Shown here one piece after another: positions 1 to 64,000 of a stretch of 64,000 nucleotides of DNA (position 1 is its first letter; the number at the start of each line of letters is the position of its first letter). The DNA comes from an archaeon (lineage in GTDB: Archaea; Thermoproteota; Nitrososphaeria; Nitrososphaerales; CADDZS01), in NCBI GenBank assembly GCA_029850555.1, contig JARCRS010000113.1, positions 1-64,000 on the forward strand. The letters run 5' to 3'. A model generated the notes under the pieces. That model saw only the letters and a list, made by a program, of their open reading frames with translations. It was not told the origin of the DNA and made no database searches. Made by a program: the position numbers and the translations under genes.

Positions 1-710
1 GCTCTGCTCGGAAGCTCGATCGTGAGATTGGTTTTCCAGAAATCAAGCACTTTGGCATGAACAGCTTCAGGCTCGCCTGAAAAGAGAGCCAAAGCGCCAG
101 CAGTGCTAGTCTCAACAACTTCGATGGCGTTCACATTGGGACAGGTCTGAAGTACCCTTGTAGCATACCACGATGCGTTTGATCTCGAAGGCTCACAGGG
201 AATTTCCTCAAAAGATCTTTTGAACGCTTCGCACTTTGTTTCTTGGCTTAGCGACATGAGATCGGAAGCCGCACTGCTCAATCCGAATAATGGGTCATAA
301 TGGACAGATGTAAGGACTGTGAGATTTGAACTGTTCTTTACCTGCGAAATCATTCGAGCCGCGGCGCCATCCAGAGGTCCTATATCCGCTAGATCTTGGG
401 TGTTGACCTGTTCAACTGTAGGGATATGATATTCCTGAGCTTTACGCCTTGCTAACGAGCCACTCTGTTTCGTATGCAGAAGTTTCGTGATTCCCTTATT
501 TTTCAAAAGTAAGGCATCAAGAACTTGTGCCGTGCCGTTGGTTCCTGAAAGGACGAGAATACAGTCAGGTCCTGCGGATTCCATCGCCTTTTGCTCAATC
601 TCTTCCTTTGAGATCTTCTTCGGCTGACTTTCAAGAACCTGAGACAGATTTTCTTGCTTTATGTCGAAAGAAACTTCGACGGGGCCATATGGAACCCATA
701 TCTCAGTCAA
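1..710 (-). CDS. Partial conserved protein of uncertain function (C-terminus beyond left edge)
   Basis: An open minus-strand frame runs off the left edge. It begins at a TTG codon (708-710) just downstream of an in-frame stop, giving an N-terminus MTEIWVPYGPVEVSF. About 236 residues are visible, with ordinary mixed composition and coding-like codon use throughout. The opening strand pattern (a YG-x-VEVSFDI element) slightly recalls the N-terminal domain of LarA-type lactate racemases (DUF2088), but I do not see the family's metal or nucleotide motifs, so no function is assigned. It is divergent from the small membrane protein at 878. The CDS is well supported, the family is not. Confidence 0.6.
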   Translation of the reverse strand, partial: MTEIWVPYGPVEVSFDIKQENLSQVLESQPKKISKEEIEQKAMESAGPDCILVLSGTNGTAQVLDALLLKNKGITKLLHTKQSGSLARRKAQEYHIPTVEQVNTQDLADIGPLDGAAARMISQVKNSSNLTVLTSVHYDPLFGLSSAASDLMSLSQETKCEAFKRSFEEIPCEPSRSNASWYATRVLQTCPNVNAIEVVETSTAGALALFSGEPEAVHAKVLDFWKTNLTIELPSR

Positions 711-877
711 CTTCGACGATCAAGAAGTCGGTTTCTAATGGCACGTATTTCTCAATATCTAGTGAGAAATTTTGACACATTGAATTTTCGCATTTTTCAG
801 CTTCTTGTCAAACCTATCTGACCGAGGATGAAACAAACTACTTGGTTTTAGCAAGAAATAACAGAGGTCACTATAGA

Positions 878-1021
878 GTGGAAAGCACAATATTGTCTCA
901 CATCTTTCAAGCAGTATCGTCGCATCCTCAGGTCGGAGCCTGGGCCGCCCTCGTTTTCGCGATCGGGTTCGGCGGATTCGCGATATTACTGGTTGAGATA
1001 AAAAAGAAGCCTGAATCGTAA
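878..1021 (+). CDS. Small single-pass membrane protein (47 aa)
   Basis: GTG start at 878 preceded by a good Shine-Dalgarno-like stretch (gaggt at about 864-868). The predicted protein has a polar N-terminus, one hydrophobic helix of about 20 residues (VGAWAALVFAIGFGGFAILL) and a lysine-rich tail (KKKPES), the pattern of a one-span membrane protein with a cytoplasmic basic end. Such proteins are usually missed by gene callers. No family is recognised. It precedes ridA on the same strand, but the gap of about 65 bases does not prove an operon. Confidence 0.5.
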   Translation: MESTILSHIFQAVSSHPQVGAWAALVFAIGFGGFAILLVEIKKKPES

Positions 1022-1085
1022 GAAAAAATCTCTAGACACCCATTTAACAATGGAATCATTGACATGGAACATTAGGTGGATGCAT

Positions 1086-1463
1086 TTGAAGACGATCAGT
1101 ACTGATGAAGCTCCGAAAGCGATAGGCCCTTATTCACAGGCTGTTGAGTATGAGAAAATGATTTTTCTTTCTGGACAGGTAGCACTTAATCCAACGACAG
1201 GAAAGATCGATTCGTCCACGATAGAAGATCAAACAAAGCAAGTAATGACTAACTTGGCGTCCGTGCTTCGAGCTTCGGGCTCTGATCTCTCGCATATACT
1301 CAAATGCACGGTCTTTTTGACAGATATGGAAGAATTTCAAGGCTTTAACAATACATACGCTAGCTTCTTCGAGTCTAATCCGCCGGCCCGAAGCACTGTG
1401 CAGGTTGCAAAATTACCGAGAAACGCAAAGATAGAGATAGATGCAATCGCGATCAAGTCTTAA
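1086..1463 (+). CDS. ridA: RidA family enamine/imine deaminase
   Basis: YjgF/YER057c/UK114 family. Members hydrolyse reactive 2-aminoacrylate and other enamines/imines released by PLP enzymes, acting as cytosolic trimers. Hallmarks seen: APKAIGPYSQAV at the N-terminus, FLSGQVALNP, a PARSTVQVAKLP segment with the substrate-binding arginine, and IEIDAIA with the conserved glutamate at the C-terminus. Start choice: an aggtgg motif at 1074-1079 sits seven bases before a TTG at 1086, giving 125 residues beginning KTISTDEAPKA, the usual family length. The ATG at 1080 abuts the motif and an ATG at 1050 would add about 12 non-family residues. Confidence 0.9.
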   Translation: MKTISTDEAPKAIGPYSQAVEYEKMIFLSGQVALNPTTGKIDSSTIEDQTKQVMTNLASVLRASGSDLSHILKCTVFLTDMEEFQGFNNTYASFFESNPPARSTVQVAKLPRNAKIEIDAIAIKS

Positions 1464-1465
1464 GT

Positions 1466-1582
1466 TCACTTTGTTACGCTAATTGCCCGAGACTTTCGGT
1501 AAGGGCCTCTCGTCCTTTTTCGAGCCTTCTTCCTCAAGTCTTTGGCCTTCAATAGTTCGTCTTGTTTTTCCCGTTTCGGCAT
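1466..1582 (-). CDS. Tiny highly basic protein (38 aa)
   Basis: ATG at 1580-1582 on the minus strand, ending two bases past the convergent ridA stop. About half the residues are Lys or Arg, including LRKKARKRTRGPYRKSR. This composition suggests an RNA- or ribosome-associated peptide rather than noise, but I cannot name a family. No clear Shine-Dalgarno is seen. An inverted repeat lies just upstream at 1600-1619. The opposite strand has a longer open frame here of low-complexity Ser/Phe/Pro composition, which I regard as the shadow. Confidence 0.45.
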   Translation of the reverse strand: MPKREKQDELLKAKDLRKKARKRTRGPYRKSRAISVTK

Positions 1583-1599
1583 GGCCGTCTTATCAGAAC

Positions 1600-1619
1600 G
1601 ATTTACCTAGAAGTAAATC
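1600..1619. repeat. Short perfect inverted repeat upstream of the 38-aa gene
   Basis: Arms GATTTAC and GTAAATC separated by six bases, ending 18 bases upstream of the minus-strand start at 1582. It could be an operator or a leader hairpin; only the symmetry is seen. The stretch from 1620 to 1861 holds no convincing gene. An ATG-initiated plus-strand frame at 1653 lacks a ribosome-binding signal or recognisable motifs. Confidence 0.3.
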
Positions 1620-1861
1620 TTACGCGAATGATTATCAAAACAATGCAATCTCTATGAATTTTCCAAATATTGAATTCAAAGAAGAACTTGGGTTTAGTTG
1701 TAAACTCGCCTTAAGTTTTAGATCTTCGGCTATTCACCGTGAAGCTCTTAGAATTGGTCAACAGAGATTTCCTCATGATATCGGTACTTTGGCCTTTGGT
1801 TCATTCTGTTACGTTTACGATATGACCTTTTCTCTTGATACCAGAGGTCGGTCTAGTCTAG

Positions 1862-2083
1862 ATGAAAGATCCTATTGAGACAAAGGGCTCGAATTTAGCC
1901 GATCGGGGGAAAGAAAGAGTGGCTCGCTGCCCGGAGTGTGACACTCTACTGAGCGAAACCTACCTATCAACCGAACTGAGCACAATAGGTGGCAAGGTCA
2001 CCGGAATTATACGATTCAACAGCGAAGATGTTGAGATGAAGTACGGACAACATCTCAAGATGTGGCACAAAATGACCAGGTAG
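1862..2083 (+). CDS. Small putative zinc-binding protein (73 aa)
   Basis: The ATG-initiated frame contains CPECDTLL around residues 23-30 and a closing HLKMWHK segment, giving CxxC and HxxxxH pairs that could bind one zinc. The spacing of about 40 residues between the pairs does not match a classical C2H2 finger. No strong ribosome-binding site is near the start. Codon use looks reasonable and nothing better exists on the other strand. Function unknown; assignment as a gene is tentative. Confidence 0.4.
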   Translation: MKDPIETKGSNLADRGKERVARCPECDTLLSETYLSTELSTIGGKVTGIIRFNSEDVEMKYGQHLKMWHKMTR

Positions 2084-2228
2084 ATCTAAATGCGGGATTG
2101 CGCGCCTGATAGAATCTTGAAACAATTGCGGAAAGTTCCAACTGAATTTTTTCACTCAGGCGCGGGTCGGGATTTGGACAAGCCAATCCGCCATGCTTTT
2201 CTCGAACAGGTCACGGTTGATCTCAATC

Positions 2229-2817
2229 ATGGTCTATACAACCCGAGAGTTAAGCGTTGAAACATATCCAGACTTGGAGAAGCTTGCAGCAAAGCAGGGC
2301 GGCTGCTGGTGCACGGCCTACCAGCGAACCAAGCCCCTAAGAACCAATCTTTCAAGGGAAGCCCGGAAGCCGGTCAACAGGAAATTCAAGGCGAAGCTCG
2401 TAAGCGAAGATCGCTCCCACGCCGCCTTGGTCTATGAAGGGGAGATTCCCGTAGGATGGTGTCAATATGGAACAGATGACGCGCTCCCCAGTATCGACGC
2501 GTGGCGTAACTACCGCAAGATCGCGCCCCTGTCAGGAGAAAAAAAGCCTGGAGGATTACTTGTTTCTTAGTGGATAGGAACTACCGAGGGAAGGGAGTCG
2601 CGGAGCCGCGCTTAAGGCAGCTCTTACTTCCATACAAAATCAAGAGGGAGGAGTGGTGGAAGCCTACTCGGTTGTAACGAAGAAGATGGCTTGGACAGGG
2701 TTGGGGACACCCGATATGTTCGAGAAAGAGGGATTCAATAGGCCAGCTGCTCTCGGCAAGAGTATGCTTCTCATGCGGAAAACGATTGCCGCAAAATCAG
2801 ACGGAGGAAAGGGTTGA
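2229..2817 (+). pseudogene. GNAT acetyltransferase-like gene with two frameshifts
   Basis: Three consecutive frames together make one GNAT-like N-acetyltransferase. Frame one (ATG 2229) carries GCWCTAYQR and PVGWCQYG. A frame change near a run of seven A (2539-2545) leads to WRITCFLVDRNYRGKGVA, the acetyl-CoA-binding R-x-x-G-x-G/A loop. A second change near 2601-2610 leads to AALKAALTSIQNQEGG and a normal C-terminus with MFEKEGFNR, ending with TGA at 2815. Each change corresponds to one missing base or two extra. With the adjacent broken VOC gene this looks like real decay, but homopolymer sequencing error cannot be excluded for the first change. Confidence 0.75.
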
Positions 2818-2819
2818 GC

Positions 2820-3101
2820 CTAGTTTAGGTCTTCGGGGATCGCCGTCTTGGCTCGAGTTCTTACGCAAGCGTTCTCGCTCACGGAGAGGTCTTTAACTTC
2901 GAGTTGAAGGCTCCAGCTTGATGATGGCTGTACCCCTCCGTTCACGATTTGCACCCAGGCTCCACCAACTTTGAACTCGACATTTCCAACAAAAGGCTCT
3001 AGGTCTGGCCCTTACTTTCCAAAGAGTTTCGCGTACCACTGCCGCGATTTTGTTAGGCCACTTACCACAATTTCCACAATGGACTCTCTTACGTCAATTT
3101 C
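2820..3101 (-). pseudogene. VOC/glyoxalase-like fold gene, broken by a stop
   Basis: Minus-strand reading gives SIVEIVVSGLTKSRQWY, then AKLFGK, an in-frame TAA (3012-3014), then GPDLEPFVGNVEFKVGG, AWVQIV and WSLQLEVKDLS. This is the beta-alpha-beta pattern of vicinal-oxygen-chelate proteins (glyoxalase/bleomycin-resistance superfamily). After VKDLS the frame loses family character, while a neighbouring frame continues with ERERLRK, suggesting an additional frameshift. No normal start codon is present. It ends two bases from the GNAT pseudogene, so two neighbouring accessory genes are decayed. Confidence 0.65.
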
Positions 3102-3283
3102 TTACTTCTCTGACTCCTCTTGATTTCAGCTTTTGAGTTTGTTGTTGCATTTCGAAAATAGTTTTGATTATGCTTGGATTCGAAATCAGGGGCGAGTCAT
3201 ATGCGATTAGACCCGGGGCATGTATTCACTCTTTTTGCTAGCTTTCTAAGACAAGGAATAAGGAATAGATATGGTGAAATGAG

Positions 3284-3387
3284 TGGACCGGCTGGGATTT
3301 GAACCCAGGACCCCCACCATGCCAAAGTGTTTAACGCATGAGGATTCATCCAACACGCTGTATCCTACCAGGCTAGACGACCGGCCC
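3284..3387 (-). tRNA. tRNA-Ala(GGC) with a noncanonical 30-nt intron
   Basis: The acceptor stem GGGCCGG pairs with CCGGUCC, including the G3-U70 identity pair of tRNA-Ala, and the discriminator is A. The T arm is CUGGG/CCCAG around UUCAAAU. The D arm is GUCU/GGAU. The anticodon stem (CCACU/GGUGG, last pair U-G) and loop UUGGCAU with anticodon GGC form only if 30 bases are removed between positions 27 and 28 (intron about 3326-3355). The intron folds on itself (GCGUG with CAUGC and a UGAA-capped GGA/UCC stem). The bulge-helix-bulge at the junctions is weak, so the boundaries are probable rather than certain. Confidence 0.85.
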
Positions 3388-3496
3388 TAGACGATGCGTC
3401 ACAATATTGAAAGTGCATGCGATAAAAACCATTCTTCAACTCGGAGGTTCATTAGAAATCGTTTTATCACGAACTACCGAAGGTCAGCTTGGTTTC

Positions 3497-3682
3497 GCGG
3501 CGATCGTCTAGACGCAGCTTGACAAACTCAATCGTAATCCATAATTTCGTTTGAGGAGTTCATCCAATGTTGCGGGAAAGCCTGGTCTAGGACATCAGCC
3601 TGCCAGTTTCAAAAGAAGACCAAACGATCTTGCTTTTGAGAGCAGAGCGCTGGTAACCCGGGTTCGAATCCCGGTCGCCGCA
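3497..3682 (+). tRNA. tRNA-Gly(GCC) with two introns (D-loop and 37/38)
   Basis: Exons 3497-3511, 3581-3605 and 3648-3682 join into a 75-nt tRNA. It has acceptor GCGGCGA/UCGCCGC, D stem GUCU/GGAC, anticodon stem UCAGC/GCUGG, anticodon GCC, T arm CCGGG/CCCGG and discriminator A. Intron 2 (3606-3647) sits at the canonical 37/38 site in an excellent bulge-helix-bulge: central helix CUGC/GCAG, bulges CA^G and AG^C, and a nine-pair intron stem. Intron 1 (3512-3580, 69 nt) interrupts the D-loop after position 15, closed by CGCAGC/GUUGCG beside bulges AG^A and AG^C, with a poorer central helix. The 5' exon is only 15 nt. RtcB at 11932 would be the ligase. Confidence 0.88.
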
Positions 3683-3866
3683 CTTATTCGAATCTAATCA
3701 TATACGTGGAGTCGGCTCATTCAATCACGCGTAATCGTGCAAGATCGTTTGGATGTCGAGGCTAGGTAGCAATTAGAATCGCCGGAATCTTGAGCTGGAC
3801 AAAGCCCTGAAACAGAAGAGAATGATTATATGAAAGATTTTGGAAAATAATCACCCAGAGTATTAT

Positions 3867-3875
3867 CTATAAATA
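3867..3875 (+). promoter_or_regulatory. TATA box of the ferredoxin gene
   Basis: ctataaata lies 40 bases upstream of the ATG at 3915 with A-rich sequence (ggaaaataatc) just before it, as in an archaeal BRE/TATA. Transcription would start near 3898, leaving a short leader that contains an aaggt Shine-Dalgarno-like motif. The 3683-3860 stretch otherwise holds only a 14-base inverted match to the tRNA-Gly intron. Confidence 0.6.
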
Positions 3876-3914
3876 CTCAACATCAATGATGAAGGAAAAG
3901 AAGGTAGCAACTTA

Positions 3915-4352
3915 ATGGTTGAATTAGCGGAGCTCGATTTCAAGCCAAAACCAATCGATGGCGACTTTATGTCTAGACCCAACGATTATCCTGTTACAGG
4001 AACTCATGAAGGTCACGAAGTCCGCGCAGAAGGTATGGAGCGATTAGACGCAAATGGTGCCCCCTATCCTACAAAGTTTGGAATCCACGGAACTTGGGTT
4101 GCTGTAGATTGGGAATCATGCATTGCAGATGGACAGTGTTCTGATGTGTGCCCGGTCAACGTATTTGGATGGTTTCTCCGCGGTGATGGTCAGGGCGGAT
4201 CTGGAAACGACGTAAAAATCGAGAAAGGTTCGGACAATTGGAATATGTATCGAACTGATAAGATAGATCCCATACGCGAGGCGGATTGCATATTTTGCAT
4301 GGCATGCGAAACGGTATGCCCCACAGTCGCGATCAAAATTACTCCAAAGTGA
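3915..4352 (+). CDS. Zinc-containing ferredoxin
   Basis: Low-potential electron carrier of the Sulfolobus/Thermoplasma zinc-ferredoxin type, likely serving 2-oxoacid:ferredoxin oxidoreductases. The N-terminal extension keeps the zinc ligands His31 and His34 (THEGHEV) and His58 (FGIHGT), with Asp118 the likely fourth. Cluster I is Cys69-x2-Asp72-x2-Cys75-x3-Cys79-Pro, the arrangement of a [3Fe-4S] site. Cluster II is Cys125-x2-Cys128-x2-Cys131-x3-Cys135-Pro, a [4Fe-4S] site. At 145 residues it is longer than the Sulfolobus protein of about 103, through an N-terminal extension and a glycine-rich insert between the clusters (about residues 88-110). Monocistronic with its own TATA box, convergent with hisS. 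Confidence 0.92.
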   Translation: MVELAELDFKPKPIDGDFMSRPNDYPVTGTHEGHEVRAEGMERLDANGAPYPTKFGIHGTWVAVDWESCIADGQCSDVCPVNVFGWFLRGDGQGGSGNDVKIEKGSDNWNMYRTDKIDPIREADCIFCMACETVCPTVAIKITPK

Positions 4353-4402
4353 GAAATTTTTCTCCGCTCTAATTTCGCTGGCGGCAGTGTTATTTTGGTT
4401 CT

Positions 4403-5674
4403 TTAGAGTCGATTTGCTAGCGCGGTTACGAGGTCAGATTTTTTAACCACCTGTTCTTCGCCGGTACTCATCCATTTTATTTTCACATTACCCGCTGCCA
4501 TCTCTTTCTCGCCCACTATTATTACTCCTGTGGTTCCTGCTTCTGCTTGAGCTTCCAATATTTTTCTCAAGCTCTTTTCTGATATTTCAGACTGGGCCGC
4601 GATACCCCCCGTCCTCAAAGTAGCAGCTATGGAAGCAGCGGCTCGAATTATGTCTAGATCCTTTCCTACGGGAGCAACAAAGAATTTCTTTCCGCGATCC
4701 CTTGAGATCTTGTAAGCAAGCACTGCTCTTTCAACACCGCCAGCCACCCCAGTCGCACCAATATCCGGTCGCCCGTAAACTGCCGGCAGAGAATCATATC
4801 GACCTCCTCCGCATAAGGAACCTAAGCGAAGATTGTCAATATCAAACGCTTCAAACACCATGTCGGTGTAATAGTCTATGCCCCTAACGATTCTTAGATC
4901 AGGTTCTGCGTTCTGCACGCCTCTAGATTTCAACGAGTCCAGGATTTCAACTAGAGAATTATCTTCAATGCCATACTCCTTTAGAGTGTTCGAAAATGAG
5001 TTCGCATCTCCTTTTAACTTCGCAAAGGCTGCAATGGCCTGAAACTGTTCCTTTGAAACGCTATCGCTATATTCCAAAGCAATTTCATCCAGACTTTTCT
5101 TTGCAAGCTTATCAACGCCCCGTAAAGCATTGAGGATTCTCTTTTCATCTAAGATTCCGAGCTTATTCCTTATGAAAAGTTCGATTATCTTTCTCGAACC
5201 AATTGAGATCTTCGGTCTTGTGCCTAGCTTCTTGAATAGCGAATATGAGAATTCAATTATTTCCGCATCGGCTTCCGCGTTAGAGGGGCCGAACAGCTCC
5301 ACATCCCATTGGTAAAACCATCGATATCTTCCATATTGTGGCTCTTCGTACCTCCACATTGAGGAATAAGATCCGAGCCTTACGGGAGGAGTAAGGTCTC
5401 TTCGCGCAGTTACGTATCGCGTTATTCCGACAGTTAGATCAAATCGTAACCCGAGGTCCCTGCCGCTTTTGTCTTTGAAAAAATAAATTTCATTTCTAAT
5501 AGAAGGCCCGCTTTTTGCCTCCAGTGTTTCGATTAGTTCTAGACTCGAAGGCTCCATCAGCTTGTAATCGAACAATCTACAATTATCTATGAAAGCAGCT
5601 CTCACAGCCTCGGCAGAGGCAGATTCTTCCGGAGGAATATCGCGTAGGCCGCGAGGAAGTGAGAATTCAACCAA
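4403..5674 (-). CDS. hisS: Histidyl-tRNA synthetase
   Basis: Class II aminoacyl-tRNA synthetase charging tRNA-His. Motif 2 is at residues 108-118 (RYEEPQYGRYR), the histidine-specific RGIDYYTDMVFE segment at 264-275 and GGGRYDSL at 289-296, and motif 3 GVAGGVERAVLA at 309-320. The C-terminal about 90 residues form the anticodon-binding domain (starting FFVAPVG). The 423-residue length is normal. It lies 17 bases downstream of rfcS on the same strand, so the two are likely cotranscribed. The HisZ paralogue is unlikely because the catalytic histidine-binding motifs are intact and no hisG is nearby. Confidence 0.95.
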   Translation of the reverse strand: MVEFSLPRGLRDIPPEESASAEAVRAAFIDNCRLFDYKLMEPSSLELIETLEAKSGPSIRNEIYFFKDKSGRDLGLRFDLTVGITRYVTARRDLTPPVRLGSYSSMWRYEEPQYGRYRWFYQWDVELFGPSNAEADAEIIEFSYSLFKKLGTRPKISIGSRKIIELFIRNKLGILDEKRILNALRGVDKLAKKSLDEIALEYSDSVSKEQFQAIAAFAKLKGDANSFSNTLKEYGIEDNSLVEILDSLKSRGVQNAEPDLRIVRGIDYYTDMVFEAFDIDNLRLGSLCGGGRYDSLPAVYGRPDIGATGVAGGVERAVLAYKISRDRGKKFFVAPVGKDLDIIRAAASIAATLRTGGIAAQSEISEKSLRKILEAQAEAGTTGVIIVGEKEMAAGNVKIKWMSTGEEQVVKKSDLVTALANRL

Positions 5675-5691
5675 GATTCAAGCGCCGGAAT

Positions 5692-6750
5692 CTATTCTTT
5701 TTTCTTCATTTTAGAAGCTTGACTTTCTTTTCCAATCTTTGCCAAGGTGGCAAGATAAGCGCTCAGTTGTATGTCTGGATTAGATCCCTGCAGTAGTCGG
5801 TAATCTGCTTCTGCTGTTGCTTGAATCGCTTCTATAGATGAAGAATAATCAGATCTCGTAAGAGCCTCATTTGCAAACTTGATAAAATCATGCTCGGACA
5901 TTCCGCTCACTTGGAGAAGCTCGATCATCTTGTTGCGGGCTTCTGCGAAGTCTCCTTCAAATGCCATATCTAAAACCTCAGCAACCTTAGATCTGCCTGA
6001 TAGACCGGCAACTTTGGTCACACTTTCAGAGCTAATGTCTCCAAGTGTTGAAGCAGCCTGAAGCATGTTGAGAGCGTGACGCATGTCTCCCTCTGTAGCC
6101 TCGTAGATCTTTTCCAAACCTTGATCGTCAAACTTTACTCCCTCTTTTTTGCAGATCTGTTCGAGATATTGAACAACATCAGACTCGGCAAGTCTCGAAA
6201 ATCTAAAAATGGCACAACGGCTCTGAATTGGTTCTATGATGTTAGAGCTATAATTTGCTGTCAAAATGAAACGGGTTGTCCTCGAGCTTTCTTCCATTAT
6301 TCTTCTAAGCGCTTGCTGCGCGTCGCTAGTCATTGCATCTGACTCATCAAGAAGAACTATTCTAAACGGAATCCCTTCTCTTCGATCCGCATAGCTCGCA
6401 AAATTTTTGATTCGCTCTCTTACGGTGTCTATTCCACGTTCGTTGGACGCATTCAGCTCTAGGGTATAATCGCGCCATGATTCACCCATTATTTCGCGTG
6501 CTAGGCAGAGAGCAATTGTCGTTTTGCCAGTTCCTGGAGGACCGGCAAAAAGGAGGTGAGGCATCTCGTTTGGCCGTTTTACTATAGCCTGTAACCTAGA
6601 AACAACCTGTTCCTGATCAAATACTTCAGAGAGCTTTTGGGGTCGGTATTTTTCAACCCACATCTGCTGATCAGAGTTGACGTTTAGTCTCGAGGCTTCC
6701 CTTTGCACTGATCTTTCGCTTTTTCTTGAGCTCAAAACTGGAATTGTCAA
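5692..6750 (-). CDS. rfcS: Replication factor C small subunit (clamp loader)
   Basis: AAA+ ATPase that loads the PCNA clamp together with RfcL. Seen: WVEKYRPQ at residue 31, Walker A GPPGTGKT at 70-77, Walker B LLDESDAM at about 133-140 (with S replacing the usual A of DEAD), and the arginine-finger motif SRC at 177-179. The C-terminal helical collar follows, ending in a Lys-rich tail. From the TTG at 6750 the protein is 352 residues with a polar 29-residue extension. The family usually begins close to WVEKYRP, so an ATG at 6663 is an alternative start. Divergent from gins-mcm, placing replication genes back to back. Confidence 0.94.
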   Translation of the reverse strand: MTIPVLSSRKSERSVQREASRLNVNSDQQMWVEKYRPQKLSEVFDQEQVVSRLQAIVKRPNEMPHLLFAGPPGTGKTTIALCLAREIMGESWRDYTLELNASNERGIDTVRERIKNFASYADRREGIPFRIVLLDESDAMTSDAQQALRRIMEESSRTTRFILTANYSSNIIEPIQSRCAIFRFSRLAESDVVQYLEQICKKEGVKFDDQGLEKIYEATEGDMRHALNMLQAASTLGDISSESVTKVAGLSGRSKVAEVLDMAFEGDFAEARNKMIELLQVSGMSEHDFIKFANEALTRSDYSSSIEAIQATAEADYRLLQGSNPDIQLSAYLATLAKIGKESQASKMKKKE

Positions 6751-6903
6751 CTTGGTTTGTTTGCTTTAATGCGTTTGTGTTAAAGAAAACAGGTAGAGTG
6801 TAGGTTTTCAGCTCTTTAATCATTGAGAATTGTTTGTCAAACCCATACTTGGCATTCCAAGTACATTAGAATTTACTTCCAAACTTATATCAAGGCTAAA
6901 CAA

Positions 6904-7482
6904 ATGCCATGTTGGGAACGCACTTTGCCAGGCTCGGATTCTGTTTTAGAATCTATCAAAGACCGAGAGTTTGCTTATCTGCTCTCCGGTACACGCCTTA
7001 AGATTCTTCAAAATATCTCAAAGCAAAATATAGGCAGCATCCATCTGGAAAACATGAATCAGGGCGACGTTGTCGAGCTTCCAAGATGGATAGCCGAAAT
7101 TCTAACCGCTCTTGGCATGGCAGAAAGCCAAGAAGAGAGTTTTGCATCAGAAGTCTTCAAAGCAGTTAACAGGGAAAAAATGGCGGGGGAAACGCAGATT
7201 GCTGCTCTACGTTCAGATTTTTATCTGAAAGTCCGACGCCACTTGGCTTTTTCAAACGAAATCTCAAATTTGAAACCGTCGCTGACGGGTGAGCTTGAAA
7301 GAACAAAGACCCTGATCTATGATCTAGTTGCCCTAAGATTGAGAAAGATATTATTGATCGCCTCGGCGCTATCTCCACCTAACGACATAAAAGAAAAGCT
7401 CACGCCAGAGGAATATCAGATCTTCGATACAGTATACGGGATACTACAATCTTGGCGGAGAGCGGTGATGGAAGGTAACTAG
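6904..7482 (+). CDS. GINS complex subunit (Gins51/Sld5-Psf1-like)
   Basis: The GINS complex bridges MCM and polymerase in the CMG helicase. About 193 residues from the ATG at 6904. A longer frame from 6823 exists but its N-terminus is non-family. The B-domain-like segment NQGDVVELPRWIAEIL with LGMAES matches the archaeal GINS signature (strand, then E-x-P-R-W-x-A), followed by the long helical A domain with KVRRHLAFSNEI and LRLRKILLIAS. Its stop is seven bases before mcm, giving a tight gins-mcm operon, a pairing known in several archaea and strong support for the call. Confidence 0.85.
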   Translation: MPCWERTLPGSDSVLESIKDREFAYLLSGTRLKILQNISKQNIGSIHLENMNQGDVVELPRWIAEILTALGMAESQEESFASEVFKAVNREKMAGETQIAALRSDFYLKVRRHLAFSNEISNLKPSLTGELERTKTLIYDLVALRLRKILLIASALSPPNDIKEKLTPEEYQIFDTVYGILQSWRRAVMEGN

Positions 7483-7489
7483 TTCGCTC

Positions 7490-9547
7490 ATGGAATATAC
7501 TCCGGCAAGAATCAAGGACATTCTAGTCGATTTTCTGAAAACTTTCAAAGATCTTAGGAACGAGTTAAAGTATCGAACTCTTATTTCGCAACTTCCCGCG
7601 AGGAACGGGATATCGATAATTGTGGATTATCCTGACCTCCTCGCCTATAATACTGAGATCTCAACTAATCTCGAAAAAGAACCAGAGCTGTATCTAAAAG
7701 CCTTTGACGATGCAGCGGTCGAAGCACTTAGCATAGAGGATCCAGTTTATGCTGACAAAGTTCGAAAAGAAATTCACGTAAGGATAAGAGAACTTACGGA
7801 TCCTGTTTCGCTAAGGGATGTTTCAAAGCTTCAACTCAATACACTGATCATGGTTCGTGGAATGGTGGTCAGAAGCTCAGAGCTTAGACCTATGGCGGTA
7901 ATAGCGGCCTTTAGATGCACAAACCAACATCTAACGTTTGTGGAGCAATCAGGAGTAGCTCTCAAGAGACCAATAAAATGCGAGACAGAAGGATGTGGAG
8001 AAAACAAGAACTTTGAACTCGACGAGCTCGAAACTGAATTTATCGATTTTCAGATAATCAGAATTCAAGAGCTTCCAGAGGAGTTACCGCCGGGTCAACT
8101 TCCTCAAACGTTTGATGTTCATCTGACGGGCGACATCGTAAACACCGCAAGACCTGGAGACCGAATAATCCTAACGGGTATTGTGAAGGCAGAATCGGAA
8201 TTCTCTGCAGGAGCTGGAAAATTAAGACTATTCACATACAGAATCGAAGGCAACTTTCTTGAAGAGTTAGGCAAGAGCCCGGAGGAGACAGAAATTACTA
8301 GGGAAGAAGAGGAACAGATCAAATCTCTCGCTGCGTTGCCAGGAGCTTATGATCGCCTAATCAACTCTGTTGCTCCGGCAATTTTTGGTCATGAAATCCA
8401 CAAAGAAGCGGCTTTGCTCCTTATGGTTGGATCTAAACAAAAAAAGCTCCCCGACGGTTCTACCCTCAGAGGGGACATTAACTGCTTACTAGTCGGAGAC
8501 CCTGGCACGGCAAAGAGTGAGCTCCTGAAATACGTGGCACGAGTTGCCCCAAGAGCGTTATACACTAGCGGAAGAGGTACGACTGCCGCCGGCTTGACCG
8601 CAGCGGTCGTGAGAGAAAAAAATGGGATGATGATGTTGGAGGCTGGAGCAACAGTTTTGGCAGATCTTGGAATAGCTGCAATAGACGAATTTGATAAAAT
8701 GCGAAAAGAAGATCGAGATGCGTTGCACGAAGTGATGGAGCAACAAACGGCTAGTGTAGCAAAGGGCGGCTTTATTGCAACCTTGAATGCGAGGACTAGT
8801 ATACTTGCAGCTGCAAATCCTGTATTTGGGAAATATGATCCTTACAAGAATATTCTCGACAACGTCAATTTGCCGATACCACTATTGACTCGTTTCGACT
8901 TGGTGTTCATCGTCAAAGACGAGCCTGATCCCGCGCGAGATGAAGTTCTGGCAAAACATGTTTTGGACATGCATGCCAAACTTACTTTTCCCAGGACCCC
9001 CCCTATCGATTTCCAAATGCTGAAGAAATACATAATCTATACGAAGAAACTCGATCCTGAATTATCGGAAGAAGCTCGAAAGAGGTTATCGGACTATTAT
9101 GTCGAGCTTCGACGTCTTGCCCAGCCAGGACAAATCGCCGTCACCCCAAGATGGCTCGAAGGATTGATTAGGCTATCGATCGCGAGGGCTAGAGTGCTGC
9201 TGCATCCCAGAGTTACGGAAGACGACGCACTCCGTGCTGTCGCCTTAATGCGAAGAATGCTCGAGACCGTCGCAGTAGATCAGAACACAGGAGGTAAACA
9301 GGTCGACGTAGGAGTATTGTACGGCAAACCCCTGAGCGAGCGAAATCTACTTGAAACTGCTCTCGAGACTTTCAAGAAACTAGAAGGCACCGGTCCCTCT
9401 AAACAGCCAGTCGAGGACAATGCTTTCGTACAAGAGCTTGAAAAGACAGGGAAGTTCAATAAAGAAGACGCGGATAAGATGTTAAAGACTCTGTACCGTT
9501 CTGGGCAGATTTACGAAATCAAGCCCCACTTTTACAGAAGGATTTAG
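7490..9547 (+). CDS. mcm: MCM replicative helicase
   Basis: Replicative 3'-5' DNA helicase working as a ring. The N-terminal OB region carries a zinc site with Cys143, His147, Cys164 and Cys169. The AAA+ core has Walker A GDPGTAKS at 336-343, Walker B AAIDEFDKM at 396-404, sensor 1 AAANP near 440 and the arginine finger in LLTRFD (Arg468). A C-terminal winged-helix domain ends with a LYRSGQIYEIKPHFY motif. 685 residues, normal for archaea. It follows gins with seven bases between and is followed by a T-rich terminator, then hel308. Confidence 0.97.
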   Translation: MEYTPARIKDILVDFLKTFKDLRNELKYRTLISQLPARNGISIIVDYPDLLAYNTEISTNLEKEPELYLKAFDDAAVEALSIEDPVYADKVRKEIHVRIRELTDPVSLRDVSKLQLNTLIMVRGMVVRSSELRPMAVIAAFRCTNQHLTFVEQSGVALKRPIKCETEGCGENKNFELDELETEFIDFQIIRIQELPEELPPGQLPQTFDVHLTGDIVNTARPGDRIILTGIVKAESEFSAGAGKLRLFTYRIEGNFLEELGKSPEETEITREEEEQIKSLAALPGAYDRLINSVAPAIFGHEIHKEAALLLMVGSKQKKLPDGSTLRGDINCLLVGDPGTAKSELLKYVARVAPRALYTSGRGTTAAGLTAAVVREKNGMMMLEAGATVLADLGIAAIDEFDKMRKEDRDALHEVMEQQTASVAKGGFIATLNARTSILAAANPVFGKYDPYKNILDNVNLPIPLLTRFDLVFIVKDEPDPARDEVLAKHVLDMHAKLTFPRTPPIDFQMLKKYIIYTKKLDPELSEEARKRLSDYYVELRRLAQPGQIAVTPRWLEGLIRLSIARARVLLHPRVTEDDALRAVALMRRMLETVAVDQNTGGKQVDVGVLYGKPLSERNLLETALETFKKLEGTGPSKQPVEDNAFVQELEKTGKFNKEDADKMLKTLYRSGQIYEIKPHFYRRI

Positions 9548-9548
9548 C

Positions 9549-9558
9549 TTTTTTATTT
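9549..9558 (+). terminator. T-rich terminator after mcm
   Basis: A run of six T followed by a-ttt directly overlaps and follows the mcm stop region. Archaeal polymerase terminates at such U-tracts without a needed hairpin. It separates mcm from hel308, which starts about 50 bases later. Confidence 0.45.
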
Positions 9559-9608
9559 CTCACTCAGTTACTCATATATCTTGAAAACTTAAACTCTCAA
9601 TCCTCAAA

Positions 9609-11792
9609 ATGCAAATTCGAGATATTCCAGGACTCCGGCAGGACTTTATCGAGTCTTTGGAAAGGCAGGGTTATTCTTCACTTTATCCTCCTCAGGAGGA
9701 AGCGATAAAGAGCGGAATACTTGATGGAGAAAATCTTGTTCTCGCGACACCAACTGCTAGCGGCAAGACACTTGTTGCGATAATTGCTGCGATGCGAACT
9801 ATCGAAAAAGGAGGAAAGGTGGTTTATCTCGCACCTTTACGAGCATTAGCTTCTGAGAAGTACGAAGAATTCAAAGAGGTCTTCTCGAAAATTCGGAAAA
9901 ACATCGAGGATCCAAATTCACTCATTAGAGTGTTTATCTCTACGGGAGATTTTGATTCATCCGGCGAATCCTTGGGGAATGGAGACGTGGTGGTTCTTAC
10001 TAATGAGCGCTTTGATTCTATTCTTAGGCACGGAGTCACTTGGAGTGATTCTGTCGGATTATTCATAACGGACGAGGTGCATCTAGTAGGTGATGGGCAC
10101 CGAGGCCCAACTCTGGAAGTTATTCTTGCAAAGATAATCCGATATGTCCCCGGATCTCAAATCCTTGCACTGAGCGCTACGATAAGCAACACGGAAGATC
10201 TCGCAAAATGGCTAAGCGCGAAGCTGATTGATACAGACTGGAGGCCGGTTAAGCTTATTGAGGGGGTTTACGATTACGGAACTCTTAGATTCATTGATGG
10301 CGAATCAAGAAAGATCTCACTAAGCAATCGTGGTTCCGCGCTTGATGTCGCAATAGATTCCGTAAAGAATGATTCGGGACAGGCGCTCGTCTTTTGCGAA
10401 ACCAGAAAAAGAGCCGTCTCGATGGCCGAGAAAGCTGGAGATCTAACAAAAAACTTCCTTTCATTCGAGGAAAGTGCGAAGCTTCGCGAACTAGCTCAAA
10501 GGATCCACTCAGCGGGGGAAGAAACCGAAGTTTCGAGGCGTCTGGCTGAAGCTGTTGAAAGAGGAGCTGCTTTTCACCATGCCGGACTCGACAACAAGCA
10601 TCGCAAGATAGTTGAGGAGGCCTTCAAGTCAAGACAAATCAAGATTTTGACTTCGACACCGACTCTTGCAGCCGGGGTCAACCTTCCAGCACGTAGAGTC
10701 ATACTAAGCTCTTTGATGCGTTATGATGCAGAACAAGGCGGGCAAGCTCCGATAAGCGTCTTAGAATTCAAACAGATGGCAGGGCGAGCCGGCCGCCCGC
10801 GATATGACAAGGTAGGGGAGATAGTTCTGTTAGCAGGACAGGGGATGAATTCGGAAGACTTGCTAGAGCATTATATTCAAGGTAAGCCAGAACCAATTAG
10901 GTCCCAACTTTCAGCGGATGGGCCATTGAGGTCGCATCTTCTTGGTCTCATTGCTTCCCAGAGGGGCATCAGAGAAATAGATCTTTATGATTTCTTTCAA
11001 AGTACTCTCTTTGGTTCCCAGTATCGACCCTTGACGATCAAATCAAGAATCAGGAAGGCACTTTCATTTCTTGAAGAGGAACAGCTCATTCTACGCAGAT
11101 CAAAGAAGTTTATCGCAACCCAATTTGGAAAGAGAGTCGCGTATCTTTACATTGACCCCGAATCTGCGATTATCATGCGTCGCGGAATAAGATTTGCTGA
11201 AAAAGGAAAGAAGCACACACTAGGGCTACTCCATCTGATTACTCAAACTCCTGACATGATGCCAAAGTTCGGGACTCGGGAAAAGGACGCAGCCGAGCTT
11301 GATGAGATTCTTTCTACTAGGGAATCGGAGTTCATGGTCCCAGTTCCTGAGAGAGGCGATTATAGCTTTTTCCAAGAATATGATGAACTGCTTGGGGACT
11401 TTAGGACAGTGCTTGCTTTGAATTCTTGGATGAATGAGAGCCCAGAACAGCTACTACTTGAAAAATATTCAATCGAACCCGGTGACCTCCACAGAATGGT
11501 AGACAACACCGATTGGCTTCTTTATTCTTTGGGCGAATTAGCCCGACTCTTAGGGCGAATAGATCTAGCTCTTGAAACCGAGGAACTCAGGGAACGCGTC
11601 AAATATGGAATAAAACCAGAGCTCACCGAGCTGACCAAACTTGATGGGATCGGAAGGGTGAGGGCGAGATCGCTTTTCAATGCAGGTTATACTAGCGTAG
11701 ATAAGTTGTCAGAAGCGCCGGTCGAAAAAATTGCAAACATCCCAAAAATAGGAAATTCCGTTGCCGTCCAAATCAAACATCAACTAGAGTGA
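9609..11792 (+). CDS. hel308: Hel308-type Ski2-like DNA helicase
   Basis: Superfamily 2 helicase acting at stalled replication forks. Walker A ATPTASGKT at 46-54, motif Ia LAPLRAL, motif II DEVH at 155-158, motif III LSATISN, motif V STPTLAAGVNLPARRV and motif VI QMAGRAGRPRYD are all present. The winged helix and ratchet domains follow, and the C-terminus has a helix-hairpin-helix region (KLDGIGRVRARSLFNAGY, then IANIPKIG) as expected. 727 residues is a usual length. Location beside mcm and gins fits a replication-repair neighbourhood. Confidence 0.94.
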   Translation: MQIRDIPGLRQDFIESLERQGYSSLYPPQEEAIKSGILDGENLVLATPTASGKTLVAIIAAMRTIEKGGKVVYLAPLRALASEKYEEFKEVFSKIRKNIEDPNSLIRVFISTGDFDSSGESLGNGDVVVLTNERFDSILRHGVTWSDSVGLFITDEVHLVGDGHRGPTLEVILAKIIRYVPGSQILALSATISNTEDLAKWLSAKLIDTDWRPVKLIEGVYDYGTLRFIDGESRKISLSNRGSALDVAIDSVKNDSGQALVFCETRKRAVSMAEKAGDLTKNFLSFEESAKLRELAQRIHSAGEETEVSRRLAEAVERGAAFHHAGLDNKHRKIVEEAFKSRQIKILTSTPTLAAGVNLPARRVILSSLMRYDAEQGGQAPISVLEFKQMAGRAGRPRYDKVGEIVLLAGQGMNSEDLLEHYIQGKPEPIRSQLSADGPLRSHLLGLIASQRGIREIDLYDFFQSTLFGSQYRPLTIKSRIRKALSFLEEEQLILRRSKKFIATQFGKRVAYLYIDPESAIIMRRGIRFAEKGKKHTLGLLHLITQTPDMMPKFGTREKDAAELDEILSTRESEFMVPVPERGDYSFFQEYDELLGDFRTVLALNSWMNESPEQLLLEKYSIEPGDLHRMVDNTDWLLYSLGELARLLGRIDLALETEELRERVKYGIKPELTELTKLDGIGRVRARSLFNAGYTSVDKLSEAPVEKIANIPKIGNSVAVQIKHQLE

Positions 11793-11931
11793 GAAGGTCT
11801 TAAACTCAAGCCCTGTTATGTAAGGAAATGTTTTTCAGCCAATCAGGCAGATTTTGGCCAAATACCAGCGTGGCGTATCCTAGTTGTCATTCGGTTCCTC
11901 GAAGGCCAGCCTTGCCAATCAAAAGTTCGCG

Positions 11932-13380
11932 ATGAGCAAAGTAAATGATCTGGAGTATCGAATCAACAAGGATGCAAAACAAGGAATGCGCGTTCCTGTA
12001 ACAATCTATGCGAATGATTCTCTGATAGCGAAAATGCAGACAGACAGGACACTAGGGCAGGCCGTGAATGTATCTTTCCTGCCCGGCGTGAAGAAACATG
12101 TCATAGTGCTTCCTGATGGACACGAGGGCTATGGTTTTCCGATAGGAGGAGTAGCGGCCACAGATTTTGAGAAAGGAGTTATCTCGCCAGGTGGCGTAGG
12201 TTACGATATCAACTGCGGCGTGAGATTACTACGAACAAATCTGACTGAAAAAGAGGTCAGACCCAAACTGAGAGAACTCGCCAAGGAGCTCTTTCGCGCA
12301 GTTCCCTCCGGTCTAGGTGCGTCTGGAGCTCTCAACTTAACAAATGCTGAACTCGATCGGGTTCTTTCTGAAGGGGTTAGATGGGCCGTTGATAACGGGT
12401 ATGGCGTTTCTAGAGACCTAGAGTTCTGCGAGGAAAACGGAAACATGAAGCACTCTGATTCAAGCAAAGTCTCTGGAGAGGCAAAGAAAAGAGGGGCTAA
12501 ATCTCTGGGGACTCTGGGTTCAGGCAACCACTTTATTGAAGTTGAATCTGTTAACCAAATAGTCGACCCTGATGCTGCGAAAATATTTGGCATTGAAAAA
12601 ACAAACCAGGTCTGCGTTCTTATGCACACAGGAAGCAGAGGCTTAGGTCATCAGGTCTGCAGCGATTATCTGAGAATAGTCGAGGCAAACGCGTCTGCAT
12701 TTAAAATAGACTTACCTGACAGAGAATTGGCGTGCGCACCTGCCGGGTCGAGAGAAGCAGAAAACTACAGACTTGCAATGGGCGCCGCTCTAAATTACGC
12801 ATGGTCTAATAGACAGGTGATAACACAAAACGTTCGGAAGGCCTTTGAACGCGTTTTCCACATGAGTACATCAGATCTTGAAATGAACCTCGTGTATGAT
12901 GTTGCTCACAATATCTGCAAAGTTGAGGAGCATCTAATTGATTTTGATAATCCGAAGAAGAAGGAAAAAGTGTTTGTCCATAGAAAAGGCGCGACAAGGG
13001 CTTTTCCAAAGGGAAATGACGCCGTAACGATGGCCTACAGAAACGTGGGGCAGCCTGTTCTGATTCCAGGCTCGATGGGGACCGCGTCTTGGGTGTTGCT
13101 CGGCCAGGCGAAATCGCTGGACGTTAGTTTTGGATCGACAGCCCATGGTGCGGGCAGGATGATGTCTAGAGGGGCTGCGATACGAGCATATCCCTACGAG
13201 GAGATAAGGCACGATCTCGAGAGCCGAGGCATCCTGCTTGAAGCCGCGAGCAAGAAGGGAGCAGTGGAAGAAGCTCCTGGTGCGTACAAAGACGTGGATG
13301 CCGTGGCTGAAGTTTCTCACAGGGTAGGAATTGCAACGAAGGTAGTCAGGTTAACTCCAATGGCTGTCGTTAAGGGCTGA
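11932..13380 (+). CDS. rtcB: RtcB tRNA-splicing ligase
   Basis: GTP/Mn-dependent ligase joining 2',3'-cyclic-phosphate and 5'-OH ends of tRNA exons in archaea. Motifs: LPDGHEGYGFPIGG, GGVGYDINCGVRLL with the metal-binding cysteine, LGSGNHFIEV, HTGSRGLGHQV, HRKGATRAFP, GSMGTASW and the active-site histidine in FGSTAHGAGR, which becomes guanylylated. The ATG at 11932 (MSKVNDLEYRINKD) fits the family N-terminus. A TTG at 11884 would add 16 residues. About 482 residues, with no intein. The two intron-bearing tRNAs at 3284-3682 are its expected kind of substrate. Confidence 0.95.
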   Translation: MSKVNDLEYRINKDAKQGMRVPVTIYANDSLIAKMQTDRTLGQAVNVSFLPGVKKHVIVLPDGHEGYGFPIGGVAATDFEKGVISPGGVGYDINCGVRLLRTNLTEKEVRPKLRELAKELFRAVPSGLGASGALNLTNAELDRVLSEGVRWAVDNGYGVSRDLEFCEENGNMKHSDSSKVSGEAKKRGAKSLGTLGSGNHFIEVESVNQIVDPDAAKIFGIEKTNQVCVLMHTGSRGLGHQVCSDYLRIVEANASAFKIDLPDRELACAPAGSREAENYRLAMGAALNYAWSNRQVITQNVRKAFERVFHMSTSDLEMNLVYDVAHNICKVEEHLIDFDNPKKKEKVFVHRKGATRAFPKGNDAVTMAYRNVGQPVLIPGSMGTASWVLLGQAKSLDVSFGSTAHGAGRMMSRGAAIRAYPYEEIRHDLESRGILLEAASKKGAVEEAPGAYKDVDAVAEVSHRVGIATKVVRLTPMAVVKG

Positions 13381-13384
13381 TTTA

Positions 13385-13858
13385 TTATGCAATCAAGAGA
13401 CTATCGGACGGAGAAATGACTCTCTGGCAAAATCGGCATTTTAGAAGAGGGATGTCTTTATCCACGACATCAATTGTTGAAACAATCGGCTCGTTCTTTC
13501 TGTTCGAGATACACGTAGGATTCGGGCATTTCAAAATCCCATGGAAAACGCTTGGTAGCTCGACTTTTCTCTTCTCAGCGACCTTGTAATTCCTGATGAT
13601 ATTCACTGTTGCCAAAGGCGCCACAAGCGCAAGTTTATCTGTTTCCTCCGTTTTGAGAAATCTATTAGCAACTTTTACCACATCCTTTGTCCCAATTTTT
13701 GAGCTAGGCACATTCATTGCGACGCTAACGATCTCTCCATCTTTTCCGGTTATTCCAAGAATGTCGAGAACGTGCAAAGCTTCTCCTGCTTTTATATGGT
13801 CGATTACCGTCCCCTCTTTTATTCTGCGAATAAGTAGCTGAGTTTCTTCGTCTGACAT
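13385..13858 (-). CDS. pyrI: Aspartate carbamoyltransferase regulatory chain
   Basis: Allosteric subunit of ATCase, binding nucleotide effectors in its N-terminal domain and zinc in its C-terminal domain. Seen: IKEGTVIDHIKAGEALHVLDILGI at the start (broken here only for length by my reading, the start being ATG at 13858), NIIRNYKVAEKRKVELP, then the zinc site CPNPTC and CRFC. 157 residues, normal. The catalytic partner pyrB is not adjacent, and rtcB ends convergently only four bases away. Confidence 0.93.
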   Translation of the reverse strand: MSDEETQLLIRRIKEGTVIDHIKAGEALHVLDILGITGKDGEIVSVAMNVPSSKIGTKDVVKVANRFLKTEETDKLALVAPLATVNIIRNYKVAEKRKVELPSVFHGILKCPNPTCISNRKNEPIVSTIDVVDKDIPLLKCRFCQRVISPSDSLLIA

Positions 13859-14024
13859 TTTATTGCACTCGTGATTTTTTGAAGGACTTGAAGTGCTTGA
13901 AAAGATTCAAAGTATTAAAGGCGATTCCAGAGTTTGATTCTGTTGACCTAGAAGACTACTTAGTAATGTCTTATCATTGGATTAAAATAACTCGCAGCGC
14001 GCTTTATTTTGTGAAGGAAAAGTC

Positions 14025-14298
14025 ATGAATCGCACAAGACAAGAAGCAATTCAGACCCAAGAAGAAGAGAAAGAAAGCTTCGAAACTGGCATGATGACGC
14101 CATTCTGCGAGGCGAACTTGAACTTTGTGCACAACGAACTCCTCTACATTCTTCACCCTAGAATGCAAGTCGGAGAGACCGTGTACATAGAGAATGCCCC
14201 GTAGAATCACAACGAACTTCGTTGCTGAACTCATTTCGAGGCGTGAAGCGCACGGCAACGTCCTCTCAATTGACAATGCTAGATTGACTCTCAAATAG
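14025..14298 (+). CDS. Small hypothetical gene, possibly split by a frameshift
   Basis: ATG at 14025 follows an aagga Shine-Dalgarno-like motif and gives 59 residues to a TAG at 14202. An overlapping ATG at 14194 gives a further 34 residues (RRITTNFVAELISRREAHGN) to 14298. Removing one A around 14193 would fuse them into about 91 residues. The first part is Glu/Gln-rich, the second basic. No family recognised. It precedes the ParB-like gene, so the two may be cotranscribed. The minus-strand frame over the same bases is Phe/Leu/Ser-rich and looks like the shadow. Confidence 0.35.
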
Positions 14299-14333
14299 AT
14301 AATTTTTGCATTAACGTCAAATTACCGCAGCAA

Positions 14334-15105
14334 ATGTCTATGCTAGGGAGAAGGTGCTCAGACCATTAGCGTTGACGATGATCAGCTAAAAGCAAAAATC
14401 GGGCAGATCCTTTACAACAATTATATAACGGATAGACTTCGAGAAGAAGTTCTTCAAAGAGTCGCTCACAGAAACAGTCTTGCCCTAAGAATGAGTCTCG
14501 GCAAGGATTCTAATGGCGAAGAAGTGTACTTAGATATTCTGGTAAATCGTGTCAGACCAGAGGTCGAGCAACTTAAGAAATCTGTTCGCATCGACGAGGC
14601 AAGAATTGGCGATTTGAAAAAGTACACTGCCATAATCCTTTCGAGTAGTACAGCTCCGAACGCAGACAACATGAACATTGCAACAAACTTCGAATATCTA
14701 ATGAGCCAGAGCCTTAACTGGTGGGCTAGGTACTCTGGGTCTCGCGATAACCTGAATGTCGATAAGTGGAAAATCGAACACGCGTACACTGTGGACAGTA
14801 AGGAAGCCTACCTAATGGTCGATCTCCCCATCGAGAATATTATAGTCCCTGAAACAAGAAAGCTCGATGTAGGGGAGCTCGGCAAATACACACAACATCT
14901 AGATGCTTTGCCTCCTATCACCGTACGACAAAGGGAGAATGGACGATTTGAATTGGTAGAGGGATATCACATTCTACAAGCGTACATGAAAGCAGGGAAA
15001 AGAGAGATACCTTCCCTCATAAAATCAGTTACAGATGAGGAAGCTGACGAGATATACGAAAGCAGTTTGAGGATGTGGGAAAAACTTCTCGTAAAGAGCC
15101 GCTGA
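14334..15105 (+). CDS. ParB/sulfiredoxin-like domain protein, apparent frameshift near the start
   Basis: The intact frame from ATG 14491 to 15105 (204 aa) contains a ParB-like nuclease-fold segment near its C-terminus: DLPIENIIVP, LPPITVRQREN, FELVEGYHILQAYMKAG and REIPSLI. Convincing coding sequence continues upstream of 14491 (QLKAKIGQILYNN, ITDRLREEVLQRVAHRN) without any normal start. Removing one G from the GGG near 14345 connects it to an ATG at 14334, beginning MSMLGEGAQTISVDD. So about 256 residues are expected and the gene is either frameshifted or misassembled there. Function is unknown: DNA-binding, nuclease and kinase-like activities all exist in this fold. Confidence 0.7.
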
Positions 15106-15115
15106 ATTCTCCGTT

Positions 15116-15604
15116 CTATGGAGGAAAAGGATATTTTCTCTTGAATCTCGCATATGCTAATCTACTGAGTAAGTCGGCCTCTTTGTTTTGGGTTCTATCG
15201 ACCCATTCTATTTTGAGGTCCTGGAATTCATTCAAGAGGTCTTTGGCTCTTTTGTAAAGCTCGATAATGCGGGTCGCTTTAACTTTGAATGTCCCTTTTA
15301 GTTGATTTATGACGAGGCTCGAGTCGCCGCGAACGACTACATTAGAATCGAGCATGTTGTGATTCTTTAACCACTCGAGGCCACGAATTAAAGCAGAGTA
15401 TTCAGCTACATTATTCGAGGCATTGTTGCTCCAAGGTTCAGCAAAGGCCAAGCCATTGTCCTCAAGGAGATGGACTTTTCCTTTGCGAATTATTACACCG
15501 TAGGTTGCTATTCCTCCAGGATTCCTTGGCTCGCACAATCCGTCAAAATTCAAATAAACAATCTCATCAACATTGGGTGATTTGAATCGGGACAGTTGAG
15601 CCAT
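15116..15604 (-). CDS. rnhA: Ribonuclease HI
   Basis: Type 1 RNase H removing RNA from RNA-DNA hybrids. The acidic catalytic residues are in place: Asp in LNFDGLCEPRNPGG (about residue 21), Glu in NNVAEYSALIRGLEWL (about 69), Asp in VVRGDSSLVINQL (about 94) and Asp in RTQNKEADLLSRLA (about 147). The basic-protrusion helix of the E. coli enzyme is reduced, as in archaeal RNase HI. 162 residues. Convergent with the ParB-like gene (ten bases apart), divergent from 15786. Confidence 0.9.
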   Translation of the reverse strand: MAQLSRFKSPNVDEIVYLNFDGLCEPRNPGGIATYGVIIRKGKVHLLEDNGLAFAEPWSNNASNNVAEYSALIRGLEWLKNHNMLDSNVVVRGDSSLVINQLKGTFKVKATRIIELYKRAKDLLNEFQDLKIEWVDRTQNKEADLLSRLAYARFKRKYPFPP

Positions 15605-15785
15605 TTCCAGTTCTATTGGAAGTTCTTTGGTTTTTGCTGAATGTATATTTCTTGCTAGAAGCTAAAAGCTAGATCTGTGCTTACTACAATTCATTACATT
15701 TAGTCGAAATCTGGACAATTTGTACTATCAAACTGGAGAAAAGGTACGCTATTTTTTTTAGGCTCTAAAAACTCTGTTTGCGTTC

Positions 15786-15980
15786 ATGATGACCATCCGC
15801 TCCCGTGTCAGCAATAGAGATGTTCCCGAGAGCTTGGACGAATGGTTGGAAAAGTGGGAACCAAAGATTCCAAGGCTGAGGAAAAAGCGGGGGAATGTAG
15901 TTGCGACAAGAGCTTCGGGCGCGCTAGACGAACTGGAATTTCTTCTAAGAAGAGTAGTCGATAATCAAGTTTCTGAATAG
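15786..15980 (+). CDS. Small charged hypothetical protein (64 aa)
   Basis: ATGATG start, rich in charged residues with a WLEKWEPKIPRLRKKRG core and a leucine-bearing C-terminal helix (ALDELEFLLRRVV). It is more protein-like than the overlapping minus-strand frame. No ribosome-binding site is obvious, so it may be leaderless. No family recognised. The gap 15605-15785 contains a run of eight T near 15749 and otherwise nothing clear. Confidence 0.45.
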   Translation: MMTIRSRVSNRDVPESLDEWLEKWEPKIPRLRKKRGNVVATRASGALDELEFLLRRVVDNQVSE

Positions 15981-16159
15981 ATGCATTTAGCCCAGTTTGA
16001 GATAGACCAAACCTTCCAATTTTTTGTCCTACCCTTTTGCCGTAGGAGACGATGGGCAGCTCAATCAACTTCGTGATTACTCTAAAACTCAGATTCGATA
16101 TTGATTTAATCGCCGTCGTTATCTAAAGTACTCTTAGACTCTTGCGCACGCGCAAAGAT

Positions 16160-16222
16160 CATATATCAATCACGAGGTGTCTTTTCATCGTTCCTCACTT
16201 TCATTTTTGATCCCATGAGGTG
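16160..16222 (+). promoter_or_regulatory. TATA box and Shine-Dalgarno of tldD
   Basis: catatatc at 16160-16167 is a TATA-like element placed to start transcription near 16190. A gaggtg ribosome-binding motif at 16217-16222 sits eight bases before the ATG at 16231 and fixes that start. Confidence 0.5.
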
Positions 16223-16230
16223 TTTTCCCG

Positions 16231-17676
16231 ATGAGTCAGGATTTAGTGGCGTTTGCGATTGGCGAATCTCAATCGAAAGGTGCGGAATACGCCGAGGCCA
16301 GGTATCAAAAGACTTCTGAACTTTCTTGTCTGTTGCGAAATGGTACACCAGAGCCTGCAACCATGATTGATGCCGAAGGCATGGGAGTGAGAATCATATG
16401 TGACGGCGCGCTCGCCTTTGGGGCCACAAATCAAGTTTCCAAAGAGAGAATATCTGCACTCGTAGACAGGCTCGTTTCCAATGCAAAGAGTGCTTCGCGA
16501 ATTCTCAAAGAGAAGATCCATTTTTCATCTGAAGACGCTCACGTTTCGAAATGGTTTGCTGAAGAGCGAAAGAAAGTCGAGGATGTATCAGTTGAGTCAA
16601 TGATCTTCCTCTTGAAAGAGATCGATTCTACGTTGTCGGGATCGATCGAAGATGTGACTTTCCCAAACAGGATGCTTGTTATTGGATACGAAGTAGATGA
16701 AAAGTCGTATGCAAACACCGACGGCTCAAATCTCACAAGTCGAGTTCCTAGAGTGTACTACCAAAATATTCTTGTTGCAATGCACAATGGAGAACCCAAA
16801 ACGGTTTCGATTCCAGCAGGATATGCAACTCTGGGCGGCTCTGGCGGCTGGGAAATAATAGACGATCTAAACCTCGGGGAAAAAATCCCCGATGGTGCTA
16901 AACAAATCGCGACAGCTGTGAAGGCAACAGAAAAGCCGCCTATTGATGAAACGCTGGACGTAATACTCGGACCCAGTGTGTCCGGTCTTACTAGCCACGA
17001 ATCATGCGGTCATCCTGGGGAAGCCGACAGGATTCTCGGAAGAGAGGGGGCTCAAGCCGGAGAGTCGTTTCTAAAAGCGGATAAAATAGGAATGGAAATA
17101 GGAAGCTCAGAAGCTTTTGTCTCGGACGACCCGACGATACCCCACTCGATGGGTTTCTATCTTTATGATGATGAAGGCGTGAAGGCTAGAAAAAGACGGC
17201 TGATTACGAACGGAAAGTTCACAGAGTTTCTGCAGAATCGGGCTACCGCGTACATTTTCGGTATCAAAAGTAACGGCTCTTCGAGGGCAGTTCAATTCGA
17301 CCGTGAGCCAATTATTAGGATGGCAAACACGTTCATTGAGCCAGGAGACTGGTCTTTTGACGAAATGCTTCGAGAAGTGAAGCGTGGCATATATCTAAAG
17401 AGCTTCATGGAGTGGAATATAGATGACAAGCGGCTCAACCAGAGATATGTTGGTCTTGAGGCATTCATGATAGAAAACGGTCAGATCAAAAGCCCACTCA
17501 AAGAGCCAGTACTTGAGATTACAACACCAAAATATTGGGGAAGCATCGACGCACGAGCAAAGGATCTCGAATATGTTTGCGCGACTTGCGGAAAAGGAGA
17601 TCCAATGCAGGGAGCCCCTGTTTTCACGGGCGGGCCGCATGTACGTCTCCGAAAAGTGAGAGTTGGCTCGAGATGA
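16231..17676 (+). CDS. tldD: TldD metalloprotease subunit
   Basis: TldD forms a heterodimeric zinc protease with TldE/PmbA that trims unfolded peptides through a channel. The zinc motif HESCGH appears at about residue 256 (HExxxH), preceded by LGPSVSGLTS and followed by PGEADRILG. The typical N-terminal GVR-type loop (EGMGVRIICDGALAFGATN) and the C-terminal CGKGDPMQGAPVFTGGP segment are both present. 481 residues. Its stop overlaps the pmbA ATG in an ATGA, so the pair is translationally coupled, matching the obligate partnership. Confidence 0.95.
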   Translation: MSQDLVAFAIGESQSKGAEYAEARYQKTSELSCLLRNGTPEPATMIDAEGMGVRIICDGALAFGATNQVSKERISALVDRLVSNAKSASRILKEKIHFSSEDAHVSKWFAEERKKVEDVSVESMIFLLKEIDSTLSGSIEDVTFPNRMLVIGYEVDEKSYANTDGSNLTSRVPRVYYQNILVAMHNGEPKTVSIPAGYATLGGSGGWEIIDDLNLGEKIPDGAKQIATAVKATEKPPIDETLDVILGPSVSGLTSHESCGHPGEADRILGREGAQAGESFLKADKIGMEIGSSEAFVSDDPTIPHSMGFYLYDDEGVKARKRRLITNGKFTEFLQNRATAYIFGIKSNGSSRAVQFDREPIIRMANTFIEPGDWSFDEMLREVKRGIYLKSFMEWNIDDKRLNQRYVGLEAFMIENGQIKSPLKEPVLEITTPKYWGSIDARAKDLEYVCATCGKGDPMQGAPVFTGGPHVRLRKVRVGSR

Positions 17677-19046
17677 CTTTGCTAGCCTCTAGCTCGGATA
17701 TTTCTCTGAGGGATTCCTCTTCCCATCTTGAAGAGCTGACCGAGCTTGCCTTGTCCGAAGGAAAGAATCTCGGATGTAGCGATGTCTCGGTAATTGGTGA
17801 GAGCTCGAATGATTCACAAGTGAGGTTTTCAAACAATACAATTACGCTTGTGAATAATGTCCAAGAACTTACTTTGGTTGTTTATCTGGCAAAAGACAAG
17901 AAGAGAATCGTCGGAGCAACTTACAACCCAAGTGAGTCGGGAGTTAAGAAATTCATGACGAATCTCCTCGCATCCTGTCTTTTGCTTCCAGAAAGTCAAG
18001 ACTATACCCCTCTTCCAAGCGGCCCATTCAAATATCACGGAGGTGGAAATTTCGATCCTAAAGTCGAAAACGCAGAGATTGTTGAGTACTCGGGGGAGGC
18101 GATCGACGCAGCACTGAAAGCGGGCGCCACAAGGATTTCTGGATCGTTAAACACCTCGTCTTCTGAGATCTCCATTCGCACATCCGCTGGCATCAGTGGA
18201 AAGGATCATCAGTCGATGCTGCTTCTAAATGTCAGAGCCTTCACCGACGATAACGCTTCCGGGCATGGATTGTCATGTACATCGAGGATATCTGATTTTG
18301 CACCTGCGAAAGCCGGATCTACAGCGGGAGAACTCGCAAAGAAAAGTCTGAATCCGAAATTGATCCCTGAGGGAATGTACAACGTTGTGTTCAGCCCAAC
18401 TGTCGTCGCCAACATTCTTCCGATTGCAGAAGAAGCTTCAGCATTCTCAATAGAATCAGGGACATCTGTACTTGTAGACAAACTGGAAGAACGAATAGGA
18501 GTGCAGACTTTTTCCCTAGATAACTATGGAACTTATCCTAATGGTCTAGGCGGACGAATATTCGATGATGAAGGGATTCCGACAAAGGATACATCGATAG
18601 TTCAGAATGGAACTTTTCGAAATATTTTACACAATTCGACGACCGCTAGAAAGTTTGGAACAAAGACAACTGGAAATGCAGGGATAATTGCTCCCCGTCC
18701 ATTCACAGTTGTGTTCGGACGAGGGTATATCAGTTTGGAGGATATGATTGAGGAGACAAAGAACGGCGTCTTCGTGACCAACAACTGGTATACTAGATAT
18801 CAAAACTACCGCACCGGCGAGTACTCTACCGTCCCAAGAGATGCTGCTTTCAAGATAGAAAATGGGGAATTGAAAGAACCTGTCGCTGGATTTCGAATCA
18901 GCGATTCAATACCAAGGCAACTTGCAAACATTGAGCTGATATCGAAAGAAAGAAAGTGGATCAAATGGTGGGAGGTAGAAACCCCAACACTGGCTCCCGC
19001 AATGATGGTTAGTAACGTAAGGATTACCCGCGCGGTAGGCAGCTAG
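17673..19046 (+). CDS. pmbA: TldE/PmbA metalloprotease subunit
   Basis: Partner of TldD in the TldD/E protease. The ATG at 17673 overlaps the tldD stop. An upstream extension in the same frame would read inside tldD and is rejected. The family's NTITLVNNVQELTLVVYLAKDKKR opening is shown here in part, with the KIRSGSLNTSS-type region, FSPTVVANILPIAEEASAFS, TKDTSIVQNGTFRNIL and the FTVVFGRGYISLEDMI region. The HExxxH zinc motif is absent, as expected for TldE. About 457 residues. Confidence 0.93.
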   Translation: MTLLASSSDISLRDSSSHLEELTELALSEGKNLGCSDVSVIGESSNDSQVRFSNNTITLVNNVQELTLVVYLAKDKKRIVGATYNPSESGVKKFMTNLLASCLLLPESQDYTPLPSGPFKYHGGGNFDPKVENAEIVEYSGEAIDAALKAGATRISGSLNTSSSEISIRTSAGISGKDHQSMLLLNVRAFTDDNASGHGLSCTSRISDFAPAKAGSTAGELAKKSLNPKLIPEGMYNVVFSPTVVANILPIAEEASAFSIESGTSVLVDKLEERIGVQTFSLDNYGTYPNGLGGRIFDDEGIPTKDTSIVQNGTFRNILHNSTTARKFGTKTTGNAGIIAPRPFTVVFGRGYISLEDMIEETKNGVFVTNNWYTRYQNYRTGEYSTVPRDAAFKIENGELKEPVAGFRISDSIPRQLANIELISKERKWIKWWEVETPTLAPAMMVSNVRITRAVGS

Positions 19047-19117
19047 ACAGAGCACTCACGCTAATTTCGTTGCTTTTTTTCTTGACTAAGAAAGTGGTAC
19101 AAAGAGCCAAAGCGAAA

Positions 19118-20293
19118 ATGACAAAGAAAAGCTACAAGAGAAAAATTTCAGATAGATCAACTTCAAAACAAATGAGATACTCAGCCTTAGAAGGACGATC
19201 GGATCTGTTGACAACTGGTCCAAATGAGATGCTTCAGATACTCGATCCTTCAGGTCGAATTATCGGCAAAGATCCGGAGATTCGCACTGAAGTTTTGCTT
19301 GGGGCATATCGCAACATGGTTCTCACAAGAATCTTCGATGAAAAGCTGATTTCCCTACAAAGACAAGGGAGGATGGGAACCTATGTTTCATGTTCTGGGC
19401 AAGAAGCCTCGCAGATTGGGGCGGTCTTGGCGTTATCCAAAGACAAAGATTGGATCTTTCCGATGTATCGCGACATGGGCATGATAATCCAGGCCGGAGT
19501 TTCAATTAAACAACTAGCTAACCGGATGATCGGAAACGCGGAAGATGAAGCTCTGGGCAGGGATCTTCCAAACCTTTTTGCTTGGAAGAGCAAAAAAATT
19601 GTGAGCTTCGCAGCTCCTATTGCCTCGCATCTTCCTCTGGCGACAGGCTTTGCGATGGCGGCCAGGCTAAGAAAGGACAATCTTGTGACCATCTCTACTT
19701 TCGGCGATGGGGCAACTTCTTCAGGAGAATTTCATGTGGCGATGAACTTTGCAGGAGTGTACAAGGCTCCTTCTATTTTCATATGCGAGAACAATCAATA
19801 TGCGATATCCGTTCCTGTGAGGCAGCAGACAGCCTCAGAGTCAATCGCTGTAAAGGCCCATGCATATGGGTTTGATGGAATCAAAGTTGACGGCAACGAT
19901 ATTTTCGCAGTCTATACCGCTGTGAGATGGGCTGCAGAAAAGGCCCGCACAGGCGACGGCCCCACTCTCATAGAATGCGTGACTTACCGTCTTGGCGCTC
20001 ATTCAACGGCAGATGACTGGAAGAAGTACAGGTCTACGGATGAAGTTGAGACTTGGAGAAGGAAAGATCCTATACCGAGATTAAAAGAGTACCTTATCAG
20101 AAATAGAGAGGCTTGGTCCGAAGACAAGGATGCCAAGTTAAGAGCGGAAATCGAAGCAGAGATTGGTCAGACCATTTCCTCGAGTGAGAAGATACCGCCA
20201 CCTGATCCGATGACCATGTTTGATGATGTATACTCATCTCGCTCCAAAAATTTAGAGGAACAGTCCAAAGAACTCAAGTCCCAAGAATCCTGA
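19118..20293 (+). CDS. Pyruvate/2-oxoacid dehydrogenase E1 alpha subunit
   Basis: Thiamine-diphosphate-dependent decarboxylase component of a lipoylated 2-oxoacid dehydrogenase complex. Seen: MRYSALEG-type basic leader, RIFDEKLISLQRQGRMGTY, GQEASQIGAV, FPMYRDMGM, and the ThDP/Mg motif GDGATSSGEFHVAMNF ... CENNQYAISVP (GDG to NN, starting near residue 195). The C-terminal HSTADD with KYRS marks the phosphorylation-loop region. ATG 19118 is preferred; TTG or GTG starts at 19070-19094 would add up to 16 basic residues. No E1 beta follows: the next gene is on the other strand. Substrate (pyruvate or branched-chain) cannot be told. Confidence 0.88.
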   Translation: MTKKSYKRKISDRSTSKQMRYSALEGRSDLLTTGPNEMLQILDPSGRIIGKDPEIRTEVLLGAYRNMVLTRIFDEKLISLQRQGRMGTYVSCSGQEASQIGAVLALSKDKDWIFPMYRDMGMIIQAGVSIKQLANRMIGNAEDEALGRDLPNLFAWKSKKIVSFAAPIASHLPLATGFAMAARLRKDNLVTISTFGDGATSSGEFHVAMNFAGVYKAPSIFICENNQYAISVPVRQQTASESIAVKAHAYGFDGIKVDGNDIFAVYTAVRWAAEKARTGDGPTLIECVTYRLGAHSTADDWKKYRSTDEVETWRRKDPIPRLKEYLIRNREAWSEDKDAKLRAEIEAEIGQTISSSEKIPPPDPMTMFDDVYSSRSKNLEEQSKELKSQES

Positions 20294-20370
20294 TAGGCTG
20301 AGAAGCTCGGAAGCAAATTCGTCACAGCCCTAACTAATTTTGAAAAGGGCCAGAGATAGCAAAAAGAAGA

Positions 20371-21567
20371 TCAGTTGGTAACTTTCGATATTCTGTCAAG
20401 AGCGAGCTCGATATTTTCGAGTGAGTTTGCGTAAGCAATCCGGAGGTGCGCTTCGCCTTGCGACCCAAAAGCGGAACCCGGTACGGTCGCTACATGCGCA
20501 CTTTCAAGGATCTTCATCGAAAGATCAAATGAGCTTAGTCCCGTGCGGCTAATTTCCGGGAAAGCATAGAAGGCTCCTCTCGGGACGGGGCAGCTAAACC
20601 CTTGAATCTGATTCAGTCTACTAACGGTCGCGTCCCTTCGCTTTTTGTACGTTTCAATCATTTGCTTGACAGAATCTTGGGGGCCGTTCAAAGCTTCCAA
20701 AGCTGCAAACTGGGAGATAGTGGAAATGCACGAACTTGCAGCCGTGTTTATCTTGACCATGGCATCGACAATTTGCTCGCTTGCCGCAACGTAACCTATT
20801 CGCCATCCAGTCATCGCATATGTCTTCGAGAAAGAATTGATAGTTACGGTCCGTCCCTTCATCTCCGGAAGACTTGCTATACTAACGTGCTCAAGGTTAG
20901 AAGTGCTTGCATCGCCGTAGAGGAATTTTTCGTATACTTCATCAGACAACACCGTGAGGTCATGATCTTGCGCGAACTGAGCCACATTTTGAATGTCCCG
21001 TCTAGAAAAAACCGAGCCCATAGGATTGCTTGGGCTATTGATCAATATCGCCTTCGTCCTCGAAGTAACCAACTTCTCAACGAGATTTCTCTGAAATGAA
21101 TAGTCGTTTAAAGCCTCAAGATTATAGAGAACAGGGCTAGCTCCAGCCAGTTTGACTGAATAGACGTAAGTTGCCCACCCTGGGTTTGGGATTAGGATTT
21201 CATCGCCTGGATCAAGCGTAGCTAGGAGAGAGATGTAGATGCCCGCGGTAGCGCCTGCGGATACAACGATTTCTTTAGAAGGATCATAAAAGACAGCGTT
21301 TTCATTTTCCAATTTCGTCGAGATTGCTTTTCGAAGTTCAGGAATTCCTGATCCTGAAGTGTATTTTGTTTTCCCTGCAGAAATTGCTCGTGTCGCTGCA
21401 TCTTTAATATTTTTAGGCGTATCAAAGTCAGGCTCTCCAAATTCGAGTCTAATTACATCTGGAATCGTCTGAGCCTTTTCAAAGATAACACGGATTCCGG
21501 ATACTCCGAGATTACCAGATCTCCTTGAGGCTGGCTTAGATTTTGATCTCAGTTCTGAAAGTGTCAA
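20371..21567 (-). CDS. Class I/II aminotransferase (aspartate-type)
   Basis: PLP fold-type I aminotransferase, probably aspartate or broad-range. Motifs: VIRLEFGEPDFDTP at about 39-52, KYTSGSGIPELRKAI, the NSPSNPMGSVFS segment, SDEVYEKFLYG, and the PLP lysine in NSFSKTYAMTGWRIGY at about residue 245, with the substrate-carboxylate arginine in LRIAYANS near the C-terminus. 398 residues, full length. It starts about 170 bases from the small AbrB-like gene upstream on the same strand. Confidence 0.92.
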   Translation of the reverse strand: MTLSELRSKSKPASRRSGNLGVSGIRVIFEKAQTIPDVIRLEFGEPDFDTPKNIKDAATRAISAGKTKYTSGSGIPELRKAISTKLENENAVFYDPSKEIVVSAGATAGIYISLLATLDPGDEILIPNPGWATYVYSVKLAGASPVLYNLEALNDYSFQRNLVEKLVTSRTKAILINSPSNPMGSVFSRRDIQNVAQFAQDHDLTVLSDEVYEKFLYGDASTSNLEHVSIASLPEMKGRTVTINSFSKTYAMTGWRIGYVAASEQIVDAMVKINTAASSCISTISQFAALEALNGPQDSVKQMIETYKKRRDATVSRLNQIQGFSCPVPRGAFYAFPEISRTGLSSFDLSMKILESAHVATVPGSAFGSQGEAHLRIAYANSLENIELALDRISKVTN

Positions 21568-21625
21568 GTGTTACACCGCTAGCTTTACGAATGGCCAAAC
21601 CGCTCCATCTCGATATAAGGCATAC

Positions 21626-21796
21626 TCATTCCGGGGTGAAATCATTCATTGTACTCATCAATTCGATCACGAGCTCTCTTTTGCCGTTGATAGATTTTAT
21701 GATAATTGGTTGCCCCTCTTGTATTTTCATTGCCTCGCGTATCAGTTTCGGAATGGTGATGCGACCTTGAGTAGATATCCGGATTCTCTTTTCCAA
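21626..21796 (-). CDS. AbrB/SpoVT-type swapped-hairpin DNA-binding protein (56 aa)
   Basis: Minus-strand TTG at 21796 is preceded by a ggtga Shine-Dalgarno six bases away, which decides this start. The product (EKRIRISTQGRITIPKLI followed by REAMKIQEGQ and PIIIKSINGKRELVIE) is a complete AbrB/MazE-like domain, with the G-R-x-x-I-P-K/R-x-x-R signature. It is likely a small transcriptional regulator or an antitoxin. No toxin partner such as PIN or MazF is adjacent, so regulation of itself or of the downstream aminotransferase is inferred. A longer frame over the same bases in another register is a shadow. Confidence 0.8.
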   Translation of the reverse strand: MEKRIRISTQGRITIPKLIREAMKIQEGQPIIIKSINGKRELVIELMSTMNDFTPE

Positions 21797-21952
21797 TTGA
21801 CTTCACCATATCCTTGATAAAACGGTCGGAATAATTGTTTTGGATTGGCCAATGACTTCTAAAAAAAACTTCCAAAATATGGATTTGGAAGGTGGATTCG
21901 TGCTCTGCAGTTGTTAAATACAAAAAAAGCAACGAAAAACTGGGCCTAACAC

Positions 21953-22144
21953 TTGGGACAGCAGAAACCGAACCCGGCCAGAAAGGTAACGACTCAGAAC
22001 GAGCTGTATGAGCTCGGAATCTACGTGCAGGATTATGAACTCTTCATGTCAAAGCAGATAGGCGACATTTTACCACTGATTAAATCCCTCCCCAGATCCG
22101 CTTGGTTGAGGAATGAATCAGAACGGATTTCTCTGGCCTGTTAG
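21953..22144 (+). CDS. Small hypothetical protein (63 aa)
   Basis: TTG-initiated frame with helical, protein-like composition (YELGIYVQDYELFMSKQIG, then LPLIKSLPRSAWLRNESER). A TATA-like gttaaatac lies near 21912, about 40 bases upstream. It ends four bases into the convergent M29-like gene, tail to tail. No family recognised. Confidence 0.5.
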   Translation: MGQQKPNPARKVTTQNELYELGIYVQDYELFMSKQIGDILPLIKSLPRSAWLRNESERISLAC

Positions 22145-23310
22145 ACACGCAAAAGCTTCCCGTCTTCGAGCACTTTTGTGTCATCCAAAGTCAAGGTTGC
22201 TTTGGAAAGTGTAGCCACAAACTGGTAATCTGTTTTATTTTTGTCCCCTTCTCCTAATGACCCGATTCCAATTGTTAAGCTGCCTTCTACATGCATATCA
22301 GAATTGTATCCATATTCCAATTTAGGGCTTAGGCCCAAAGCGAGAACCCCGACCTTGTCTTTATCTCCCTTTGCTTGCTCGTAGCCTTTTTTGAAAAAAG
22401 TCAAATTTTTTCTGGCGCTGTAATCTACAAGCATTCCTTTCTGGAATTTCCATTTCAGGCCTTCGATTCTGTTACCACCGTCGAACACTGGTCGATCGAA
22501 GAACACTGTCCCCTCAACAGAGTTCGCTTTTGGAACAATATCAAGTTCGCTTCCTGGAATATTCATTACGCATGCAAAAACATTGTAGCCTGGAGGTTTT
22601 GACATGACCCCACTATACAAGTGAGGCGGTACTCCGCTCAGATCCATCCGAAGGCTTGTTCCGCCGGGAGCCTTGATCTTCACATTGTTTCCATGTTTAA
22701 AGAGGAAAGCAAGTTTCTTTCCTAAACCATCAATTTTCCTAAAATCGACTTCGATTGCATTGAGAAGATTTTCTCGCCACTTCTGCGAATCAAAGCCCAA
22801 CATTTTAGCTCGGCTGGGAGTTGCATAGGCCGTTCTGATTCTTGCTCCGCGAACCCCTGCTTTGCTTGCCCTCTTGTACCATTCAAAGTTGTATGCTTGC
22901 GCGGCTTTTCTTTTCTTGGACTCGAGTCTTGACTGTCTTCTTGCGTCAGAAGGTCCAGGAAAGAAAACATAGGCATCGGAATTCTCTAGGAGAGACCATT
23001 CATGTTTTCCCATTCTTCCGAGATTTTTTTCAAAACCACCTTCCGCGAGTTTGAAATAATTCGCGTCATCTTCAATATACAATAGGACGTTAGCTCCTAT
23101 CTTTCGAGCTTGCAGTTTGATTTCCTTTGCAAAAGGGAGTTCATGCTCCCATGCTTCAATTGTTAGATTCTCTCCAGGTCTTAGATTAAGGACGTCTCGC
23201 ACTATTCTTTTAGCATATTTCGAGTATCTCGACTGATCAGAAGAAGGACCGAAGGGACTTTCTTCAAGAGATCGAACCATGGCATATTGTTTTCCAGACG
23301 AACTTGGCAT
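22141..23310 (-). CDS. M29-type (thermophilic) aminopeptidase-like protein
   Basis: The N-terminal region (RIVRDVLNLRPGENLTIEAW, KLQARKIGANVLLYIEDD) matches the opening domain of M29 aminopeptidases (AmpS/aminopeptidase T) and related archaeal proteins. The C-terminal half holds candidate metal ligands: Glu in SVEGTVFFDRP, and EYGYNSDMHVEGSLTIGIG. The family's usual second Glu and the GTxH context are altered, so peptidase activity is likely but not certain. 389 residues; cytosolic, no signal peptide. Confidence 0.7.
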   Translation of the reverse strand: MPSSSGKQYAMVRSLEESPFGPSSDQSRYSKYAKRIVRDVLNLRPGENLTIEAWEHELPFAKEIKLQARKIGANVLLYIEDDANYFKLAEGGFEKNLGRMGKHEWSLLENSDAYVFFPGPSDARRQSRLESKKRKAAQAYNFEWYKRASKAGVRGARIRTAYATPSRAKMLGFDSQKWRENLLNAIEVDFRKIDGLGKKLAFLFKHGNNVKIKAPGGTSLRMDLSGVPPHLYSGVMSKPPGYNVFACVMNIPGSELDIVPKANSVEGTVFFDRPVFDGGNRIEGLKWKFQKGMLVDYSARKNLTFFKKGYEQAKGDKDKVGVLALGLSPKLEYGYNSDMHVEGSLTIGIGSLGEGDKNKTDYQFVATLSKATLTLDDTKVLEDGKLLRV

Positions 23311-23519
23311 AACCTAAGTCGATCAGGAACTCAGGATTAAGCTTTTCATTCAGCTCCGATATCTGTCGATGGTCCTGGGGAAAAGGCGCAGTAAAATCTA
23401 GCTATTTTTCATTGTTACCGAAACAGAAGTTGTACCCAAAAGCTGGGATACAGACCGGCAATCCACAAGTCATTAGAAACTTCCCTTTTGAACACACAGT
23501 CTAAGAAGACATAGTTAAG

Positions 23520-23879
23520 TTGACAACCTTTGCTCTGGACTCGGCTCTTGAAGCCATATCTGCAGTTTTTCTTCTAGCTGCATTACTTTATGCGTACAGA
23601 CTTTCGAAACTTACCAAAGGGGCAGAAATAGTAGCACTTGCAAAGCCCAAGAGCTTCTTTGGTTCTATTTTGATTTCATTTGCTTCTCTTCTGGTCATGG
23701 AGCTGATGTTGCTTCTGAACAATCTCTTTTTTTCGATTCCTTATGTTGAAGAGTTGGCGCGGCTTCTAATCATTGTAACAGCATTTTTCGCTGTCTTTGG
23801 ATTGTATAGTGCCGTATACTACTATAGAACTTCGCCAACAAAGGTGTCAGCCAGTCTGGAACGAAAGGAATCGGTTTGA
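23520..23879 (+). CDS. Small membrane protein, three predicted spans
   Basis: 119 residues from a TTG. Hydrophobic helices at about 13-29, 46-67 and 77-100, with a polar tail carrying KVSASLERKES. Divergent from the M29-like gene. The 209-base gap between them shows no clear feature. The next gene begins six bases after its stop, so the two are probably cotranscribed. Family not recognised. Confidence 0.65.
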   Translation: MTTFALDSALEAISAVFLLAALLYAYRLSKLTKGAEIVALAKPKSFFGSILISFASLLVMELMLLLNNLFFSIPYVEELARLLIIVTAFFAVFGLYSAVYYYRTSPTKVSASLERKESV

Positions 23880-23885
23880 ATTCCT

Positions 23886-24371
23886 TTGATGATGGGATTC
23901 CTAGGCCTTGGAGTTGTTAACACCGCGTGGTACCGAGCGAAACGCCTGAACGGCTTACTTCGCGAAGCGGTAAAATCTAGTTTGATGATCGAGGATTCGA
24001 ATCTAACTTCACAAACGCTGTCCCTTGAAGATTCAGTCTCAGAGGAAGTCAGATTGAACAATTTAGTCGGAGAAGCAGTGTTACAGGGACTATCCCATTT
24101 CGGGGGAAGAAAGGTAGTAGAGTCCTTGATCTATATCCTTGAGCTTGAGCACTCGGTAAACTTACGAAACGTTGTTAATGAACTTGACGTATTACGCTCA
24201 GGCCTTTCGAAGATGTTTGGTGACGCAGCTTATGTTGTTGAAGGAAAAGTGCGTGATACTCTTGCAAAGAGCCTAGGACTTGATCCAGATGGCCGAACCC
24301 TAGAGCAACTTGTTGAAACGGCTAAAAAATTGTTTCAGCAGGACTTTGAGCAAAATCCGAATTCAGATTAA
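23886..24371 (+). CDS. Hypothetical helical protein (161 aa)
   Basis: Starts TTG-ATG-ATG at 23886-23894; any of the three may be used. A short hydrophobic N-terminus (MGFLGLGVVNTAWY) may be a membrane anchor. The remainder is soluble and helical, with EAVLQGLSHFGGRKVVESLI in mid-protein and DPDGRTLEQLVETAKKLF at the end. Lies six bases after the three-span membrane protein, suggesting a functional link. No family recognised. Confidence 0.6.
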   Translation: MMMGFLGLGVVNTAWYRAKRLNGLLREAVKSSLMIEDSNLTSQTLSLEDSVSEEVRLNNLVGEAVLQGLSHFGGRKVVESLIYILELEHSVNLRNVVNELDVLRSGLSKMFGDAAYVVEGKVRDTLAKSLGLDPDGRTLEQLVETAKKLFQQDFEQNPNSD

Positions 24372-24723
24372 TTTATCATTCTGCCCCCCTATTCAGATTT
24401 CGATAGCCCCTCTCAAATCGCCAGCTATATATTTAGAATCCGTAAGAACCTCGTTTGAAGCTTTGATAGACATATCCATTGACAGACACGATAATGCAAA
24501 GGCGTATGCTTACCTTGATGGACCTGACGCACGGCTCTTCAGAATACTTAGAGCAAAACTCGGGTCGGATGAATCGGCACAAAACGCAATAATCCTGCAA
24601 GGTTTGATTAGCAAGCTACAATGGGAGGGAAAGCGAAAACAGATCGAGGAAATCGAAAAAACTTTTCCCGATATTGTTGGTGTTTCTTACGCCGAGCTTC
24701 AAAGAATTGTGTCTTCAATCTAG
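24310..24723 (+). CDS. Hypothetical protein, start uncertain
   Basis: The convincing coding part is the C-terminal about 100 residues (SFEALIDISIDRHDNAKAYA, LFRILRAKLGSDESAQNAII, KTFPDIVGVSYAELQRIV). A TTG at 24310 would overlap the previous gene by 62 bases. A TTG at 24463 gives a short 86-residue form, and no ATG lies between. Part of the 23520-24723 run of cotranscribed unknowns. Its stop overlaps the convergent gene's stop by four bases. Confidence 0.5.
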   Translation: MLKRLKNCFSRTLSKIRIQINLSFCPPIQISIAPLKSPAIYLESVRTSFEALIDISIDRHDNAKAYAYLDGPDARLFRILRAKLGSDESAQNAIILQGLISKLQWEGKRKQIEEIEKTFPDIVGVSYAELQRIVSSI

Positions 24724-24968
24724 GAAACTGTAGCTTCGTCTTCGTCTTCCAATGCTTTGCGTAACGATAGTTTTGGGGCGGATCCCTGTTTCAATCTTTC
24801 TCTAAGTAAGTTAGTCAATAGCATTGTAAAACTCCCGGCTACGATCAGGCCCAGTGCAATATACATCCCTAGTTCAGACAAGAACACTACAGAGGCAATC
24901 GCTGAGAGGAACAGGAGAACTGAAATTGATAGGAAAATGTATGACAGTCTGCGTATGCTCTGCGCCAA
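24720..24968 (-). CDS. Two-span membrane protein (82 aa)
   Basis: Two hydrophobic helices (YIFLSISVLLFLSAIASVVF and YIALGLIVAGSFTMLLTNLL), then a basic stretch (RERLKQG) and an acidic tail (EDEDE). This follows the positive-inside pattern with both ends cytoplasmic. ATG start. Convergent with 24310-24723. It lies 84 bases downstream of the HD phosphohydrolase on the same strand. No family recognised. Confidence 0.6.
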   Translation of the reverse strand: MAQSIRRLSYIFLSISVLLFLSAIASVVFLSELGMYIALGLIVAGSFTMLLTNLLRERLKQGSAPKLSLRKALEDEDEATVS

Positions 24969-25052
24969 TTTTTGGAATCAAAAACCAATCTCATCATTAC
25001 ATTGAAAAGGCTTGCTAAACAGCAGAGGCCAATTGCGATTAGACGCTCAACT

Positions 25053-26381
25053 TCACATTGTGACTTTTGACTCAAAGCCTTCTTTTCCGAACACCTTTCG
25101 TATTGCGGACTTTACTTTCTCTCTATTTGTCTGAGTGGTGTAGATACGCATGATGTCCATAAAGCCCCCAATAGCGCTTACAAGAGGCATTTCCTCGATA
25201 TCAAGATCATAAAATTCATTTGCCCGGCCTTTTGCCCTAACCACAGTTATGGCACGAAGTGTTTCCCTAGTGGAGGACATCGGTAAGGAAGGCGCTACCG
25301 GGACGTCTACATAAATGTCATTAGAGTCAACACCAGCAGTACGAGCGAGATCCTCTGCGAGTCGTACTCTAAAGTTCCTTTGAGTGAAAATGGAATTTAA
25401 TGACTTGTCCTTTTCCTGAAACGTCTTCTCGTACACACATTTCAATAGTCTGCGTTTAAAATAGTCGTCCGCTAGTCGCCTCGCTCTTTGGAGTTCTTCA
25501 TCAGACCCGGTATCCATTGATCTAATTCTTTGCAGCGTCACTTCATCAGTCAGGCCCAGATAATTCTCAAGTGAAAGATTCGTCAAGTGAAGTTCCTTGT
25601 CAGAAAGAACCATTGATTTGATTAACATGAGCTCAGCGGCTCTCACAGTTCGATGAAAGTAGACTGCTCTAAACATCTGATATCGCGCAATCATGAGTGC
25701 TTCGAAGGCAAAGAGAGCTGCCTGGTCAATTGCTAATTTGTTTTTTGCGATTTCAAAAGAATTTATTATTCTGATTACGTCAACCTTCCCATACTCTACT
25801 CCAGTAAAGTAAGAGTCCCGAAGAAGGTAATCCATTATATCGACAGAGAGGCCTCCGCCGATCACGTCGTTGAAATATCTTGGTTTGGTTTTCGACTTGG
25901 AAATCGCGAGGTCGGAAAGTTCTCGTTTCGAAATCCCAAATCTCTCGATAATATCCCCTATCTCACTTTTCAACACAATTTTCTTCGTCATGTATTCATG
26001 GGTGAACTCTGTTCTCTCTGCCATTACTTCTTCAAACATGTGGCTGAATGGCCCATGACCAATGTCATGAAGTAATGCAGCTAAGCGCAAGAGACTGATA
26101 TCCTCCACGCTGAAATCAGTCTCAGTTCGTGACCGCAAGACCTCTCCGACTTTACCCGCAAGGGACATTGCTCCTATGACGTGTTCAAACCTTGAATGCT
26201 GACCTCCTGGATATACTAGATGACAGCCAGCCAATTGTCTTATGCGTCGCAGTCGTTGAAAGACTTCTGTATCGATGATTTTCTGCTCCAGCTCAGTCGC
26301 GAAGATGTACCCGTGAATAGGGTCTCGGATCTCCGCGCTGGTTCTCAGTTTCCGAGCAGGAGATGGATTTCTTGGAACCAA
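25053..26381 (-). CDS. HD-domain phosphohydrolase (SAMHD1/dNTPase-like)
   Basis: Metal-dependent phosphohydrolase related to the YdhJ/SAMHD1 group, often acting on dNTPs. The metal site is complete: His in SRFEHVIGAM, HD in LLHDIGHGPFSHMFEE (about residue 101) and a downstream Asp in VDIMDYLLRDSYFTG. The opening IRDPIHGYIFATELEQKII and FQRLRRIRQLAG is characteristic of the family. 442 residues, full length. The nucleotide specificity cannot be read from the sequence. Confidence 0.88.
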   Translation of the reverse strand: MVPRNPSPARKLRTSAEIRDPIHGYIFATELEQKIIDTEVFQRLRRIRQLAGCHLVYPGGQHSRFEHVIGAMSLAGKVGEVLRSRTETDFSVEDISLLRLAALLHDIGHGPFSHMFEEVMAERTEFTHEYMTKKIVLKSEIGDIIERFGISKRELSDLAISKSKTKPRYFNDVIGGGLSVDIMDYLLRDSYFTGVEYGKVDVIRIINSFEIAKNKLAIDQAALFAFEALMIARYQMFRAVYFHRTVRAAELMLIKSMVLSDKELHLTNLSLENYLGLTDEVTLQRIRSMDTGSDEELQRARRLADDYFKRRLLKCVYEKTFQEKDKSLNSIFTQRNFRVRLAEDLARTAGVDSNDIYVDVPVAPSLPMSSTRETLRAITVVRAKGRANEFYDLDIEEMPLVSAIGGFMDIMRIYTTQTNREKVKSAIRKVFGKEGFESKVTM

Positions 26382-26518
26382 ATAACTACAAAGTTAGAGT
26401 CGTCCTCTGTAAGTGTCTTTCGATCGCCGATCGAGAATTTTAGAGCGAAAGCTCTCCCAAAGTTGACCCCGCTTAAGAAATTGGCTTCATCTGTGTCGGG
26501 TTCTCACACAGACATTCC

Positions 26519-26794
26519 ATGCAAAAACCAAGGGACACTCAAGGTCAAAGCAAGCCAATTGCCGAATCGTCGAACAGTTCTGACATGCTGGAACAAATGG
26601 AACATAAGACGAGGCAGCAAATCAAGATAGTTGGCAGGACAATATTCTGCTTCCGCTGCGATGGTTCAAAAGAGATAGCTAGTTTTTACTGCGCCTGCGG
26701 GTCATTCCTTTGCACCTTGCATCTAGCAGAGCATAGCTGTTTGGTTTCGGCGAGCATGCAGTACAATGAGGAACTATTGGATGCTCTCTCTTAG
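26519..26794 (+). CDS. AN1-type zinc-finger protein
   Basis: The C-terminal half has CFRC, CAC, C and HLAEHSC in the order and spacing of an AN1 finger (the His-to-His gap is three rather than the usual five). The N-terminus is polar and Gln-rich, so translation may instead start at ATG 26585 (MLEQMEHKT). It ends two bases from the convergent M20 gene. AN1 proteins are widespread but uncharacterised in archaea. The longer overlapping frame at 26220-26630 runs over the HD gene and is a shadow. Confidence 0.7.
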   Translation: MQKPRDTQGQSKPIAESSNSSDMLEQMEHKTRQQIKIVGRTIFCFRCDGSKEIASFYCACGSFLCTLHLAEHSCLVSASMQYNEELLDALS

Positions 26795-26796
26795 GC

Positions 26797-28212
26797 TTAG
26801 AACAAGCGGAACAGGCAAATTAGCTGTTTAATGGCTTGTTTGTAGTCTTCCACGCGGATATGTTCATTTGGTGCGTGAAAGCCTGATCCAGGATACGAAA
26901 CCCCTAGACCCATCGCCGTTTTGAGCTTCAGCTTATCTGTGAATAGACTCAGTGGACCTGTTCCAGGGCTAGTAGGCCACACGTTTGGTCGCTTTCCAGT
27001 GACGAGTTTCGTGCAACGTATCAATGTCTGCGCGATTTCACTTTCAACTGGTGTTTTGGCCGGGTCTTCTAATGAGTGGCTGATAAGTTGCACGTCAGTG
27101 AATCCGTGATTCCTTACGTGCCTTTTGATCTTGGCAAGAATGTCTTTCGCTCTCATATTAGCGACAAGGCGATAATCCATTTTCACGAACGCCTCTTTGG
27201 GAACAATTGTCTTTGATCCCTCACCGACGTATCCAGAACCAAATCCGGCGATGTTAGCGGTTGGATTGTATAATAGGTTCGTAATGGTCTCAAGATCGTT
27301 CTTGCCCTGGATGAGGTAATCGATCTTTAGGGCCTCCCTAAGCTCCTTCAAGTTGTACTCGTTATTCCTTAGGAACTTTTTTTCCTGCGGAGTCGGCTTT
27401 GCTACATCGTCGTAAAATCCTTGAATCAGGATCTTGCCTTTATCATCTCGGATTGTCTTCAACAGATTGACCAAGCGCCACGCTGGATTTGGGGCGATCG
27501 GTCCATACATAGAGTGTTGGTCTTTTTCACCCACCTTCACCTTGAATTCAATGTAGACAAGCCCCTTAGTTCCAAGATGAATCTCAGGAGTTCCCTTTGT
27601 CGAACGATCACCTCCCTCCCAGAGGCAACCATCGCCTCTCAAGAGCGATTTGTTCTTCAGTACAAAATCATGGAAGTGAGTACTGCCAGTTTCTTCTTCC
27701 CCTTCTACCACCCATCTGATATTAGGTCTAATCGAACTTCCGTTATCTAGCAGGGTCTCAATCGCGCAGAATCTAGCTACGAGCTCTCCCTTGTCATCGC
27801 CGCTTCCCCTTCCGAAGAGTTTCCCATCCACAACTTCAGGCTTGAAAGGATCTGTCTTCCACTCGCTGAGAGGCTCTACAGGCTGCACATCATAGTGATT
27901 GTAAATAACAAGGGTTCTCGCTCTTTTTTCGCTAGAGCGTAGCTCTCCATAAACGACATCTGGGGCGTTTGGTACCGAGATCAACTGAGTTTTTATTCCA
28001 AGTTTTTCCATCATGCTTCTGACTAGTTCAGCACATTCTTTTAGTCCGATGTTTTGTGCAGAGATACTCGGTTGACTCACGAGCCTGACTAGCTGATCTA
28101 CGAATTTGGTCTCGTTTTGATCTACGTAGCTCCAGAGTTGCGAGAAATCTTCTTTTTTCTCATTTGAAGTCCCGGCAGATGTTTCAGAAGAAACTTCGAT
28201 TTGCTTCGACAT
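26797..28212 (-). CDS. M20 family metallopeptidase (dipeptidase/CNDP-like)
   Basis: Zinc amidohydrolase. Ligands appear in order: His in VIYNHYDVQPVEPL, Asp in FGRGSGDDKGELVA, the catalytic Glu pair in VVEGEEETGS, Asp in LWEGGDRS, and a closing His in YPGSGFHAPNEHI. The dimerisation lid lies between (about 200-320). 471 residues with a polar N-terminus and no signal peptide. Likely hydrolyses dipeptides or N-acyl amino acids. A second M20 gene lies 124 bases upstream on the same strand. Confidence 0.88.
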   Translation of the reverse strand: MSKQIEVSSETSAGTSNEKKEDFSQLWSYVDQNETKFVDQLVRLVSQPSISAQNIGLKECAELVRSMMEKLGIKTQLISVPNAPDVVYGELRSSEKRARTLVIYNHYDVQPVEPLSEWKTDPFKPEVVDGKLFGRGSGDDKGELVARFCAIETLLDNGSSIRPNIRWVVEGEEETGSTHFHDFVLKNKSLLRGDGCLWEGGDRSTKGTPEIHLGTKGLVYIEFKVKVGEKDQHSMYGPIAPNPAWRLVNLLKTIRDDKGKILIQGFYDDVAKPTPQEKKFLRNNEYNLKELREALKIDYLIQGKNDLETITNLLYNPTANIAGFGSGYVGEGSKTIVPKEAFVKMDYRLVANMRAKDILAKIKRHVRNHGFTDVQLISHSLEDPAKTPVESEIAQTLIRCTKLVTGKRPNVWPTSPGTGPLSLFTDKLKLKTAMGLGVSYPGSGFHAPNEHIRVEDYKQAIKQLICLFRLF

Positions 28213-28335
28213 GTTTGTTACTCAGCCCAATCACATTCGAAATTGAACGAATAATATAAGCGAGGCGGAGAAAGGCGCGTGGTGCGCGAAAGCCATTGAA
28301 AAGGAAAGAAAGTGTCTAGTCTGCTGTCGGGCAGC

Positions 28336-29655
28336 TCAAGATTGGCTCTTTCTGATCTGACTTCGACTTTTGGAGCATATGTCGTTAGCAATCAAAGTAT
28401 AGACTTTGGCGCAATCGATGAGGTTTGGAATATATATCGTGCTTCTAGTTTCCTTTCCCGGTCCACCGGAAGGGCCATAATTTACTGCCTTGATTCCATG
28501 CCTAGTGAGAATGTTCGCATCAGAGGACCAAGAGAAATATACAGTTTCGACCGGTTTACCAAAGATATGGGTATGTGCATTGTTTATAGAATCGCAAACG
28601 TATTCTCCACGATCTATCTCAGACCATTCATCGGTTACATACAGGTCAAGGTCAGCCGAAATATCTAGTTCTTTTCTTACACGTGTCAGAACGCTTTCGA
28701 CCTCCTGCTTTATGTCTAGAGCATTGTACCTGGGTGGAAACCTAACATCGACATACAGGTTGCAAAAAGCAGGAGTTCGCGAAGCTCTCCAGGGCCAGCC
28801 TCCCTCTATCGAGCCTATGTTGACCGTTGGTTTCGCGCCCATGAAACTGAAGCGCTCTTGGTAATCAGGAATCCAATTTTCAAGAGCCGAAATAATCCTG
28901 TTCATCTGCAATACGACATTCTTAACTCCGGACGAATGACCTGTGTGAACCAGTTTCCCCTTGAGCCCAATTTTGAACCAGCAACTTCCACTGTGGGCAT
29001 GCATCAAGCGCAAGCCTGTGGGCTCTCCTAATACAGCCGCATCAGCTGTACCGCCATGAGAAACAAGGTACGCCGTACCGTGTCCATATCCTCTGAACTG
29101 AGGGCCCACATACTTATCCACTTGCGCTTTTTCAATCTCCCCTACTACACCTGCGATAACTAGATCTCCGCCCAATTTCACATTGGAATCTTGAAGAGTC
29201 CTCGCTACTGATGCATAAGCTGCGAGAGCCGATTTCATATTGAAAGCTCCAGATCCATAGAGCCAGTCGCCTTCTATCCGGCCCCATGGGGGTTGAGATT
29301 GATAGTAAGGCGAGATTGCTTTCAGAATTTCAGGGTCTTCACTTGCGCCAAATGAGGTGTCAAGGTGTCCGTTAAACATCAGCGTCGCGTTTCCAGGCTT
29401 GTCCCCTGGAAGTATCGCGAGAACATTGTGCCTACCCTGCTCGACCTCTTGAAGAGTGACCCTCATTCCTAGGGCCCTTAATTTTGAAGCGTAAGTTTCT
29501 CCAACGTCCCCCTCCTTTCCGGTGGGACTGTCAATATTAACTAGATCGAGAGCGTCTTGGACGAGCTTCTTTGAGTCCAAGTATTTCACGAGGTTTGTTT
29601 CTTGTGACAAATGTTGCAACCATTTATCTCCCAGTCGTTTAACCTTTGATTGCAA
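28336..29655 (-). CDS. M20 family amidohydrolase (ArgE/DapE-like deacylase)
   Basis: Second M20 enzyme. His in LMFNGHLDTSFGA, Asp in YGSGAFNMKSA (the usual Asp region, with N), the Glu region as GVVGEIEKAQVDKY, and LGEPTGLRLMHAHSG. The EIE arrangement in place of EE seems to belong to a recognised subgroup of the family. The substrate is probably an N-acyl or carbamoyl amino acid, not assigned. Its start overlaps the end of the cyclase-like gene by 17 bases, so the two are translationally coupled and probably act in one catabolic route. Confidence 0.82.
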   Translation of the reverse strand: MQSKVKRLGDKWLQHLSQETNLVKYLDSKKLVQDALDLVNIDSPTGKEGDVGETYASKLRALGMRVTLQEVEQGRHNVLAILPGDKPGNATLMFNGHLDTSFGASEDPEILKAISPYYQSQPPWGRIEGDWLYGSGAFNMKSALAAYASVARTLQDSNVKLGGDLVIAGVVGEIEKAQVDKYVGPQFRGYGHGTAYLVSHGGTADAAVLGEPTGLRLMHAHSGSCWFKIGLKGKLVHTGHSSGVKNVVLQMNRIISALENWIPDYQERFSFMGAKPTVNIGSIEGGWPWRASRTPAFCNLYVDVRFPPRYNALDIKQEVESVLTRVRKELDISADLDLYVTDEWSEIDRGEYVCDSINNAHTHIFGKPVETVYFSWSSDANILTRHGIKAVNYGPSGGPGKETRSTIYIPNLIDCAKVYTLIANDICSKSRSQIRKSQS

Positions 29656-30448
29656 TTGGACGAACCAAGGACCCCGTTGAACCTACGATTTTCAATGGAG
29701 TAATTATCAGAGTCGAGATGTAAACGCGATCCCTTGCGAGTTCTTCCAGGTTCATGCTTTTGACCATGAAAATTCCATTGTCTACCAAAAACACTTGATG
29801 AAGCTCGAAAGGCTTTGGAACGCCAAACGCAAGATTGTCCGAACATGCGACGGATATTTTCTTCGAAGCTAAATGTCTGGCTCCTTGAGCATTCATCCCA
29901 GCGAAATCGTGAAGATATTTGTCAGAATCGACAGTCATGTAACGCGAGTAGCCAGTTCGAACCAGTGCCGCATCACCAGGATTTATCTTCACGCCCTGTC
30001 TTTCTAGAGTGCCATCAATATCATCAGCTGTGACTTCGTATCTCGCGGGGAGTATATCCAAATTCTTGTACGCAGGGAAATCAAGCAGAACTGCACGCCT
30101 TACTATGATCGGGACTTCGTTGACCCCGTACTTTGTGTAGCCCTTGTGAGTCTCAAACTCTGCTGCAGTAATTCCACCAAAGATCTTTCCATTTCTTGAC
30201 ATGTGACACAAAGCATCGAGATGGGTTCCCGAGTGCATGCTAGTACTTATCAAGTCAATCGAGTCGGCGAATCCTAGCCCGGGCGCTATCTTCTCAAAGA
30301 TCTTTCTAGTTTGCTCATGGTACCTATAAAGATAGATTAGAAAGGGTGGGTCTTCTGGATGGACTGGCATTCCCCACCAATAGGGTTGACCCAGATCGTA
30401 CACTTTCGAGCTAGTCAACTGCTCTACAAACTCATCAGAGGAGCTCAA
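29639..30448 (-). CDS. Cyclase family hydrolase (kynurenine-formamidase-like)
   Basis: PF04199-type metal hydrolase. The HxGTHxD signature is present as STSMHSGTHLDALCHM (about residues 69-84), with a supporting SCSDNLAFG region and the opening VYDLGQPYWWGMPVHPEDPP typical of the family. 269 residues, no signal peptide. First gene of the operon with the downstream M20 deacylase (17-base overlap). The family hydrolyses formamides, cyclic imides or isatin-like rings; the substrate here is unknown. Confidence 0.85.
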   Translation of the reverse strand: MSSSDEFVEQLTSSKVYDLGQPYWWGMPVHPEDPPFLIYLYRYHEQTRKIFEKIAPGLGFADSIDLISTSMHSGTHLDALCHMSRNGKIFGGITAAEFETHKGYTKYGVNEVPIIVRRAVLLDFPAYKNLDILPARYEVTADDIDGTLERQGVKINPGDAALVRTGYSRYMTVDSDKYLHDFAGMNAQGARHLASKKISVACSDNLAFGVPKPFELHQVFLVDNGIFMVKSMNLEELARDRVYISTLIITPLKIVGSTGSLVRPIAIKG

Positions 30449-30861
30449 TTTGGGAAAAAATGCACTACCTGAAAGCGTACCAATTTCTTCCGTATCGCGT
30501 TAAAATGTTTCTTGGAAGTGTTATCTTTTGCTGGTTTTTGATTCTTGCGAAATGACCTATGATTCAGATTGCAGAGTCAGACATTGGGCCAACAAACTAG
30601 TTTGTTCTTTTAGAGCAAATAAAAATGTAGGAAAGTTCCTCTTGGGGAGTGCTAATCCATTATGTCATTTTTTGATAGACTCAGCATTACAATTAATGTT
30701 GAATTTTGGAGTAAAATATGCAAAAGCTTGTGTAAGTATTACAATAAAGGCGCCTCAACAATGGGCGGCCTATAAGGTTGGCCTAACAATTCTACTCTAT
30801 AGTTATATGATACCGAATCTTGCGAGAAAAATGCAAACTCAGAAAAAAGTGCTATTTCTTT
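30449..30861. other. AT-rich 413-base intergenic region
   Basis: No supported gene. The plus-strand frame at 30528 has no family character. A tiny 36-residue frame beginning at an ATG near 30661 cannot be judged. A TATA-like ctatagttatatg near 30798-30810 is well placed for the gene starting at 30862. The region is notably richer in A and T than its surroundings. Confidence 0.5.
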
Positions 30862-31515
30862 ATGCGAGTTTCAGAAAATCAACAACATCAAAGGATTCCA
30901 AGGCTCGGTAGTGAAGTGAGATTTGGTGACGGAATTACTGCGGGAAGGATTCGAGCGCTGAATGATGACGGGTTTGTTGTGATTCGGGGGAAAAAACGTG
31001 TTCGGAGACTCATTTTTCCTTACGATTCTATAGCGGCCATTGGAAACCGAGTGGTTACCCTTAGGTCTAGCAAGGCCGAAGTCCTAGAAAAGCCGATACA
31101 AAATGCGTCCCAAGAGAAAGAAAATACTTCAAAGAAACAATTCATTCGCGAAATCGACAGCCATCTCGCCTTTGACAATCCAAATAGAGCAGAGCGGATA
31201 GCTAGAATAACGCTTTACCTCATGTCCAAGAGACTCTCGGCGAGCGAGAAAAAACAACTGAAGAAGAACTTGCCTCCTGGCATTCGGAGCCTTTGGGCAG
31301 CAGTTGAACAGCCCGGAACAGGTCAGTACTTCAATATGTCTGATTTTTTAGTTCCTATCAGGAAACAAGGCCGGTTGCAATCGATGGAGGAAGCGTTTAT
31401 TGCAGCTCGCGAAGTCTTCTCTGCTCTGAAAAGAATCATGCCTACTGTTGAAGCGATGGAGATATCGAGATCGCTTCCAAGAGGAATTCAAGAAATATGG
31501 GAAAGTGCTGCTTGA
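30862..31515 (+). CDS. PRC-barrel-like and DUF2267-like protein
   Basis: The N-terminal about 60 residues (GSEVRFGDGITAGRIRALND, RLIFPYDSIAAIGNRVVTL) resemble a PRC-barrel. The C-terminal half (RAERIARITLYLMSKRLSAS, KNLPPGIRSLWAA, RLQSMEEAFIAAREVF, SRSLPRGIQEIW) is a DUF2267-type duplicated helical domain with the repeated LP-x-G-I-x-x-x-W signature. ATG 30862 is chosen because an upstream ATG at 30820 adds a Lys/Cys-rich stretch and falls before the expected transcription start. The role is unknown; such proteins often belong to stress or regulatory neighbourhoods. Confidence 0.72.
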   Translation: MRVSENQQHQRIPRLGSEVRFGDGITAGRIRALNDDGFVVIRGKKRVRRLIFPYDSIAAIGNRVVTLRSSKAEVLEKPIQNASQEKENTSKKQFIREIDSHLAFDNPNRAERIARITLYLMSKRLSASEKKQLKKNLPPGIRSLWAAVEQPGTGQYFNMSDFLVPIRKQGRLQSMEEAFIAAREVFSALKRIMPTVEAMEISRSLPRGIQEIWESAA

Positions 31516-31611
31516 CTCAAGTTCTCTAAAAGTAACTTTACTTTTTCAAACTTTTCAAATACTTCTCTTACAACGGCTCTTGCGCTTGGTCAGAGGCAAA
31601 ATACTGGAAAA

Positions 31612-32724
31612 TTATTTGACGGAGATTTTCTTTGTCCTTCTTTGAAAAGTTAGTAGAATGTTGCCACCGATCAGAGCTGCAATAACAGCCATTGTAGCAA
31701 ACGCCGTTAAGTTATTTGAATACGAAGATCCGATATTTGCGGTTTCCTGACCGTTGTAAGGAGTAACGTTCGAGTCTTGTAGGTTTTGCCCTGCCCTGCC
31801 AATACGCTCGTATTCGAAAGAATGTTCAAACATCTGCGCAGGAGTTGAGGTTGAGATAGCCGAAGAGGACGCAGTTGAGCCGGAGCTCTGTACAGTCTGA
31901 ATGCTCGAGCTTTGAGTACTGGTTGCGGGTTCTGTCAGCCGAAGCACTTCGCCTGGATAAACAACATAAGGAGCGCCGATGTTGTTCAGATTTGCCAACG
32001 TTTGCATGCTGACTTCTGTCTTTTGCGCAATACATCCTAAAGTATCGCCAGCTTCAACTGTGTAAATGCTAGTTGAGTAACCCAGTGGTTGGCATGATGG
32101 CGGAGGAATTGAGCTAGTCGTGGTAGAAGTGGAAGATGAACCTCCGCAACCGTAATTCTGGCAGTGCTCATTTTCAAACTGCTGCGCATAACTCATAACT
32201 TCGTCGTAATAAGCCCAGTTTCTCGCACCGTTTTCGACCTGCTGGACTCCTAAATTGTACGCCTGAATCGCCAAACTCATATCGCCAAGCTGCGAATAGG
32301 CATACGCTAATCCCTGTGTACCATAGTATAGGTTAGTCCACGGATCGAAAAGGTTAGCAGAACCTGTGCTCATGCAAACGGGATTGACTTGCATCAATCC
32401 CTCATCATGAGTGTCCTGACATGCACTGTTCAGAACCGAACTAATCGCGTTCGTATTGAAATTGCTTTCAACCATGATCTGTCCTTTGACCATGAAAGGG
32501 TTGAGTCCATGATTCTGAGATAGTTGCAGAATGAAAGAGTCGTACTGATCTTGCTGCCAGATCCCGGTCGCTATGGGATCACTAGATCCAGAAGCTTGAA
32601 TCAATCCCGCATTCTTTACTTGAATCGAATCATGATTGAGAAAAGGCGAAACACCACTTATGATAAGTAAGACCGCGAGAATTGCCAAAACGGCCCTAAT
32701 TCGTCGCGAACTGACAAGCTTCAA
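31612..32724 (-). CDS. Secreted, membrane-anchored lytic transglycosylase with LysM
   Basis: Order: N-terminal hydrophobic segment at 9-28 (signal or anchor); SLT (family 1) domain at about 55-185; Ser/Thr linker at 196-208; LysM at 219-264 (YTVEAGDTLGCIA, VVYPGEVLRL); Ser/Thr-rich stalk at 266-297; C-terminal span at 340-360 and a basic tail. SLT catalytic motifs are intact: Glu86 in VKGQIMVESNFN, GLMQVNP at 109-115 and AYNLG at 155-159. Lytic transglycosylases cleave bacterial murein, which archaea lack, so a target outside the cell, such as competing bacteria, is inferred. Six cysteines would suit extracellular disulfides. 370 residues; likely acquired from bacteria long ago, as the codon use does not stand out. 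Confidence 0.88.
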   Translation of the reverse strand: MKLVSSRRIRAVLAILAVLLIISGVSPFLNHDSIQVKNAGLIQASGSSDPIATGIWQQDQYDSFILQLSQNHGLNPFMVKGQIMVESNFNTNAISSVLNSACQDTHDEGLMQVNPVCMSTGSANLFDPWTNLYYGTQGLAYAYSQLGDMSLAIQAYNLGVQQVENGARNWAYYDEVMSYAQQFENEHCQNYGCGGSSSTSTTTSSIPPPSCQPLGYSTSIYTVEAGDTLGCIAQKTEVSMQTLANLNNIGAPYVVYPGEVLRLTEPATSTQSSSIQTVQSSGSTASSSAISTSTPAQMFEHSFEYERIGRAGQNLQDSNVTPYNGQETANIGSSYSNNLTAFATMAVIAALIGGNILLTFQRRTKKISVK

Positions 32725-32786
32725 CTATACTCAGTCGCGAGACCCAGATTATCGCTATTAATCGCTTAAGAACCTTGTTTCCACGA

Positions 32787-32824
32787 TTGCAATCAGTTGC
32801 AAAGCAAATACCTTGCAGTTGCAA
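32787..32824. repeat. Cluster of TTGCAA-type hexamers
   Basis: TTGCAA occurs at 32787, 32797 and 32819, with TTGCAG at 32813. TTGCAA is self-complementary, and the first two copies are ten bases apart, one helical turn. The cluster lies about 65 bases upstream of the transglycosylase start on the minus strand and could be its operator. Only the repetition is seen. Confidence 0.4.
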
Positions 32825-32983
32825 CACAAAACACCCAAATTTGTTTCTAAAATTTCTATAGATCATAAATGCGTACCCCTTACTGGCCTGTGGAGGATTT
32901 CCACTCGGACTCTAGATCTGACGAAGGATGTACTAACTGAGGTTTGCAAGACACTATTATTGGTGGTTTCTGGCTCATAGAGT

Positions 32984-33508
32984 ATGACAATTTACGAGTT
33001 TGAAGCAAAGCAACCTGTGATAGGCCGCTCATCATACATCCATGAGAAAGCCACTGTTATTGGAAATGTAATGATTGGAAACGACTGTTTCATTGGAGCG
33101 GGAGCAGTAATCAGAGGAGATTACGGAACAATCGAAGTTGGGAGCAGAACTTCTGTACAGGAAAATTCTGTGATCCATGCACGACCCGAGGAAAAATGTA
33201 CTATCGGAAACGACGTGCAAGTCGGACACGGAGCTATTCTACACAACTGCAAGATCAAGGATTTAGCGGTTATCGGATTAGGTTCAAGGATCTGCGATTA
33301 TGCAATTGTGGGTACATGGGTTATCATTGGAGAAGGCAGCGTTGTTTCAACAAGAACAGAAATACCTGATGGCAAGGTAGCGATAGGAATACCCGCCAAG
33401 GTCGTACGCGACGTCAAAGAGGAGGAGAAGAAACTTTGGGGAGCTTACAAACAAAAATATGTCGAATTGGCTTCGAAGTATAAGAGCAGCCTGAAGAGAA
33501 TCGGCTAG
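32984..33508 (+). CDS. Gamma-class carbonic anhydrase-like hexapeptide protein
   Basis: Left-handed beta-helix protein built from hexapeptide repeats (MIGNDCFIGAGAVIRGDYG, SVQENSVIHARPE). The three metal-binding histidines are present in VIHARPE and VGHGAILHNC. 174 residues, ATG start. Members are carbonic anhydrases or CoA-related proteins of unknown activity (YrdA/CaiE/PaaY group), so catalysis is plausible but not certain. It stands alone in its direction about 90 bases before the E2 gene. Confidence 0.87.
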   Translation: MTIYEFEAKQPVIGRSSYIHEKATVIGNVMIGNDCFIGAGAVIRGDYGTIEVGSRTSVQENSVIHARPEEKCTIGNDVQVGHGAILHNCKIKDLAVIGLGSRICDYAIVGTWVIIGEGSVVSTRTEIPDGKVAIGIPAKVVRDVKEEEKKLWGAYKQKYVELASKYKSSLKRIG

Positions 33509-33600
33509 TCTAACATTCGCATTTCATTTTTTGAAGACTAATAAGAAAGGATTAAGCATCGACATAGTAGTTTCGGCTCATCGCAAAGCGTGAATTTGAA

Positions 33601-34908
33601 ATGGTTTTGGAATTCAAATTGCCCGACCTCGGAGAGGGTGTTGCAGAAGGAGAGATAGTAAAGTGGCTAGTGAACGAGGGGCAACAAATCAAGGAAGACG
33701 AACCGATGGTAGAAGTCATGACCGACAAGGCTACTGTCCAAATACCTTCGCCCGCAAGTGGGACTGTAAAGCAAATTCTGGCAAAGGAAGGTCAGACCGT
33801 AAAGGTTGGGACGAACCTCGTCGTTCTTGATAATTCGGGAGGAAAAGATGGAGGTTCAGTTGGAACGCAAACTGTGCAAAAGATAGCTCCCGATAAAACC
33901 CCTGAAAGAAGAACTGAATCCGTGCAACAGACACAGATTTCTCAGGCAGCACAACGGGTTATTGCTACACCCGCAACTAGGAAATTAGCACGGGATTTGG
34001 GGATCGAGATTGAAAAGGTGTCGGGTAGCGGGCCTGGAGGGAGAATCACAGAAGAGGACGTTAAGAGGACTGGCTCTGGACAAAGACAACCTCCGCGACC
34101 GACCCAGCAAACAATGCAACAACAAGTTGAGCGGCCAGTTGAACAGGCAAGACCTAGTCAAGCTGTTCCACAAACTCAGCCTTCGGCAAACGAGGAAAGA
34201 GTTTCGATACACGGGATTCGCAAGCTTATTTCCGAAAAGATGCTCAAGTCCACTCAAACTACTTCAGCGGTGACGCATATTGATGAGGTCGATTTCACAG
34301 AGCTCGTAGCTTTACGAGATGCGACAAGGCCACTTGCCGAATCCCAGAATGTCAAGCTCACTTACCTGCCCTTCATTATGAAAGCAGTCACAACCGCCCT
34401 AAAACAGTTCCCATTCTTCAACGCTTCAATAGACGATCAGACTCAAGAGTTTATTGTAAAGCACTATCACAACATTGGCTTCGCAACAGATACTCCAAAC
34501 GGACTAATGGTCCCAGTGGTGAAAAATGCGGACAGAAAGAATATCTTCGAAATTGCGACTGAGATTGAGAGGCTTTCTGAAGAGGCACGAAGCGGAAAAA
34601 TCCAGCTTCAGGATCTTCAGGGAGGTACATTCACAATAACAAATATCGGAGCCTTGGGTGGGGTAATGTCGACACCTATAATCAATGTCCCGGAGGTGGC
34701 AATACTCGGCGTTCATAAAATTCAGAAGAAACCAGTAGTCCTGAAGAACGAAATTGCGATCCGAGACATTGCATATGTCGCATTGACGTTTGATCACAGG
34801 ATCGTCGATGGAGCTGACGCTGCGAGGTTTACTTCCAGGCTGAAGCAATATTTGGAGAATCCAAGCCTAATCTTTGTGGAAGCTTCTCTAAACGAAGGTC
34901 AACGCTAA
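33601..34908 (+). CDS. 2-oxoacid dehydrogenase E2 (dihydrolipoamide acyltransferase)
   Basis: Core acyltransferase of the complex. One lipoyl domain at 1-78 with the lipoylated lysine in VMTDKATVQIPS (about residue 44). Gln/Pro-rich linkers flank a peripheral-subunit-binding domain at about 120-157 (TPATRKLARDLGIEIEKV, GPGGRITEEDVKR). The catalytic domain at about 210-435 has the HRIVDG active-site motif near residue 400. 435 residues. E1 alpha is about 13 kb away, and lpd and lipB are about 1-3 kb downstream on the other strand. Lipoylation by LipB (35997) is inferred. Confidence 0.94.
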   Translation: MVLEFKLPDLGEGVAEGEIVKWLVNEGQQIKEDEPMVEVMTDKATVQIPSPASGTVKQILAKEGQTVKVGTNLVVLDNSGGKDGGSVGTQTVQKIAPDKTPERRTESVQQTQISQAAQRVIATPATRKLARDLGIEIEKVSGSGPGGRITEEDVKRTGSGQRQPPRPTQQTMQQQVERPVEQARPSQAVPQTQPSANEERVSIHGIRKLISEKMLKSTQTTSAVTHIDEVDFTELVALRDATRPLAESQNVKLTYLPFIMKAVTTALKQFPFFNASIDDQTQEFIVKHYHNIGFATDTPNGLMVPVVKNADRKNIFEIATEIERLSEEARSGKIQLQDLQGGTFTITNIGALGGVMSTPIINVPEVAILGVHKIQKKPVVLKNEIAIRDIAYVALTFDHRIVDGADAARFTSRLKQYLENPSLIFVEASLNEGQR

Positions 34909-34944
34909 CCGATGGGATATTTGCTTGGATTCTCTGCGTGCGGT

Positions 34945-35898
34945 TTAGATTAGTATAGTTAGGGCAAGGGATAAAGCGAACAGCCAGTTTGCTATTAGTC
35001 CATTTACTGTGAATGGAAGATAAAAAGCGGGTGGCTGATTTGGTTCAAAATAAGTCGACCTCTTTCTTAGCAGGATTATGCCCGAGATGATAGGTGCAAG
35101 TAGACTCCAAACAGGAAGTAAATGTGTCAATACCAATCCGATAACCATTGTAAAACTTACTGCAGTTAGCCCTAACGAAGCACGTAAGGCATTTCTTCTT
35201 CCTAAAACTGTAGCAAGGCTGTACTTTCTTGCCTTAGAATAGACTTCGTAGAAGATAAGGTCATGATCAATTAAGATTGTAACGGTCATTAACCCAATTG
35301 GAACCGAGACAAGCAAAGCATGCAGGCTAAGGACTCCAGTTTGGACGTAATATGCGCCGAGTACAGGTATTGGACCGAATGAAAAAAATATGGCTATCTC
35401 TCCTAGACCTATTCCTCTGTAATCTAATTTTAGCGGCGGAGCGCAATAAAAGAAGGCAAGTAGGAATCCGAAGAGCCCTAATAAAAACGCCCAAGGGCCC
35501 ACAGCGAAACCGAAGTATGCTCCTATCAACAAACTGATTGCAAACAGAGCCAAAGAAATTATCTTTGCTGCTTTAAGAGATAGATAACCGCGAGGTATTG
35601 GTTTCCAGCCACCAAAATTCCTAGGAAACATTGAGTTTGCTATTTGATCAACCCCGTTTTCATAGTCGTAAGAGTCATCGATTGCGTTCGCGCCGAGATG
35701 AAGGACAACGATTCCCAAGATTACCAAGCCGAAAAAAGGAAAGTCAATCCTTCGGCTATCTGAAAATGCAAGAGCAGTTCCAACGATTCCTGGAAGAATA
35801 ATTAGAGGTATGAATTGAAATCTTGTTAGTCTGAGAAAGACATCAAGCCTGCCCGGTGGTCTCTCGTCCTTCTTGACGCTCGCCGAGGCCTCGACCAT
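34945..35898 (-). CDS. UbiA family prenyltransferase
   Basis: Membrane prenyltransferase with eight to nine predicted helices. The first aspartate-rich motif is NAIDDSYDYENGVDQ at about residues 68-82, matching NDxxDxxxD-like UbiA/MenA enzymes. The second-motif region has TILIDHDLIFYEVYSKARKY (D and K/R positions). 317 residues. It may join an isoprenoid chain to a quinone ring (MenA-like) or act in ether-lipid synthesis. Neighbouring lipoate genes do not decide between these. Confidence 0.82.
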   Translation of the reverse strand: MVEASASVKKDERPPGRLDVFLRLTRFQFIPLIILPGIVGTALAFSDSRRIDFPFFGLVILGIVVLHLGANAIDDSYDYENGVDQIANSMFPRNFGGWKPIPRGYLSLKAAKIISLALFAISLLIGAYFGFAVGPWAFLLGLFGFLLAFFYCAPPLKLDYRGIGLGEIAIFFSFGPIPVLGAYYVQTGVLSLHALLVSVPIGLMTVTILIDHDLIFYEVYSKARKYSLATVLGRRNALRASLGLTAVSFTMVIGLVLTHLLPVWSLLAPIISGIILLRKRSTYFEPNQPPAFYLPFTVNGLIANWLFALSLALTILI

Positions 35899-35996
35899 GA
35901 CGCACCAAAATGCTCCAGAGATTACCTAAAGTCTTCTTTTTTTACCACTGTACCGTGGTAATTTTAGACTTTCTGTCCTGAACTTAAACTGTCTGC

Positions 35997-36680
35997 TCAA
36001 ACGGTCGGTCCTTGAGATCCGTTCAATCTTCTTGAGAAAGAATCAGCTAAGCCAAGTTTCACTTTGTTTATGTCGATTCTTTCTACTTGAAGCTCTTTAG
36101 ATAATGAGGTCATTATAGTAGAGTCGAATCCGCAAGGTCTAATCTTTTGAAAAAACGAAAGATCAGTGTTGACATTCAGCGCAATGCCGTGGTAAGTTAC
36201 CCAGTGAGAAACTGCGACTCCTATGCTCGCGATCTTTCGCTTGTTATCGATCCAAACCCCCGTGGCTTGACCCAGCTTGCCTTCCGCGTTCTTTATTCCG
36301 AGTTCCGTAATCACGTCGATGATAGAAGCTTCGAGTAACTCGACAAATTGTCTGACACTCAGATTCTTTTCTTGGAGCGAGACGATCGGATAGGCAACCA
36401 GTTGTCCCGGCCCGTGGTACGTGACATCCCCTCCGCGCTCGATCTCAAAAATGGGGAGATCTCTAATCATTATGTTTTCAAGATGTGATGACCGCCCGAG
36501 AGTGATTACATGATCGTGTTCGACCAAGATAAGAGAGTCCGGAATATTGCGTTCGATTCTCTTGCACAGAAGCTCTTTTTGAAAATCCCATACGAGCTTG
36601 TAATCCTTGACAAATCCTAGATCGTACACCTGAGGAACATTCTCATTTCCTCCCTCGAGCGACACTTCTAGATTTGTCAA
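35997..36680 (-). CDS. lipB: Octanoyl-ACP/lipoyl protein transferase LipB
   Basis: Transfers octanoyl groups to lipoyl domains for LipA to convert to lipoate. Seen: RGGDVTYHGPGQLVAYP (acyl binding), RKIASIGVAVS with the active-site lysine near residue 149, THWVTYHG-type ALNVNTDL, and the catalytic Cys in IRPCGFDSTIMTSL near residue 178. 227 residues. It sits five bases downstream of lpd on the same strand, so the two are cotranscribed. LipA is not in the window. LplA-type ligases differ in motif order. Confidence 0.92.
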   Translation of the reverse strand: MTNLEVSLEGGNENVPQVYDLGFVKDYKLVWDFQKELLCKRIERNIPDSLILVEHDHVITLGRSSHLENIMIRDLPIFEIERGGDVTYHGPGQLVAYPIVSLQEKNLSVRQFVELLEASIIDVITELGIKNAEGKLGQATGVWIDNKRKIASIGVAVSHWVTYHGIALNVNTDLSFFQKIRPCGFDSTIMTSLSKELQVERIDINKVKLGLADSFSRRLNGSQGPTV

Positions 36681-36685
36681 AGAGC

Positions 36686-38140
36686 TCAGGCTTCCGCCTT
36701 TTGTGTTTTCGTCTCTATCTGTTTGTTCACTATGTGTATATCTTTCCCAAGCGCATTCTCTGAAGCCTCCATTAGCGTTTCGGGCAATGTGGGGTGAGGA
36801 TGAACAGTCAAACCAATATCTTCTAGAGTCGCGCCCATTTCAATAGCTAGAGAAGCTTCACTTATCAGATCGGAGGCTTCATGTCCCACAATTTCTACGC
36901 CCAAAACCAAACCAGAGTCCTTATCCGCGAGAACTTTGGTGAATCCCTCGGAATCGTTTCCAGCGAGCGCTCGCCCGCTAGCACTGAAGGGAAACTTGCC
37001 AATCAAAAGTTCGATGCCTCTCGATTTAGCTTCCTCAGGATTTATTCCTACGATGGCGATTTCCGGATCAGTAAAAATCGCCGCAGGCATAGCCTGAAAA
37101 TCGGCCGAACTATTTTCTCCTGATATCACTTCAGCTGCTACAATTCCCTCCTTCATTGCCTTATGGGCGAGAAGTGGGCCGCCAACGCAATCGCCTATGG
37201 CGTAAATGTTCGGGACATTCGTTCGCATGTGCTTATCGACTTTGATGAACCCCTTGTCCGTGAGCTGCACGCCTGTATTCTCAATACCAAGCTCCTTCGT
37301 ATTTGGCCTCCGCCCTACGCCAACGAGGACAAAGTCCACCAAAAGAGTTTGGTTTTTCCCATCGGGGGTCTCAAACTTTACTTCCACTTTATCTCCGCTA
37401 TTAATTGCTGAGAGAACTTTACTTTTCGTGTTCACCTTGGCACCGAGCTTTTCTAGAGTTCTAGAGACCAAGTTGACGAGCTCGAGATCGGTCCCCGGCA
37501 ATAGCTGATCCAATATCTCGACTATAGTGAGTTCTGTCCCGAACAGGTTTGCATAAGCCATACCAATTTCTAGTCCTATCACTCCGCCTCCGATTAGGAG
37601 AATGCTCTTAGGTACTTCTTTAAGTTCCAAAGCCTCTGTACTAGAGAGAATTCTCTTTCCATCGAACTTTACGTTTGGAAGTTCTATTGAGGAGGACCCA
37701 GTTGCAACGACTGCGTTTTTGAAGCTAAGCTTCGATTTTGTTCCTCGCTGAACGTTATCGATCTCAAGCTCATCTGACGAGAGGAATCTTGCGTTCCCAC
37801 GAATTATCTCAACGTGGTTTTGCTTGCAAAGAAACTCTACTCCGCTCGTTAGACGATTGACTACGCCTTGTTTCCAATTTTGAAGCTTCGAGATATCGAT
37901 CTTGATATGAGTTTCGATTCCCATTTTGCTAGCTTCATGAGCAGTCTTGACAATCTTGCTTGCATTAATTAGCGCCTTACTTGGAATACAACCTACATTG
38001 AGACACACGCCTCCGACCTTGTCTTTCTCGATCATCGCGACTCTTTTTCCAAGCTGACCCAGTCTGATAGCAGCATGATAACCTCCGGGCCCAGAACCTA
38101 TTACAACAGAGTCGAAATCTGTTTGTGATTGAGAACTCAA
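36686..38140 (-). CDS. lpd: Dihydrolipoamide dehydrogenase (E3)
   Basis: FAD disulfide oxidoreductase that reoxidises the lipoyl arm of E2. FAD site GSGPGG at 15-20, redox pair Cys46/Cys51 in GGVCLNVGCIPSKAL, NAD site GGGVIGLEIG at about 185-194, FAD motif IYAIGDCVGGPLLAHKA, and the catalytic His-Glu in HPHPTLPETLMEA near the C-terminus. 484 residues. First gene of the lpd-lipB operon, which supports a working lipoyl-dependent complex together with E1 alpha and E2. Confidence 0.95.
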   Translation of the reverse strand: MSSQSQTDFDSVVIGSGPGGYHAAIRLGQLGKRVAMIEKDKVGGVCLNVGCIPSKALINASKIVKTAHEASKMGIETHIKIDISKLQNWKQGVVNRLTSGVEFLCKQNHVEIIRGNARFLSSDELEIDNVQRGTKSKLSFKNAVVATGSSSIELPNVKFDGKRILSSTEALELKEVPKSILLIGGGVIGLEIGMAYANLFGTELTIVEILDQLLPGTDLELVNLVSRTLEKLGAKVNTKSKVLSAINSGDKVEVKFETPDGKNQTLLVDFVLVGVGRRPNTKELGIENTGVQLTDKGFIKVDKHMRTNVPNIYAIGDCVGGPLLAHKAMKEGIVAAEVISGENSSADFQAMPAAIFTDPEIAIVGINPEEAKSRGIELLIGKFPFSASGRALAGNDSEGFTKVLADKDSGLVLGVEIVGHEASDLISEASLAIEMGATLEDIGLTVHPHPTLPETLMEASENALGKDIHIVNKQIETKTQKAEA

Positions 38141-38301
38141 ATTTAGAGCAGGTCACTTCCGAATTTAATAGGTCTTGTCAGAACACTAAACAAAAAATAC
38201 AGACGCTGCGTAATAACGATTTAGGAACGATTAAGCTATTCCGGTCGCTCTAATGGGCTTTTCATGTGTGCCAAGGTGAGTGCGCGAAAGAATTAGAGGG
38301 C

Positions 38302-39366
38302 TTATGTCCATTTTGCTTGCTTTGCTTTGTAATACGCAGCCCAATACGGATCTGTTGCCGGATGGCCCATAGCGTTTACTTTTCCGTTCCTGTCACTGAA
38401 ATTCATTCCTTCTTCAGGAGCAACTAGTTGTCCCACTATCGCCGCTTTGATTCCCTTCTCGCCCAGTAACACAATCGCATCATCTGCCCTAGTTGGATCG
38501 CACGAAAAGACAAGAGTTCCTTCACTCAAACTTGTAAATGGATCTATTTTAAAAAGCCCGCAAATATCCTTTGTCTCTTTGGAAACAGGAATCTTTTCGA
38601 TTTCTACATGGATCCCAAGTGAAGATGCCTTGGCTAGCTCATAAAGACCAGAAAGGACGCCTCCCTCAGTTGCATCATGCATCGCACTGACCCCGGCCTC
38701 TTTTATGCCTACTTTGATAGCGGTAAACGCGTCTTCGACCACAGAAATTTTTCTAAAATAGGCCTGGGCAGATTTCAGTGCGCGTTCTCCGATTTTATCT
38801 TTGATCTTGTGGGGAAAAACTCTGGAAAGTACACCTGTGGTCTCTATTGCAGCTCCTTTTGTAATAATAACAGCGTGTCCGAGCATTGCACTAGTCGGTG
38901 ACAGATATGCTCTAGAAGATCCGAGCGAAAACATCGTGCCACTCCCGATTATAGTCGAATCAATACCTTCAAATCTTCCTGTGTGACCACCAACGATTGC
39001 GATTCCAAGTTTCACGCATTCTCTGCTTAAAGCGCTCCAATATCGTTCGAATTCCTGAGACGTGAAACTCTCGGGCAAATTCAAATCGAAAATTCCATAT
39101 TGAGGATGGAACCCACTCGTCGAAATATCGGATGCTATAGAATGAACTGAGAGCCAAGCAGAATCTTCCGCCCCAAGCTCTGATATGTAGGACAGTGGAT
39201 CAGTCGTTGCAACTAGGACTTGGCCTCCTCCGACATTGATGACGCAATTGTCCACTCCAACAGAAGGACCGACCAGAATCTCATTTCTCTTGGCTCCGAT
39301 GTGCGGATAGATCACATTCTCGAAAAATTCTGAGCTGACCTTGCCGTATTCTGGCTGCTCTACCAT
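38302..39366 (-). CDS. AIR synthase-related (PurM/HypE-like) protein
   Basis: ATP-grasp-free PurM superfamily fold, with DPLSYISELGAEDSAWLSV, IVGGHTGRFEG and DATEGGVLSGLYELAKAS as the phosphate/metal-binding segments, as in HypE and AIR synthases. The C-terminal Cys motif of true HypE (PRIC) is missing and no other hyp genes are nearby, so hydrogenase maturation is unlikely. 354 residues. The role is not assignable beyond family; such stand-alone proteins are common in archaea. Confidence 0.78.
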   Translation of the reverse strand: MVEQPEYGKVSSEFFENVIYPHIGAKRNEILVGPSVGVDNCVINVGGGQVLVATTDPLSYISELGAEDSAWLSVHSIASDISTSGFHPQYGIFDLNLPESFTSQEFERYWSALSRECVKLGIAIVGGHTGRFEGIDSTIIGSGTMFSLGSSRAYLSPTSAMLGHAVIITKGAAIETTGVLSRVFPHKIKDKIGERALKSAQAYFRKISVVEDAFTAIKVGIKEAGVSAMHDATEGGVLSGLYELAKASSLGIHVEIEKIPVSKETKDICGLFKIDPFTSLSEGTLVFSCDPTRADDAIVLLGEKGIKAAIVGQLVAPEEGMNFSDRNGKVNAMGHPATDPYWAAYYKAKQAKWT

Positions 39367-39464
39367 TTAGGTCGAATCTTCCTGCTTTTTACACGCCTAT
39401 CTAAACCTCATCTGAGGTTATGAGGAAAGAAATCAAAAATCGCAGAGAAAGACTCGAACAACAG

Positions 39465-41117
39465 CTACTCAGGAGGTATCTCGCTTGCTATCATGTTAAT
39501 GTCAATCCGATTTCTCCTTTTTCTAATCAGGTACGAACCAAGGTAAACTAGTGCTCCAATAGGAATAAAGATGAAATTGTAAGCAATCAGAAGAGTCGAT
39601 GAGGCCCCGGCTACTGGAAAGAAAAAGAACGATTCGTTAGACAAATACTCAAAAGTCATAAAGAGTATGAAGGCGAGCGAAACGCACCCTAAAAGCGTGA
39701 TAAGATAACCTTTGTTAGATTTTGGCTCTTGAACGACCCAATTCTTGGATCGTTTGAACCTAAGAGCAATAGCTGCAAGAGCGGTCGGGAAGATGCTGCT
39801 GAAGGCCGGTGCGATGACGGAAGCCGAATAAATGCCAAGAAGAATATTTGACTCGACAGTAATTAAAACAAGCGCGGCCTCTATCACACCAGCAACTGCC
39901 AGTGTGCTGATTACTGGAGAATGGAATCTTGAGCTAACCGAGCTCCACTTTTCCGGTACGACCCTATCAAAACTCCATGCAAATATTGAGCGAATTGGCT
40001 GGAGATAGAGAGCCGGTAAGAACAGTACAGAATATCCAAGAGTTATGGCAACCAGTACTATCAAGGCAGCGTAAAAGTTTCCTGTCGAAAGAACCAAAAC
40101 TGCACTAAGGGCCTGAAGTGGCGAGCTAAAAGGAAGCGATGGAGACGCTGCTGTTGATAGAGACGTCAGACCGGAAATAAATGCGATTCCAACCCGAGAA
40201 TACAGAAGGTAAACTAGGACTATGAAAAATGCGCAATTTAGTGCGGCCGCTCCAGCCATTGCGGACATGTTTCTCTTTTTTTCATTCGCGTGGCGAACTT
40301 CTCCGGCGACGTAAGCTATCCAGAAAACCCAAATCACGCTGTCAACAACGATTGCAATTTCTGGAATCGCAAGAACGAAACGCGGCGTTGATACAGAACC
40401 TTGAACAAACGAGAAAGAATCAGCTACGGTAGAGGTTCCATTGGATGCAATCATGAAGCTGTTGAAAGCTGAATGGAACGTTTGGCCCTTTGTTGCAAGG
40501 AGCGATGCCACCATGACAAGAGTTCCAAGGAGCGTTATTATCCATAAGACGTTCAGCGTGGTAAATGTTTTCCGAATACCAGTAGAGATTACGAGGGTGA
40601 ACAGGACATTGCTAACTGTTGCGAATATGAAAGAATTCAGCGGTTGGATGAGCCAAAATCCAGCTTGGTAAAGCGCAGGAATTGAGCTATAGTAGCCCAG
40701 AACTTCGAGTCCTGGAGCCAATGCAACGAATGATATGAAAAACAAAGTGAATGCAGCCGAAAAAAGCTGCCATACCGTTAGAGAGAAGTTGAAGGAGAAT
40801 CCGAATATGGGATGAATGATTCGACTGTTGAATACATAATCACCTCCAGACCGAGGCATTAAAGATGTGAGGATGGCATACATTGCGGCTATCGCGACTG
40901 CGAAAATCAAAGCTATCACTTCTGCCGAATATAGATCTGACCCGTCGAAGTACACAATGGTAGAAAGTGCGAAAATCAGGGTGCCAAACATCCAGGATGC
41001 CGATGAATTGAATATGAAAGCGTCAATCCATCTTCCCTGCCTGACAAGACCAGTGCTGTTGCGAGCGAAGAGCTCGGTCTTTTTTTCTTCCTTCAAAACG
41101 TACAAAAGGCCCTCTCG
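39465..41117 (-). CDS. APC superfamily amino-acid/amine permease
   Basis: Membrane transporter with about 12 predicted helices and the APC-like early segment ALIFAVAIAAMYAILTSLMP followed by RSGGDYVFNSR (GGxY). GTG 41117 is chosen (VREGLLYVLKEEKKT): a TATA-like attta near 41160 on the minus strand fits it and the divergent regulator then has its own control region. A GTG at 41174 would extend the protein into the neighbour's leader. About 550 residues; substrate unknown. The divergent ThiN-domain regulator suggests a link to thiamine or its precursors. Confidence 0.83.
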   Translation of the reverse strand, partial: REGLLYVLKEEKKTELFARNSTGLVRQGRWIDAFIFNSSASWMFGTLIFALSTIVYFDGSDLYSAEVIALIFAVAIAAMYAILTSLMPRSGGDYVFNSRIIHPIFGFSFNFSLTVWQLFSAAFTLFFISFVALAPGLEVLGYYSSIPALYQAGFWLIQPLNSFIFATVSNVLFTLVISTGIRKTFTTLNVLWIITLLGTLVMVASLLATKGQTFHSAFNSFMIASNGTSTVADSFSFVQGSVSTPRFVLAIPEIAIVVDSVIWVFWIAYVAGEVRHANEKKRNMSAMAGAAALNCAFFIVLVYLLYSRVGIAFISGLTSLSTAASPSLPFSSPLQALSAVLVLSTGNFYAALIVLVAITLGYSVLFLPALYLQPIRSIFAWSFDRVVPEKWSSVSSRFHSPVISTLAVAGVIEAALVLITVESNILLGIYSASVIAPAFSSIFPTALAAIALRFKRSKNWVVQEPKSNKGYLITLLGCVSLAFILFMTFEYLSNESFFFFPVAGASSTLLIAYNFIFIPIGALVYLGSYLIRKRRNRIDINMIASEIPPE

Positions 41118-41185
41118 CACATTTATAAGCCTGTCAATAAGTCGGTGATAATTGGACAAATAAATTGCAGCCACCGTGCGAGATC
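41118..41185. promoter_or_regulatory. Divergent promoter between permease and ThiN-domain regulator
   Basis: Atttataag at about 41119-41128 reads as a plus-strand TATA box for the regulator. The aataaatt segment near 41159-41166, read on the minus strand, serves the permease. The shared 68 bases would let the regulator control both genes. Confidence 0.4.
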
Positions 41186-42193
41186 ATGACTAGGTATTTT
41201 CTCCCAGACATCAGGGGCATCGTAGCACACGAGCTCGACGAGAGGGGAGAAAGTCAACGGAAAATAGCTTCAACATTAGGGATAACTCAGGCGCGAGTCA
41301 GTCACTATCTCTCGAACAAAAAATCAATTTACTACTCTGATCTGTTGAAACGATTTGAGACATCCCAAGGGGAACTAGAAGGCTTTGCCCGTATCCTCGC
41401 CGATGATGCCAGCAGAAGCCAAGTCGATGGAATCTTTACTCTTTATTCCATATGGAAGAACATGTTATTCAATGGAGGAGTTTGTGCGATCCATCAAAGC
41501 GAGTCCGCAATTTCCAAAGATTGCTCCATTTGTATGGATCTTCATCGCCCGCAAAGAGATTCATATAATGAAACAAGTTCGAAGGAAGAGGAATCCACGA
41601 TTCTACGAGATCTCTCGGAGGCTATCTCTGTTATCGAAGACTCCTCGCAGTTCCCTCTGATAATGCCTGAGGTTTCGGTCAACATAGCCATGTGCAAACA
41701 GGATCCTAAATCAAAAAGGGACGTGGCGGCTATTCCGGGTCGTATCAACAAGATTCATGGAAGAGCAAAAGCGTTCGTGTTGCCGGAATTTGGATCATCA
41801 AACCATATGTCTAATGTTCTCCTCTTGTTCAGATCCAAGTCAAATAACATCAAATCAGTTATGAATTTGCGTTATGATGAATCTATGGATCGATCTCTTT
41901 CATTGCTTGAGGTTACAAAGATTTCTACAAGAGAGAAGAGTGCCTTTCAAAGGAAATATCGGAATCAGATCGAGCCAAAGCCTGCAGATGACGTCGTTTT
42001 GCAGAGGCTTGCGCAGATCAAGATACCAGACTCGGTTTCAAAAGCAAACCCTTCCTTCGCGGTTATCGACGAGGGAGCCGAAGGTCTTGAGCCTATAACG
42101 TACCTTTTTGGAACCCGTGCAACAGAGCTTTCGCAACTCAGCCTTAAGATTGCTCATGCATACGCAAATATTGCCCACTCACGAGTATCTTAG
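41186..42193 (+). CDS. thiR: HTH plus ThiN-domain transcriptional regulator (ThiR-like)
   Basis: The N-terminal helix-turn-helix (ESQRKIASTLGITQARVSHY) precedes a Cys-bearing middle segment and a C-terminal ThiN-fold domain (RDVAAIPGRINKIHGRAKAF, EFGSSNHMSNVLLLF, VMNLRYD). ThiN is thiamine-phosphate synthase when fused to ThiD. With an HTH it acts as an archaeal thiamine-responsive regulator (ThiR), binding thiamine phosphate as effector. ATG 41186 puts the HTH at the correct distance. 335 residues. The adjacent permease and downstream cyclodeaminase-like gene are its likely neighbours under control, by inference. Confidence 0.85.
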   Translation: MTRYFLPDIRGIVAHELDERGESQRKIASTLGITQARVSHYLSNKKSIYYSDLLKRFETSQGELEGFARILADDASRSQVDGIFTLYSIWKNMLFNGGVCAIHQSESAISKDCSICMDLHRPQRDSYNETSSKEEESTILRDLSEAISVIEDSSQFPLIMPEVSVNIAMCKQDPKSKRDVAAIPGRINKIHGRAKAFVLPEFGSSNHMSNVLLLFRSKSNNIKSVMNLRYDESMDRSLSLLEVTKISTREKSAFQRKYRNQIEPKPADDVVLQRLAQIKIPDSVSKANPSFAVIDEGAEGLEPITYLFGTRATELSQLSLKIAHAYANIAHSRVS

Positions 42194-42207
42194 ATTGCAG
42201 ACGCGGT

Positions 42208-43183
42208 ATGCCAATGACGCTCACGCTAGATTCTGAATCATTATCGCAAAATCTAACCCTTCTGGAATGCATTGATCAGATCGAATCTCTGTATACGCAG
42301 GAATCAGAAGCGATTGCTTCCCAACCGCCAAGGATTCTGAGCAGAGTAAACGAAAACTCTGTCTTTCTGACCATGCCTGGGTACTCGAGCAAATTAGGGC
42401 GTTTTGCTGTAAAGATCGTTTCCGAGTATAAGAAGAATCCAGAGCTTTTCGGAAGAAAAGCTCAAGGAGGCATAATGATGCTGTTCGATTCGCTAAACTC
42501 TGGGCTCCTAGCCCTTATGGACTCTGCTAGATTAACAGCAATACGCACTGGTGCTCTATCAGGACTTGCTACAAAGCTTCTATCAAGAAAGGATTCTAGG
42601 AATGTAGGTGTGATCGGGTCAGGGGAACAGGCAAGAACTCAGCTTGAGGGAGTCTGCGCAGTAAGGGAAATTGAGCGAGCGCGAGTCTACAGCAGGGAAT
42701 TTTCTCATGCCAAAATGTATGCTCAGAAAATGAGCAAGAGACTAAGCTTGCCCGTTGAAGCTGTAGAAGATAGAAAAGAGCTAAACAAGGAGGACGAAGA
42801 TATTCTGATTGTGGCAACGAATTCTTCGAGTCCCGTCCTGAGTTGGAAGGAAGACATTTCACCTGGAATGCATATCAACAGTGTCGGGACTCTTCCGGAA
42901 AGGCAGGAACTCGACATTGAAACGGTCTCTAATTCTCGTCTGTTTTGTCGACATAAAGGAAGGAGTCTTGCGAGAGGCTGGTGATATAATAAGCGCGATC
43001 GAAAGCGGAAGAATCGCTCAGACACACATCCTCGGCGATCTCTCAGACCTCCTTTTGAGGAGAAAAGAAGGAAGATTGGGATCTGACAATGTTACACTTT
43101 TCAAATCAGTGGGCTTTGCTTTGTTAGATGTTTACGCAGCAAACAAAGCATACGAAAATGCAAGCAAAAGAACCTTAGGATAG
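42208..43183 (+). pseudogene. Ornithine cyclodeaminase/alanine dehydrogenase family, one frameshift
   Basis: Frame one (ATG 42208) has the mu-crystallin/OCD pattern: FAVKIVSEYKKNPE with the substrate lysine, FDSLNSGLLALMDSARLTAI, GVIGSGEQARTQLEG (NAD site). It ends at 42984 after SNSRLF. Frame two continues VDIKEGVLREAGDIISAIES, LGDLSDLLLRRKEG and VTLFKSVGFALLDVYAA, the normal OCD C-terminus, to 43183. Removing one T from TTTT at about 42943-42946 restores a full length of 324 residues. It may be a recent mutation, a sequencing error or, less likely, programmed. It follows the ThiN regulator by 15 bases. Confidence 0.82.
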
Positions 43184-43219
43184 ATCAAAGTTCTCGTTCT
43201 GAGAAACTGCGAGGGGTGA

Positions 43220-43834
43220 GCTTCTTTAGTATCTGGTTATGTTTCTCGAGATCTTTTCAATCCATTCGTAATTTCGCACTCTAAAAGGCCGAAAGTCCTA
43301 AACGAAAAGTTCAGGGAATTCAACAGAATCTATTTTGACGGTAAACTTGCGGAATTTACAGTACTCCTTTGTTCAAAGCCCAAAAACTTTGGTCATGAAG
43401 TTGCCGGCTATTGCGCCTCAAGAGATAGGAAGATCCTGATCAGAAATGGGCTCGGACCAAGGTCAACACTTCAAACTCTGGTGCATGAAATGGTCCACGC
43501 AAAACTATCTGAATCAGAAGCAAACGGAAAGAACAAAGTTCACGGCTCGCTATTCATCAAGGAGCTGAAAAGATTGCGAAATCTTGGTGCGCCCCTAAGC
43601 CCTCTAGATTTTGACAGGTATAAGCGAGGGAAACGCCATTTGGTAACCAAAGGAGGTGTCAAGAAGTTGATTAGAGAAGCGCATGCGGTCGAAAGATTAC
43701 CTCAGGCGAATGTTCCGAAATTTCTAGAACTGCGCCTCGCACTTCCTTTCGCAGTGATAAATCAAGAAATTGAAGTTAAATCAATAATTCAAGAAATCTA
43801 TCGACCACGCCGTTCCAGCTTCAAATTGCCATGA
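43220..43834 (+). CDS. SprT-like zinc metalloprotease, start codon unresolved
   Basis: Zinc motif HEMVH lies in TLQTLVHEMVHAKL, with REFNRIYFDGKLAEFTVLLC upstream and KVHGSLFIKELKRLR downstream, the SprT/Spartan layout of a DNA-protein crosslink protease. The frame is open from a TGA at 43217 but contains no ATG, GTG or TTG before the GTG at 43481, which would cut inside the zinc motif and is rejected. Either an ATA/ATT-type start is used, or a frameshift near the ATG at about 43244 hides it. About 200 residues. Confidence 0.7.
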   Translation, partial: ASLVSGYVSRDLFNPFVISHSKRPKVLNEKFREFNRIYFDGKLAEFTVLLCSKPKNFGHEVAGYCASRDRKILIRNGLGPRSTLQTLVHEMVHAKLSESEANGKNKVHGSLFIKELKRLRNLGAPLSPLDFDRYKRGKRHLVTKGGVKKLIREAHAVERLPQANVPKFLELRLALPFAVINQEIEVKSIIQEIYRPRRSSFKLP

Positions 43835-44720
43835 GACATCCTTCGTTGAATTTCTTGCCACAAACCATATCTGTATAGATTACACGAATCTTTCCTTTGC
43901 CGATCACTTTGGAGCTGAAGTTCATAGAATTACTTGGTTCCAAATCCGCTCCAAGCGGCTCATAGTTTCCTATCTTTTCGATTCTGGCCGTATTGCTGCC
44001 GAGATTAAGTAAGGACAAGCTCGAAGCATCGGGAAAGGAAACAACGAACGCGCTCCCTTTCGCCCTCTCATAATCGTCTAAGGGATGATAGATTAAGCTC
44101 TTCTTGTCTCGGCCCGCTTTCTTTAGGAGACCTTCAAATTCACTTCGCAGTAATTTTGATCTTTTTTCCTTATCGGCGGACGCCTCGATATTCCCCTGAC
44201 GCCTTTGATCTAAGGATTCTACAAAGAGTGCCTGGGAAATGCAATATCTGATGCCTGCGTCGATCACCGTGATGATCGAATGACGCTCGTCTCTGAAACT
44301 TAGGGCCAATTTCGATTGCTCATAAAAGGCTATGGCATTTTTGTATCCCTGAAGACATTCTGCATCTTCTCTTTCCATCTTGTCGGTTGTTTCAGTCGTA
44401 GCGCATGCAGAAATAAATGGAGCAAGAAAACCGAAATGAATTGTAGATCTCAATATTTTCGCCGATTCATCGAACTTTACAAGAGCTTGATCAAACTCGT
44501 TAACGCCTATATCTTTACGCCCCATCTCAATTTGTGAATAAGCATCCATTAGTGTAGAGTACTCATAATAGGCTCTGGCAACCTTTTCATATCTTGATCC
44601 GAGACCGAAAAATTCTTGTGCGGCTGCTTTGAATTTAGATGAAGATTCTTCAAATTGAAAGCTTTGATCGAGATCTATACCTTCCCCCCAAAGAGTGAAA
44701 GGGTCTTCAAAACTAGCCAA
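43821..44720 (-). CDS. Hypothetical helical-repeat protein (299 aa)
   Basis: The N-terminal two thirds is alpha-helical with repeated YEK/YEY helices like a degenerate TPR array (FKAAAQEFFGLGSRYEKVAR, FDQALVKFDESAKIL, GYKNAIAFYEQSKLALSF). The C-terminal 90 residues look beta-rich (SAFVVSFPDASSLSLLNLGS, KIRVIYTDMVCG). No signal peptide. Its stop overlaps the SprT-like gene end by 14 bases, tail to tail. Family not recognised; TPR-like is inference from pattern only. Confidence 0.6.
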   Translation of the reverse strand: MASFEDPFTLWGEGIDLDQSFQFEESSSKFKAAAQEFFGLGSRYEKVARAYYEYSTLMDAYSQIEMGRKDIGVNEFDQALVKFDESAKILRSTIHFGFLAPFISACATTETTDKMEREDAECLQGYKNAIAFYEQSKLALSFRDERHSIITVIDAGIRYCISQALFVESLDQRRQGNIEASADKEKRSKLLRSEFEGLLKKAGRDKKSLIYHPLDDYERAKGSAFVVSFPDASSLSLLNLGSNTARIEKIGNYEPLGADLEPSNSMNFSSKVIGKGKIRVIYTDMVCGKKFNEGCLMAI

Positions 44721-44866
44721 GTCCCTCCGCGTTGAGGTCGTTTGAAATATCGCCTGACAAAAATTTCTGGTTCGTGTATGTTTTCAAGCTTTATTGTACA
44801 CGGGTTCGGATAGGATATATTCAAATAAAGTGAGATCAATGCTTTCGTTCATAACAGCGCAGAATT

Positions 44867-45709
44867 ATGCAATGCCACTATTGCGAGCAGTATAAGCAGG
44901 GTCTTCCATTTAGATGCAACTTTTGCGGCAATTATTTTTGCTCAGACCATAGACTTCCCGAAAATCACGCCTGCCCTAGAGTCGGAGGGCCGAAGCAACC
45001 CGGTTATTCGGAAGTTCCTTCTCTGCAAGAGAGGTATGCAAAGAATCACGGGCATGTAGGCAATTTGCCCAGGATCGGGGGCAGGTCAAGCTTTAGACTA
45101 CGCTATCCTGGAATATTTTCGAGAGCAGAGCGTAAGCACTTCCTAATTGCGATGGGATTGATGACAGCCGTCGGTCTAAGCATGATGATTTTTGTCCCGC
45201 TTCGAATTCCTATCGATGGACTCTACCTAGCTATCGGAGTTGTTGGATTCCTGATTTCATTTTTCGGCCACGAAATGGCGCACAAGCTATTTGCGCAAAG
45301 AAATGGGCTGTGGGCTGAGTTTAGGACAAATACATATGGGCTGATTTTGACGGGCCTAAGCATACTTCCGATTCCGTTTAAATTTTTGGCTCCAGGTCAA
45401 GTAAATATCGTTGGAGAAGGTAGCCGCGAACTTCAAGGCGCGATCAGTTTGATTGGGCCTGGATTCAATATAGTGTTTGGAACGATCTGTTTCTTCTCGG
45501 GTGTCATTTTCGGATCAACCGACGTGGGCTACGCTCTTCTTTTCGTTGGAGCCTTCAACGGATACATGGCTTTATTCAATTTGATTCCGTTTATGGGGTT
45601 TGATGGCTTGAAGGCATTTGAATGGGATCGCACTCGCTGGGCGATTGCCTTGATCGGGTCGATAGCTCTTGTTGCCGCAGGCTGGTTCTTGTTGGGTTTC
45701 CTTCCTTAA
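44867..45709 (+). CDS. AN1 zinc finger fused to a site-2 protease (M50)
   Basis: The AN1 finger at 3-36 has Cys3, Cys6, Cys17, Cys20, Cys25, His28, His34 and Cys36 with exact AN1 spacing. A linker follows, then membrane helices from about 92. The M50 zinc motif HEMAH is at 135-139 inside a helix, and the third ligand motif NLIPFMGFDG at 238-247 supplies Asp. About six spans, 280 residues, with no PDZ domain. Intramembrane proteolysis is therefore likely, with the cytosolic finger perhaps binding substrate or ubiquitin-like partners (inferred). ATG start. Confidence 0.88.
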   Translation: MQCHYCEQYKQGLPFRCNFCGNYFCSDHRLPENHACPRVGGPKQPGYSEVPSLQERYAKNHGHVGNLPRIGGRSSFRLRYPGIFSRAERKHFLIAMGLMTAVGLSMMIFVPLRIPIDGLYLAIGVVGFLISFFGHEMAHKLFAQRNGLWAEFRTNTYGLILTGLSILPIPFKFLAPGQVNIVGEGSRELQGAISLIGPGFNIVFGTICFFSGVIFGSTDVGYALLFVGAFNGYMALFNLIPFMGFDGLKAFEWDRTRWAIALIGSIALVAAGWFLLGFLP

Positions 45710-45715
45710 TCGAGG

Positions 45716-46078
45716 TCATGCATTCTTAGTTGATATCGCCTTTATCGCGTCTTCGAGATCCTCTTGTCCTAGGCCCCTGAAGGGTTTTCCATCTCTTCTA
45801 AAAATTTGAGTGCCGTTCAAGAATACAGCTATGGTAGGTACTAAATCAATCTTAAAATCATCCCACAGTGAGCCTCCTCCACTGTCAACGTTAACGACTG
45901 CAACCTCGTCAGAGGGAGGCCTTTGATCCTCTTTCTCACTTTGATATTCCTTGACAATCGTAAGAAAACGACTGCAGTAGCCGCACCAATCAGCGGCGAA
46001 TAAAACGATTCTAGGAACAGACGATTTCAGTATCTGATTCTCAAACTCGTCCTTTTCTATCCATTGTTTGATTCTCAT
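45716..46078 (-). CDS. Thioredoxin-like protein with WCGYC active site
   Basis: ILFAADWCGYCSRFLTIVKEYQ-type segment near residues 27-45 gives the redox motif WCGYC (cited here in part), and the cis-proline loop is DLVPTIAVFLNG. 120 residues, cytosolic, ATG start. Probably a disulfide reductase of the thioredoxin/glutaredoxin fold, without an adjacent reductase gene. Convergent with the AN1-protease gene. Confidence 0.87.
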   Translation of the reverse strand: MRIKQWIEKDEFENQILKSSVPRIVLFAADWCGYCSRFLTIVKEYQSEKEDQRPPSDEVAVVNVDSGGGSLWDDFKIDLVPTIAVFLNGTQIFRRDGKPFRGLGQEDLEDAIKAISTKNA

Positions 46079-46210
46079 TTGCTTTAGAAAGTCTCTGTTT
46101 CGATTTTAAAAATTAGGGAGATCGCATTAAAAATTTCGCTTGAGTAACAGAATTTCCATCGATACAAACTTATAACGCAAATCCAGGCTTTGAATTATTA
46201 TCTCCTAGTT

Positions 46211-46615
46211 ATGGAAGCAAATGACATGACAAATCGAGCGTTTCGGGCTAGATCGCAAGAAGGCCGCGACGTCGCCCCTACGAGCGAATCGACAACACCG
46301 TTAGCTCAAGCGAAGAGGCAAGCTTACTGGGATCGAAGATTCTCCCTCTCGAGTTTAGTTATAGCGCTTCTTGCTATTGTTGCAGCTTATTTGCAGTATT
46401 CTGTTTACCCAGCAATAATGGCTAATCAATTTGGAGAGACTAACATCAGTCTCCACATTTCCTTCTTTACGTACACGCTAGATGCGCAAAAGTGCACTGG
46501 ATTTAATTCCTGTCAAATAATTGCGGGTTTGCCCTCGTTTGATTTTGCCCAGCTTTTTGCTGCGCTTTTCATTCTCACTCAAGTTTATCATTTGGTCAAA
46601 ATGAGAAGGCACTAA
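46211..46615 (+). CDS. Small membrane protein (about 134 aa, two spans)
   Basis: ATG 46211 (MEANDMTNRAF) preferred: a TATA-like cttataacg near 46169 would start transcription around 46195, after an upstream in-frame start. Two hydrophobic helices (LSSLVIALLAIVAAYLQYSV and LPSFDFAQLFAALFILTQVY) bracket a loop with two cysteines (KCTGFNSC) likely facing outward. Family not recognised. Confidence 0.55.
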   Translation: MEANDMTNRAFRARSQEGRDVAPTSESTTPLAQAKRQAYWDRRFSLSSLVIALLAIVAAYLQYSVYPAIMANQFGETNISLHISFFTYTLDAQKCTGFNSCQIIAGLPSFDFAQLFAALFILTQVYHLVKMRRH

Positions 46616-46627
46616 CGAAGAAGCTCG

Positions 46628-46990
46628 TTACTCCTCATCCATCTTTTCCGAGTATTTTCTAACTGCCATCTTGGTGCCTATTTGTCCACCAGTGTTGATT
46701 CCGACTTTCATGACAAGGTTTCTGAATTCCGAATCCAATAGAATCGCAGGAATAAAGGCTCCCATCACGTTTAGCCCGATTGCAAGGGTGCCCCAGAGAT
46801 CCTTCTTTATGATGAATTTGGCGAAGTCGCTATCTGGATGTCCATTGGATCTCAGGTAAAGGAAAGCGGCCAAGATTCTCGATATGGTCTCATCGTCGAG
46901 TCCCCGTAAGACTGACTCTGCCAAATTCATGATTGAAGCAGATCTTTCAAGTCGATTGATCTGAGTTTTTTCCTGATCATCGATTTTCAT
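46628..46990 (-). CDS. Hypothetical protein with one hydrophobic segment (120 aa)
   Basis: ATG start. A polar N-terminus with helical MNLAESVLRGLDDETISRIL, then a hydrophobic glycine-bearing stretch (LAIGLNVMGAFIPAILL), and a basic-acidic tail. It may attach to the membrane. Cotranscription with the gene at 47068 upstream is possible (78 bases). Family not recognised. Confidence 0.55.
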   Translation of the reverse strand: MKIDDQEKTQINRLERSASIMNLAESVLRGLDDETISRILAAFLYLRSNGHPDSDFAKFIIKKDLWGTLAIGLNVMGAFIPAILLDSEFRNLVMKVGINTGGQIGTKMAVRKYSEKMDEE

Positions 46991-47067
46991 TCTTGCTCGC
47001 TGCGCTTCCTTTCCCGCTTAGACCCGCGGGTAAGTCAGGTTACCCGAACCTGTCTCGACGGCTTGCT

Positions 47068-47352
47068 TCACATTGGTTCTCTGTTGCGAATTTTCGCCTT
47101 GAAGAGAACATCGATCGAAAGACCGTTCTCTTGTTTCTCCACAGAGAATCTGTACCCTTCGATTTCTGCTTCCATATTGTTCAGGTAGTCTCTGATCTGA
47201 GTGCCATAATTTGTCAACTGGTTCTGGATATTCTCCAGAGATTGATTCATTTTTTCCGTCTGAACAGACACTGACTCATTTACTTTGGCCCTGATATCCT
47301 GCGCCTTGTTTTTGATATCCTGGGCAGTTGCTTTAATATCGGTTGAAGACAT
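47068..47352 (-). CDS. Coiled-coil small protein (94 aa)
   Basis: Heptad-like polar helix over the first 60 residues (TDIKATAQDIKNKAQDIRAK, MNQSLENIQNQL), then a beta-like tail (YRFSVEKQENGLSIDVLFKA). ATG start after an A/G-rich ribosome-binding region. No family recognised. The 176-base gap to the next gene shows nothing distinct. Confidence 0.55.
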   Translation of the reverse strand: MSSTDIKATAQDIKNKAQDIRAKVNESVSVQTEKMNQSLENIQNQLTNYGTQIRDYLNNMEAEIEGYRFSVEKQENGLSIDVLFKAKIRNREPM

Positions 47353-47528
47353 TTTCTCTCACCTTTTGCAATAAAGCCTCAAAAGCTCAAAAAACCTAAT
47401 GTTGTCATTATCTGCAGTTGCTATACATAGAATTAGTCAAGAGGAGATTGACCCCAAACAGCTTGTAAGACAACCACGCAGCCCGCACCAACATCTCTTC
47501 ATATATTGGCTTACTTTCTCATCGATCG

Positions 47529-47906
47529 ATGGCCGAACAAAACCCGGAAAAAGAAAAGCGCCTTTTTTCAATGAAGTCAGAGATTGAGGGGCGTGTGTTC
47601 ACGATAGATCTTTTCAGATTAAGTAATGGTTGTTTTGCAAACATATCTGAAGATCCAACGCCTAGATTAGGAGCGATCACTATCTCAATCAGGTCTGAGC
47701 AAGGAGTGAGCTCTTCAACCCTCATCCCAGATCGCAGAGGAAGTATCTTTTCTGGTATGATCGGCGAACTGATCGCAGGAAAAATGCATGGGATCGCCGT
47801 TGTGTCTCTTTACCTGCGGGAAGAAATCGATTCAACGATTATGAAAACACTCTTGTCAGTGATTTCCAAATTATTAGAGGAGGCTGATGTCGAAGCCTTT
47901 GACTGA
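47529..47906 (+). CDS. Hypothetical protein (125 aa)
   Basis: ATG start. Alternating strands and helices (IEGRVFTIDLFRLSNGCFAN, LGAITISIRS, GIAVVSLYLREEID) in a fold pattern that distantly resembles small proteasome-assembly-chaperone proteins, but I do not rely on this. An open frame downstream (47910-48152, TTG start) ends in a similar KTLLSxxxKLLE motif. It is weakly supported and left unannotated. Confidence 0.55.
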   Translation: MAEQNPEKEKRLFSMKSEIEGRVFTIDLFRLSNGCFANISEDPTPRLGAITISIRSEQGVSSSTLIPDRRGSIFSGMIGELIAGKMHGIAVVSLYLREEIDSTIMKTLLSVISKLLEEADVEAFD

Positions 47907-48161
47907 CTTTTGCCGCATTTTCCGGCGTTCCCTCGAATGGTCATAACTTTGCGTTGTTTTCATCATTTTGCTTCATGGCTTTTCTATTTTTATGAGAATT
48001 CAAACCACTTTATCCACGCGACCTTGCACCTCTTCAAGCAAACAGGCAGGACACAGATCTATTTCACGGCCCTCCGGCTCTTTTACAATTTGAAAAACAT
48101 TGATAAGAAAACACTCTTAAGCGAAGTTGGAAAACTTCTTGAATCGGATTAGTGCCTTCGC

Positions 48162-49499
48162 TTGAAGGATTTTTTGAAAAGGTTGAATGAGACAAACCGC
48201 CTAAAACGAGTCTCCAAAGAACTGTCCACAGACCTTGAGATTTCATCGATGCTGTTTGCTAATCAAGATCAAGCTTACCTTTTTGAAAAAGTCAAGGAAA
48301 GTTCGCTTGCTGTCGCAGGAAACCTCTATTCAACACCTCATACTATCAAAATTGGGCTTGGGATTTCCACTAGCGAAGAGTTGGCCGCCTTTACAAGCCG
48401 ATCCATTGATTCGCCATCGCCTAACAAGGGGCACTTATCAAGATTCGACAAGTCCTCATGGGATTACAGTGTCGATGCCGATCTCGAAAAGCTTCCTATC
48501 TTGAAGCATTATGACAGGGAGGCCGGTCATTATATGACTGCCGGAATCGTCGCAGCCAAATTTCCTGGCACAGATTTAGAGAATCTTTCTTTTCACAGAA
48601 TGTTGGTATTGTCAAAGAACAAGCTCGCGACTAGGATAGTTCCGAGGCACCTAGACCAAATTGCAAAGGACATGAAGGGACACAAAGTCCCCGTCAGCAT
48701 AATAATAGGGCCACCACCAGCCGTGTTTCTCTCTGCTTCGCTTCAAGTGCAGTACGGATTAAGCGAATACAAAATAGCCAACAAAATGATGAATGAAAAA
48801 CTTGAACTCGAGTCATCGGAAGAGACTGATATAGCAGTGCCACTGGATTCCGAAATTATCTTGGAGGGCCAATTGGATTACAATGAGCTTGCAAAAGAGG
48901 GGCCGTTTGTAGACCTTACCGGAACTTATGATGACGTCAGAGAACAACCTGTCATTACTTTAACTCGAATGCATTATAGAAAGGATTCAGTATACCAAGC
49001 GGTCCTCGCGGGATCGAGAGAACATGCGCTGTTCATGGGGCTTCCACAGGAGCTAAAGATTAGAGAAGCACTTTCCAAATCTATCCCGAAGGTTCGAGGA
49101 ATCAATCTTACACCGTCCAGTAACGGCTACTTTCACTGCGTTCTAAGCATAGAAAAGGGTAATGATGGTGATGGCAAAACTGCCATTTTGAATTGCTTTG
49201 CCGCCTCACACCCACTGAAGCTTGTGATTGTCGTCGATGGAGATGTAGACCCATTCAATCTTTCAGAAGTAGAGTGGGCGCTTGCTACTAGGTTTCAGGC
49301 GGATCGAGGAATCGTGCAGATCAATGGAGCGAGAGGCTCAAGCTTGGACCCATCCAGTGCAAAATCGGCCGTAACGGCTAAGCTCGGACTAGACGCGACT
49401 TTGCCTTTAAAAGGCGACAAGGCAAAATTTGAACGAGCAAGAATCACAGTGAGCTCCACGGCCGGAGCAATGATCGGACGTTCGAGCGGATCATCCTAA
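48162..49499 (+). CDS. UbiD-family decarboxylase (anhydromevalonate phosphate decarboxylase)
   Basis: UbiD family, prenyl-FMN dependent. Typical segments: RVSKELSTDLEISS, FPGTDLENLSFHRM, PVSIIIGPPPAVFLSAS, EGPFVDLTGTYDD and LVIVVDGDVDPFNLSEVEWALATRF is cited only in part here (VDGDVDPFN). 445 residues from TTG 48162. With the aconitase-X subunits directly downstream (11 bases), it is best read as the decarboxylase of the archaeal modified mevalonate pathway, converting trans-anhydromevalonate 5-phosphate to isopentenyl phosphate. A UbiX-type flavin prenyltransferase is needed elsewhere. Confidence 0.87.
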   Translation: MKDFLKRLNETNRLKRVSKELSTDLEISSMLFANQDQAYLFEKVKESSLAVAGNLYSTPHTIKIGLGISTSEELAAFTSRSIDSPSPNKGHLSRFDKSSWDYSVDADLEKLPILKHYDREAGHYMTAGIVAAKFPGTDLENLSFHRMLVLSKNKLATRIVPRHLDQIAKDMKGHKVPVSIIIGPPPAVFLSASLQVQYGLSEYKIANKMMNEKLELESSEETDIAVPLDSEIILEGQLDYNELAKEGPFVDLTGTYDDVREQPVITLTRMHYRKDSVYQAVLAGSREHALFMGLPQELKIREALSKSIPKVRGINLTPSSNGYFHCVLSIEKGNDGDGKTAILNCFAASHPLKLVIVVDGDVDPFNLSEVEWALATRFQADRGIVQINGARGSSLDPSSAKSAVTAKLGLDATLPLKGDKAKFERARITVSSTAGAMIGRSSGSS

Positions 49500-49534
49500 A
49501 AAGTCTCTATTTGTCAGGAACGCTGATACTTTGT

Positions 49535-50713
49535 TTGTACCTCACTCGGAGTGAAGAAAAGGCTCTCGGTGGGGAGTACGGCGAAGCCCTCGAAAGCGCC
49601 TACAGAGTTTTGCTCGCAATGGGAAGACTAAGCGACGCGAAAAGACTGATCCCGATCAAATGGGCCCACGTTTCTGGTGTTTCTTATTTGACTATTGGAG
49701 ATTATGGTCTTGATTTCCTTCAAAGGATAAGCAAGATTAGGGGTACTAAATTCAAAGTCTTCACCACCGTGAACCCTTGTGGAATGGATATAGAGAACTG
49801 GGACCGGCTTGAAATTCCTCCTGAGTACGCAGAAAAGCAGTTGAAAATTATCAACGCATATCAAAAGCTCGGAATAGCGAGTTCGTTCACGTGCGTTCCT
49901 TTCCAATCCTACCCCGTCCCTCCAAAAGGCACTCATGTTTCATGGGCAGAATCGTCTGCGGCGATATTCGCGAATTCTATTCTTGATATAAGAACCAACA
50001 GAGAGAGCGCCGTAAGTGCTTTAGCAAGTGCACTGACAGGCAAGACAGTTTATTCAGATCTACACATTGACAAGAATAGAAAATCGACTTTTGCTGTGCG
50101 AGTCAAGCTTCCAAAGGAGAAAGAGCTGAAGGGCTCAGTAGACTATGGTGTTCTGGGATATTATTCGGGTAAGCATGCAAAGGGAGTTATTGAGTTTCAA
50201 GGAATCAAGGCAGCAAGATCTCTAAGCGAGTCGAAAGCTCTCTGTGCCGCGATTGGAACTGTAGGCAGTTCAGGGATGTTCAAGGTAGGCCGCTCAAAGG
50301 GACTCGAGACTATCGATTTTACTCAAAAAGAGTACGACGAAACTTTCGACGAAATTTCAGATTCTGAGACAGGAGATGCTATAGTTTTTGGTTGCCCCCA
50401 AATGACAATAGAAGAGCTCTACGAGCTAAGCAAGGGTCTCGAAGGTAAACATTTCAAGAAAAAATGCATCGTATTTTGCTCATCAAAGGTATACGACCTT
50501 GCAAAATCTAGGGGTTATGCGGATGATATCGAGAAGGCTGGAGCAACATTTGTTCGTGACTCTTGCGCGGATTTTACCCCTTTGATATCTTCATTGAAAG
50601 TTGATTCAGTAGTAACAGACTCTGCCAAGGGGGCACATTACATGAAAAGAGTTCATAGCGTCAAGGTAGCCCTAAAGGATACTGAGACTATTTTGAGGGA
50701 GAACATGATTTGA
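49535..50713 (+). CDS. Phosphomevalonate dehydratase large subunit (aconitase X)
   Basis: Aconitase-X large subunit. Fe-S cysteines appear in TTVNPCGMDIENW, VFGCPQMTIEELY and VRDSCADF; the GTHVSWAESSAAIFANS region is typical. Start: TTG 49535 gives YLTRSEEKALGGEYGEA, the normal family N-terminus. A TTG at 49511 would add eight residues. Dehydrates mevalonate 5-phosphate with the small subunit that follows. Second gene of the UbiD-AcnX operon. Confidence 0.87.
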   Translation: MYLTRSEEKALGGEYGEALESAYRVLLAMGRLSDAKRLIPIKWAHVSGVSYLTIGDYGLDFLQRISKIRGTKFKVFTTVNPCGMDIENWDRLEIPPEYAEKQLKIINAYQKLGIASSFTCVPFQSYPVPPKGTHVSWAESSAAIFANSILDIRTNRESAVSALASALTGKTVYSDLHIDKNRKSTFAVRVKLPKEKELKGSVDYGVLGYYSGKHAKGVIEFQGIKAARSLSESKALCAAIGTVGSSGMFKVGRSKGLETIDFTQKEYDETFDEISDSETGDAIVFGCPQMTIEELYELSKGLEGKHFKKKCIVFCSSKVYDLAKSRGYADDIEKAGATFVRDSCADFTPLISSLKVDSVVTDSAKGAHYMKRVHSVKVALKDTETILRENMI

Positions 50714-51174
50714 AGCAACGAAAAGATTCGAGCTCTACTGCTACTTTTGATCAAAATGTCATCAAGGCTAGGTGTATAGTCGAAACGCCAAAGGAAATCA
50801 AAGCTGAAGTACTTTTCTCCCCTAGCCCAATCGCATTTCTCCAAGGGGTAGATCCGGAGAAGGGCGTAGTATGCGACAGGAAACATGAGATATTCGACCA
50901 ACCATTTACAAACAAAATCCTAGTTTTCCCGAATGCTGTCGGAAGCTCTGTGGGTGCTTACGTAATCTATCGATTGGAGAAGAACCGAAAGGCCCCGAAG
51001 GCTATGATCAACCAGACCTCGGACATCATAACAGCTTCAGGATGCGCTCTGTCAGGTATTCCTCTTTTTGATATGCCCTCGGAATCTTTCGAAAGGCTGG
51101 CCAATGCAGGAAAAGTGACCATAAATGCCAAAGCGCAAATTACTATCAATTCGCGGAAAAAATCCAAAAACTAA
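50710..51174 (+). CDS. Phosphomevalonate dehydratase small subunit (aconitase X swivel domain)
   Basis: 154 residues, swivel-domain subunit of aconitase X. Key parts: KGVVCDRKHEIFDQPFTNKI, VLVFPNAVGSSVGAYVIY (the GSS/P-x-G substrate loop) and CALSGIPLFD. The TTG start overlaps the large-subunit stop by four bases, so the two are translationally coupled. The three genes together form the operon of the archaeal mevalonate branch. Confidence 0.88.
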   Translation: MKQRKDSSSTATFDQNVIKARCIVETPKEIKAEVLFSPSPIAFLQGVDPEKGVVCDRKHEIFDQPFTNKILVFPNAVGSSVGAYVIYRLEKNRKAPKAMINQTSDIITASGCALSGIPLFDMPSESFERLANAGKVTINAKAQITINSRKKSKN

Positions 51175-51221
51175 ATCATAACGGTTCGCGCCTATCAAAA
51201 TCGAAACAGAAGTTGAACTGA

Positions 51222-51521
51222 ATGCCAGCGAGAAACTCTACATTTTTGTTCTTCTTCCTAGGTGCGATTCTGCTAGTTGTCCCACTGATCTTCGTCATTG
51301 TTTGGGATAGTCCCATTTGCTCGTTGTCTCAAACAGCTTCTACTGGAGCAAGTGGGTACTGCCCTTCAACTCATCTTTTCAAAAGTCTAATCTCTTTTTT
51401 CCCTTTCTTGATGGTTATCGGAACAGTCTTGATAGGTTATAACTTGAAGAGAATTTCTGACTCTTTGCTTCCGCCAAAAGAAGAAACAGATGAGGACGAT
51501 AAAATGGTCGAGGAGTCATAA
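51222..51521 (+). CDS. Two-span membrane protein (99 aa)
   Basis: Hydrophobic helices at 7-28 (FLFFFLGAILLVVPLIFVIV) and 54-75 (SFFPFLMVIGTVLIGY), two cysteines in the outer loop (PICSLS, GYCPST) and an acidic tail. ATG start. It lies 47 bases after the mevalonate operon and 14 bases before the MBL hydrolase, on the same strand. No family recognised. Confidence 0.6.
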   Translation: MPARNSTFLFFFLGAILLVVPLIFVIVWDSPICSLSQTASTGASGYCPSTHLFKSLISFFPFLMVIGTVLIGYNLKRISDSLLPPKEETDEDDKMVEES

Positions 51522-51535
51522 AAGGCGGAATCAAA

Positions 51536-52204
51536 TTGTCCGGCAATAATACTCAACGAAGGTCGATCAGAAAAGGTTCTCTCAGAATAGAAGCTTTAGT
51601 AGTGCCTCCTCTGTCCAATAATGTGTACATCTTATATGAGGACGGCTCAGACGACGCTCTAATTGTTGATGTCGCACAAGGCGCGAGTTCATTATTCCAA
51701 AGAGCTAGGGAGCTTGAATTAAGACCATTCATGATATTGAATACTCACGGGCACACGGACCACACGGCGGAAGACGGCGCATTAAGAAGCATGACCAGTG
51801 CCAAAATTGCAATTCATGAGCTCGACGCTTACAGGCTGGCACTAGATGACGAAGCTTCCGAGGGCCTAGGAATCAAGAAAGAACCCATCGAAGCAGACAT
51901 TCAGTTGACAAATGGGCAACAAATTAGATTCGGCAAGGAGAGCATTTTGAAAGTAATACACACTCCTGGCCACACAGAAGGCTCGATATCAATTTATGCC
52001 GAGAAGGAGGGCCAGTTATTCTCTGGAGACACACTCTTTCAAGGTGGTTATGGAAGGGTCGATGGTTTTGGCTCCGATCCAAACGCCATGAAACTGTCGC
52101 TGAAAAAATTACTTGAGCTGCCCGGTCCAACAGATGTCTATCCTGGCCATGGCGGATTCACGACGATTCAAAATGAGATGTGGCTCAAGGAAATAACCGA
52201 TTGA
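51536..52204 (+). CDS. Metallo-beta-lactamase fold hydrolase (glyoxalase II-like)
   Basis: Binuclear zinc hydrolase. HTHGHTDHTAED gives the HxHxDH motif near residue 66, further ligands are in HTPGHTEGS, FSGDTLFQGG and YPGHGGFT. 222 residues, TTG start. Close to YcbL/glyoxalase-II-like archaeal enzymes that hydrolyse thioesters; the substrate is not defined by sequence. Confidence 0.88.
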   Translation: MSGNNTQRRSIRKGSLRIEALVVPPLSNNVYILYEDGSDDALIVDVAQGASSLFQRARELELRPFMILNTHGHTDHTAEDGALRSMTSAKIAIHELDAYRLALDDEASEGLGIKKEPIEADIQLTNGQQIRFGKESILKVIHTPGHTEGSISIYAEKEGQLFSGDTLFQGGYGRVDGFGSDPNAMKLSLKKLLELPGPTDVYPGHGGFTTIQNEMWLKEITD

Positions 52205-52334
52205 AAAAATACTAACGCTTTTGTGTCTCTTACCTTGAATTTGCATCCATCGAGCATTCTTACCAAAAGGGCTTCAAATCGTAACAACGAACGCATTACG
52301 CCGATCTTAAAATACCAACGACATAATCTGTTTC

Positions 52335-53468
52335 TTGATGCCTGCTAAAGTTCGGCCGGAAAGAATTCTGCTGATGATTCCGGGCCCTTCGGAGCCAGAG
52401 CCTGAAGTTCTAGCATGTCTCTCGCTCCCGGTCATGGCAAATTACGGTTCTCAGTGGGCCGCTGTTTATGAGAACACTATCTCAAAGCTACAGAAAGTCT
52501 TCAAAACGAGCAACGAAGTAATTCTTCTTCCATCACCAGGACAGACAGCTGTAGAGATGGCTGTCGGCAGCCTTGTGAAAAAGGGCCGAGATGCTTTTGT
52601 CTGCGACAATGGATTTTTTTCCGAGATGATCGTCGATATTCTAAAGTACTACGGCGCAAGACCACGAGTAATCAAAGCCCAATATGGTAAGGCTGTCGAG
52701 CCTGAAGACGTTAAAGACGTCGTTCAATCTTCGACCAAGCGCGACGGGCCAAGATGCCTCTTCTTAGTGCACAACGAAACATCTACCGGCGTAACAAATC
52801 CCGCTTCCCAGATCATGAAAATTTGCCGGGACGAAGGTTTGATTTCAATTTTGGATTCCATTTCTGCATTCGGTGGAATCGACATAAGGGCAGACGAATG
52901 GAAAGTGGACTATTGCATCGGGTACTCGAGCAAGGCGATTGGCGGTGTGTTTGGGGTCACGCCCGTGGCTATTAGCAAAGATTGTTGGGATCTTGCAAAG
53001 AATATCAAAAATTCCCAGAATCGTTTTCTCAATTTGAACATCTGGAGAAAGTACATTGAACAATGGGCGGCCATAGGGCACCCGCATCCTTCCTCAATGC
53101 CGACAAATATCGTTGTCGCTTTGAACATCGCGTTAGATCTTGCACTGAAGGAAGGACTTCAAAGAAGATACGAGAGACATGAGTCCATGGCCAGAGCCAT
53201 GGAGAAAGGACTTGAAGCCATGGGTCTGGAAATATTCTCTGACAAGAAATATGCATCTAACACTGTTACCGCCGCTGTTGTGAATCAGAAGTTAGAAAAG
53301 ACACTGAGGGCTGGACTTATTCAGAAGTACGGCATCATGATTGCGGGCGGCCTCGAACCTCTCAACGGGAGAATTATCAGAATAGGGCATATGGGAACCT
53401 CGGCTACGCGCTACGCAGTTTCAATTACTCTATCCGCTATGAGCGAGATTTTGAAATCCACACATTGA
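52335..53468 (+). CDS. Class V aminotransferase (alanine/serine-glyoxylate type)
   Basis: PLP enzyme of the Agt/SPT group. MIPGPSEPEPEVLACLSLPV opens the protein (cited to 20), followed by LLPSPGQTAVEMAV, LVHNETSTGVTNPA, SILDSISAFGGIDI and the PLP lysine in YSSKAIGGVFG near residue 197. The C-terminal IRIGHMG substrate arginine is present. 377 residues, ATG start. Donor and acceptor cannot be told, serine or alanine to glyoxylate or pyruvate being usual. Confidence 0.9.
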   Translation: MMPAKVRPERILLMIPGPSEPEPEVLACLSLPVMANYGSQWAAVYENTISKLQKVFKTSNEVILLPSPGQTAVEMAVGSLVKKGRDAFVCDNGFFSEMIVDILKYYGARPRVIKAQYGKAVEPEDVKDVVQSSTKRDGPRCLFLVHNETSTGVTNPASQIMKICRDEGLISILDSISAFGGIDIRADEWKVDYCIGYSSKAIGGVFGVTPVAISKDCWDLAKNIKNSQNRFLNLNIWRKYIEQWAAIGHPHPSSMPTNIVVALNIALDLALKEGLQRRYERHESMARAMEKGLEAMGLEIFSDKKYASNTVTAAVVNQKLEKTLRAGLIQKYGIMIAGGLEPLNGRIIRIGHMGTSATRYAVSITLSAMSEILKSTH

Positions 53469-53537
53469 ACAAGACAAGTTAGGTCGCATACTAATCCGGT
53501 CGTTATGAACAATGCGAAAAGAAAGTTGAGCCATTCC

Positions 53538-54659
53538 CTAATGAGTACCAGGTGGGAAGATTATTTGTCTCGCTGTCCAAAATCTCGGGTCGTCGTAATG
53601 TATCATGTCGGGATTAATCCCTTTTGATAACGAAGTATAGTAAGCGAAAAGCTGCAAGGGTACGATATATTCCAATGGGCTTAGTTCCTCGCTTACGTCA
53701 GGCATGAAAATAGAATGCTTCGCTAGTTCCACTAGATGCTTATCATCTGTTATCGCAATAGTCGGAACGGAGAGATCTTTACAGATTCTCAGAAGGTCAA
53801 CGTTCCTCTGTCGAGAAGGCCCTCTTGTGGCTGCGAGAAATACAACCGTACTAGGCTTGAGCGAAACCCAGGGACCGTGAAGAAATTGCTCAGTCTCCAT
53901 CGCCTCAGCGGCAGAATAATTTGTCTCCTTCATTTTGAGCGAGGCTTCATATGCTGTTGCGATGTTAGGACCGGAGCCTACAAAGAAGAACTGGCTTGTT
54001 TTAGATAACGATGATGCAAGCTCCGCAACTTGTTTTTCATAATGCTCTATTGTTGACAGAACACTTTGGGGAATGTCGTTAAACTGCTCTAAGAAGGACT
54101 CGGCGGTTGTACTCGAAGTTTGAGATTGAGTATAGTACGCGGAAAGATACATTGCGGCTAGAATTGCGCATGTATAAGAAACGGTATGCGCTCTTGACTT
54201 TTCTCTTCCGTTTCCAACAACTATGGAACGGCCCGACAATCTAGTAATTGGTGATTCCTTTACCCCGGTTATCGCGAACGTCCTAGCTCCACTTACTTTG
54301 GCTTTCATCATGGCATCAAGGGTGGTTTTTGTGAATCCGGTGTGGGAAAAGGCCATGAGTAGGCTATTGGACCCCAAAAGATTGTAGTAGTGCTCCAGTT
54401 CAAAGCTTTGGATAGCTTCGACTCCTGTTTTTTGAAAAAGCGAATACAGCATGTAGGAGCTTGCTAGAGCCGCATGAAAACTTGTGCCGCATCCTGTAAG
54501 TACGAATTTATCGTTTCCTCCCCAATAACTCGTGATATCGGCCGCCTCCTTCTTACAGATCTCCAGGGTCGCATGAAGGGCACTGGGTTGTCCAACAATC
54601 ATATCATGAGTAAAATAGGGATGCTTTGTTCTCATTTCTTCGGCAAGTTGTGGTTGCAT
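53538..54659 (-). CDS. Tandem SIS-domain sugar isomerase/deaminase (GlmS C-half-like)
   Basis: Two SIS domains: GCGTSFHAALASSYML at about 57-72 and FFVGSGPNIATAYEASLKMK at about 225-244, with ETEQFLHGPWVSL after it, as in the isomerase half of GlmS. The glutaminase domain is absent, so it is not a GlmS by itself. Archaeal glucosamine-6-phosphate deaminase (GlmD) or a fructoselysine-type isomerase are candidates. 373 residues, ATG start. Confidence 0.82.
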   Translation of the reverse strand: MQPQLAEEMRTKHPYFTHDMIVGQPSALHATLEICKKEAADITSYWGGNDKFVLTGCGTSFHAALASSYMLYSLFQKTGVEAIQSFELEHYYNLLGSNSLLMAFSHTGFTKTTLDAMMKAKVSGARTFAITGVKESPITRLSGRSIVVGNGREKSRAHTVSYTCAILAAMYLSAYYTQSQTSSTTAESFLEQFNDIPQSVLSTIEHYEKQVAELASSLSKTSQFFFVGSGPNIATAYEASLKMKETNYSAAEAMETEQFLHGPWVSLKPSTVVFLAATRGPSRQRNVDLLRICKDLSVPTIAITDDKHLVELAKHSIFMPDVSEELSPLEYIVPLQLFAYYTSLSKGINPDMIHYDDPRFWTARQIIFPPGTH

Positions 54660-54784
54660 TCTAGGTTGTAGTCTTTTAGATAGAGCTAGGAAAAAAAGAT
54701 TAGCTGAGTTTTTGGCGAACGTAAAGGAGACAAAGCCTATAAGATAAAACTGGAGTAATTCTTTTCGCTGAGGAAGAAGATCTA

Positions 54785-54982
54785 GTGCCCAGAAGGAAAT
54801 TCAACAAGGAGCACGCAGATAAATTTTGGTCTAGTTACACAAAGAATCTTTCTGAGTCACTTACAGAGACAGAGAAGGAAGGATTGGAGAAAGGTTACTC
54901 CTCATATGAAATAGAAAGATTGTGGCAAGAAAAAACTAAGCAGAAATCGCAGAAAGAGTCCAGCTCGGAAAAAACAAGCTAG
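54785..54982 (+). CDS. Small charged hypothetical protein (65 aa)
   Basis: GTG start with a gaggaag ribosome-binding region just upstream. Charged helical protein (EHADKFWSSYTKNLSESLTE) with a Ser/Lys/Glu tail. Composition and codon use look real. No family recognised. Confidence 0.55.
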   Translation: MPRRKFNKEHADKFWSSYTKNLSESLTETEKEGLEKGYSSYEIERLWQEKTKQKSQKESSSEKTS

Positions 54983-55059
54983 GCGCGCTCATCTTAGATG
55001 AAAAGTCATTCCGACGTATTGAAAACGTTGTGCTTGATATCAGTTAAACAATGGTTAAA

Positions 55060-55172
55060 GTCGCAAAGAGAAAAGCGACAACGTGAAGCGAGCGTTCCAG
55101 GCTCTTCATTTGGAAATGGTCAGCTAAGGCCACGCTCGCTTATCATATTCAGCCGATGAAGAGTCGATAAGC
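55060..55172 (+). ncRNA. Candidate structured RNA: nested and crossing inverted repeats
   Basis: In a 381-base gap (54983-55363) without a gene. Perfect pairings: GTCGC/GCGAC (55060-55064 with 55075-55079); AAGCGAGCGT with ACGCTCGCTT (55086-55095 with 55132-55141); CTCTTCAT with ATGAAGAG (55102-55109 with 55156-55163), which crosses the previous helix as in an H-type pseudoknot; GCTTATC with GATAAGC (55138-55144 with 55166-55172), competing with part of helix two. No known RNA family is recognised. It could be an independent RNA or the leader of the downstream oligopeptidase gene; strand is inferred from that gene. Confidence 0.45.
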
Positions 55173-55363
55173 AACGGAATGGAAAGGATAAAGAAATTTA
55201 ACAAACAATTTCGAGCTTAGGATTGAACTCTTCCAGTTACCTATCGATGAACTCCGCACATAGGCAGCAGAATTCAAATCGAAACCTATCAGGTCACTGC
55301 GAAGCTTTTTGACTTTTGTTCTTTAAAAATGTTAATGAAGATGCCCTTCCGTAATGATAAAAT

Positions 55364-57187
55364 GTGAGCGACATGGCCCAGGCTGCAAGTCAAACTGAAT
55401 TCAAAGAGAAAATGTCTTTCGCAAATGGCATTAGATGGAAACTCGACGATCTACTGCCAGCTCGCAGCGGAAAAATATTCACCGCTTTAATAGAGCAATT
55501 TGAATCGATGCTTGTCGAATTTGAATCTGCGCGAAAAAATCTCGATGATTCGCTTGGCGCAGAAAGATTCGTGCAAATCTTAAGCGATTATGAAAAAATC
55601 CAGAGAATGTGTGCACGATTAGGCAGTTTCGCTTACATGTACTTTTCAGAGGACACTCGCTCCCAGGAGAGCAGGACTTTCAAGGCAAGAGCAGAAGAAA
55701 TTAACATTGATGCTGCAAACAGGATTCTTTTCTTCGAGTTATGGTGGAAGAGGTTGGATACAGAGAAAACTCACGAGCTAATGAAAGCTGCGGGTCCGTA
55801 TTCGTACTTCCTTGAGCGACTCCAAAAGACGAGGCCGTTCACCCTTACGGAGGAAGTCGAGCAGGCAATTAATCTCAAAGATTCAACAGGAAAGAGTGCT
55901 CTTCTCCAGCTGTACCATCAGTTCAGAGATTCATTCACTTATGTGGTCAAAATAGGAACAGAAACTAAAACGCTAACAGAGGAACAACTGCGCGACTTAT
56001 TTTACAGTCCCGCTCGGCACGAAAGGCAAGCTGCGTACGAGTCCCAACTTTTGAAGTTCAAAGACAACACAGATGTGTTGGGAGAAATATACAAAGCACT
56101 TGTAAGAGACTGGCGCAATGAGGGCATCAAGCTCAGAAAGTACGCTAGTCCAATTTCTGTTCGAAACTTGTCAAATGACGTGCCGGATGAAGCCGTCGAA
56201 ACCCTGCTTCGAGTCTGCCAAGACAATGCTGCCGTTTTCCAAGAATTTTTCCGGATTAAAGCAAAATTGTTGAACCTCAATGACTTTGCAAGGTACGATA
56301 TTTACGCTCCTTTCCCGGACAAAGAGGAAAAGCAGTTTGGATGGGAAGAAGCAGTCAAGATGGTATTGGACACGTTTGGAACTTTCAATCAAGAGTTTGC
56401 CGAGATGGCATCCAAAGTTATTTCCTCGCATCACATTGATGCGGAGTGCCGAGAAGGCAAACTCGGCGGAGCCTATTGCATGAGCACCACGCCAGATTAT
56501 GTCCCCTATATTCTAACGAGCTACACGGGAAAACCCCGGAGTGTGTCGACATTAGCTCACGAGCTGGGTCATGCAGTTCATTCTCAACTTGCAGCGAAGA
56601 AAAGCAACAACCAGCTTACCTTCGAAGCACCATTGCCTCTTGCGGAGACGGCCTCGGTATTCGGAGAGATGATTTTGACCGACAGACTAATGGCCGAAGC
56701 AGACGAGAATACGAGGCGAGCATTGTTGCTAGAGATGATCGACGATTCATATGCTACGATTCAAAGGCAAGCTTTCTTCGTGTTGTTTGAAAATGAGGCC
56801 CATGAAAAAATTGCTTCCGGAATCAACGTTGACGATATCTCAGCTACATACCTAAACAATCTGAAAAATCAGTTTGGGTCGGCCGTACAGGTTCCAGATT
56901 ACTTCAAGTACGAGTGGAATGTCATACCTCATATCTATCAATCGCCATTTTACTGCTACGCTTATGCTTGGGGGAATCTTCTTGTACTATCGCTTTACAA
57001 GCAATTTCGCGAAGAAGGTCCGCGGAGCTTCTCGCCGAGATATATGAAGATTTTAAGCTACGGCGGATCTCAAAGTCCGGAGAAGATTCTCGCGGAGGCC
57101 GGTTTTGATATAAGATCGAGATCTTTTTGGAAGAGCGGATTCGATGAACTCAACCGCTCGCTCTCTGAGCTGCGAAAAATCGTTTGA
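55364..57187 (+). CDS. pepF: M3 family oligoendopeptidase F
   Basis: Zinc oligopeptidase degrading short peptides in the cytosol. HELGHAVHSQ at about residue 399 gives HExxH, with the third ligand Glu in LPLAETASVFGEMI. The closing YAYAWGNLLVLSLYKQF segment is typical of PepF. 607 residues. GTG 55364 or ATG 55373 both fit. Its stop overlaps the next gene by four bases. Confidence 0.92.
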   Translation: MSDMAQAASQTEFKEKMSFANGIRWKLDDLLPARSGKIFTALIEQFESMLVEFESARKNLDDSLGAERFVQILSDYEKIQRMCARLGSFAYMYFSEDTRSQESRTFKARAEEINIDAANRILFFELWWKRLDTEKTHELMKAAGPYSYFLERLQKTRPFTLTEEVEQAINLKDSTGKSALLQLYHQFRDSFTYVVKIGTETKTLTEEQLRDLFYSPARHERQAAYESQLLKFKDNTDVLGEIYKALVRDWRNEGIKLRKYASPISVRNLSNDVPDEAVETLLRVCQDNAAVFQEFFRIKAKLLNLNDFARYDIYAPFPDKEEKQFGWEEAVKMVLDTFGTFNQEFAEMASKVISSHHIDAECREGKLGGAYCMSTTPDYVPYILTSYTGKPRSVSTLAHELGHAVHSQLAAKKSNNQLTFEAPLPLAETASVFGEMILTDRLMAEADENTRRALLLEMIDDSYATIQRQAFFVLFENEAHEKIASGINVDDISATYLNNLKNQFGSAVQVPDYFKYEWNVIPHIYQSPFYCYAYAWGNLLVLSLYKQFREEGPRSFSPRYMKILSYGGSQSPEKILAEAGFDIRSRSFWKSGFDELNRSLSELRKIV

Positions 57188-58074
57188 GCGAACAATTACT
57201 GATTGAGGAACTCGACCGCATCGCGAGGCGAGCTGTTGATCGATGTTTTGAAGAACGTGGTTTCGTCCTTTATTCAGGCGGAATAGATAGCTCGATTCTA
57301 GCTGCTCTAGTCTCGAGGAAAGTAAAACCAGGTCTTTGGAATCTTTTTACACTAGGAGTTTCAAATTCGCAGGATATTAGGAATGCTGTTTCATCAGGAC
57401 TGAATGGCGCTATTCGTTTCTCCTCTTTACCTCAAATGGTCAAGGAGCTGGATGAACAGAAGATCATCCGTGCCGCGGAGGAGACTAAAAACATTGTCTC
57501 AGTACAGTCGATTTCTCACTTTGAGGATTGCACTGCATTCTATGCGATTTGCGAAGAAATTAGACGACTGACTACGGACACGCGGAATCTGTTGCTCTCT
57601 GCAAACGGTCCAGACGAACTATTTTGTGGATACGACAGGTTCAGAAGGATTGTCGATACTTCAGGTTATGAAGCGACCAAAAGAGAGATAATTCAAGCTC
57701 TTGAATCAGCAAATATTTTGCGAGAACAGGTGAAAAAAATAGCAGCGCGTTTTGACATTAAAATTGTCGAACCTTTCTTTGATAGTGAATTTGTAGGTTT
57801 TTGCTCAAAACAGATTCCGATAGAGCTTAAAATCTCGAAGGGCAACGATTTACTTCGAAAGAGAATTTGGCGAAATTATGGACTATATCTCGGCATTCCG
57901 AAAGAGATCGTAGAGAAACCGAAGAAAGCAATGCAGTATAGCATGGGCATTCACAAGGTTATCCTTTCTCTCATCAAAAAAGAACAATTAGTTTTGAACA
58001 TCGATGATCTTAGAGAAAGGAAAGAATGGAGATCTTCTTCAAAAAGGGCTAATAGAACGAAGCTCCGATTTTGA
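57184..58074 (+). CDS. Asparagine-synthase-like PP-loop protein (no glutaminase domain)
   Basis: ATP-binding synthetase domain of AsnB type: PP-loop LYSGGIDSSILAAL near residue 28, SANGPDELFCGYDRF in mid-protein and KGNDLLRKRIWRNYGLYLG near the end. 296 residues, so the N-terminal glutaminase domain is absent. It must obtain ammonia or another amine elsewhere, or ligate a different substrate. TTG start overlapping the pepF stop, so coexpressed. Confidence 0.82.
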   Translation: MSEQLLIEELDRIARRAVDRCFEERGFVLYSGGIDSSILAALVSRKVKPGLWNLFTLGVSNSQDIRNAVSSGLNGAIRFSSLPQMVKELDEQKIIRAAEETKNIVSVQSISHFEDCTAFYAICEEIRRLTTDTRNLLLSANGPDELFCGYDRFRRIVDTSGYEATKREIIQALESANILREQVKKIAARFDIKIVEPFFDSEFVGFCSKQIPIELKISKGNDLLRKRIWRNYGLYLGIPKEIVEKPKKAMQYSMGIHKVILSLIKKEQLVLNIDDLRERKEWRSSSKRANRTKLRF

Positions 58075-58089
58075 GCGTTCCGTCATAAA

Positions 58090-58650
58090 TTGGCCAATCG
58101 AAATACTGTTGTCCGGGCGATCCGGATTGATTCCTCCTTGGACAAGATGATCGCAGTAGCTGCTGAGGAAAAGGGCCTCAGTTTCAACTTATTGGCAAAC
58201 CAACTCTTGGCAAAATATTGCGAATACGAGCGCGTCGCTGAAAAACTAAGCTTTATTGACGTTGCTCCTATTACCCTCAAAAACTTGCTGAGCTTAATTT
58301 CGAATGAAGAGAGTGAGATGCTGGGCTCAACGAGTGGCTTTTCCGGTCAAAACGCAAAGCAATTAGTCAGCATGATCACCGGCAAAAGTGACTGGGAAAG
58401 TTTCCTAGAAGCTCTGAAATTAATGGAGAAGAACATGCGGGCTTTTACAGCTGATATCTTGAGAAAAGAAGACGATTGTCAGATAATAATGTCACACAGT
58501 TTGGGGATAAAATGGTCTCACTTTCTGAAAGGAATGATATCTTCAACTCTCAGGAACACATATCACCTGAATCCCTCATTTGAAGTTACCGAGACATTCA
58601 TAACAGCGAAGTTTAACATGCCGCACGAGTTGTTAGAACAAACAGCCTAA
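58090..58650 (+). CDS. Ribbon-helix-helix-like protein with unknown C-terminal domain
   Basis: The N-terminal 40 residues (TVVRAIRIDSSLDKMIAVAA, SFNLLANQLLAKYCEYER) have the strand-helix-helix pattern of RHH DNA-binding proteins. The remaining about 140 residues are unfamiliar (LLSLISNEESEML, SLGIKWSHFLKGMISS). A similar arrangement in archaea is usually regulatory, which is inference. TTG start, 15 bases after the PP-loop gene. Confidence 0.6.
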   Translation: MANRNTVVRAIRIDSSLDKMIAVAAEEKGLSFNLLANQLLAKYCEYERVAEKLSFIDVAPITLKNLLSLISNEESEMLGSTSGFSGQNAKQLVSMITGKSDWESFLEALKLMEKNMRAFTADILRKEDDCQIIMSHSLGIKWSHFLKGMISSTLRNTYHLNPSFEVTETFITAKFNMPHELLEQTA

Positions 58651-58716
58651 CGTACACTGGTTCAAAAAATCGCTAAATAGAGTCGGAGATCTCGACCTCC
58701 TGCATGGTCGAGGCTT

Positions 58717-60252
58717 ATGAGAATTGTTGAATGCGTCCCCAATTTTAGCGAGGGCCGTAAAAAGGATGTAATTGAAGCCATAAGAAATGCGGCCGAGCGG
58801 GTTGAGGGAGTAACAATTCTCGACTGTGAAAATGATCCTAATCATAACCGAATGGTGTTAACATTCGTCGGTGCTCCTCAGGCAGTCAAGACCGCGGCTC
58901 TACAGGCGAGCGAGCAGGCGATAAAACTGATAGATCTACGAACTCACAAGGGGCAGCACCCCAGAATGGGGGCCGTGGACGTCGTACCTTTCGTTCCGCT
59001 TCGTGAGATCTCTATGGATGAATGCGTTCATCTCGCTAACGAGTTCGCAGTTGAATACTCTAAACGATTCCAAGTCCCTGTTTTCCTCTACGAGTTTGCT
59101 GCGAGGCGGCCAGATAGAAAGGACTTGGCAAAAATAAGAGAAGGACAGTTCGAAGTCTTGAGAGAGCTCATAGGAAAAGATCACTCAAAGGATCCAGACT
59201 ACGGGCCGAAGACCATCCATGCCACTGCCGGGGTAACTGCTGTTGGCGCTAGACCCATTCTAATCGCTTACAATGTGAATTTGGCGACGAACGATCTTTC
59301 AATTGCAAAAAAGATCGCGCACCTCGTCAGAGGCAGAGACGGTGGACTTCCCGCAGTTAAGGCTCTAGGCTTTGAGCTTAGAGATAGATCGATTGTTCAA
59401 GTTTCAATGAACTTGACTGATTACAAAATTAGCTCGATCAAGACCGCCTTTGATGCAGTGTCAAAACACGCTTCAGAGCTTGGAGTTTCTGTGTTAGAAA
59501 GTGAGATAGTCGGTTTGGTTCCATTGGATGCTCTTCTAGAAACGGCCACAAGTTATCTCAAATTATCGACTTTTAATCCAAATCAAGTAATTGAAAACCG
59601 GCTATTCACCATCGCGAGCAGCGTTACCGAAAGTCCGAGACAGGCACAGACGCAGTCATTGCCGGATTTTTCCAAAATGACTCTAGTGGATTTTGCTGAC
59701 TCAGTAGCGTCAAAAGAACCAACGCCAGGAGGAGGAACAGTATCAGCTTACGTCGGGGTCCTTGCTGCTTCTCTAGTCATCATGGTTTGCAGATTGACGA
59801 TTGGTAAGAAAGGGTATGAATCAAGTTTTGATCGTGCAAATGAAATCCTAACGCTTGCAGAGAAATCAAAGGTGAAATTACAAGAACTAGCTAACGAAGA
59901 TTCGCGTGCTTATTCGAACGTGTCAAAAGCACTAACCCTCCCAAAGAGTACCGATTCGGAAAGATACGAGAGAAAGAAAATGATCGACGCTGCATTGAAA
60001 GATGCGACAGAAGTCCCCGCAGAAACTATGCTTGAATGTATAAATGTTTCAGAATTTGCAGCCGAGATCTGGCATATAGGAAACAAGAATGCGAGTTCTG
60101 ATGCTGATACAGCAGCTGAGCTAGCCAGGGCGGCAGCTAGAGGAGCTTGGAGCAATGTAAAGATAAATCTTGACGCTTTGTCCTCTGATGTTCAGTTCGC
60201 ACAATCAATGAAGTCACGTCTCCTGAATGCGGCTGAGAAGTTGAAACAATAA
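58717..60252 (+). CDS. ftcD: Bifunctional glutamate formimidoyltransferase-cyclodeaminase
   Basis: The N-terminal about 300 residues match the formiminotransferase (VECVPNFSEGRKKDVIEAIR, DCENDPNHNRMVLTFVG, KGQHPRMGAVDVVPF, AYNVNLATNDLSIAKKIA). The C-terminal about 200 residues match formimidoyltetrahydrofolate cyclodeaminase (MTLVDFADSVASKEPTPGGG at about 330-349). Together they convert formiminoglutamate and tetrahydrofolate into methenyl-THF, glutamate and ammonia, linking histidine breakdown to one-carbon metabolism. 511 residues, both active halves present in one gene. No hut genes are seen nearby. Confidence 0.93.
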   Translation: MRIVECVPNFSEGRKKDVIEAIRNAAERVEGVTILDCENDPNHNRMVLTFVGAPQAVKTAALQASEQAIKLIDLRTHKGQHPRMGAVDVVPFVPLREISMDECVHLANEFAVEYSKRFQVPVFLYEFAARRPDRKDLAKIREGQFEVLRELIGKDHSKDPDYGPKTIHATAGVTAVGARPILIAYNVNLATNDLSIAKKIAHLVRGRDGGLPAVKALGFELRDRSIVQVSMNLTDYKISSIKTAFDAVSKHASELGVSVLESEIVGLVPLDALLETATSYLKLSTFNPNQVIENRLFTIASSVTESPRQAQTQSLPDFSKMTLVDFADSVASKEPTPGGGTVSAYVGVLAASLVIMVCRLTIGKKGYESSFDRANEILTLAEKSKVKLQELANEDSRAYSNVSKALTLPKSTDSERYERKKMIDAALKDATEVPAETMLECINVSEFAAEIWHIGNKNASSDADTAAELARAAARGAWSNVKINLDALSSDVQFAQSMKSRLLNAAEKLKQ

Positions 60253-60282
60253 ATCGTCAAGAATTTAAGGTGATTTTTCCTA

Positions 60283-61248
60283 TTGAATGGTTTCCTATGT
60301 GGAGTTTTTGGCACAAACAAAGATCAAAAAAATCGGTTTGAAAGCTCAATAGCCAAAAAAAGTGAGGTTGAAGGGATTATCGTATATCACAAAAACGAAT
60401 CTGGCGTGCGATATTCGTTTCTCGATGACCCACAATATCCAGAGAAAATTCAGGGCTACTCAAGAATCGCTTCGCTATCCGACTACTTTTATTATCTTTT
60501 TCCATCAACCGGAAAGCTTACTCCCGCAGATGGCGAGCTCGCTGTTCTTCTGGATGCGTATGGTATCAATGGAACGATAGAGATAATCGATTCCAACATT
60601 GGAAAAGAGTCAATTAGATCCTCTTTCAAAGGTCTTGCCCTTGCAAACTTTCCGACCGAAGAAAGAGATAGCAAATCATCAATAATAGACTTTTCAAAGA
60701 TACGGATTTCCCAAAGCTTTCCAAAGACCGGCACTCTGATCTACATTGACCGTGCGTTTAGCGTGAAAGGAGTAGGGGTGGTCGTTCTTGGATTCATTCT
60801 TTCCGGCGAGGTTTCTGTACATGATAAGCTACGCCTAACTCCAAGTTCAGGGGAATCTAGATATGCTGAAGTCAAGGGAATACAAGTAAGTGACGAAGAC
60901 TATGAAAGTGCCGGGAGGGGCATAAGAGTCGGCCTTTCGCTCAAAGGGGTAGAAACAAAAGACCTTTCGAAAACTTCATGGCTAGATGACGGTTCGTTTC
61001 TTTTGTCCAATCAGATTCCGATGAAATTTAGGCAATCTCCTTTTTACAAACTAAGCGTACTAGACCGAGAACTACATGTCCAGTTTCCTGGAGAACTAGT
61101 GGCTAGCCGGATCTCGAAAGGGAAAGAAAAAGATGAACTTGTTGCCACAGTCCAGTTCGAAGTACCAACTTGGGAAGGAATGAGAGTCTGTATCGTAGAT
61201 CTGAATGCGAAAAATCTTCGTGTTACAGGTGCGGGCTCCGGTGTGTAA
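60283..61248 (+). CDS. EF-Tu/SelB-like protein with degenerate G domain
   Basis: An elongation-factor relative. The N-terminus (VFGTNKDQKNRFESSIAK) aligns in position to the P-loop but lacks GxxxxGKS, so GTP binding is unlikely. The domain-II pattern is clear (IYIDRAFSVKGVGVVVLGFI, GEVSVHDKLRLTPSSGESRY, GLSLKGVETKDLSKTSWLDD), followed by a domain-III-like segment. 321 residues, TTG start. Archaea have such non-GTPase paralogues of unknown role. It follows ftcD by 30 bases. Confidence 0.72.
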   Translation: MNGFLCGVFGTNKDQKNRFESSIAKKSEVEGIIVYHKNESGVRYSFLDDPQYPEKIQGYSRIASLSDYFYYLFPSTGKLTPADGELAVLLDAYGINGTIEIIDSNIGKESIRSSFKGLALANFPTEERDSKSSIIDFSKIRISQSFPKTGTLIYIDRAFSVKGVGVVVLGFILSGEVSVHDKLRLTPSSGESRYAEVKGIQVSDEDYESAGRGIRVGLSLKGVETKDLSKTSWLDDGSFLLSNQIPMKFRQSPFYKLSVLDRELHVQFPGELVASRISKGKEKDELVATVQFEVPTWEGMRVCIVDLNAKNLRVTGAGSGV

Positions 61249-61344
61249 TGCTGCCTAGGATCTACTTTAGGCCCCTGCAACGAGACGCGATATGCTCTCC
61301 TTCAGCATAAGCTTCTAATATCACTTTGGAGCAAGTGTCAAGTC

Positions 61345-61767
61345 ATGCAAAGAACAACGGAAAAAATCGTTACCTTATCCCCTTTGGCGATAGAGCGAGT
61401 CAAGTCCTTTATTGCAAAAGACCAGAAGATCAATGCCAATGGCCTACGTATTTTCGTCATGCCAGGGGGTTGCTCGGGATATCAGTATGGAATGGTTTTA
61501 GAAAACGAAGCAAAGAGAGACGATATCTCTTGGTCAGAAAGTGGTATCAACGTATACGTTGATGTGCAAAGTGCAAAGTTGCTCGAAGGAGCGAGTATAG
61601 ATTTCGTCGAAACCGTTCAAGGCTCTGGCTTCAAAATTGAAAATCCAAATGCAGTGTCATCTTGCGGTTGCGGAAATTCATTCCAAACAGAAGGAGAGTC
61701 CGCTCACGGACATTCCCATGCCGAAGCAGAGGAAGAGGGATGCGCCTGCGGATGCGGCGGTCACTAA
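61345..61767 (+). CDS. A-type iron-sulfur carrier (IscA/ErpA) with Cys/His-rich tail
   Basis: Fe-S assembly carrier. Cys43 in MPGGCSGYQYGM and Cys107/Cys109 in SSCGCGNSF are the three conserved cysteines. 140 residues, ATG start. A tail after residue 117 has HGHSH and a CACGCGGH ending, adding more metal-binding groups than the family needs. The tail may bind zinc or nickel or help cluster delivery (inference). Confidence 0.9.
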   Translation: MQRTTEKIVTLSPLAIERVKSFIAKDQKINANGLRIFVMPGGCSGYQYGMVLENEAKRDDISWSESGINVYVDVQSAKLLEGASIDFVETVQGSGFKIENPNAVSSCGCGNSFQTEGESAHGHSHAEAEEEGCACGCGGH

Positions 61768-61796
61768 AGAAGTAAGAAAGTTTACTCTCTTCTTTT

Positions 61797-62192
61797 TCAG
61801 TGCGACATATTCTGAAGGTAGTAGCTTTTAAGCTCGCCTTCAATTATTTCTTCAAACTTTTGAAAATAAAGTCTTGTGGCGAATGGCATCGAATTCAGGT
61901 TATTTTCAATCACGTCGATAACATATGGAATGGCTCTTTTTGAGCACTTGAATTCAAATTTCATGGGAAGATCTGGGTTTTGAATAACCGCAATGGTCGA
62001 ACTCAGCTCCTCACTTGGGCAAACAGCTTTTGATTCAGCTTCTAGGATCGCATACCAACTCGATAGCACTTCGGGATCCAATCCATTTTGGACATCTTGA
62101 ATGGTCTCGACAAGTTTGTTTATTGTGTTTATCTCTACATTTTCAGGAACTCTGCTCATAGCCTTGGACCTCTTGAAGATTGGATTCTTCAA
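61797..62192 (-). CDS. Hypothetical protein (120-131 aa)
   Basis: A start at ATG 62159 (MSRVPENVEINTINKLVETI) is more likely than TTG 62192, because an eight-base inverted repeat (CTTGAAGA with TCTTCAAG, 62172-62193) covers the latter. Helical, with a mid-protein Cys (KAVCPSEEL) and KFEFKCSKRAIPYVIDVIEN. Tail-to-tail with the A-type carrier. No family recognised. Confidence 0.55.
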   Translation of the reverse strand: MKNPIFKRSKAMSRVPENVEINTINKLVETIQDVQNGLDPEVLSSWYAILEAESKAVCPSEELSSTIAVIQNPDLPMKFEFKCSKRAIPYVIDVIENNLNSMPFATRLYFQKFEEIIEGELKSYYLQNMSH

Positions 62193-62376
62193 GATTGAGA
62201 ATGGCCCCGAGCTTATTTTTACAAAACAGAGCCAATAAATTCAGTGCAAAAGCTCTAAAGAAGCTCAGTCTCACTAAAAGAATGCTTGCAGGAGTCTCAA
62301 AGGCTTACGTCGAGCTGTCGTGCTACACATGCTTTGAGGTTTTTCCTTTGGGCGTCGCTCTTCGGCGAATTTGTTT

Positions 62377-63771
62377 TCAAAGAGGGTTTAGCGATTTGGG
62401 TCCTGTGAACTTTCTGTATGCAAGATACGCGATCGCAGCAATTATGAACGAAATAAAGTAACTAAAATCGGCTCCCCCGAACCAAACGTTGAGGGCTCCA
62501 ACGAATTGACTTAGAGGATATGGGATTGTAAATAAAGGAACCATGAAAGGGGCAGATGCTAGAATCGATAAGGCATAGATAGCGAGAGCAGGAAGATCAT
62601 ATGATTTCGCCTGCAAAACGCTCTGAGCCGAGGTTCTTCGAAGAACAAAAAAATCCACCAGAATAATTGCGAGCCACGGCGTTATCCAATAGTCAAGAGT
62701 AAGGAGAAAATTCTCAAAGAAGGCTTCAAAATTGATTCCGCCTATTAATGCAATGCCAAGACCAATTATGCCACCAACAAGAACCGTGAGCCAGCGTTTT
62801 GCTCTAACATCCAGGACCAAAGCTGATAACGAGTTTGTGTAAATATTGAGAGAGTTTGCGGCTATCGCACCGAGAACTACTGCTCCAATTGCGAATATCC
62901 CAAACAATCCAGAAAATGTGTAAAGCGATGAAAAGTAATTTAGGCTGTTCGTTATACTTCCTACCAATGCGCCTATGACCTCGACCGCGAAGGAAGCAAT
63001 GGCTCCTCCAGAGAGAGCAAAGAAAACCACCCGCGCTCGAGACGATCCTGTGGGTAAATAACGAGAATAGTCAGAGGCATAGGGCGACCAGCTCATGATG
63101 TACGAAAAAGAAGACGCAAGTGCGATTCCAAGAGCCCCAATCGTTGGCGTAATCGCAGACCCGCCAGCTGGCACATACGACAATGCTTGTCCCAGATGAA
63201 ACATTGTCAAGACAAAGACGCCAGTCCAAAGTATACCTAAGATGACTGACATCCATTTCTCGAAAAGATGGATCAAGTCATGACCATAGATAGCTATCAA
63301 TAGCTGTATCGCTACCAAAATTACTGAAACAACATAAAAATTCGCGTTTTTCGCAATAACGACTACAGCTTCAGCGCCCAATACAGTGTTGACGGCGAAC
63401 CATCCAACCGTACTTAGCCAGTTTAGGGCTCCAAGTGGGTAGTTCCCTCTTCTGCCGAATACACTTCGCGAGGAAAACATTTGCGGAAACCCGAGTTTTG
63501 GTCCCATTGCGGCCGATAAACCAAGCACCAGAGCGCCCAAAACGTTTCCAAGCAAAAGGATCGGGATAGACTGCACTACCGTGAGACCAAAAGCCACAGT
63601 GCAAAGTACGCCAATGACGTAGTCGGCGATAGTAAGATTTGCCGCAAACCAAAGTGTGAAGATCCTTCCCGGGGATCCATGCCGTGCCTCCTCCGGAATG
63701 TGCTCAATTCCAAATCGCTCTATCGAAGTTGCCTTTTCGTCGTCGCTTGCCTTTCTCAAAGAAGATTTCAT
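62377..63771 (-). CDS. NCS1 family nucleobase/related permease
   Basis: About 12 predicted helices, 464 residues. The NCS1 signature region FAANLTIADYVIGVLCTVAF and GLSAAMGPKLGFPQMFSSRS appears near the N-terminus, with NWLSTVGWFAVNTVLGAEAV after it. The family imports cytosine, purines, uracil, hydantoins, thiamine or allantoin. The cyclase and M20 hydrolases of the window would suit hydantoin- or ureide-like substrates, but they lie 33 kb away. ATG start. Confidence 0.87.
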   Translation of the reverse strand: MKSSLRKASDDEKATSIERFGIEHIPEEARHGSPGRIFTLWFAANLTIADYVIGVLCTVAFGLTVVQSIPILLLGNVLGALVLGLSAAMGPKLGFPQMFSSRSVFGRRGNYPLGALNWLSTVGWFAVNTVLGAEAVVVIAKNANFYVVSVILVAIQLLIAIYGHDLIHLFEKWMSVILGILWTGVFVLTMFHLGQALSYVPAGGSAITPTIGALGIALASSFSYIMSWSPYASDYSRYLPTGSSRARVVFFALSGGAIASFAVEVIGALVGSITNSLNYFSSLYTFSGLFGIFAIGAVVLGAIAANSLNIYTNSLSALVLDVRAKRWLTVLVGGIIGLGIALIGGINFEAFFENFLLTLDYWITPWLAIILVDFFVLRRTSAQSVLQAKSYDLPALAIYALSILASAPFMVPLFTIPYPLSQFVGALNVWFGGADFSYFISFIIAAIAYLAYRKFTGPKSLNPL

Positions 63772-63796
63772 TCCTACAAGTCTAGTTATTGATACG

Positions 63797-64000
63797 CTAG
63801 GAATAGGAAGGAACTTCAGTCAAATGCTTTGCGACTCTGACCGCTCGCTCCAAGGAAAAAAATACTGGTATATTTTTTGATTCAAACACAAATCTCTTCT
63901 CCACACACTTCTTGCCCTCTAATGTTGCAACAACTATGGGCTTACCTGACTTTTTCATAACATCTGATAGGATGTCGCCGATTCTCTCCGAATTCTGAGG
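63797..64000 (-). CDS. ADP-forming acyl-CoA synthetase, C-terminal end (partial)
   Basis: Only the last 67 residues are in the window; the gene continues beyond the right edge. SGKPIVVATLEGKKCVEKRF and NIPVFFSLERAVRVAKHL match the end of the CoA-ligase alpha (succinyl-CoA-synthetase-like) domain of NDP-forming acetyl-CoA synthetases, where GxPVF-x-SxERA is a hallmark. The enzyme makes acyl-CoA or ATP from it, depending on direction. It stops with TAG at 63797, about 25 bases upstream of the NCS1 start on the same strand. Confidence 0.8.
   Translation of the reverse strand, partial: PQNSERIGDILSDVMKKSGKPIVVATLEGKKCVEKRFVFESKNIPVFFSLERAVRVAKHLTEVPSYS

Follow-up and report, generated by a model that had tools for sequence, protein, structure and literature searches.

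The window, i.e., the whole stretch of 64,000 nucleotides analysed here, belongs to an uncultured Nitrososphaerales archaeon represented by a 2.78-Mb metagenome-assembled genome (MAG) of 237 contigs that is 88% complete. Its plus strand carries an interrupted tRNA-Gly(GCC) gene. Exon 1 (GCGGCGATCGTCTAG; 3497–3511, 15 nt) contributes tRNA positions 1–15, comprising the 5′ strand of the acceptor stem, positions 8–9, the 5′ strand of the D-stem, and A14 and G15. It is followed by intron 1 (3512–3580, 69 nt), which is located in the D-loop at position 15/16. Exon 2 (CCTGGTCTAGGACATCAGCCTGCCA; 3581–3605, 25 nt) spans positions 16–37, with the rest of the D arm, the 5′ strand of the anticodon stem and the anticodon GCC. 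Intron 2 (3606–3647, 42 nt) occupies the canonical position 37/38, while exon 3 (CGCTGGTAACCCGGGTTCGAATCCCGGTCGCCGCA; 3648–3682, 35 nt) supplies positions 38–73, from the 3′ strand of the anticodon stem through the variable loop and T arm to the 3′ strand of the acceptor stem and the discriminator A73.

This join of three exons of 15, 25 and 35 nt had been proposed in a first-pass annotation made from the letters alone, which noted a gap of 69 bases between the 5′ acceptor strand and the rest of the D arm. The join is reproduced base for base, and the gap is intron 1. The joined exons make up a complete 75-nt tRNA-Gly(GCC) with a full cloverleaf, in which exon 1 provides the D-stem strand and 7/7 acceptor pairs; ARAGORN accepts it at full length as tRNA-Gly(gcc) [1,75]. 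The unspliced locus is matched by neither ARAGORN nor Rfam. The joined exons can be aligned without a break, across both junctions, to tRNA-Gly genes of other families that have no introns, and the cloverleaf obtained by removing intron 1 agrees with these homologues, as is characteristic of a non-canonical tRNA intron. A split or permuted tRNA gene is ruled out, as a single strand holds all three exons in their normal sequence over 186 nt.

The MCM gene of the window shares 91% identity with that of the Nitrososphaerales MAG JASHNZ01 (isolate JOPF010) and 78% with that of JASHOD01. Both MAGs contain an orthologous tRNA-Gly(GCC) locus with the same neighbours, and the locus is also found in other genomes of the family. 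A probable TATA-like promoter element, TTTTATC (3462–3468, plus strand), is centred ~32 nt upstream of exon 1, and the element and its flank (AGAAATCGTTTTATCA) are conserved in three species. It stands back to back with a second TATA-like element (3421–3429) between two divergent tRNA genes, an arrangement likewise conserved in three species. The other gene of the pair is a tRNA-Ala(GGC) on the minus strand (3284–3387) with a G3-U70 pair. It has one non-canonical intron of ~30 nt in the anticodon stem, at about 27/28 (boundaries approximate), which is conserved in both relatives.

Structure of the two introns

Intron 2 is inserted at the canonical archaeal site between positions 37 and 38, and the textbook bulge-helix-bulge (BHB) ascribed to it in the first-pass annotation is indeed strict. 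A 4-bp central helix, CTGC (3600–3603, plus strand) paired with GCAG (3642–3645), lies between two 3-nt bulges, CA^G and AG^C. The intron contains a long A/U-rich stem. When the pre-tRNA is folded with RNAfold, pair probabilities are 0.83–0.86 in the central helix and 0.93–1.0 in the inner helix. A perfect 14-nt inverted repeat connects intron 2 (CCAAACGATCTTGC, 3620–3633) with the 3′ flank of the gene (GCAAGATCGTTTGG, 3739–3752), whereas chance alone would yield 0.03 such matches per window; none was seen in the aligned relatives.

The BHB of intron 1 is relaxed, and here too the first reading of the helices proved accurate. All its elements lie on the plus strand. The central helix consists of three pairs, between TCT (tRNA positions 11–13; 3507–3509) and GGA (3575–3577), beside which G10 (3506) forms a mismatch with A 3578, and the motif therefore falls short of the strict BHB with its 4-bp central helix. 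The 5′ splice-site bulge is AG^A (3510–3512) and the 3′ splice-site bulge AG^C (3579–3581). Between the bulges, CGCAGC (3513–3518) pairs with GTTGCG (3569–3574) in an inner helix of six pairs, one of them G-U, which corresponds to the closing stem originally described. Of 50 homologous tRNA-Gly introns, 20 do form a fourth central pair at G10. Published work recognises relaxed BHB motifs (PMC4090602; PMC3978253), and intron 1 thus still fits the broader BHB intron family.

Comparative evidence for intron 1 comes from these 50 distinct tRNA-Gly introns at 15/16, taken from both GCC and UCC genes. The inner helix starts at intron bases +2 and −7 in all of them, and the pair formed there is standard in 50/50, with five pair types represented. 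The two strands of the helix covary: a mean of 2.88 of 3 pairs is formed, vs. 1.38 after shuffling of the intron halves, and none of 5000 shuffles reaches the observed value. Sliding the register of the helix lowers pairing to 1.0–2.0. The shuffles ignore kinship, whereas the slid controls account for relatedness and agree with them; the result was unchanged in an earlier set of 27 loci. At the bulges, the +1 base is A or T in 50/50 introns, and AG, AA or AT precedes the 3′ cut in 48/50. Intron 1 thus has a conserved paired stem beside its splice bulges. Its GGA strand is left out as evidence because the search pattern partly imposes it. In an RNAfold prediction of the whole pre-tRNA, the central helix of intron 1 has a probability of 0.003 and the motif lies ~3 kcal/mol above the free fold. 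This result weighs little against the intron, since RNAfold also misses the cloverleaf of the mature tRNA.

Splice position, 5′ end and copy number

Eight distinct species of the family have a tRNA-Gly(GCC) gene, and in every one of them both introns interrupt it at the same two points. The exons of these genes are identical save for one T-loop base (A or G), while the introns vary in length (27–90 nt for intron 1, 22–50 nt for intron 2) and diverge in sequence. Together with the covariation of the inner helix, this shared site upholds the proposed location of intron 1 directly after position 15. A cut at 13/14 or 14/15, with the gene otherwise the same, is very unlikely. AG repeats on both sides of the intron in the window do allow three alternative cuts that lead to one identical mature sequence. 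However, the 3′ ends of the introns vary (AG, AA, AT, TA, AC) while the AG ahead of the 5′ cut is kept, which indicates that A14-G15 derives from exon 1, although many of the introns compared were retrieved with a pattern that itself contains this AG. The site 15/16 is likewise favoured by introns ending in AT or AA in relatives (L054, L057 and the Gly-UCC genes), and by the BHB geometry, with its AG^N bulges at that position.

A tRNA with a single intron would begin within intron 1, at 3572 or up to a few bases upstream (GCGGGAAAGCCTGG...), with GCGG as the 5′ acceptor strand and the match further upstream as a remnant. Automatic predictions lean this way: ARAGORN places the 5′ end inside intron 1 ([169,241]) when intron 2 alone is removed, and a tRNA-Gly covariance model reports 3572–3682 at 47.9 bits, with its 5′ end in the same region. 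The ARAGORN model starting in intron 1, however, has mismatches in its acceptor stem and a D-stem of poor quality, set against the seven of seven acceptor pairs given by exon 1. Moreover, exon 1 has the same sequence in all eight species, whereas the end of the intron differs, GCGG being replaced by GTGG (L056) or GAGA (L062), and the Gly(UCC) genes show the same layout of exon 1 and intron without the GCGG mimic. A true 5′ end at GCGG is thus extremely improbable. The false 5′ end within intron 1 is the misannotation to be expected of automatic tools, and both ARAGORN and the covariance model err in this manner.

It is just as hard to credit that the locus is a decayed pseudogene and that the true tRNA-Gly(GCC) gene lies elsewhere. 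The incompleteness of the host MAG leaves room for such a gene, but the exons have stayed unchanged across eight species while introns and flanks diverge freely, and the locus is the sole Gly(GCC) found in each family genome. Besides it, the host yielded glycine tRNAs with the anticodons UCC and CCC. A separate intron-free Gly(GCC) gene, which the first-pass annotation had put forward as the finding that would speak against its reading, was sought with a mature tRNA-Gly covariance model in nine family genomes (MAGs 67–96% complete). None occurs among the top-scoring matches read, where such a copy would be expected, lower-scoring matches having been read in part. The search also returned Gly(CCC) genes, including one that lacks introns, along with the known GCC and UCC loci; the ninth genome (G050) gave no Gly(GCC) match. 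The locus is therefore almost certainly a functional tRNA-Gly(GCC) gene, present in single copy, whose two archaeal BHB introns, the non-canonical one in the D-loop at 15/16 and the canonical one at 37/38, are both predicted to be spliced.

The tRNA set of the host is intron-rich as a whole. Most of its 17 Rfam-detectable tRNAs span >90 nt with introns reported by ARAGORN, and few are intron-free. A T-arm pattern search for a tRNA inventory gave counts no higher than its control. A probable tRNA-Glu of 186 nt (contig C99; L088, 219–404) appears to be interrupted by introns, one in the D-loop and another close to the anticodon, which reads CTC by eye; the join is not confirmed by ARAGORN. The stretch compared in a second copy (L087, contig C71) is identical.

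Distribution and splicing machinery

A D-loop intron of this kind is less of a rarity than the first-pass annotation implied. The host's own Gly(UCC) gene (contig C227) has introns at 15/16 and 37/38, and the 15/16 intron is found in at least seven families of Nitrososphaerales; tRNA genes with multiple non-canonical introns were, moreover, already known in Thaumarchaeota (PMC8450103; PMC3218864). The host Gly(CCC) gene (contig C31) has one intron, at 37/38. A strict short-intron pattern for 15/16 in tRNA-Gly matches 42 of 300 Nitrososphaerales genomes, distributed over seven families (f1, f3, f4, f7, f10, f12, f14), and its reversed control matches none of the 300. These counts are lower bounds, because longer introns such as that in the window escape the strict pattern. 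The pattern has no match in the two most heavily sampled families (f8, f9), which, to judge from their size and number, are probably the cultivated ammonia oxidisers. With a looser pattern, five matching genomes are found outside Nitrososphaerales. In the host's family, every genome in which the gene is readable keeps the 15/16 intron, in Gly(GCC) as well as in Gly(UCC). In other Nitrososphaerales families, tRNA-Gly genes (L068, L071, L072, L074, L103) are interrupted by introns elsewhere in the D arm, within the anticodon stem and ahead of the T arm, and some of these genes appear to have three introns.

The 15/16 intron lies directly 3′ of G15, the archaeosine site, and the host encodes a TGT-family protein. 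There is a slim chance that the intron is retained because it times or guides D-loop modification or folding, rather than being neutral.

The host encodes two EndA-family proteins, of 190 aa (contig C81) and 208 aa (contig C128), each with both PF01974 and PF02778 and each matching solved archaeal splicing endonucleases. The 190-aa protein aligns with crenarchaeal catalytic subunits through the conserved His region and retains the catalytic-triad His, which the 208-aa protein lacks in the alignment. Judged by sequence, the pair, a catalytic and a structural subunit encoded as distinct EndA-fold proteins, corresponds to an (αβ)2-type splicing endonuclease. Endonucleases of the α2β2 type that are lenient on splice sites have been described in Thaumarchaeota (PMC4090602). 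The expected exon-joining enzyme, the tRNA-splicing ligase RtcB, is encoded 8 kb downstream of the tRNA gene in the window (11884–13380, plus strand; Pfam PF01139, E = 1.8e-171).

From these components we infer a course for transcription, cleavage and ligation, and an order of splicing. The pre-tRNA would be transcribed from the upstream TATA-type promoter, after which exon nucleotides would base-pair with each intron's 3′ end and so present two bulges. Both introns would be excised by the two-subunit (αβ)2-type endonuclease. Upon excision of intron 1, the pairing of positions 11–13 with GGA would melt, allowing positions 10–13 to pair with 22–25 as the mature D-stem. RtcB would then ligate the exons into a 75-nt tRNA that decodes GGC/GGU codons.

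Comparison with known tRNA introns

The multi-intron tRNA genes of Thermoproteales such as Pyrobaculum (Sugahara et al., 2007, 2008; Fujishima et al., 2010; as reviewed in PMC4090602) share several features with the gene described here: more than one intron per gene, canonical and non-canonical sites, strict and relaxed BHB motifs, and an α2β2 endonuclease. Thermoproteales belong, however, to a different class of archaea from the host. The passages of that review on non-canonical positions name 20/21, 22/23, 25/26, 29/30 and others up to an “etc.” without spelling out 15/16, nor do they describe the recurrence of one D-loop site across glycine isoacceptors. Novelty of the exact position 15/16 is not claimed.

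Nearer to the host, 107 non-canonical introns are reported for Thaumarchaeota genomes in the accounts of tRNAscan-SE 2.0 (PMC8450103) and Chan et al. (2011; PMC3218864), and some of the genes are multi-intron. These are introns of the same kind in the same phylum-level group, although the host's uncultured family is probably absent from the genome set of those accounts. D-arm introns are also known from tRNA genes of Caldiarchaeum subterraneum, where the detailed example is a tRNA-Thr(GGU) interrupted at 24/25 and 45/46, as opposed to 15/16 of tRNA-Gly (PMC3293823). Among Asgard archaea, 92–95% of the tRNA genes of Atabeyarchaeia and Freyarchaeia have introns, over half of them several and many at non-canonical sites (PMC11291895), and the likeness to the present introns is drawn from their description.

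Given these precedents in Thermoproteales, Thaumarchaeota, Caldiarchaeum and Asgard archaea, the tRNA-Gly(GCC) gene is a well-supported further example of a known gene type. It is of modest additional interest that one D-loop site immediately after G15 recurs in two glycine isoacceptors and seven families. Standard tools overlook the gene or place its 5′ end wrongly, which bears on tRNA counts and on completeness estimates of archaeal MAGs, and the 50 tRNA-Gly introns provide a natural series for testing what an endonuclease acting on relaxed BHB motifs accepts.
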